DNA of 32,189 bases from Pirellulales bacterium (GTDB taxonomy: Bacteria > Planctomycetota > Planctomycetia > Pirellulales > Thermoguttaceae), in contig JAFGAY010000316.1 in assembly GCA_016933425.1 (NCBI GenBank), forward strand, positions 1 to 32,189, in the 5' to 3' direction. The notes below the pieces were generated by a model. It had not been told where the DNA came from. It did no database searches and saw only the letters and a list, made by a program, of their open reading frames with translations. Below, in pieces: positions 1 through 32,189 of this stretch. Numbering within the stretch: the first letter of the stretch is position 1; the number at the start of each line of letters is the position of its first letter. Position numbers and translations under genes: made by a program.

Positions 1-1209
1 ATCCGGTTGTTCGGCGACGAGCCGGTCCGGCGGATCTCGCTGGCCGACTATCGCGACCGGATGGCCTCCGGATGGATCGGCCAGATGGCGGGCGTCGGCT
101 GGGGAGCGCCGACCGAGTTCCAGTTCTGCGGCCGGATCGTGCCCGAGGGCTCCGTGCCCAAGTGGGAACCGTCGATGATCAACCAGTTCGAGCAGGACGA
201 CATTTATGTCGAAATGACGTTTCTCGGAACGCTCGAGCGCCGTGGTCTCGATGTTTCCATTCACCAGGCCGGCATCGACTTCGCCAACAGCGGCTACGCG
301 CTTTGGCACGCGAACTTGCACGGCCGCGAGAACCTCCGCCGGGGAATCGCCCCGCCCGACTCGGGCCACCCGAAATTCAACGGGCACGCCGACGACATCG
401 ACTATCAGATCGAAGCCGACTATGCCGGGCTGATCGCGCCGGGTATGCCGAACGTGGGCATCGAGTTGGGCGAGCGGTTTGGCCGGTTGATGAACTACGG
501 CGACGGGCTCTACGGCGGCCAGTTCGTTGCGGGGATGTACTGCGAGGCGTTTTTCGAGACCGACCCGCGGATGATCGCCAAAGCCGGATTGCGTTGCATT
601 CCGGCCGAAAGCCAATATGCCGAGTGCATTCGCGACGTGCTTGCCTGGCATCGCGAGCATCCCGACAACTGGCAGGCCGCGTGGAAAAAGATCGACGAGA
701 AATACCATCGCAATCCGGACTACCGCCGCGCGTCGTGCGACAAAGGCGACTTGAACATCGACGCCAAGATCAACGGCGCCTACATCGTCATGGGCTTGCT
801 CTACGGACAGGGCGATCCCGACCGGACCATCGTCATCTCGATGCGCTGCGGGCAGGATTCCGACTGCAATCCATCGAGCGCCGGCGGCGTGCTGTTCACA
901 ACGATCGGCCGGTCGAAGCTGCCCGAGCGATTTACCAAGGACCTGGACGTCGGCAAGACGTTCAGCCACACGCCTTACACGTTCACGAAGCTATTGTCGG
1001 TGTGCGAGGCGCTTGCCCGGCAAGCCGTCGTCCGTTCCGGCGGCCGGATCGAACGGGACGCCGCCGGCGAGGAAGTATTCGTCATTCCGGTCGTCGCGCC
1101 CAAGCCGGGCCCGCCCGAACAATGCTGGTCGCCCGGCCCAACAGCCGGCAGCCGCTTCAGCAAGGCCGAAAAACAGCAGATCACCGTCGCGCCCGAGGAA
1201 ATAAAGTAA
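1..1209 (+). CDS. ADP-ribosylglycohydrolase-like family protein, 5' truncated by window edge
   Basis: Frame is open from base 1; the first listed start is TTG at 7. Motifs ASGWIGQMAGVGWGAPTEF, FEQDDIYVEMTFL and a C-terminal GQDSDCNPSSAGG resemble ADP-ribosylglycohydrolase metal-binding motifs. Confidence 0.8.
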   Translation: MRLFGDEPVRRISLADYRDRMASGWIGQMAGVGWGAPTEFQFCGRIVPEGSVPKWEPSMINQFEQDDIYVEMTFLGTLERRGLDVSIHQAGIDFANSGYALWHANLHGRENLRRGIAPPDSGHPKFNGHADDIDYQIEADYAGLIAPGMPNVGIELGERFGRLMNYGDGLYGGQFVAGMYCEAFFETDPRMIAKAGLRCIPAESQYAECIRDVLAWHREHPDNWQAAWKKIDEKYHRNPDYRRASCDKGDLNIDAKINGAYIVMGLLYGQGDPDRTIVISMRCGQDSDCNPSSAGGVLFTTIGRSKLPERFTKDLDVGKTFSHTPYTFTKLLSVCEALARQAVVRSGGRIERDAAGEEVFVIPVVAPKPGPPEQCWSPGPTAGSRFSKAEKQQITVAPEEIK

Positions 1210-1227
1210 ACCGTAAAATCCCAGCGT

Positions 1228-1272
1228 CTCCGCGACTCCGCGCGAGATAATAGATCGCGCGGAGTCGCCGAG
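1228..1272. terminator. Long inverted repeat between convergent genes; possible bidirectional terminator, repeat-derived
   Basis: CTCCGCGACTCCGCGCG (1228-1244) / CGCGCGGAGTCGCCGAG (1256-1272), 16 of 17 pairs, 11-nt A/T-rich loop; lies between the + gene ending at 1209 and the - gene ending at 1303. Confidence 0.55.
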
Positions 1273-1302
1273 GGTTTGCGGTTACTTCACGTCGTCCGTG
1301 TC

Positions 1303-2973
1303 CTAGATTGCGTTGGCGTCGGGCAGATCGATGTCGAAATGGTCGTCCGCTTTGTCGGCATGTTCGGCGGCCGGCTCGGGTTTCTTGCCGTCGGTTTCGT
1401 GCGGGTTGACCGCGTCGAATTTGGCCAGGGTTTCGGGAATTTCGATCCCGCCGATGTCCTTCATCACCTGGAGCATGGGCGGCAGGGTTCGGGCCATGTT
1501 CTGGAGCCAGTCGGCTGTTGAACTTTTCCCGTTTTTCCCGTTGCCTTCCCAGACGACGACCTTGTCGAACTTGATGTTCGAGATGGCCCTGGCCGAGGCG
1601 TCGACCAGGTTGTCGAAGTGTTCGAGCATGAGAAGTTGGAACGCTTGCTGCGCGCCGCCGCACGCATCGATGATGGTGCGCAAGCCCTCGCCCTTCTTGG
1701 CCAGCATTTCGTATTGGCCTCGGGCCTTGGCTTCGAGTTGGGCGAAAATGGCGGCCGCTTGGCCCTCGGCTTCGATGCGGCGCCGCTCCGCCTCGGCCTC
1801 AGCGTCGACGATGACTCGGGCCTTTTGGGCGATGGCCGGGGCTTCGAGTTCGGCCCGCTGCTTGGCTTCGACCCGTTTGGCTTCGGCCAGGGCGGCCTTG
1901 GCCTGGGCCAGGTTTTCGGCCTCGATCACCGCGGCCTCGGCCTGGACCTTTCGGGTTTCGCCCAACTGATAGGCTTCGGCCTTCTTCACTTGCAGTGTGG
2001 CCATCGAATCGGCGACCGCGGCCTTGGCCGTGTTTTCGCCCTCGATGGCCCGGGCGTCGGCGTCGGCCAACTCGATGCGCATGTCGCGCTCGGCCTGTTT
2101 CACCTGGGCCTGACGCTGGAAGGAGGCCGTCTGCTCGCCGACCTGCTGCTCCTTGTCGAGTTCGGCCACGCGGACCGCCTGTTCGCGCAGCGCCTCGCGG
2201 GTGCCGATCTCGCGGAGCTTCGTGGCGTTGGCCACCTGGACGTCCTGCTCGCGTTGGGCGTCGGCCACGCGGATGGCGCCCATTTTTTCGTTGTCGGCCA
2301 CGTCGCCGCGGGCCTTCTGAATGGCCTCGCTCGCCGCCTTGCGCCCGATCGCCTCGATATAGCCCGACTCGTCGGTGATGTCGGTGATATTGACGTTGAT
2401 CAACACGAGTCCGATCTTGCGCAACTCGGGATCGAGCGATTCCTGGATGTTGGTGAGGAACTTGTCGCGGTCGCGGTTGATGTCCTCGATTTTCATCGAG
2501 GCAATCACCTGGCGGAGCTGTCCGAAGATCATGTCGGCCGCCTGCTTTTCGATTTCCGCGACCGAGAGGCCCAGGAGGCGGATGGCCGCGTTTTGCATCA
2601 TCTCGGGCGTGGTGCCGATGGCCACGGTGAACACGCTGGGGACGTTGACGCGGATGTTTTCCATCGACAGCGCGTCGCGAAGCGGAATGGCGATTTGCAT
2701 CGGTTCCAGACCGAGCTTGGCGTAGTCCTGGATCAACGGCCAGACGAATGTCGCCCCGCCATGGATGCACTTGGCCGCCTGACCTTCGCCGCCGGCTTTG
2801 CCGTAGATGACCAATATTTCGTTACTGCTGCACCGCTTGAAGAATCGAGCGACGATCAACAAGATCAAAAAAGCGAGGACGACGGCCAGAATTATCGCCA
2901 GGGCAACGTATTTTTGCGTGGTCGACAGTCCGAAATCATTTACCAAGTCAGCAGCCAATAGCAACGCGTTCAT
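1303..2973 (-). CDS. Flotillin-like SPFH/band-7 protein
   Basis: N-terminal TM segment, SPFH region (SSNEILVIYGKAGGEGQAAKCIHGGATFVWPLIQDY), then a long Ala/Glu-rich coiled coil typical of flotillins. Confidence 0.93.
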   Translation of the reverse strand: MNALLLAADLVNDFGLSTTQKYVALAIILAVVLAFLILLIVARFFKRCSSNEILVIYGKAGGEGQAAKCIHGGATFVWPLIQDYAKLGLEPMQIAIPLRDALSMENIRVNVPSVFTVAIGTTPEMMQNAAIRLLGLSVAEIEKQAADMIFGQLRQVIASMKIEDINRDRDKFLTNIQESLDPELRKIGLVLINVNITDITDESGYIEAIGRKAASEAIQKARGDVADNEKMGAIRVADAQREQDVQVANATKLREIGTREALREQAVRVAELDKEQQVGEQTASFQRQAQVKQAERDMRIELADADARAIEGENTAKAAVADSMATLQVKKAEAYQLGETRKVQAEAAVIEAENLAQAKAALAEAKRVEAKQRAELEAPAIAQKARVIVDAEAEAERRRIEAEGQAAAIFAQLEAKARGQYEMLAKKGEGLRTIIDACGGAQQAFQLLMLEHFDNLVDASARAISNIKFDKVVVWEGNGKNGKSSTADWLQNMARTLPPMLQVMKDIGGIEIPETLAKFDAVNPHETDGKKPEPAAEHADKADDHFDIDLPDANAI

Positions 2974-3006
2974 GATGGGGCCCTTTCTCGCGGCGGTACG
3001 TATTTG

Positions 3007-3663
3007 TTATTGAGGTTCGTGGTTTTCTTCCAAAGCGGGCTCAACTTCGAGCGTATCGGCCGAAATGACGGCGCCGACGACCACTTTCGTGCCGGGTTTC
3101 AGCGAGTTGCCCGGCGTCAGCGCCAGATATTCCATGGTGCGTCCTTGCAGATTGAGTTGGATTTTGCCCACCCCCGCGCCTTCGGCCGGAATGGTCGTGT
3201 AGACCGTGCCGACGCGACCGATGGCGTTGGTGATGTGGGCGGTTCCTTCGGCGTGTAGCAACATGAGCGCCCGCATCACTCCGTAAACGGCGAACATGGC
3301 GGCCAATCCTGACGCGACCGCAATGACCATGGTCGGCGTCTTGGCGATGCCGGCCGACTCGGAAGCCAGCCCGGCGAGCCCGAAGAACGCCAACGCCGCG
3401 ACTACCGTGCGGAACGAGACGACTTTGAACAACCAGGTCGAATCGGCGTGGTCCGTGTCGGTGTGTCCGTCGGCGTGGCCGTGAAAATCGCTGTCGGCAT
3501 GAAAATCCCCGCCGAAATGGGCATCGCCGCCGACGTCTCCATCGAGATGGCCGGGAACGTCCAGGTCGAACGCATGGGCGCCGAAACCTATCAGCGCCAT
3601 GACGAACTGGAGGACCAAAATAGTCCCCCCCAGCGCCGCGCAGACCAAGAAAATCGTTGTCAT
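3007..3663 (-). CDS. NfeD/YuaF-like membrane protein, flotillin partner
   Basis: Start reset to MTTIFLVCAALGG at 3663; TM segments, His/Asp-rich loop and a C-terminal OB-like domain (IGRVGTVYTTIPAEGAGVGKIQLNLQGRTMEYLAL); adjacent to flotillin on the same strand. Confidence 0.85.
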   Translation of the reverse strand: MTTIFLVCAALGGTILVLQFVMALIGFGAHAFDLDVPGHLDGDVGGDAHFGGDFHADSDFHGHADGHTDTDHADSTWLFKVVSFRTVVAALAFFGLAGLASESAGIAKTPTMVIAVASGLAAMFAVYGVMRALMLLHAEGTAHITNAIGRVGTVYTTIPAEGAGVGKIQLNLQGRTMEYLALTPGNSLKPGTKVVVGAVISADTLEVEPALEENHEPQ

Positions 3664-3888
3664 GATTGTCACCCCCGAGAGGTCGAACGTGGGATAGGCC
3701 CACCTTTCCATTGGCTCTATTCGCTCGTCCGGGAGCAATCTTGGACCGGACCGACCCACGCTGGAGAACTAAACCATAGTAGCCTACGGAATGAGGCCGT
3801 GCAATCAATCGATTGGGCAAATCGAACACCCCATTTGCCGCTGCCGGGCTTCTTGTCGGCCGACGGCAGTTCGGTCAGAATGGGGGGA

Positions 3889-6396
3889 ATGATGGGGACA
3901 GACAAGCCACCGGAATCCACGAATCGTCACCAACGGCGCTACCAACCGCTGTTGGTCGTGTTGGTCCCTGTCGGCCTGGCCATTTTTGCCGATCGACATG
4001 CACGTTTGGGGCTGGCCTGCTGGTGGATTCTGGCGACCGCCGGGTGGATGGCCTGGCTCGTTCTTTGGCGGCTCGGCCGGAATCGGACGGCCTGTGCGTG
4101 TCTGCTGCTGGCCGCGGCGGGCACGGCCGGGGTGTGGCACCATCTGCAATGGTCGCGGTTCGCGGCCGACGATCTGGGCAACTTCGCCCAGCCGATCGCG
4201 AGACCCGTTTGTCTCGAAGCGACCGTCGAAAAAGGAAGCCGCCTGCTGCCGGCGCCTCCCGACGATCCCATGCGCATCATCCCCCAAGGCGACCGCACCC
4301 AACTCGAAATCCGCGCCGAGCGCATCCGCCACCGAACCGGCTGGCGATCGGCCTCGGGCCGCGCGACGTTGGTGGTCAACGATCGTCTGCCCGGGCTTCA
4401 CCCCGGCGATCGAATCCGCGTCTTCGGCCGATTGGCCGCGCCGGGCAGGGCAAACAACCCGGGCGAGCTCGATCGGGCGGACCACCTTCGCGGCGATCGC
4501 ATTCGCGCCGCGCTGCGCGCCGACTACCCGGCCTGCGTGACCCTCGTCGCCCGAGGCAGCGCGTGGCGGCCGAGTCGCTGGCTCGAATGCGTCCAGAACC
4601 AGGCAAGCGACGGACTCCAGCGGCGATTGGACCCGCGCTGGGCCGGCCTGGGATCGGCGCTGCTGCTGGGCAACCGCGAACAGCTCGAATCGGATCAGGC
4701 GACTGCCTTTCAAACGACCGGTATGGCCCATCTATTGGCCATTTCGGGGTTGCATGTGGGAATTGTCGTGCTCGCCGTGGGCTGGTTGCTGCGGATTTCA
4801 CGTGTTCCTCACACGCCGGCGGCCGTCATACTAGTCTTGGCAGCCGTGGGCTATACGTTGCTCACTGATGCCCAGCCGCCGGCCGTTCGGGCCTCAATCC
4901 TCGTCACAGTTCTGGCTCTTGGCATCGTGTTGGGACGGCACCCCGTGCGGTTTAATTCCCTGGCCGCCGCGGCGCTGATCGTGCTGGCTCTGAACCCGAG
5001 CGATTTGTTTCAACTTGGGCCGCAGCTTTCGTTTCTGGCCGTGGCGGCGTTGATGTGGATCTCACCAAATTGGATCGGCCCATGGAAGGGGCAGCGATCG
5101 AAGGAGCCGCTCAGCGCACTTATCGACCAAGGACGTCCGTGGTGGCAGCGCTGGTATCGTCGCAAGGGTCGGCAACTCCGGGAATTCGTGTTAGACTGGG
5201 CCGTGCTATGGGTGGTTCTTTCGCCGCTCATCATGGCGCGATTCCATCTGTTCTCTCTGGCGCCATTGATACTGAATGTGCTGCTCTTTGCCCCGGTCAT
5301 GGCGGCCCTGTCGAGTGGGTTTGTCGTATTGACCGTGGGCTGGCTCGTTCCACCACTGGGCGCCGCGGCGGCTTGGGTGTGCAACGGGAGCCTGGCGATC
5401 ATCGACTGGGGAATCAACGCGGCTCAGAACGTTCCTTGGAGCCACCGCTGGGTGCCCGGCCCGCCCGACTGGTGGCTGTGGGGATTTTACGCTGTGCTGC
5501 TCGTGGTGATGCTCCTTGGGCGGCGGCGGGTTGCGGGCCGCTGGGTTGTGGCCCTGGCCGCTGGTTGGGTTGGCGTTGGATTGCTTGCCGCCTCGTGGCC
5601 TGGCCGGGCGGAGCGTCTCGATTGCACGTTCGTGGCCGTCGGCCACGGTTTGTCCGTCGTTGTCGAGTTGCCCGACGGTCGCACGATGCTTTACGACGCC
5701 GGCGGCATGACTTCGCCGGAGGGAACCTCGCGGTCGATTGCCGGCTGCCTTTGGGAAAAGGGCCTTACGCGGATCGACGCCGTCGTCCTTTCGCACGCCG
5801 ACGCCGACCATTACAACGCGGTGCCGGGCCTGTTGAGGCGTTTCACGGTCGGAGTGGTTTATGTGCCGCCGGGCATGTTTTCGGACGAGAATCGGTCGCT
5901 CGCCGCTTTGCGAGAGGCCATTGCCGCGGCCGGCGTGCCTATCCGTGAACTGAAGGCGGCCGATCGACTGGCGGCCGGTCCGGCGTGCTCGGTCGAGGTG
6001 CTCCATCCGTCCCCGGATACCGCTTGGGCCAACGACAACGCCAACAGCCTTGTGCTGCTGGTCGAGTATGCCGGCCGGCGAATCCTGTTGCCGGGCGACC
6101 TCGAACCGCCGGGCATCGACGAACTACTGGCCAACGAACCAATCGACAGCGACGTCCTCTTGGTTCCCCATCACGGAAGCCGGCACAGCAGTCCGCCGGG
6201 ACTGATCGCCTGGTGCCGGCCCGACTGGGCCGTCATCAGCGGCAGTATAGCCAGACAACCCGAGGATACAGAAACCGTCTACCAAACGTCCGGTGTTCGG
6301 GTTCTACACACGGGCCGCGAGGGCGCTATTCGGATAGAGGTCGACCGGGCCGGAAATCTGGAAATCCAATCATTTAGGGGGGGTGTTCGCAAATGA
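3889..6396 (+). CDS. comEC: ComEC/Rec2-family DNA internalization protein
   Basis: Multi-TM competence domain (LLAISGLHVGIVVLAVGWLLR) plus C-terminal metallo-beta-lactamase-like domain (VLSHADADHYNAVPGLL, VPHHGSRHS). The ORF opens at 3448, but the upstream part is antisense to the NfeD-like gene; start set at 3889/3892. Confidence 0.92.
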   Translation: MMGTDKPPESTNRHQRRYQPLLVVLVPVGLAIFADRHARLGLACWWILATAGWMAWLVLWRLGRNRTACACLLLAAAGTAGVWHHLQWSRFAADDLGNFAQPIARPVCLEATVEKGSRLLPAPPDDPMRIIPQGDRTQLEIRAERIRHRTGWRSASGRATLVVNDRLPGLHPGDRIRVFGRLAAPGRANNPGELDRADHLRGDRIRAALRADYPACVTLVARGSAWRPSRWLECVQNQASDGLQRRLDPRWAGLGSALLLGNREQLESDQATAFQTTGMAHLLAISGLHVGIVVLAVGWLLRISRVPHTPAAVILVLAAVGYTLLTDAQPPAVRASILVTVLALGIVLGRHPVRFNSLAAAALIVLALNPSDLFQLGPQLSFLAVAALMWISPNWIGPWKGQRSKEPLSALIDQGRPWWQRWYRRKGRQLREFVLDWAVLWVVLSPLIMARFHLFSLAPLILNVLLFAPVMAALSSGFVVLTVGWLVPPLGAAAAWVCNGSLAIIDWGINAAQNVPWSHRWVPGPPDWWLWGFYAVLLVVMLLGRRRVAGRWVVALAAGWVGVGLLAASWPGRAERLDCTFVAVGHGLSVVVELPDGRTMLYDAGGMTSPEGTSRSIAGCLWEKGLTRIDAVVLSHADADHYNAVPGLLRRFTVGVVYVPPGMFSDENRSLAALREAIAAAGVPIRELKAADRLAAGPACSVEVLHPSPDTAWANDNANSLVLLVEYAGRRILLPGDLEPPGIDELLANEPIDSDVLLVPHHGSRHSSPPGLIAWCRPDWAVISGSIARQPEDTETVYQTSGVRVLHTGREGAIRIEVDRAGNLEIQSFRGGVRK

Positions 6397-6465
6397 TTCT
6401 GGAACCGTTATTTGTGGCTGGCAGCGGCATGGCTGGCAATCCTTGCGAGGGGTGTATGTCTATCC

Positions 6466-6536
6466 GTAGGCAGGGTCATAAACCGGCGAAAATCGACCTA
6501 AATGTTTTTCCACCGACGGGTTACAACCCGGCCTAC
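6466..6536. repeat. Inverted pair of GTAG-headed REP-like units (one decayed)
   Basis: + strand GTAGGCAGGGTCATAAACCGGCG (6466-6488); - strand GTAGGCCGGGTTGTAACCCG (6536 to 6517). Same family as 28479-28501. Confidence 0.65.
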
Positions 6537-6563
6537 ATTCTCGGAAAATCGTTAGTTTAAAAA

Positions 6564-6588
6564 CCCCAAATCCCAAATCCCAAATCCC
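6564..6588 (-). repeat. CCCAAAT heptamer repeat; G4 consensus on the minus strand
   Basis: CCCCAAATCCCAAATCCCAAATCCC, exact 7-bp period, four C-tracts of at least 3. Confidence 0.8.
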
Positions 6589-6710
6589 ATTTCTTCCCAC
6601 CGACCGATTACCCGTTGCATTGTCCGGCCGACCTGCTACACTGACGTTTCTAGGGTAAGTTGGTAACAATAGTACGTGGAATTTTTTTGTAGAGACGGTG
6701 AGAGGAACGT

Positions 6711-6724
6711 GCTTCGGGAGAAGC
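6711..6724 (+). promoter_or_regulatory. rpsO leader stem-loop with GNRA-type loop
   Basis: GCTTC-GGGA-GAAGC, 20 nt upstream of an SD-like GGAGG and 40 nt upstream of the rpsO ATG. Confidence 0.4.
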
Positions 6725-6763
6725 GTCTTCGTGCCGGTTGACTTGGAGGATTCGCGGTAAGCG

Positions 6764-7033
6764 ATGACCATCACCAGAGAGCAAAAAAGAGAAGTGATCG
6801 ACCAGTTCCGGCTGAAGGACGACGACACCGGCAGCCCGGAGGTGCAGATTGCCATTCTGACGACTCGGATCAATGGGTTGACGCAGCATTTGCAGACCCA
6901 TCGCAAGGATTTCGCGGGTCGTCGGGGACTGCTGATGCTGGTGAGCCGTCGACGCAGTTTGCTGGATTACCTCAAGAAGGTTAATCCCCAGCGTTATCTG
7001 GACGCCATTCAACGCCTGGGAATCCGCAAGTAG
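6764..7033 (+). CDS. rpsO: 30S ribosomal protein S15
   Basis: 89 aa, [72 protein letters not shown]...; followed by pnp. Confidence 0.98.
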
Positions 7034-7187
7034 CGCGGCGCCTCGTTTCCGTTCGACGCGTCTTGGGCCTTGGGGCCTCGCGCGGACGACCGATCGAGGT
7101 TGTTTTTCGATCTCCCTCGGGCATCGCTCTGCTCGCCCGTGGCAGGACGCTTGTGACAGGGCCGGCGATTTCTTCGGATTCACGGCA

Positions 7188-7266
7188 GCGCGGCTGGGCC
7201 GCGCGGTCTCTCTTGGGCGGCACAGCGCCGCCGGACTCTCGCTCCTCGGGCGCGACCAGCGCGCCC
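7188..7266 (+). promoter_or_regulatory. Cluster of three perfect GC-rich hairpins in the pnp leader
   Basis: GCGCGGC-TGG-GCCGCGC (7188-7204); GGCGGC-ACAGC-GCCGCC (7216-7232); GGGCGCG-ACCAG-CGCGCCC (7248-7266). Confidence 0.7.
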
Positions 7267-7339
7267 TCGTTGGTACAAGATTATTGGTAGGTAATGGTTT
7301 GCAAGTTGCATGAAAAAGTAGGAAGGTAGGACCAAGACT

Positions 7340-9460
7340 GTGAAAGTACGTGTAGAAAAACAAATCGGCGCCAGTGTTTTCTCGATGGAAACCGGCCAGT
7401 TGGCCAAGCAGGCGGCGGGAAGCTGCCTGGTGCGCTATGGAGATACGGTCGTGCTGTGCACGGCCAGTACGGGCCCCCCGCGGCCCGGCATCGACTTTTT
7501 TCCCCTCTCGTGCGATTATCGCGAGCGGGTGGCGGCGGCGGGCAAGTTTCCCGGCGGCTTTTTAAAACGCGAGGGGCGGCCCACCATGAAGGAAACGCTC
7601 ACCTCGCGGTTGATCGACCGCCCCATCCGGCCGCTGTTTCCCGAATGGTTCCACGACGAAGTCCAATGCCAGGCGTTTGTTCTGGCCAGCGATCGGCAAA
7701 ACGACGGCGACGTTCTGGCGATGAGCGGCGCGGCCACCGCGCTGGCCCTGTCGCCCTTGCCGTTCTTGGGGCCCTTGGCCTCCATCCGCCTTGGATACGT
7801 CGACGGTCAGTTCATCCCGTTTCCCACCCAGGACGATCTCGAGGAAAGCGACCTTGATCTGATTATCTCGGGCAGCAAGGACGCCGTGTTGATGATCGAG
7901 GGCTTTGCCCGCGAGTTGTCCGAGGATCTGATGGCCGAAGCGGTCATGCAGGCCCACGAATACATTCGCCAGATCTGCGATTTGCAAATCGAGCTGGCTG
8001 AGAAAGCGGGCGTCCAGAAGGCCGCCTACGAGGTTCCCGAACCCGACGCGCTGCGCGAAACGATCCGCGAGAAATACTACGATGCGTTGTTCGCGGCCAA
8101 GCGGACCGAGGGCAAACTTGCCCGGGCCGAAGCATGCGACGCGGTGAAAGCCAGGGCCGTCCAGGAATTGATTCCCGATCCGGCAGCCGAAGACGCCATT
8201 GACATGGCGCGGTTCAAGTCGATCTGGCACGAGCTCGAAGCGCAAGTTATCCGCGACCAGATCCTCTCGGGCACGCGGCCCGACGGCCGGGGAACCAAGG
8301 AACTCCGCGAGATCACGTGCGAGGTCGATCTTCTGCCCCGGGTGCACGGTTCCGCCCTGTTCCAACGCGGTGAAACCCAATCGTTGGTAACCGTCACGCT
8401 GGGCACGGGCCGCGACGAGCAGCGGGTCGACGGGTTGATCGAGGAATACACGAAGAAATTCATGCTCGACTACTACTTCCCGCCGTTCTCGGTCGGAGAG
8501 GTTCGGCCCATCCGAGGACCCGGCCGCCGGGAGATCGGCCACGGGGCCTTGGCCGAGCGGAGCGTCAAGCCGGTGCTGCCCGCCGCCGACGAATTTCCCT
8601 ACACGATCCGCATCATTTCCGACATCCTCGAATCGAACGGTTCCAGTTCGATGGCCAGTGTTTGCGCCGCGACGCTCGGGCTGATGGCCGCCGGGGTGCA
8701 AATCAGCAATCCCGTGGCCGGCATCTCCGTCGGTCTGGTCAAGAACGACGACCGCTGGGTTCTGCTGACCGACATCATCGGCGACGAAGATCATTTCGGC
8801 GACATGGATTTCAAGATCGCCGGCACGCAGAACGGCATCACGGGCATTCAGCTCGATCTGAAGACCAACGGGATCAGCGAGGAAATTATCCGCGCCACGC
8901 TCGTCCAATCGCGCGAGGCCCGAATCGAAATCCTCCGCAAGATGCTCACGGCCATTCCGCAGCCCAGACCGGAAATTTCCCACTGGGCGCCGCGATTGCT
9001 GCGCACGCACATTGATCCCGAAAAGATCGGCTTGCTGATCGGGCCCGGTGGAAAGATGATCCGGTCGATCCAGGAAGAAACCGGCGCGTCGATCGACGTC
9101 GAGGACGACGGCACCGTGACGATCGCCTCGACCGATTCCGAGGGAGCCAAGGAAGCGCTGGCCCGGGTCGAAGCGCTCACCGCGTCGGTCGAAGTCGGCC
9201 GGATTTATCACGGCCGCGTCACCAGCGTGAAGGACTTCGGCGCGTTTATCGAGATCCTGCCCGGCAAGGACGGACTCTGCCACATCAGCGAGCTGGCCGA
9301 GGGTTACGTGGCCAGCGTCGGCGACGTGTGCAAGGTCGGCGACAAGCTCGACGTCAAGGTCATCTCGATCGACGAACAAGACCGCGTCAAACTGAGCCGC
9401 AAGGCGGTGCTGGCCGAGGAGAAAAACGCAAAGACCGGCGCCAACGGCGACGGAGTGTAG
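7340..9460 (+). CDS. pnp: Polyribonucleotide nucleotidyltransferase (PNPase)
   Basis: Two RNase PH-like domains, KH domain (IGLLIGPGGKMIRSIQEETGASIDVEDDG) and S1 domain (GRIYHGRVTSVKDFGAFIEILPGKDGLCHISELA). Confidence 0.98.
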   Translation: MKVRVEKQIGASVFSMETGQLAKQAAGSCLVRYGDTVVLCTASTGPPRPGIDFFPLSCDYRERVAAAGKFPGGFLKREGRPTMKETLTSRLIDRPIRPLFPEWFHDEVQCQAFVLASDRQNDGDVLAMSGAATALALSPLPFLGPLASIRLGYVDGQFIPFPTQDDLEESDLDLIISGSKDAVLMIEGFARELSEDLMAEAVMQAHEYIRQICDLQIELAEKAGVQKAAYEVPEPDALRETIREKYYDALFAAKRTEGKLARAEACDAVKARAVQELIPDPAAEDAIDMARFKSIWHELEAQVIRDQILSGTRPDGRGTKELREITCEVDLLPRVHGSALFQRGETQSLVTVTLGTGRDEQRVDGLIEEYTKKFMLDYYFPPFSVGEVRPIRGPGRREIGHGALAERSVKPVLPAADEFPYTIRIISDILESNGSSSMASVCAATLGLMAAGVQISNPVAGISVGLVKNDDRWVLLTDIIGDEDHFGDMDFKIAGTQNGITGIQLDLKTNGISEEIIRATLVQSREARIEILRKMLTAIPQPRPEISHWAPRLLRTHIDPEKIGLLIGPGGKMIRSIQEETGASIDVEDDGTVTIASTDSEGAKEALARVEALTASVEVGRIYHGRVTSVKDFGAFIEILPGKDGLCHISELAEGYVASVGDVCKVGDKLDVKVISIDEQDRVKLSRKAVLAEEKNAKTGANGDGV

Positions 9461-9468
9461 ATTTCACC

Positions 9469-9490
9469 ACGGAGACTCGGAGGCACCGAG
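9469..9490 (+). repeat. Period-8 microrepeat (ACGGAG/TCGGAG/ACCGAG)
   Basis: ACGGAG at 9469, TCGGAG at 9477, ACCGAG at 9485; exact 8-bp spacing. Confidence 0.6.
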
Positions 9491-9506
9491 CCCTCGCGAA
9501 CGATAG

Positions 9507-9533
9507 GGTGGGTCGAGCACGGCGAGACCTACC
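9507..9533. repeat. Palindromic element GGTGGGTC...GACCTACC
   Basis: 8-bp arms with one G.T-type mismatch around an 11-nt centre (GAGCACGGCGA). Confidence 0.5.
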
Positions 9534-9560
9534 GTGATAACTTTTTGTTTAGCCATTCGA

Positions 9561-9596
9561 CAGGCGGGCCACCCAAGCGGCGGCCCGCCTGTTTTT
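9561..9596 (+). terminator. Rho-independent terminator downstream of pnp
   Basis: CAGGCGGGCC (9561-9570) / GGCCCGCCTG (9582-9591), perfect 10-bp stem, then TTTTT. Confidence 0.85.
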
Positions 9597-9670
9597 CGCG
9601 CCGGCCGTCACCGGGCACCGCCGTCTTGTACAATCGCCCCTTCTCCCGGATAATAACTTTTTCCTGCTCC

Positions 9671-9734
9671 CTTCGTGCTCTTCGCGCCCTTCGTGGTGAA
9701 AAAAGAAACCACGAAGGACGCAAAGGACGCGAAG
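9671..9734. repeat. Inverted pair of period-9 microrepeats abutting a start codon
   Basis: CTTCGTGCTCTTCGCGCCCTTCGTGG - TGAAAAAAGAAA - CCACGAAGGACGCAAAGGACGCGAAG; arms match at 21 of 26 positions; ATG at 9736. Confidence 0.75.
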
Positions 9735-9735
9735 C

Positions 9736-10482
9736 ATGACCGATTCCGATCGATTCCCAACCGACCCGGACCGAAAGCTGGCCGATCGCTATCAGGAGAT
9801 CGCCCGGCTGGCCGGCGGGCTTGCGCACGAGATTAAAAACCCGCTGTCGACGATCCGGCTGAACATGGAGTTGCTGGCCGAAGATCTGGCCGAGAGCGAT
9901 TCGGCCCGCGACCGCCGGGCGCTGCGCAAAGTCCGGGTCGTCGAGCAGGAATGCCAGCGGCTTCAGGACCTGTTGGACAATTTTCTCAGCTACACGAAGA
10001 TCCGCGCGCTGCGGCTGGAGCCGGCCAGCCTGAACGAGCAGATCGAGCGCGTGCTGGACTTCTTTCGCCCCAAGGCCAAGCAGGCCGGCATCGAATTGGC
10101 CACCTATCTCTCGGCCGATCTGCCCACCGTGCTGTTGGACCGCGAGGCATTCCACGGGGCCCTGCTCAACCTGGTGCTCAACGCCGAGCAGGCCATCGAG
10201 CGCGGCGGTCAGATCGTCCTGCGGACCTACGCCACGGGCGACGGTGTGGCCCTCGATTTGATCGACACGGGCTGCGGTATGGACGAGGACACGCGGTCGC
10301 GGATTTTCGACGCCTTCTTTTCGACGAAAAGCGGCGGATCGGGCCTCGGTCTGCCCACAACCCGAAAAATCGTCGAGGCCCACGGCGGCCAAATCACCGT
10401 CCAAAGCGAACCCGGCCACGGCACCCAATTCACCATCAAACTGCCCGTGCCGGCACGCCTGGCGGCGGGCGGAACGAAGTAG
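9736..10482 (+). CDS. Soluble histidine kinase, NtrB-like core without sensor domain
   Basis: H-box LAGGLAHEIKNPLSTIRLNMELL, N-box LNLVLNAEQAI, G-boxes DTGCGMDEDTRSRIF and SGGSGLGLPTTRKIVEAHGG; no TM segment or PAS domain. Confidence 0.92.
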   Translation: MTDSDRFPTDPDRKLADRYQEIARLAGGLAHEIKNPLSTIRLNMELLAEDLAESDSARDRRALRKVRVVEQECQRLQDLLDNFLSYTKIRALRLEPASLNEQIERVLDFFRPKAKQAGIELATYLSADLPTVLLDREAFHGALLNLVLNAEQAIERGGQIVLRTYATGDGVALDLIDTGCGMDEDTRSRIFDAFFSTKSGGSGLGLPTTRKIVEAHGGQITVQSEPGHGTQFTIKLPVPARLAAGGTK

Positions 10483-10574
10483 GGGGTCAGCGGTTCGGAC
10501 ATGGAACGTGAGGCGAGGGGTGTGGTGTAAAGGCCTAATCCCTACCCCCGCCTCTGGCCGCTCGACCGGCGATA

Positions 10575-12005
10575 ATGTATCATCATCGCATGGTTCCTAA
10601 AGAAAAAACTCCGAAACAGCCGGCCCCGGACGCGGTTCCCGCCGCGCCGATCGAAGTCCTCATCGTCGATAACGACGCGGCCCATGCCGAGGTGGTTGCC
10701 GAGAGCCTCGATCGAGTGGGATTTCATTGCCAGGTGGCCACCTCCGGCGCTCAGGGCGCCCAGATGATCGAACAAGGGGAATTCGACGTCATTGTTACTG
10801 ATCTGGTGATGAATGACATCGACGGCCTGGGCATTCTCGATCGGGCCAAGCAGTGCTTGCCCGACTGCGAGGTCATTCTCATGACGGGCCACGGGACGAT
10901 TCCCTCGGCGGTCGAGGCGATGCAGCGCGGGGCGTTCAACTACCTGCTCAAACCGTTGAAGATCGAGCAGCTTCGCGCAGTAGCCCAAAAGGCGGCCCAA
11001 GGCAGCGCACTGCGGCGCGACAACCTCGAACTGAAGCGCCGGCTCGACGAGAAATTCGGGTTCGAGGGCGTCATCGGCGACAGCCGCCAGATGCGCGACG
11101 TGATCGAGCGGCTCAAACGGATCGCCCCGACCGACGCCACGGTGCTCATCCAAGGCGAGACGGGCACCGGCAAGGAGCTGGTCGCCCAATCGATCCATCA
11201 GAACAGTCCGCGGAAAAACAAGCCGTTTGTCGCGCTCAACTGCGCGGCGTTGAGCGAGAACATTCTTGAAAGCGAGCTGTTCGGCCACGTCAAAGGCGCG
11301 TTTACCGACGCCTCGGCCGATCGGGTCGGCAAGTTCGAGTATGCCCACGGCGGCACCATGTTTCTCGACGAGGTGGGCGACATGCCCATGCCCACCCAAA
11401 TCAAGCTGCTTCGCGTTCTCGAAAACGGCGAGATTACCCGAGTAGGCTCGAACGATCCGATCCGAGTCAACGTCCGCGTCTTGTCGGCCACCAACCAGAG
11501 CCTCGAGGACGCGATCCGCGATGGGACGTTTCGCAGCGACCTTTATCATCGGCTCAAGGTCGTTTCGATCCGGTTGCCGACGCTGCGCGAGCGTGCCGAG
11601 GACATTCCCATTCTGATCGACCACTTTATCCGCGAGTTTGCCGCGCGCCACGACAAGCGGATTCGCGGCATGTCGCCCGCCGCGCGCCGGCGGCTGCTTG
11701 CCTACGATTGGCCGGGCAACGTTCGCCAGTTGCGCAACATGATCGAGAGCATGGTCGTGGTCGATTACGACGGCTTGTTGGACGTCGACGACCTGCCCGA
11801 GGAATTGGCCGATTCGACCGAGCCGGCCGAACCTTCGACCGCCGCTTCGCTTACCGCATTGGTTGGCAAACCGCTCGAGGAAATCGACCGCATGTTTATC
11901 GTCGAAACGCTCAAAGTGGCCGGCGGCAACCGCGAGGAAGCCGCGAAAATGCTGGGCATCGGGGAAAGAACGCTCTATCGGAAGATCAAGGAATTCGAAC
12001 TCTGA
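10575..12005 (+). CDS. Sigma54-interaction-type response regulator (REC-AAA+-Fis HTH)
   Basis: REC domain with VTDLVM phosphoacceptor, Walker [27 protein letters not shown] Walker B, C-terminal [27 protein letters not shown]. Confidence 0.95.
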
Positions 12006-12022
12006 CGACATAAAAAAGGGAA

Positions 12023-12049
12023 CACTAATTCTCGCTAATCGGCACTAAT
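12023..12049 (+). repeat. Period-10 microrepeat (CACTAAT/CGCTAAT/CACTAAT)
   Basis: CACTAAT at 12023, CGCTAAT at 12033, CACTAAT at 12043; exact 10-bp spacing. Confidence 0.75.
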
Positions 12050-12064
12050 TTTCTTCATCCCTAA

Positions 12065-12090
12065 ATCAGCGTGGATCAGCATGGATCAGT
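12065..12090 (+). repeat. Second period-10 microrepeat (ATCAGCGTGG/ATCAGCATGG/ATCAGTG)
   Basis: ATCAG at 12065, 12075 and 12085; exact 10-bp spacing. Confidence 0.75.
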
Positions 12091-12139
12091 GTTCCTGAAA
12101 AAATAATTCTGAAATTGAGCAACTCCCGAAAGGGTTTTT

Positions 12140-12168
12140 CTTCGTGCTCTTCGTGACCTTTGTGGTCA
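12140..12168 (-). repeat. Period-9 microrepeat (TTCGTGCTC/TTCGTGACC/TTTGTGGTC)
   Basis: TTCGTG at 12141 and 12150, TTTGTG at 12159; same family as 9671-9734 and 18897-18924. Confidence 0.75.
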
Positions 12169-12201
12169 GAAACCGTCGTGCATGAAGCCTGGGCATTTCC
12201 C

Positions 12202-14097
12202 ATGCGTATCCATCGTCTTTCCCAAGCCCTGATCAACAAGATCGCCGCCGGCGAGGTGATCGAGCGGCCGGCAAGCGTCGTGAAGGAGTTGATGGAAAAC
12301 GCCGTCGACGCCGGGGCAACGCGCATCCACGTGTCGGTCGGGGCGGGGGGAACCGACATGATCCGCGTGGTCGACAACGGGTGCGGCATCGCCGCCGGCG
12401 AATTGGAGTTGGCCCTCACGGCCCACGCCACGAGTAAAATCCACGACGCGGACGACCTGTTTCGCGTCGGCACGCTCGGCTTTCGCGGCGAGGCGCTGGC
12501 CTCGATCGCCGAGGTGAGCCAACTCGTCTTGCGCAGCCGCGCGGCCGACCAGCCCGAGGGCGCTCAGATCGAAGCGACCGGCGGCCGGCTTTCGACGGTG
12601 GGCCCGTGCGGCGCGCCGGTCGGCACGACCATCGAGGTTCGCAATCTGTTTTACAACGTGCCGGTCCGCCGCAAAGGCCTCCGCACGGCCGCGACCGAAC
12701 TGGGACACGTTAAGGAAACCTTCACGCGAATCGCCCTGGCGCTGCCCCAGATCGACTTCGTGCTGTCGAACAACGACCGGCCCATTTTCGACCTGTCGGG
12801 CACAGGCCGGTGGCGCGACCGGATCGCCACTTTCTTTGGCCGCGAGCTGGCCGACAACCTCATTTGGGTCGAAAACACCGACGGCGACGTGCAACTTTCC
12901 GGCTACGTGGCCCATCCAAGCCATAGCCGGGCGAACAACCAGATGCAGTATTTGTTTCTCAACTGCCGCTACATCCGCGACCGCTCGCTGCAACACGCCC
13001 TGCGCGAGGCCTACCGCGGCTTGCTGCTGGCCGGCCGTTTTCCCATCGCCTTTTTGAATCTGGCCATGCCGCCCGAGGACGTCGACGTGAACGTCCATCC
13101 GACGAAAATCGAGGTTCGATTCCACAACGCGGGCCAGCACTACGGCCAGCTACTGTCGACCCTGCGAACCAAGTTTCTTTCGACCGACCTTCACGTTCGC
13201 GTCCGCGGCGAGTCGGAGGACCCGACCGGCGCCCACGACGACGACCAGGCGGACCGGCTGCGCGACGAATTGGTCGGCTGGGCCAAGGGCAAGGTGGCCC
13301 AATGGGAAGTGGACGCGGCCGAGGAGCTCGGAGAGGAAGTGCAGCGGACGTTCGACGCGTCCGAGCCGCGCGAGCCGCTTTCGATCACGCGGCTCGACCG
13401 GCCCTGGGCTCCGGCCGGCGGCACGCGCGGCACAGCGCCGGCCGGCCACTCTGATGCCGTCGCCGAGCCCGACGCGGGCGGCTGCGGAGAACCGAACCTG
13501 GCGGCGCGCGTGCCGGCCGGTTCCGCCTCGCTCCGCGCCGTTCAGCTTCACAACCGCTACCTCGTGACCGAGAGCGACGATGCCTTGGTTATATTCGACC
13601 AGCACGCGCTACACGAGCGGATTCTTTACGAGCAGTTGCGCAGCCGGCTGGCCGCGAGCCCCTTGGAAACGCAGAGCCTGCTGGTGCCCGAGCCGGTCGA
13701 TTTGGCGCCGGCCGAGGCGGCCGCCGTGGTCGAGCACCGCGACACGCTTGGCCGGTTGGGAATGAACGTCGAGCCGTTCGGCGGCGACACGGTGCTCATA
13801 TCGGGCTATCCGGCCATGCTGGCCAACCTGCCGCCGGCCGAGGTGCTCCGCGAGTTGCTCGAACCGCTTTTGACGGCCGGGCGCGAAGCGGCCCGCGACG
13901 CCTTGCTCGACGACCTGCTGCACGCCATTGCCTGCAAGGCGGCGATCAAGGCGGGCGACCGTCTCGCGCCGGAGGAAATCACGTCGCTCTTGGAGCAGCG
14001 CCACCTGGTCGACAACGCCCATCACTGTCCCCACGGGCGGCCCACGGCGCTGGTCTTCACCCGGGAAGAATTGGACAAAAGATTCAAGAGGACGTAA
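12202..14097 (+). CDS. mutL: DNA mismatch repair protein MutL, endonuclease type
   Basis: MRIHRLSQALINKIAAGEVIERPASVVKELMENAVDAGA, GFRGEALASI, and C-terminal DQHALHERILYE and CPHGRP motifs. Start set at 12202; the upstream extension is repeat-derived. Confidence 0.97.
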   Translation: MRIHRLSQALINKIAAGEVIERPASVVKELMENAVDAGATRIHVSVGAGGTDMIRVVDNGCGIAAGELELALTAHATSKIHDADDLFRVGTLGFRGEALASIAEVSQLVLRSRAADQPEGAQIEATGGRLSTVGPCGAPVGTTIEVRNLFYNVPVRRKGLRTAATELGHVKETFTRIALALPQIDFVLSNNDRPIFDLSGTGRWRDRIATFFGRELADNLIWVENTDGDVQLSGYVAHPSHSRANNQMQYLFLNCRYIRDRSLQHALREAYRGLLLAGRFPIAFLNLAMPPEDVDVNVHPTKIEVRFHNAGQHYGQLLSTLRTKFLSTDLHVRVRGESEDPTGAHDDDQADRLRDELVGWAKGKVAQWEVDAAEELGEEVQRTFDASEPREPLSITRLDRPWAPAGGTRGTAPAGHSDAVAEPDAGGCGEPNLAARVPAGSASLRAVQLHNRYLVTESDDALVIFDQHALHERILYEQLRSRLAASPLETQSLLVPEPVDLAPAEAAAVVEHRDTLGRLGMNVEPFGGDTVLISGYPAMLANLPPAEVLRELLEPLLTAGREAARDALLDDLLHAIACKAAIKAGDRLAPEEITSLLEQRHLVDNAHHCPHGRPTALVFTREELDKRFKRT

Positions 14098-14099
14098 AC

Positions 14100-14125
14100 G
14101 GGCGGGGGTAGGGGGTATAAGGGGG
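14100..14125 (+). repeat. G-tract cluster fitting the G4 consensus on the plus strand, just after mutL stop
   Basis: GGGCGGGGGTAGGGGGTATAAGGGGG: four G-tracts, loops of 1, 2 and 5 nt. Confidence 0.7.
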
Positions 14126-14157
14126 TGTTCCCGGTTTTGCGGTGTACCCTGTGACAT

Positions 14158-14181
14158 GGAGGGCCGCGCTCCGTCGTGGCC
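14158..14181. repeat. GGAG-headed palindromic REP-like unit, copy 1
   Basis: GGAG-GGCCGCG-CTCCGT-CGTGGCC; 23 of 24 nt identical to 21360-21383. Confidence 0.75.
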
Positions 14182-14242
14182 GGAGCGGTTTCTTTCCATC
14201 CATCGCCCGCCAAGCTACAATGTTAGAAATCGGCTACCATTA

Positions 14243-14280
14243 CCCCCGAAATCCCCGAATCCCGAATATCCCATAATCCC
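14243..14280 (-). repeat. Degenerate C-tract repeat fitting the G4 consensus on the minus strand, 4 nt before the aroDE ATG
   Basis: CCCCCgaaatCCCCgaatCCCgaatatCCCataatCCC; five C-tracts. Confidence 0.7.
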
Positions 14281-14284
14281 TTCC

Positions 14285-15772
14285 ATGATTTGCGTTAGTA
14301 TTGGTCGTAGTCGTCACAAAATGGTACTCGCCGAGCAGCGGCACCTGGTCGAGCAGGGAGCCGCGATGGTCGAATTGCGTTTGGATTACATCCGCGGCGA
14401 CGTGAACATCCGCCGGCTGCTGGCCGACCGGCCGTGTCCCGTCTTGATGAGCTGCCGCCGCGAGATCGACGGCGGCCGATTCGGCGGCGCCGAGCAGGAG
14501 CGGCTCATGCTCCTGCGCACGGCGATCGCCGAGGGCGTCGACTACATCGACCTCGAAGAGGATGTCGCCGGCTCGATTCCGCGGTTCGGCAAGACCAAGC
14601 GGGTCGTGAGCCTTCACGATTTTCGCAAAACGCCCGACGATCTCGACGCGATATACGGTCGTCTGGCCCAGCTCGATCCCGACGTCATCAAGATATGCAC
14701 GATGGCCAATCGGCCGAGCGACAACCTGCGAATGCTCCAACTGATCCAACAGGCGAAGGTTCCGACGGTGGGCATCTGCATGGGCGACATCGGCGTCCCG
14801 ACGCGGATTCTCGCCGGCCGGTTCGGCGCGCCGTTCACGTTCGCCACGTTCAGCCAGGAACGCACCCTCGCGCCGGGCCAGCTCAGCTTCGAGATGATGG
14901 CCAATGTTTTTCGCTACGATCGGATCAACGCCCAGACCGACGTCTACGGCGTCGTGGCCGATCCGATCGGCCACAGCCTGAGTCCGCTGATCCACAACGC
15001 GGCCTTCGCCGAAACGGGACAAAACAAGGTTTACTTGCCCTTCCGTGTTCCCCGCGAACACCTGAAGTCGTTTCTCGAGGAGGCCGACCAGTTGGGACTC
15101 AAGGGCCTCAGCGTGACGATTCCCCACAAGGAAGCCGTCTTGCCGATGTTGACCAAGGCCGACGGCGTCGTCCGCCGGATCGGCGCGTGCAACACGATCG
15201 TGTTGAACGGTAAGGATCGGGTCGGCTACAACACCGACTACCGCGCGGCCATGGAAAGCCTCGAGGAGGCGCTGGGCGGCGTCGACGGCGACGCGAATCC
15301 GCTGACCGGAAAAACGGCCTTGGTGCTCGGCGCGGGCGGGGTGGGCAAGGCGATTGCCTGCGGATTGGCCCGCCGCGGCGCGGTCGTCGTCCTGGCCGAC
15401 GGAAAACCGCGCGTCGCCGAACGGCTGGCCGTCGCGCTCGAGTGCCGCACGGTCGATTGGGCCAAACGGCACACCGTCTCGGCCGACGTGCTCGTCAACG
15501 CCACGCCGGTCGGCATGCACCCCAACGTCGACGAAACGCCGTTTCCCAAACACCATCTCCGCCCGGCCATGGTGGTGTTCGACGCCGTCTACAATCCGGA
15601 GTCGACATTGTTGATCAAGGACGCGCGGTCGCGCAATTGCCGCGTGGTGACCGGCGTCGACATGTTCGTCCGCCAGGCGTGCCTCCAGTTCAAGCTGTTC
15701 ACCGGTCAGGACGGTCCGACCGACATTATGCGCGAGGTCGTCCGCCGCACGATCGCGGCGGCCAAGTACTGA
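14285..15772 (+). CDS. aroDE: Fused type I 3-dehydroquinate dehydratase / shikimate dehydrogenase
   Basis: N-terminal DHQase I (MICVSIGRSRHKMVLAEQ..., VELRLDYI, KICTMA), then shikimate dehydrogenase (GVVADPIGHSLSPLIHNAAF, VTIPHKEAVL, GAGGVGKAIACGLARRGA). The ORF track opens at 13928, inside mutL; start set at 14285. Confidence 0.95.
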   Translation: MICVSIGRSRHKMVLAEQRHLVEQGAAMVELRLDYIRGDVNIRRLLADRPCPVLMSCRREIDGGRFGGAEQERLMLLRTAIAEGVDYIDLEEDVAGSIPRFGKTKRVVSLHDFRKTPDDLDAIYGRLAQLDPDVIKICTMANRPSDNLRMLQLIQQAKVPTVGICMGDIGVPTRILAGRFGAPFTFATFSQERTLAPGQLSFEMMANVFRYDRINAQTDVYGVVADPIGHSLSPLIHNAAFAETGQNKVYLPFRVPREHLKSFLEEADQLGLKGLSVTIPHKEAVLPMLTKADGVVRRIGACNTIVLNGKDRVGYNTDYRAAMESLEEALGGVDGDANPLTGKTALVLGAGGVGKAIACGLARRGAVVVLADGKPRVAERLAVALECRTVDWAKRHTVSADVLVNATPVGMHPNVDETPFPKHHLRPAMVVFDAVYNPESTLLIKDARSRNCRVVTGVDMFVRQACLQFKLFTGQDGPTDIMREVVRRTIAAAKY

Positions 15773-15809
15773 TGTTTCCACAGCCCAAACCATAAGTAGG
15801 ATTAACGCA

Positions 15810-16043
15810 ATGAACAAATCAGGATTGCTTCCGGCAATGGTCGTTTCGGTTGCTCTTCTCCTCTCAAGCATTATTCTATTGATCGGCATGATCAAGCTGG
15901 GCGAGAAGATCGAGTTTGTCGGCTTGGCGGCACGTCACAGCGAGGTGGAATTGCGGAACGCGAATAACTTACCATTGAGGATCATTCTAGATGACAAATC
16001 CGCGTTGAAAATGAGTCCCAGCCAAGCGTCCAACGAGAAATAA
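15810..16043 (+). CDS. Small single-pass membrane protein of unknown function (77 aa)
   Basis: Complete ORF with one strong N-terminal TM segment (GLLPAMVVSVALLLSSIILLIGMI); sits between aroDE and aroK. Confidence 0.55.
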   Translation: MNKSGLLPAMVVSVALLLSSIILLIGMIKLGEKIEFVGLAARHSEVELRNANNLPLRIILDDKSALKMSPSQASNEK

Positions 16044-16078
16044 TGAGAGCCTAGCCGACACTTCATTGAATGTTCCCT

Positions 16079-16096
16079 CGTGGGCTTCCGCCCACG
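16079..16096. repeat. Tight hairpin CGTGGGC-TTCC-GCCCACG
   Basis: Perfect 7-bp arms, 4-nt loop, intergenic before aroK. Confidence 0.7.
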
Positions 16097-16174
16097 GCTA
16101 TGAATATCCTTGGGACCTCTACGGAACTTCCAACATCGAGTTTCTGAAGCTCTCTCTTATCTCCCGCTCCCTCC

Positions 16175-16714
16175 ATGTCCTTGACCCTCATTGGCTATCG
16201 TGCGACGGGCAAAACGACGCTGGCCCGGCTGTTGGCCGAGCGGCTCGGTTGGGATTGGATCGATGCCGACGTCGAAATCGAGCGCCGCGCAGGCAAGTCC
16301 ATCGCGAGGATCTTCGCCGACGAGGGGGAAGCCGCGTTCCGCGAGCTCGAGGTCGCCGTTACGGCCGATTTGTGCCGCCGCGAGCGGCTTGTGCTGGCCG
16401 CCGGCGGCGGGGCGCCGATGCGCGAGGAAAACCGCCGGGCCATGCGGGCCGCCGGGCCGGTCGTCTGGCTTCGGGCAACGCCCGATACGATTCACCGGCG
16501 GATGTCGGGCGACGCGACCACGGCCGCCCGCCGCCCCAACCTGACCGACTGGGGGGGCCTGGCCGAGATCGTTGAACTGCTCCGGCGTCGGGAACCGATC
16601 TATCAAGAGGCGGCCGATCTGGCGATCGACACCGAAGGCAAGACGCCCGACCAGCTTGCCGACGAGATTCTGGACCGGCTTCATCTTCCTCCCGGCCCCG
16701 AGAACCCAACGTGA
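16175..16714 (+). CDS. aroK: Shikimate kinase
   Basis: MSLTLIGYRATGKTTLARLLAERLGWDWIDADVEIERRAGKSIARIFADEGEAAFRELE; P-loop GYRATGKT and the DAD motif. Confidence 0.95.
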   Translation: MSLTLIGYRATGKTTLARLLAERLGWDWIDADVEIERRAGKSIARIFADEGEAAFRELEVAVTADLCRRERLVLAAGGGAPMREENRRAMRAAGPVVWLRATPDTIHRRMSGDATTAARRPNLTDWGGLAEIVELLRRREPIYQEAADLAIDTEGKTPDQLADEILDRLHLPPGPENPT

Positions 16715-17976
16715 ATTGGATACCAACCATCCCGATCGAGGCGCGGCTCGCGGTTCTTTTCGCGCTCGGCGGCGTGTTGGGCAGTCTGGCCAACCTGGCG
16801 ACCTACCGGCTGGCCTGGCACAAGCGATCGATCAGCCCGCTGTCGCCGCCCGATCCCGGCGCGCCGCCGCGCGTGTGGTTCGACCGCGTGCCCATCTTCG
16901 GGTGGCTTGGCTTGTGGCGCGAGTCGGCCGTTCATGGCCGTGGTTTTTGGATCCGGCCCATGCTGGTCGAGCTTCTCGCGGCTTTCGGTCTGGCGTGGCT
17001 CTATTACTGGGAAGTGGTCGAGGTCGGCCTTCTGCCGCCCGAGCAGCGGCGCAACGTGCCGGCCGCGTGGCAGATGATGCTCCACGCTCAGTTTGTCGTC
17101 CACGCGATCCTATTCTGGTTGATGCTCGCGGCGTCGTTGATTGATCTGGACGAAAAAACGATTCCCGACGAGATTACCGTGCCGGGGGCGCTCGTGGGCT
17201 TGGCGTTGGCCGTAATGTTGCCGGGGGCCGCATTGCCCGACTGGCGGCGGCTGACTCCGTTGATCGCCGATGGCGAGTGGTCCACGATGACGCTCGGTTC
17301 GCCCGTCGCTCCGCCCGACGGCTATCCGGCCGCGTGGCCGCTCGCGCTGGGATTGGCTTGTTGGGCCCTGTGGTGCTTTGGCCTGCTGCGGCGCGATTGG
17401 TACGCGCGCCATGGTTTGGGTCGGGCCGTGCGGCTTTGTCTGGCGCGGCTCGCCCGAACGCCGTCGACTCCGTGGATCGGCGTCATGGCGGGCATGGGCG
17501 CCGCCTTGATCGTGCTGGTTTGGACGCTCGGGGGGCCGCGATGGACCGCGTTGCTCAGCGCGTTGGTCGGCATGGCCGCCGCGGCCGGCATTGTCTGGAC
17601 CGTCCGGCTGGTCGGCGGCGCGGCGATGGGCCGCGAAGCGATGGGGTTTGGCGACGTCACGCTCATGGCCATGATCGGCGCTTATGTCGGCTGGCAGGCT
17701 TCGGTCTTTATTTTCTTTCTTTCGCCGCTGGTCGCGGTGGTGGTCGGCGTGGCGCGCTATGTCGTCTGCCGCGACAAGGAAATTCCCTTTGGTCCGTTTC
17801 TTTGTCTGGCAACCGTTTTTGTCGTGCTTCGCTGGGATGCCGTTTGGAATTGGGCCTCGGCCATGTTCCGGCCCGCCTGGCTCGTGCCGGCGTCGCTAGG
17901 CGTGTGCGCCGTCTTGTTGGGCGTATTTTTAACGGTGTGGCAAATGATCAAGCGGATTCTCTTTCGCCCACGATGA
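16711..17976 (+). CDS. Prepilin peptidase (A24 family)
   Basis: Multi-TM; FDRVPIFGWLGLW N-terminal domain; catalytic regions LIDLDEKTIPDEITVPG and GFGDVTLMAMIGAYVGWQ; GTG start overlaps the aroK stop. Confidence 0.9.
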   Translation: MNWIPTIPIEARLAVLFALGGVLGSLANLATYRLAWHKRSISPLSPPDPGAPPRVWFDRVPIFGWLGLWRESAVHGRGFWIRPMLVELLAAFGLAWLYYWEVVEVGLLPPEQRRNVPAAWQMMLHAQFVVHAILFWLMLAASLIDLDEKTIPDEITVPGALVGLALAVMLPGAALPDWRRLTPLIADGEWSTMTLGSPVAPPDGYPAAWPLALGLACWALWCFGLLRRDWYARHGLGRAVRLCLARLARTPSTPWIGVMAGMGAALIVLVWTLGGPRWTALLSALVGMAAAAGIVWTVRLVGGAAMGREAMGFGDVTLMAMIGAYVGWQASVFIFFLSPLVAVVVGVARYVVCRDKEIPFGPFLCLATVFVVLRWDAVWNWASAMFRPAWLVPASLGVCAVLLGVFLTVWQMIKRILFRPR

Positions 17977-17977
17977 C

Positions 17978-18508
17978 ATGGAGCCCGCCATGGATCGACG
18001 GTTCGAGACGGTGACTCACCTGGGCCAAGGCGCCGACGTCCTCCGGCGGCGCTGCCATGGAGTGATCGAATCGCGCGACGGCCGATTCGATCGGGTCCGC
18101 ACGCGGCGCTGGCCGAAGCTTCCTTCGTTGGGCGGCGTGATTCTGTTCGGCCAGATCCGCCACCGCCTGATCGCCGGCGACCGATGCCGGCTCTTCTACG
18201 ATCAGCCGCGGCGCCACGCCAATTACCTGGCGGTCAAGTACATCGACTCGGGCAAGGGGACGAGCTATCAGACATTCCGCCGCGCGCTGGAAGTGCTCGA
18301 CGAGATCGCGCGGATCAAGCGGACCGACGCCCTGTTGTGCGAACTGGCCACCTGGAGCATCACACGCGAAATGATGGTTCGCTGGGGCTGGGAACCCCAT
18401 CCGGTAAGCCGATGGCGGCGGCACTACATCCGACGATTCTACGGCGACTATCCCCCGCGTCCCGCCTGGCTCGAAGAACACTTGGCCGCGGCGGCAGAGT
18501 GGCACTGA
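17978..18508 (+). CDS. Conserved-looking hypothetical protein
   Basis: 176-aa ORF immediately after the prepilin peptidase stop; alternative start at 17990 has GGAG at 17980-17983. No family recognised. Confidence 0.7.
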   Translation: MEPAMDRRFETVTHLGQGADVLRRRCHGVIESRDGRFDRVRTRRWPKLPSLGGVILFGQIRHRLIAGDRCRLFYDQPRRHANYLAVKYIDSGKGTSYQTFRRALEVLDEIARIKRTDALLCELATWSITREMMVRWGWEPHPVSRWRRHYIRRFYGDYPPRPAWLEEHLAAAAEWH

Positions 18509-18532
18509 CGGAAGAGGCTGAATGAAGTGTGC

Positions 18533-18549
18533 CACTGGCTCCGCCAGTG
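18533..18549. repeat. Tight hairpin CACTGGC-TCC-GCCAGTG
   Basis: Perfect 7-bp arms, 3-nt loop, in AGTGTGCCACTGGCTCCGCCAGTGCCGTGG; intergenic. Confidence 0.7.
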
Positions 18550-18795
18550 CCGTGGTTGGGTTGACGTTCCATTTTGTTGGGGGTAAAGGTGGGGCATGTC
18601 GTCGGGGTGTCACTACTCCCGCGAAGGTCAGTAAGAAGGATTATCGCTATTCGGATGAAAGTTTATGTGCTTTTATTGGCTTTTGCACGGCCAATGAACC
18701 GAGGCCGACCAACGGGAGGCCGGTAAATGGGCCAGATACGTTGGCAAAACGGGTCATTGGTCATTATCCACGCAAACATCAATAAGGAGTTCTCG

Positions 18796-18927
18796 ATGAC
18801 CAAGGGCAAAGGTTCGGGCCGAAAGACACGCAAGATCGTCCGGGCTCCGGCGACTAAATTCGGTCACATGCAAAAGAAAGGCCGGGTTCAGTTGACCACG
18901 AAAAACACGAAATACACGAAAAAGTAA
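18796..18927 (+). CDS. Small basic protein (43 aa), C-terminus encoded by a period-9 repeat
   Basis: MTKGKGSGRKTRKIVRAPATKFGHMQKKGRVQLTTKNTKYTKK; SD-like AAGGAG at 18784-18789 ahead of the ATG at 18796. Confidence 0.7.
   Translation: MTKGKGSGRKTRKIVRAPATKFGHMQKKGRVQLTTKNTKYTKK
18897..18924 (+). repeat. Period-9 microrepeat (CACGAAAAA/CACGAAATA/CACGAAAAA) inside a coding sequence
   Basis: CACGAAA at 18897, 18906 and 18915; encodes TKNTKYTKK in frame. Confidence 0.8.
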
Positions 18928-18929
18928 CT

Positions 18930-20768
18930 ATGGGCTACCGCACGCTCCGCGAGTGCGTCGACGATTTGGCGGCGACAGGCCAATTGGTCCGCGTCGACGC
19001 GCCCATCGATCCACGGCTTGAAATGGCCGAAATTCAACGCCGCGTATTTCGCACCGCCGGGCCGGCGATTTATTTCGCCAACGTGCGCGGCTGCCAATTT
19101 CCCATGGTGAGCAACTTGTTTGGCGCCATGGAGCGGATGCGGTATCTTTTCCGCGACGCGCTCGACACGCTGTCCCGGCTGGTCAGACTTCAAGTCGACC
19201 CGGCCGATCTGCTTCGACGACCGCGAATGTATCTCGACGCGCCGCGCGGCGCGTGGCACAGTCGGCCGCGGCGCGTGCGCGGCGGACCGGTGCTGGCCCA
19301 TCAAACAACGATCGGCCAATTGCCCCAGTTGGTCAGTTGGCCGGACGACGGAGGCGCTTACGTCACGCTGCCGATCGTCTACACGGAGGATCCCGATCGC
19401 CCCGGAGTGACTCACTCGAACCTGGGCATGTACCGCGTGCAGCTTTCCGGCGGACAATATCGGCCCGACGAGGAAGTCGGCATGCACTATCAGATTCACC
19501 GCGGCATCGAGGCCCATCACGCGGCCGCGCTGCGACGCGGCGAGCCGCTTCGGGTCAATGTGCACATCGGCGGGCCGCCGGCGCTGGCGGTGGCGGCCGT
19601 CATGCCGCTGCCCGAGGGCGTGAGCGAACTGGCGATGGCCGGCGTGCTCGGCGGACACCGCGTGCCGATGATCGTCGGACGCGAGCCGCTGCCGATCGCG
19701 GCCGAAGCCGATTTTTGCATCTGCGGCACGCTGGATCCCAACCGCCGGCTGCCCGAGGGACCGTTTGGCGACCACCTGGGTTATTACAGCTTGGCGCACG
19801 CATTTCCCGTGCTTCGCGTGGATCGGGTGTATCACCGGGAGGGAGCCATTTGGCCGTTCACGGTCGTCGGCCGCCCGCCACAAGAAGACTCGATCTTCGC
19901 CGAGCTGATTCACGAGATTTCAGCCCCGGCCATTGCCGAAACGATTCCCGGGGTGCGTGCCGTCCACGCGGTCGAGGCGGCCGGGGTCCACCCGCTGTTG
20001 CTGGCGCTGGGCAGCGAGCGGTACTTGCCCCAGGAGCCGCGCCGGCCGCGCGAGTTGCTGACCCAGGCCAACGCGATCCTGGGACGCGGCCAGCTTTCGC
20101 TGGCAAAATACGTCTGGATCGCGGCAGCCGAGGACGATCCGACGCTCGACGTTCGCCGGGTCGACGCTTTTCTGACGCACGTTCTGGCCCGGATCGACTG
20201 GCGGCGCGACGTCCATTTCCAGACGCAAACCACGATCGACACGCTCGACTACAGCGGCCATGGACTGTGCGCCGGTTCGAAAGTCGTTATCGCGGCGGCC
20301 GGCGGTCCACAACGCGAGTTGCCCGCGGAGTTGCCCGACGATCTCGCGCTCGATCCCCGGCGGGGCATCGCCGATCCGCGGGTAGCGATGGCCGGCGTGC
20401 TGGTCGTCCGCGGGCCCGACTATGCGCACGATCGCGAGGCGGTCGCCCATTGGGCCGCGTCGCTCGATCGGCGCGCGAGCATCAACCGGTTTCCGCTCGT
20501 TGTCGTGGTCGACGACGCCGAATTTACGGCCCGAAACCTGGACAACCTGCTTTGGGTCACCTTCACCCGAAGCAACCCGGCGGCCGACGTCCACGGGATC
20601 GAGTCGTTCGTCGAAGACAAGCACTGGGGCTGTCGGGGCTCGTTGGTGATCGACGCCCGGACCAAATCGCACCACGCCCCGCCGCTGGTCGAGGACCCGG
20701 AGATCACGCGCCGCGTCGACCGGTTGGCCGCGCCCGGCGGACCGCTGCATGGGGTGATTGGGAATTAG
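18930..20768 (+). CDS. UbiD-family decarboxylase
   Basis: MGYRTLRECVDDLAATGQLVRVDAPIDPRLEMAEIQRRV, THSNLGMYRVQ, VNVHIGGPPALAVAAVMPLPEGVSEL, EGPFGDHLGYY are typical of UbiD. Confidence 0.93.
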   Translation: MGYRTLRECVDDLAATGQLVRVDAPIDPRLEMAEIQRRVFRTAGPAIYFANVRGCQFPMVSNLFGAMERMRYLFRDALDTLSRLVRLQVDPADLLRRPRMYLDAPRGAWHSRPRRVRGGPVLAHQTTIGQLPQLVSWPDDGGAYVTLPIVYTEDPDRPGVTHSNLGMYRVQLSGGQYRPDEEVGMHYQIHRGIEAHHAAALRRGEPLRVNVHIGGPPALAVAAVMPLPEGVSELAMAGVLGGHRVPMIVGREPLPIAAEADFCICGTLDPNRRLPEGPFGDHLGYYSLAHAFPVLRVDRVYHREGAIWPFTVVGRPPQEDSIFAELIHEISAPAIAETIPGVRAVHAVEAAGVHPLLLALGSERYLPQEPRRPRELLTQANAILGRGQLSLAKYVWIAAAEDDPTLDVRRVDAFLTHVLARIDWRRDVHFQTQTTIDTLDYSGHGLCAGSKVVIAAAGGPQRELPAELPDDLALDPRRGIADPRVAMAGVLVVRGPDYAHDREAVAHWAASLDRRASINRFPLVVVVDDAEFTARNLDNLLWVTFTRSNPAADVHGIESFVEDKHWGCRGSLVIDARTKSHHAPPLVEDPEITRRVDRLAAPGGPLHGVIGN

Positions 20769-20804
20769 GGATTTGGGGATTTAGGGATTTGGGGGGCGGG
20801 GGGT
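20768..20804 (+). repeat. GGGATTT repeat and G-run fitting the G4 consensus on the plus strand
   Basis: GGGATTTGGGGATTTAGGGATTTGGGGGGCGGGGGG between convergent ubiD and dgkA. Confidence 0.8.
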
Positions 20805-20828
20805 CGTTTTTCCCACGTGGCGGGCGAT

Positions 20829-21221
20829 TCAGAAATATCCCATCAAATCGCCCAAACCGTGGACGAGGACGATAATCCCCACGATCGATGCGCCGATCGA
20901 CGTCAGAAGCACTGCGGCACTGCCGATGTCCAGAGCCTCGCCCACGTGGGGATCGGTTTCGTCGGTGATGGCCCGAGCCATCGACTCCAGCGCGCTGTTG
21001 AACATTTCGGAGGCGAGCACGGCGAAGATGCACAGCACCAGAAGGCACCAGTCGACGTGGTTCAGGTGCAATAAGGCCCCGGCCACGAGCACTACGGCGG
21101 CGGCGAAGAAATGGACGAAAAAACTGCTTTGGCCGCGAATGCCGCAATTCAGACCGTGAAACGCGTCGCGGAACTTTTCCCTCCAGTTTCGTTCCGGCCG
21201 GAGATGGCTTGGTTCGGACAT
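20829..21221 (-). CDS. dgkA: Diacylglycerol kinase (DgkA-like)
   Basis: Start reset to MSEPSHLRPERNWREKFRDAFHGL at 21221; multi-TM small protein with SEMFNSALESMARAITDETDPHVGEALDIGSAAVLL. Confidence 0.9.
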   Translation of the reverse strand: MSEPSHLRPERNWREKFRDAFHGLNCGIRGQSSFFVHFFAAAVVLVAGALLHLNHVDWCLLVLCIFAVLASEMFNSALESMARAITDETDPHVGEALDIGSAAVLLTSIGASIVGIIVLVHGLGDLMGYF

Positions 21222-21359
21222 GGCAACGGCCTTGCTAGGGAGACGATTCGCGCGGTCACGGCGTGCCACCAGGATAACCATCCCCAGGTCCCCAAACAAG
21301 CGGCACCAGGTTTCCGGAGGCAGTAACGGATTATGGGTCTGCGGTATGGGGTATGCGCT

Positions 21360-21383
21360 GGAGGGCCACGCTCCGTCGTGGCC
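21360..21383. repeat. GGAG-headed palindromic REP-like unit, copy 2
   Basis: GGAG-GGCCACG-CTCCGT-CGTGGCC; perfect 7-bp arms, 6-nt loop. Confidence 0.75.
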
Positions 21384-21743
21384 ACCGCAGCCCTCGATCG
21401 TTTGGCGAACCATGAGAATTCCGTCCCGCGAAGCGGGAAAATCCGATCATTGCGGCCGCCCCGTGGCCCCCCGGGCACTGCCGTATTGGCAGCCGGTTTT
21501 CAAAGAGGAAAAGGAAAAACCATCCGAACCGCTTTTCCCGGACCCATCGAATAACACCGTAAGACCTTGTTCGACAAGCAGTTACAATTTGTCACACCAG
21601 GCACTATTGTTTTTTCACACGCTTGGTATCGAGTTTGCGGCGTGGTGTCGAGCGGGCTAGGTTTTTCCAGGTTTTTGCATTATCGGCCATCGGGCCTCAT
21701 TTGTGGGTTTGGTGGTCCGACGTCCGACAGGATCTTGGCAGCG

Positions 21744-22211
21744 ATGACGCCTCCTTCCGTGCTGATTGCCGACGACGACGCGGCGTTTCGCGAGACGCTG
21801 GGCGGCGTGCTCGAGCCGCTGGGCGTCCGCCCACTGTTGGCGGCCAACGGCGAGGAAGCCTTACGGATCGTCCATCACGAGCCGGTCCACCTGGTCCTGT
21901 TGGACATGCACATGCCGCGGCTGACCGGGCTAGAAACGCTTTGGCAATTGAAGCAATTCAAGTCATTCTTGCCCTGCATTCTTCTCTCGGCCCGGCTCGA
22001 CGAGGGAATCGTCGACGAGGCCCGGCGGGCCCACGCCTTTTCGGTTCTCTCCAAGCCGGTCACGCGCCAGCAGATCACCGGCGTGGTGGGCCAGGCGCTT
22101 CGAGCCGCGTACAATTGGCCCGGCCCGCGACACATGCTGCGGATTACCCTGCGCGGGGAAATCGTACGAAAACCTCCGCGGCATCCGCATCGCGACGACC
22201 GGGAGCGGTAG
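21744..22211 (+). CDS. Single-domain response regulator with basic C-terminal tail
   Basis: MTPPSVLIADDDAAFRETLGGVLEPLG..., LLDMHMP phosphoacceptor, LSKPVT. Confidence 0.88.
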   Translation: MTPPSVLIADDDAAFRETLGGVLEPLGVRPLLAANGEEALRIVHHEPVHLVLLDMHMPRLTGLETLWQLKQFKSFLPCILLSARLDEGIVDEARRAHAFSVLSKPVTRQQITGVVGQALRAAYNWPGPRHMLRITLRGEIVRKPPRHPHRDDRER

Positions 22212-22235
22212 AGGCCAAGTTGTTTTCCGAGCGAC

Positions 22236-22652
22236 TTATCCCTGCTCGGCCGCCGGCTGGGCGTCCGCGTCGCTCATCACGCGATCGCGCAAAGCCGCGC
22301 GTACCCGGGATCGCAGCACCATGCTCGAAAACGGCTTGCCGATATGGTCCGCCGCGCCGTCGTCGAGGCACACAGCCACCTGCTCGTCCGAATCCAACGC
22401 CGTGACCATGATAACCGGAATGGATCGGGTATTTTCCCGCTCTTTCAGCTTGCGCAGGACAATGTCGCCCTCGATGCCGGGCATCATGATGTCCAGCAGG
22501 ATCAGGTCGGGCTGTTGCTCGTCGGCGAGCTGCAAGGCTTGCTCTCCGTCGGCGGCCTCCAGCAACGCGTAAGGCTCGCCGCCGAGCACGTCGCGGAGCA
22601 CGGCCCGAACATGCGCGTTGTCGTCAACGATCAGCACTTTGGCTTGGGACAT
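22236..22652 (-). CDS. Single-domain response regulator
   Basis: KVLIVDDNAHVRAVLRDVL, LILLDIMMPGIEG, IGKPF. Confidence 0.93.
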   Translation of the reverse strand: MSQAKVLIVDDNAHVRAVLRDVLGGEPYALLEAADGEQALQLADEQQPDLILLDIMMPGIEGDIVLRKLKERENTRSIPVIMVTALDSDEQVAVCLDDGAADHIGKPFSSMVLRSRVRAALRDRVMSDADAQPAAEQG

Positions 22653-23046
22653 TTTTGGGGGGCTCCGTTTTTGACAGTTCCCGAAAAAAGGCTCTCAAAC
22701 GGTCGGCCAGCATCCGCGTCGGAAAAGGCTTGGTAATGTATTCGTTGCATCCGGACGCCATCGCTTTCTCCTCGTCGCCCGGCATGGCGTAGGCCGTGAT
22801 GGCCCACACGGGAATGTCCTTGGTCGCCGGATTGCGCCGGAGTATTTCGGTCGTTTCAAGACCGTCGATTCCCGGCAGCCGAAGGTCCATGAGGATCAGA
22901 TCCGGCTTGAGGGAGACGGCCATAATCTGGACTTGCTCGCCGCTGGTGACGGTGATCAGCCGCGCGGGAATATGGTCGTACGAGAAGACGTCTTCCAACA
23001 GGAACTGACTGCTCGTGTTGTCTTCAACCAGTAGAACTGTCGGCAT
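22624..23046 (-). CDS. Single-domain response regulator
   Basis: TVLLVEDNTSSQFLLEDVF, LILMDLRLPGIDGLE, YITKPFP; overlaps both neighbours. Confidence 0.93.
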   Translation of the reverse strand: MPTVLLVEDNTSSQFLLEDVFSYDHIPARLITVTSGEQVQIMAVSLKPDLILMDLRLPGIDGLETTEILRRNPATKDIPVWAITAYAMPGDEEKAMASGCNEYITKPFPTRMLADRLRAFFRELSKTEPPKNVPSQSADR

Positions 23047-26000
23047 GTTGTTCCTTTCGGGCTTCCATCAGCCGCAATTGGCTGACGATGTGGTGAAAAA
23101 CCTCATCATGGGTAGTTTTGTCTCTCCAGATAACCGTGCAATCGTGCTGGTTGAGCTGCGTGAGATCATCCTCCGAAAGGTCCATGGTAGTCACGACGAT
23201 CACCGGAGTACTGTTCGTGGCGGGATCAGCCTTGAGATGGCGCAATATCTCCCAGCCATCGTGCCCCGGCACCGGTACGTTGAGAATAATGGCCCGGGGG
23301 CGCTCCAGGGACGCCAGATGGAGCCCCTCGATCCCATCGGTGGCCGGAATAACGCGATAGCCGGCCTCCGTCAGGCATGCATTCAACGGAACAAGGTTTG
23401 CCGGGTCGCTCTCGATGCAGAGAATGCTAGTTCGTGGTTGGCCTTGGGGGGGCGACGGTCGGGAATCGGTAGCTTTCGTCGCGGCGTCACGATGAGTGGC
23501 GCTCTCGCGGGGCTGGAACACAAGAGGAACACGCAGCATGAAGATGCTGCCCTGTTCCGGCGTGCTCTGAACCGTCAACGCGGCGCCAAGCGCGTCGGCA
23601 AACGCCTTGGATATGGTGAGTCCCAGGCCCACTCCCGTCAGCGAGCGAGACGTCGCCTGTTTGACTTGATGGAACTTCTCGAACACACGTCCGAGCTGGT
23701 CCGGGGGAATCCCCACGCCGGTATCCTCGACGCTGAAACGCAGCGCGTCGCCGTCGCGGCGGACTCGCAGAACGACGGAGCCTCGTTCGGTGAATTTAAA
23801 AGCGTTGCCTATCAGATTGATGAGAATCTGCCGTATTTTATCTCGATCGGATTCCATCGGCGGCAGACGCTCGTCCAGATCGAGCGTGAACCGAACGGCC
23901 GGATTCTCGCGGGACATTGCCTGGGCCAGATCGCCGACCTCCCACGCAACCGGTTCAACGTCGAACGTCGTGATGCGCAAATCCATCTGTCCCGACTCCG
24001 CCTTGGCGAAACCCAAGACTTCCTCGACAAGGTGGTGCAAGTACTCGGCGTTCGTTTTGATTGTTTCCAGCCGGTCTTTTTGGTGTTCGTTCAAGGGATG
24101 AACGTCGGCGCGTTCGAGCAGTCCCTCGGAAAAACCGATAATGGCGCTAAGCGGCGTGCGGAGTTCGTGGCTCATGTTGGCCAGAAAATTGGTCTTGGCC
24201 TGGTTGGCCGCCTCGGCTCGCACGGCCAGTTCGTTCGCCCGAACCACAGCGCTGGCCAGTTCGGCGTTGACGAGTTCGACCCGCTGGTTCGCAAAGCGAA
24301 TGACCTCCTCGGCATTGTCCTGCTGGATGACCAGTTCCGTGGTGCTCGCCAATCCGTCGAGCGCGGCGTCTTCGCCGGCCGAGATCGGATGCTTGGCGAA
24401 CAGAGCCAGAACCCCCAGCACGGCGCCGTCGGGCGCTCGAAGCTGGTAGCCCGCGAACGAAACGAGCCCCCATTCCCGGGCCCACTCGTGATCCAGCACC
24501 TGGGAATCGTTTTGCGCGTCGTTGGTGAGGAATTTGTGGATCTCGCCCGACGCGATGCGTCCGATGGTGCAGGTATCCAAGGGAAGGCGTCGCTGCCCTG
24601 GCTCGTCGGTCTGCGCGTGAGGCCCCGAACTCGATATCAGGTGCAAGCACTTTTCGTGGTTTCGACAGATGAAGGGGCCTTTGCGCCTCGCGGCATGAAT
24701 GCAGCCCGCCTTGCACAGGTCTCCCGGCCGGATCAACCAGATGCGGCAGAAATCGGCGTCAAACAGTCGAGCGACTTCGTCCGTGATGCGTTGCAGCTTG
24801 TGCTCGAGCGGGGCCGGCGCTAAAAGCGACCGTTGGAGCAAGCTGATGCCCTCCCGCAGCGCGAGCCGTTTCTTTTCTTTTTCCTCACGCAGTCGCCGTT
24901 CGGTAATGTCGCTGAATATCCCTTGCAGCACGGCTCTTCCTCGCAGTTCGAGCCGGTTGGCCTTGATTTCGACGAGGCGGATTTGACCATCGCGGCGGAT
25001 GATCGGGGCCTCAATGATTTGTCCCTCCTCCGGGCCCAGGTGCCGTCTGAACTCGGGCGATAGCACTTGGCCGTCGGCGGAGGGTGGGTGCAACATGGCC
25101 TGGGGTTTTCCGATCAACTCGGCCCGATCCATGCCGACCAGCGCCGCCAGCGACTGATTGCAATCGAGAATCTCACCCGTCTCCACGTCCGCCAGGCAGA
25201 TCCCGTTCATGGCCTCGTCAAACAAGGTCCGGTACTGTTCCTCGCTTTGCCGCAGCGTGTTTTCCGCGCGTTTGTGCTCGGTGACGTCTCGTGCGACGTG
25301 GATGCAGCCGACCAGTTTTCCGGCCGCGTTGCGCAGGGGAGTCGCTGTAATCTCGAAGAACCCGCCAAGCCGCTCCGCCTCGATTTCCGCTCGTTCCTCG
25401 TTTCCACTGGCGAGCATTCGCGCCAGCGGACAAAATTCAGGTGGATCCGGCAAACCATGCACGACTTCGCAACACCGGCGGCCCACGGCTTGCTCGGGCG
25501 TGCATCCCAATCGCAAGGCCATGGTCCGGTTTGCCTGAATAATGCGAAAATCCTTGTCCAACAGTGCAATCAGATCGGGAATCACGTCAAAGGTTCGCTG
25601 CCACTCCATCGCGACAACGAGCGCTTCTTGGGCCCGCTTGAGATCGGTGACGTCGCGTCCCTCGGGAACCAGGAAGACAACTTCGCCCTGTTCGTTCCTG
25701 AAGGGATTCAGGGAAAAATCGATCCAATGGATGCTGCCGTCGAACGCCGGATGGGTCGTTTCAAATCGGACGAACTCTCCGGAAGCCGCGGCCTTGACCG
25801 CCTCGCGCAGCCGCTCCCGCATTTCCGGGGAGTGTTTCCACCAGGGCGTTTCCCAGAAGGGTTTTCCCAAAACTTCCGATTTTTTGACGCCGGTGAACTC
25901 CAGGGCCGTTCGATTGGCATCGAGAACCGTGCCGTCCGGCGTCAGGAGACCAATGAACTCAAAGGTCTGATCAAGAATGGCGCGGTACTTATGTTTAAGC

Positions 26001-26080
26001 CAACGTTTGTCCTCCGCCAGGGCGGCAAGTTGCCGCTCGTCGTCCGCCATCACGACGTTGGATGGATCGCCATCCGACAT
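23024..26080 (-). CDS. Hybrid histidine kinase: three PAS, Cys-rich GAF, HisKA, HATPase, C-terminal degenerate receiver
   Basis: NMSHELRTPLSAIIGFSEGLL H-box, VEDTGVGIPPDQLGRVFEKFHQ and GVGLGLTISK G-boxes, C-terminal REC-like domain with Asn at the phosphoacceptor position. Confidence 0.95.
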   Translation of the reverse strand: MSDGDPSNVVMADDERQLAALAEDKRWLKHKYRAILDQTFEFIGLLTPDGTVLDANRTALEFTGVKKSEVLGKPFWETPWWKHSPEMRERLREAVKAAASGEFVRFETTHPAFDGSIHWIDFSLNPFRNEQGEVVFLVPEGRDVTDLKRAQEALVVAMEWQRTFDVIPDLIALLDKDFRIIQANRTMALRLGCTPEQAVGRRCCEVVHGLPDPPEFCPLARMLASGNEERAEIEAERLGGFFEITATPLRNAAGKLVGCIHVARDVTEHKRAENTLRQSEEQYRTLFDEAMNGICLADVETGEILDCNQSLAALVGMDRAELIGKPQAMLHPPSADGQVLSPEFRRHLGPEEGQIIEAPIIRRDGQIRLVEIKANRLELRGRAVLQGIFSDITERRLREEKEKKRLALREGISLLQRSLLAPAPLEHKLQRITDEVARLFDADFCRIWLIRPGDLCKAGCIHAARRKGPFICRNHEKCLHLISSSGPHAQTDEPGQRRLPLDTCTIGRIASGEIHKFLTNDAQNDSQVLDHEWAREWGLVSFAGYQLRAPDGAVLGVLALFAKHPISAGEDAALDGLASTTELVIQQDNAEEVIRFANQRVELVNAELASAVVRANELAVRAEAANQAKTNFLANMSHELRTPLSAIIGFSEGLLERADVHPLNEHQKDRLETIKTNAEYLHHLVEEVLGFAKAESGQMDLRITTFDVEPVAWEVGDLAQAMSRENPAVRFTLDLDERLPPMESDRDKIRQILINLIGNAFKFTERGSVVLRVRRDGDALRFSVEDTGVGIPPDQLGRVFEKFHQVKQATSRSLTGVGLGLTISKAFADALGAALTVQSTPEQGSIFMLRVPLVFQPRESATHRDAATKATDSRPSPPQGQPRTSILCIESDPANLVPLNACLTEAGYRVIPATDGIEGLHLASLERPRAIILNVPVPGHDGWEILRHLKADPATNSTPVIVVTTMDLSEDDLTQLNQHDCTVIWRDKTTHDEVFHHIVSQLRLMEARKEQHADSSTG

Positions 26081-26326
26081 GGACCTGGCCCCCTGGTTCC
26101 ATGGAATGATCGGCTATCGAGGAGCCCCACCTCCCCGACCCTGTTTTGCAACAGGTTGCTTTAAATAAAAACAACGTCCCTCTATTAGTCTCATAGACCA
26201 TGGCGTGCAGTCTTAGAAGCAACAATAGGGCGACAACCGACCCATGGCGGGGGTAGCCGGGTGGGAATGAAGGACATTCTACGTCTTTATTGAGCGCGGC
26301 GTGGGGAGTGCATAGGCGTCCGCCCC

Positions 26327-28429
26327 TCATGCCCCCGCCGTCCCTGTTTCCGGCGGTTGCCGCAGCCTGTCGCGAGCGGCGTCTTCCGGACCGCTTCGGA
26401 TCGAGGGACCGGTCTTCTCGCCCGTCCCCGGCGCGAGGACGGGCCCCGACGAACTCGCCGCGACGATTTCAGTCAGTTCGGCCGTGTCGATCGTCTCTTT
26501 TTCGATCAAACGATCGGCCAGGGCGACCAACGCCGCGCGGCGCGTCTGGAGAATGTGCCTCGCTCGTTCGAGCAGCCGGTCGATGATTCGCTTGATTTCC
26601 TCGTCGATTTCCCGAGCAGTCCGCTCGCTGTGGCCGCGCGGGGGTGGAAAGTCGGCCGCCTCGCCCAACATGCTGTGCTGCGCCCCTTCGCGGTAGTTGA
26701 CCCGGCCCAATTGGCTCATGCCGAATTCCATGACCATGCTCCGCGCGATCTCGGTCGCCCGTTGCAAGTCGTTCTGGGCGCCGGTCGAGATGTCGTCGAA
26801 GATCATTTCCTCGGCGACCGTGCCGGACAAGAGAATCTGAATGCGGCTTTCCAGCTCGCTTTGGGTCATGAGGTATCGGTCGCCCTCGGGCCGCTGCAAG
26901 GTATAGCCCAGCGCGGCGAACCCGCGAGGGATGATCGACACCTTGTGAACCGGATCGGTGTTGGGCAGGCAATGGGCGACCAGGGCGTGGGCCGATTCGT
27001 GATAGGCCACGCGGATTTTCTCGTCCTCGTGCATGACCCGCTGGCGCTTCTCCAATCCGGCCGTGACCCGCTCAACCCCCTCGTTGAACTCGCTCATCGT
27101 CACGGCCGGCTTGGCTTTGCGCGCGGCGAGCAAGGCGGCCTCGTTCACGAGATTGGCCAGATCGGCGCCGACGAAGCCCGAGGTAATCGCGGCGACCTGC
27201 TTCACGACGACCGACTCATCGACCTTCACGCTTTTCAGATGAACCTTGAGAATCGCCTCACGCCCGCGGATGTCGGGCCGATCGACCAGCACGTGGCGGT
27301 CGAAACGGCCGGCTCGCAGCAGGGCTGGGTCTAGCGTCTCGGGCCGATTCGTGGCGGCCATCACGATCACGCCGTTGTTGGCGCTGAATCCATCCATCTC
27401 GACCAACAGGGCGTTGAGCGTCTGTTCGCGCTCGTCGTGGCCGCCGATGACGCTGGCCCCTCGGGTCTTGCCCAGCGCGTCGAGCTCGTCGATAAAGACA
27501 ATGCACGGTGCGCGGTTCTGGGCCTGCTGGAACATGTCGCGGACCCGAGCGGCCCCGACGCCGACGAACATTTCGACGAAATCGGAGCCCGAGAGGCTGA
27601 AAAACGGGACGCCCGCCTCGCCGGCAATGGCCCGGGCCAGCAGCGTTTTGCCGGTGCCCGGCGGGCCGACCAGCAATACGCCCTTGGGAATCCGCCCACC
27701 CAACGCGCGGAATTTGTCGGGCGTCTTGAGGAATTCGACGACCTCGCGAAGCTCCTCGACGGCTTCGTCGACCCCGGCGACGTCCTTGAACGTCACGCCG
27801 ACGTCTTCCTGAGCGACCAACCGGCCGCGACTGCGCCCGAAGGCCATCGCCCCGCCCGCCCCGCCCAACCGCCGCATCATCACGACAAACAACACGACAA
27901 GCACCACGGTGACCAGCAGCACGGGCAAATGGGCCCGCAAACCGCTGGGGATCCGCTCGCTGCGGACACTGTTGCGGGGTGTGTTGAAACCATTCTCCTG
28001 AAATAGATTGAATAAGTAATTATTGTCGTTTTCCAGGCCGTATCGGGCCGTATGGAACGGCACGTCCTTTTTCGGATCGCCGCGCTGGTCGGCCGGTTTG
28101 AGGACCTGCCGAGTAATTTTGCCGGTGACCTCGCTCGGCCCAATAACGATGTCGTGCAAGTCGGAGTAACGGACGGTGATCGTTTTTTTGTCGTCCACCT
28201 TGGCTACCACGTCGATCGCCGCATTCGGATTTTTCTCGGGCGAGCCTTGCTCGACCAGACGAACCAGATTGCCAATCGAAATTTCCGTTTGCTCCGTGAC
28301 CGGCCAGAACCCAACGGCCAGCAACGTGATGACGGCGGCCGCCACCACATACCAAATCAAATTGGTCGCCGGAGGAATGGGCGATTTCTTGGCGGGTTCT
28401 GGTTCCGACGGTTTCTGCTCGGGATCCAT
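26327..28429 (-). CDS. ftsH: ATP-dependent zinc metalloprotease FtsH
   Basis: N-terminal TM segments, AAA+ [53 protein letters not shown] as HESAH. Confidence 0.98.
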
Positions 28430-28478
28430 GGAAAGAAACCTCTTGGTCTGTTTCTGTCAAAATGGGTGGCGAGGGACC

Positions 28479-28501
28479 GTAGGCCGGGTCGTGACCCGGC
28501 G
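28479..28501. repeat. GTAG-headed palindromic REP-like unit
   Basis: GTAGGCCGGGTCGTGACCCGGCG; GCCGGGTC (28483-28490) / GACCCGGC (28493-28500), perfect 8-bp arms with GT centre. Confidence 0.75.
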
Positions 28502-28718
28502 ATCCGTGCTTCATGCGTCCCTTTTTCAATAATATGACGGTCTTCGGCATTCGGGAGCCCGTTTTTGGCGAAGCCATGGATCGGGTCCTGATACTACGTC
28601 CCTCACAATGGTGGTTTTCGACACCGGGCCGGGTTGTCTTGCGGCAAACCCCTTATAGAATGAGGCTTTTCCTCATCGGCTGAAGTTCCCCCGTTCCTTG
28701 GCACAAGTACGGCGCGAG

Positions 28719-29879
28719 ATGACTCGACCCAAACAGGTTGCCGTGCTTGGCTCGACCGGGAGCATCGGTCGCAATACGTTGGAGGTAATCGCCGGTTCGG
28801 CGGGGCGGCTTCAGGTCGCTGCCCTGTCTGCCCATGGCAACGTGCCCTTGCTGATCGCGCAGGCGGCCGCCGTCCGTCCCCGTTGGGTCGTCGCAACCGA
28901 TCCCGGGGCAGCAAAATCGGCCGATTGGTCCGGTTTGCCCGATGAAACAGAACGGATCGTCGGACCCGAGGGCCTGGGCCGCGTTGCGGCCGAACCCGAG
29001 GTCGACATGGTCGTTTCGGCGATTGTCGGGATCGCGGGCCTGGTGGGCACTTGGGCCGCTCTGGCGGCGGGGAAACGGGTAGCCCTGGCCAACAAGGAAA
29101 GCCTGGTGGTCGGCGGCGGCTTGGTGACCCAGCTTGCCCGGGATAACCAGGCCAAAATCATCCCGGTCGACAGCGAGCACAGCGCCGTGTTTCAGGCCCT
29201 GGCGGCCGGCCGGCGCGAGGAGGTTCGTCGGATCATTCTGACGGCCAGCGGAGGGCCTTTCCGCAACCACGCGGCCGACCAACTGGCCGGCGTAACCGTC
29301 GAGGAGGCCCTGGCCCATCCGACCTGGGCGATGGGACCGAAAATTACGGTCGATTCGGCTACGATGATGAACAAAGCCCTCGAGATTATCGAGGCGAGGT
29401 GGCTTTTCGACCTCGCACCGGACCAAATCACCGTGCTGATTCATCCCCAATCGATCGTTCATTCGATGGTAGAGTATAAAGATGGATCGGTGATCGCCCA
29501 GCTTGGCCTGCCCGACATGAAATTGCCGATCCAATATGCGTTGGACTGGCCCGCGCGTCACGAGGGAGTGGCCGCACGGCTGGATTGGAGCGAGGCGATC
29601 CACTTGGACTTCGAGCCGCCCGACGGCGAGCGTTTTGCCGCGCTGGCCCTGGGGCGCGAAGTGGCACGGCGCGGCGGAACGGCCGGCGCGGTGCTCAATG
29701 GGGCGAACGAGGCGGCGGTGGCGGCCTTTTTGGGTCACCGGCTGCGTTTCGACCGGATCGTGCCGGCCGTGTGCGCGGCACTGGAAAATCATAACTTTGA
29801 CCCCAACCCGAGCCTGGACCAGTTGTTCGCGCTCGATCGTTGGGCTCGCGAGGAGGTAGAACGTTGGATTGGTGCCTGA
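28719..29879 (+). CDS. dxr: 1-deoxy-D-xylulose 5-phosphate reductoisomerase
   Basis: KQVAVLGSTGSIGRNTLEVI, ALANKESLVVGGGL, PVDSEHSAVFQ, TASGGPF, MGPKITVDSATMMNKALE. ATG at 28719 preferred over TTG at 28698. Confidence 0.97.
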   Translation: MTRPKQVAVLGSTGSIGRNTLEVIAGSAGRLQVAALSAHGNVPLLIAQAAAVRPRWVVATDPGAAKSADWSGLPDETERIVGPEGLGRVAAEPEVDMVVSAIVGIAGLVGTWAALAAGKRVALANKESLVVGGGLVTQLARDNQAKIIPVDSEHSAVFQALAAGRREEVRRIILTASGGPFRNHAADQLAGVTVEEALAHPTWAMGPKITVDSATMMNKALEIIEARWLFDLAPDQITVLIHPQSIVHSMVEYKDGSVIAQLGLPDMKLPIQYALDWPARHEGVAARLDWSEAIHLDFEPPDGERFAALALGREVARRGGTAGAVLNGANEAAVAAFLGHRLRFDRIVPAVCAALENHNFDPNPSLDQLFALDRWAREEVERWIGA

Positions 29880-32059
29880 TAGCCTTTGAGTTTTTTGAGT
29901 GGTCGACCTGGTCGTGGATCGTGGATCCCGTTTCATGGCTCATTATTTTAATCGTGGCCATCGGACTGGGATTGGTCATTTTCGTCCATGAGCTGGGCCA
30001 CTTCGCGGTGGCGAAGCTCTGCGGTGTGAAATGCGAGAAGTTTTATCTGGGATTCGACATCGCCGGCTGGCGCATCTGCCGATTCCGCTGGGGCGAAACG
30101 GAATACGGCATCGGAGCGTTTCCGCTGGGCGGCTACGTCAAAATGCTGGGCCAGGAAGACAACCCGGCACGGCTCCGCGAGGAGCTCGAACGGGCCAAGG
30201 CGGCCCAGGCGGTCGGCGCCGCGCCGTCGACCGGCGACAGTGAAACGCCGGTCGACGTCGCAGCGGCCGAGGCGGCCCTTTACGATCCGCGAAGCTACTT
30301 GGCCCAAAGCGTCCCCAAGCGTATGGCGATCATCTCGGCCGGCGTGATCATGAACCTGCTTTTCGCGTTCGCAGCGGCCGTGATCGCCTACGCGATTGGG
30401 GTGAACGAGCAGCCGTGCGAAATCGGCCCGATCCAACCGGGCTACCCGGCCTGGCAGGCCGATCTGCGCCCCGGCGACCGCATCGTCGCGATCAACGGGG
30501 AACCTACCCGCCGTTTCAAGGACGTGATGACGCGCATTCCCTTGAACAAGGAAGGCGACGCGGCGACGTTGCGCATCGAGCGGCCCGGCGCGGCCGAACC
30601 CTTCGAGGTGGTCGTTCATCCGAGCCGCAAGCTGTTGATTCCGGCGATCGGCGTTTCGGCCACCGGCACGACCACGTTGCTCACCTCGATCGGTTGGCTG
30701 AATAACGACAAGATCAAGCCTTATATCAGGAACACAACGGCCGCCCGCGCGGAGCCGCCTTTCCAACTGGGCGACAAGATCGTCAAGATCGACGATGTCG
30801 CGGTCGAGACATACGCGCAACTGTGCGAGATGCTGTCCGCCCGGCGCGACCGGCCGATCGAGGTCACCGTCCAACGCGACGAGGAAAAGGGAAAGTCCGT
30901 CCGGCTGCTCACGATTCGGGTAAATCCCCAACCAATGCGCCGGCTTGGTTTGGTCATGGAAATGGGGCCGATCATGTCGGTCCAGGACGGCTCGCCGGCG
31001 GCCCAGGCGGGCATTAAGGCCGGCGACCGGATTGTGGCGATCGACGGGAATCCGCCGGGCGATCCGATGACGCTGCCCGACCGACTCTGGAAGGAAATCA
31101 ACGCGGCCGTGGCCCAGGGCGATCCGCCGCCGACCGTCATGCTTACCCTGAAACGCATGGAGGAGGCGAAGGGCAAGGACGACCCATCCAAACAGAAAGA
31201 AGAAACACTCGAGGTGCCCATCGCCTTGAGAAAAACGGACGCCGTGGAGATGGCCCTTTTCGCGGGCAGCCCGGTAAGCGTTCCCTCGCTGGGCGTCGCT
31301 TATTACGTTCTCAACACGGTGGCGGGGGTGGTGCCCGACAGCCCGGCGGCCCAGGCGGGCGTTGTGCCCGGCCAGGTGCTGGTCAACGCCGCGTTTGTTC
31401 CACCCGATGAAGCGTCGCTCGCTCGCGAAGGACTCAAGCCGGGCGATGTGTGCATGAAACCGGTTGAATTCACGGATCAGAAACGAAACTGGCCCGCTTT
31501 GTTCGAGGCCATGCAAGGTTTCACGCTGCCCGGCGCCAAGATCGAGTTGAAATTCAAGGACGGCAAGACCGTCCTGCTCGAACCGGTCGACGCGGCCGAT
31601 TGGCACCATCCCGAACGAGGCTTCCAACTGCAAGGAGCGGGCTTCATGCTCACGGCCCAATCGTTCGGCGAAGCTTTGAAGCTGGGCGGCGAGGAAACCT
31701 GGCTGCAAGCCACACTCGTCCTGCGATTGCTCCAACGGCTCTCGACGGGCGAACTCTCGCTCAAGGTGATCGGCGGCCCGATTACGATCGCCAAGGTAGC
31801 CGGCCGAGCGGCCAGTCGAAGCCTGTCCGAATTTCTCATTTTCCTGACCATGATCAGCGCGACGCTGGCCGTGATCAATTTCCTGCCGATTCCCGTCCTC
31901 GACGGCGGTCATTTCGTTTTCCTCCTCTACGAGGGAATCCGCGGCAAACCGGTCGACGAACGGGTCCAACTGGCACTGAGCTACCTGGGCCTCATCCTGA
32001 TCCTCGCCCTGATGGTATGGGCCTTCGGACTGGATTTGACCCTGATCCCGAGAGATTAG
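29864..32059 (+). CDS. rseP: Site-2 protease family RIP metalloprotease RseP with four PDZ-like segments
   Basis: HELGH zinc motif, FPLGGYVKMLG, C-terminal NFLPIPVLDGGHFVF; TTG start at 29864 preceded by AGGAGG (29851-29856), overlapping the dxr end by 16 nt. Confidence 0.95.
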   Translation: MDWCLIAFEFFEWSTWSWIVDPVSWLIILIVAIGLGLVIFVHELGHFAVAKLCGVKCEKFYLGFDIAGWRICRFRWGETEYGIGAFPLGGYVKMLGQEDNPARLREELERAKAAQAVGAAPSTGDSETPVDVAAAEAALYDPRSYLAQSVPKRMAIISAGVIMNLLFAFAAAVIAYAIGVNEQPCEIGPIQPGYPAWQADLRPGDRIVAINGEPTRRFKDVMTRIPLNKEGDAATLRIERPGAAEPFEVVVHPSRKLLIPAIGVSATGTTTLLTSIGWLNNDKIKPYIRNTTAARAEPPFQLGDKIVKIDDVAVETYAQLCEMLSARRDRPIEVTVQRDEEKGKSVRLLTIRVNPQPMRRLGLVMEMGPIMSVQDGSPAAQAGIKAGDRIVAIDGNPPGDPMTLPDRLWKEINAAVAQGDPPPTVMLTLKRMEEAKGKDDPSKQKEETLEVPIALRKTDAVEMALFAGSPVSVPSLGVAYYVLNTVAGVVPDSPAAQAGVVPGQVLVNAAFVPPDEASLAREGLKPGDVCMKPVEFTDQKRNWPALFEAMQGFTLPGAKIELKFKDGKTVLLEPVDAADWHHPERGFQLQGAGFMLTAQSFGEALKLGGEETWLQATLVLRLLQRLSTGELSLKVIGGPITIAKVAGRAASRSLSEFLIFLTMISATLAVINFLPIPVLDGGHFVFLLYEGIRGKPVDERVQLALSYLGLILILALMVWAFGLDLTLIPRD

Positions 32060-32189
32060 CGGCTCAGTTCCTTCCCACGGCTGACGCATAACGTTTTTTC
32101 CTTCACGTCGTCAAGCTACCGGGGGGGCGATTCAAGAAGGAACGCCGTTCAATCGCTCTTGACCCGGGGCGAATGGCGGTCCTATACTG

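Follow-up and report, generated by a model that had tools for sequence, protein, structure and literature searches.

The segment at positions 6466–6536 of the window, by which we mean the whole analysed stretch of 32,189 nucleotides, is with high confidence a worn copy from a REP family tagged with GTAG. Its two units face each other head-to-head (a REPIN, the basic BIME unit), and it is most likely a non-autonomous mobile element. The window is contig C322 of G000, a 3.73-Mb draft genome (406 contigs, 89% complete). A first, sequence-only reading had assigned the pair to the REP/BIME type of elements associated with RAYT proteins, and this assignment is supported by the conservation of the tag, by the paired layout and by a RAYT gene bordered by the same palindrome in a relative. 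We accept membership of the REP/REPIN class from this architecture and from the RAYT association in a relative; this acceptance does not extend to mobility.

Structure of the element and of its repeat family

The entire dimer is 71 bp long, with the GTAG tags on the outside. The left arm (6466–6487, plus strand, GTAGGCAGGGTCATAAACCGGC) is a GTAG-tagged palindrome with two mismatches to the family consensus GTAGGCCGGGTNNNNACCCGGC, in agreement with the decayed plus-strand unit previously placed at 6466–6488. The right arm (6515–6536, minus strand, GTAGGCCGGGTTGTAACCCGTC) is a nearly intact GTAG-tagged palindrome with one mismatch. It had been described as an intact unit at 6536–6517; the site and the 20 nt quoted at the time are exact, but 'intact' was slightly generous because nt 21 deviates from the consensus. 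Between the arms lies a spacer of 27 nt (6488–6514, plus strand, GAAAATCGACCTAAATGTTTTTCCACC) that resembles those of 71-bp head-to-head units on three other contigs of the genome; the similarity score was reached by none of 300 shuffles for C202 and C399 and by one of 300 for C38. The similarity to spacers of the relative G028 was no higher than that of shuffles. As single-stranded DNA, the plus strand of 6466–6536 is predicted to form one long imperfect hairpin (−15.1 kcal/mol, z = −4.1), and intact paired units of the family are predicted to fold more strongly than the window copy (−23 to −31 kcal/mol).

A second copy of the palindrome, single and exact, is present at 28479–28500 (plus strand, GTAGGCCGGGTCGTGACCCGGC), between two minus-strand open frames. 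Like the pair at 6466–6536, it is intergenic. With up to three mismatches allowed, the 20-mer of the right arm has two matches in the window (the second at 28479–28498) and none in 100 dinucleotide-preserving shuffles.

The genome search that the sequence-only reading had proposed for the palindrome recovered 49 exact matches to the 22-mer GTAGGCCGGGTNNNNACCCGGC, spread over many contigs, and none to the reversed pattern. The loose pattern GTAGGNNGGGTNNNNACCCG gave 61 matches genome-wide against one for its reversed control, and tolerance of up to three mismatches gave 222 against 23 for the control, the figure of 222 including opposite-strand readings of the same sites. Conservation of GTAG among copies had also been expected. 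We assessed it without bias by searching for the core CCGGGTNNNNACCCGG alone, with no tag required, and an intact, correctly placed GTAGG accompanies 51 of the 73 cores retrieved (chance below 1% per core). A pyrimidine (C or T) stands directly 5′ of GTAG in 54 of 60 copies, and base preferences fade sharply farther upstream. The loop-edge bases are complementary in 55 of 61 copies, with C-G predominating; 45.9 are expected in shuffles and none of 10000 shuffles reached the observed value.

Head-to-head pairing, already recognized in the window copy as a trait of REP/BIME elements, prevails wherever copies are paired. We examined 65 distinct near-intact copies for partners within 130 nt: 37 are paired head-to-head and 4 head-to-tail, 24 are unpaired and none is tail-to-tail. 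The lengths of the head-to-head units cluster at 59, 62 and 71 bp.

Distribution of the family in Pirellulales

Of the 397 Pirellulales genomes searched, nine contain the exact 22-mer, all from the same taxonomic family as the host of the window, and its distribution is patchy. Five genomes harbour many exact copies (82 in G252, 49 in G000, 47 in G029, 38 in G006 and 34 in G007) and four carry few (8 in G028, 5 in G015, 2 in G032 and 1 in G001). When loops of 3–7 nt are permitted, the count rises to 18 in G028 and to 85 in G252. The genomes G001 and G002, of the same genus, contain one and no exact copy, respectively. The arms are kept across genera and the spacers are genome-specific.

A RAYT gene framed by the palindrome in a relative

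We searched relatives for RAYT genes with a profile built from two RAYTs and subsequently with the G028 protein as query; PF01797 was rejected as sole detector because it missed one of the two RAYTs of G000. The sequence-only reading had suggested looking for a RAYT gene with this palindrome in its flanks, and such a gene exists in G028 (MAG Pirellulales bacterium CSMAG_3026), but no cognate was found in the genome of the window. The G028 gene, on contig C224, encodes a protein of 181 aa and is bordered directly on both sides by dimers of the window palindrome family, forming the one REPtron found for this family. The protein scores 189.8 bits against the NCBIfam model REP_Tyr_transpos (cut-off 80) and aligns with E. 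coli TnpA-REP (4ER8; E = 2.5e-45) over the HLH and catalytic-tyrosine regions. The units of G028 are mostly heterodimers, in which an arm with a 4-nt loop, the usual loop length in G000 and identical to the G000 type, is combined with an arm with a 5-nt loop; the match of the REPtron is therefore to the family and not to each copy. More broadly, GTRG-headed palindromes occur in the flanks of 88 of 106 related RAYT loci, with stems varying by locus, which indicates that the rule of tag and palindrome applies to the whole group. RAYT loci flanked by GTRG-headed palindromes correspond to the REPtron pattern described earlier (PMC3733652, PMC2817692).

The genome of the window encodes two RAYTs, one on C213 (L035) flanked by GTAGGTCAGGCTGTGCCTGAC and one on C120 (L114) flanked by GTAGGTCAGGCACCCCGTGCCTGAC, both of TCAGGC-stem families. 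Each has its own GTAG palindrome, with stems TCAGGCTGTGCCTGA and TCAGGCACCCCGTGCCTGA, respectively. The C213-type palindromes are also found at many other sites, near copies of the window family. In this 89% complete genome, no RAYT or IS200-like gene was found with GTAGGCCGGGT family palindromes on both sides, nor was one flanked in this way by the window family found in the four other high-copy relatives; the RAYT of one of them, G252, is flanked by palindromes of another stem. A strongly diverged cognate lying away from copies of the family would escape this search. Weak Y1 candidates and IS200-like Y1 genes of G000, G006, G007, G015, G029 and G032 also had no member of the window family beside them, among loci whose flanks were retrieved, with the exception of the IS200-like gene L032 of G000. 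We rejected L032 as the mobiliser: it has a decayed copy roughly 300 bp upstream, on one side only, and from the copy density we estimate that chance alone would produce about 0.5 neighbours of this kind. Two other IS200-like genes of G000 are accompanied by different repeats, L031 on C337 by surrounding GTCCCGTAGGGAC-type palindromes and L034 on C56 by GTAGTTGCCAAACCGG...CCGGTGGGG repeats on both sides.

We estimate the chance that incompleteness alone explains the missing RAYT in all five genomes at about 1e-5 (0.11 × 0.06 × 0.22 × 0.07 × 0.13 for G000, G006, G007, G029 and G252), a value to be read with the caveat that draft assemblies drop repeat-flanked genes more often than others. Strains carrying a RAYT have been reported to contain about tenfold more REPs (Nunvar et al., PMC2817692); here, G028, which bears the RAYT, is poorer in exact copies than the five genomes in which no cognate RAYT was found. 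Other species are known to have lost REPtrons, and in E. coli strains this happened by deletion (PMC3733652). The absence of a cognate RAYT thus does not disqualify the family from the class, and the deletions in E. coli strains give a reading by loss a precedent. What is unusual is the apparent separation of the repeats from their RAYT. As a tentative explanation, to which we give about one chance in four, a REPIN population numbering 34–85 exact copies, in at least five genomes from four genera, might outlive a lost cognate RAYT or be moved in trans by one whose own flanks carry REPs of another stem. If true, either process would break the usual coupling of one RAYT to one REP.

Genomic context and alternative explanations

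The element is located 70 nt after the stop of a ComEC/Rec2-type competence gene (comEC, 3448–6396, plus strand). The gene rpsO, which encodes ribosomal protein S15 (6764–7033, plus strand) and is followed by pnp (7340–9460), begins 227 nt beyond the element. A promoter-like TTGCAT-N16-TACACT, read by eye, occupies 6615–6642 on the plus strand, outside the element; similar forms, also identified by eye, occur at the same position ahead of rpsO in many relatives, and a consensus scan reported none. The rpsO leader (6637–6766) is partly conserved in 13 Pirellulales genomes, with a hairpin-like stretch GTGCTTCG...GAAGC and with GGTAGCAGATG at the start codon. It has no Rfam match and represents a candidate S15 autoregulatory leader. 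The sequence-only reading had presented the pair as lying upstream of rpsO, which is correct for its position but not for a functional tie, since the conserved promoter and leader start downstream of the element. At this locus, no syntenic close relative offered an alignable empty site, synteny upstream of rpsO being lost in the closest relatives.

Other repeats are visible in the window. Runs of the heptamer AATCCCA occur at 6560–6586 and, inverted, at 20756–20782, and are also found near other family copies in the genome. Repeats of the CTTCGTG...TTCGTGGT type lie at 9671–9734 and 12140–12172, some of them forming an inverted pair separated by 10 nt, and a 49-nt repeat containing GGAGGGCCRCGCTCCGTCGTGGCC is present at 14133–14181 and 21335–21383 (76% identical).

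This setting raises the question of whether the pair is instead a functional RNA or DNA element, either a terminator or 3′-end stabiliser of comEC or a regulatory part of rpsO. It does lie in an intergenic gap shortly after comEC and is predicted to be able to fold, and REPs of other bacteria frequently follow genes and can shield the ends of mRNAs (PMC3733652). We nevertheless consider such a role improbable. Terminator and Rfam searches of the element returned nothing, the arms of the window copy are decayed and REPIN units of the same kind occupy dozens of unrelated sites. The element is absent from the pre-rpsO regions of relatives, and the DNA that the window has in common with G002 and G015 begins near 6604, past the element, so that we see no sign of its participation in rpsO control and rejected it as a part of rpsO regulation.

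Short inverted repeats, high copy number and patchy distribution would also suit plain inverted-repeat MITEs of a conventional insertion sequence unconnected to RAYTs, and the decayed copy upstream of L032 could be cited in this sense, but that neighbour is one-sided and at the level expected by chance. Every arm forms a palindrome of its own and carries GTAG on one side only, inspection by eye reveals no evident target duplication among the listed copies, and the G028 RAYT gene has this palindrome on both sides; these features make a MITE origin very improbable. Chance similarity or an assembly artefact, for which only the GC-rich background speaks, has practically no probability left, being refuted by reversed-pattern controls with 0–1 matches against 49–61 and by the independent occurrence of the family in several genomes of the order.

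Possible mechanism and significance

By analogy with characterized systems, the two tagged palindromes would fold in single-stranded DNA such as the lagging-strand template; a RAYT (TnpA-REP, a Y1 HUH nuclease) would recognize GTAG and the hairpin and cut alongside, and the unit would then be copied to a new, usually non-coding site. Cleavage and mobilisation are inferred here from studies of the RAYTs of E. coli, S. maltophilia and Marinomonas; the recognition of single-stranded GTAG plus hairpin, the nicking and the copying are taken from the biochemistry of other RAYTs (PMC8266576). The worn window copy is probably now an inert sequence after comEC. The new family and its REPtron enlarge the set of REP/RAYT systems in planctomycetes, which have received little study. 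Should the high-copy genomes truly lack the RAYT, they would be natural cases in which to ask whether REPIN populations endure and retain their sequence without a transposase.

Comparison with known REP systems

The family is new in sequence but of a known kind, and we set it beside the 24 GTAG families of Di Nocera et al. by class description. GTAG-tagged REPs are reported from the PVC superphylum, in R. baltica and O. terrae (Di Nocera et al., 2013; PMC3733652), and share with the present family the GTAG tag, a stem of 6–9 bp, a short loop, head-to-head dimers and REPtrons. The REPINs or REP doublets of Pseudomonas fluorescens SBW25 (Bertels and Rainey, 2011; PMC3116915) are likewise inverted tagged palindromes with the tags outside, fixed spacing classes and many dispersed copies, but their palindrome differs, and here most host genomes are devoid of a detected cognate RAYT. 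The E. coli REP/BIME system with TnpA-REP (4ER8) resembles ours by the GTAG tag and by a RAYT gene placed between inverted REP pairs, the G028 protein being a clear homologue, whereas the palindrome of the window family is near-perfect and lacks the irregular stem needed by E. coli TnpA-REP (PMC8266576). With the SMAG repeats of the Stenotrophomonas maltophilia REPtron Sm the family shares a GTAG placed immediately before a perfect short-loop palindrome; the stem and loop sequences differ from those of SMAG repeats, and SMAG belongs to a group 3 RAYT (PMC8266576), whereas the G028 RAYT, judged from its sequence, resembles the E. coli protein.
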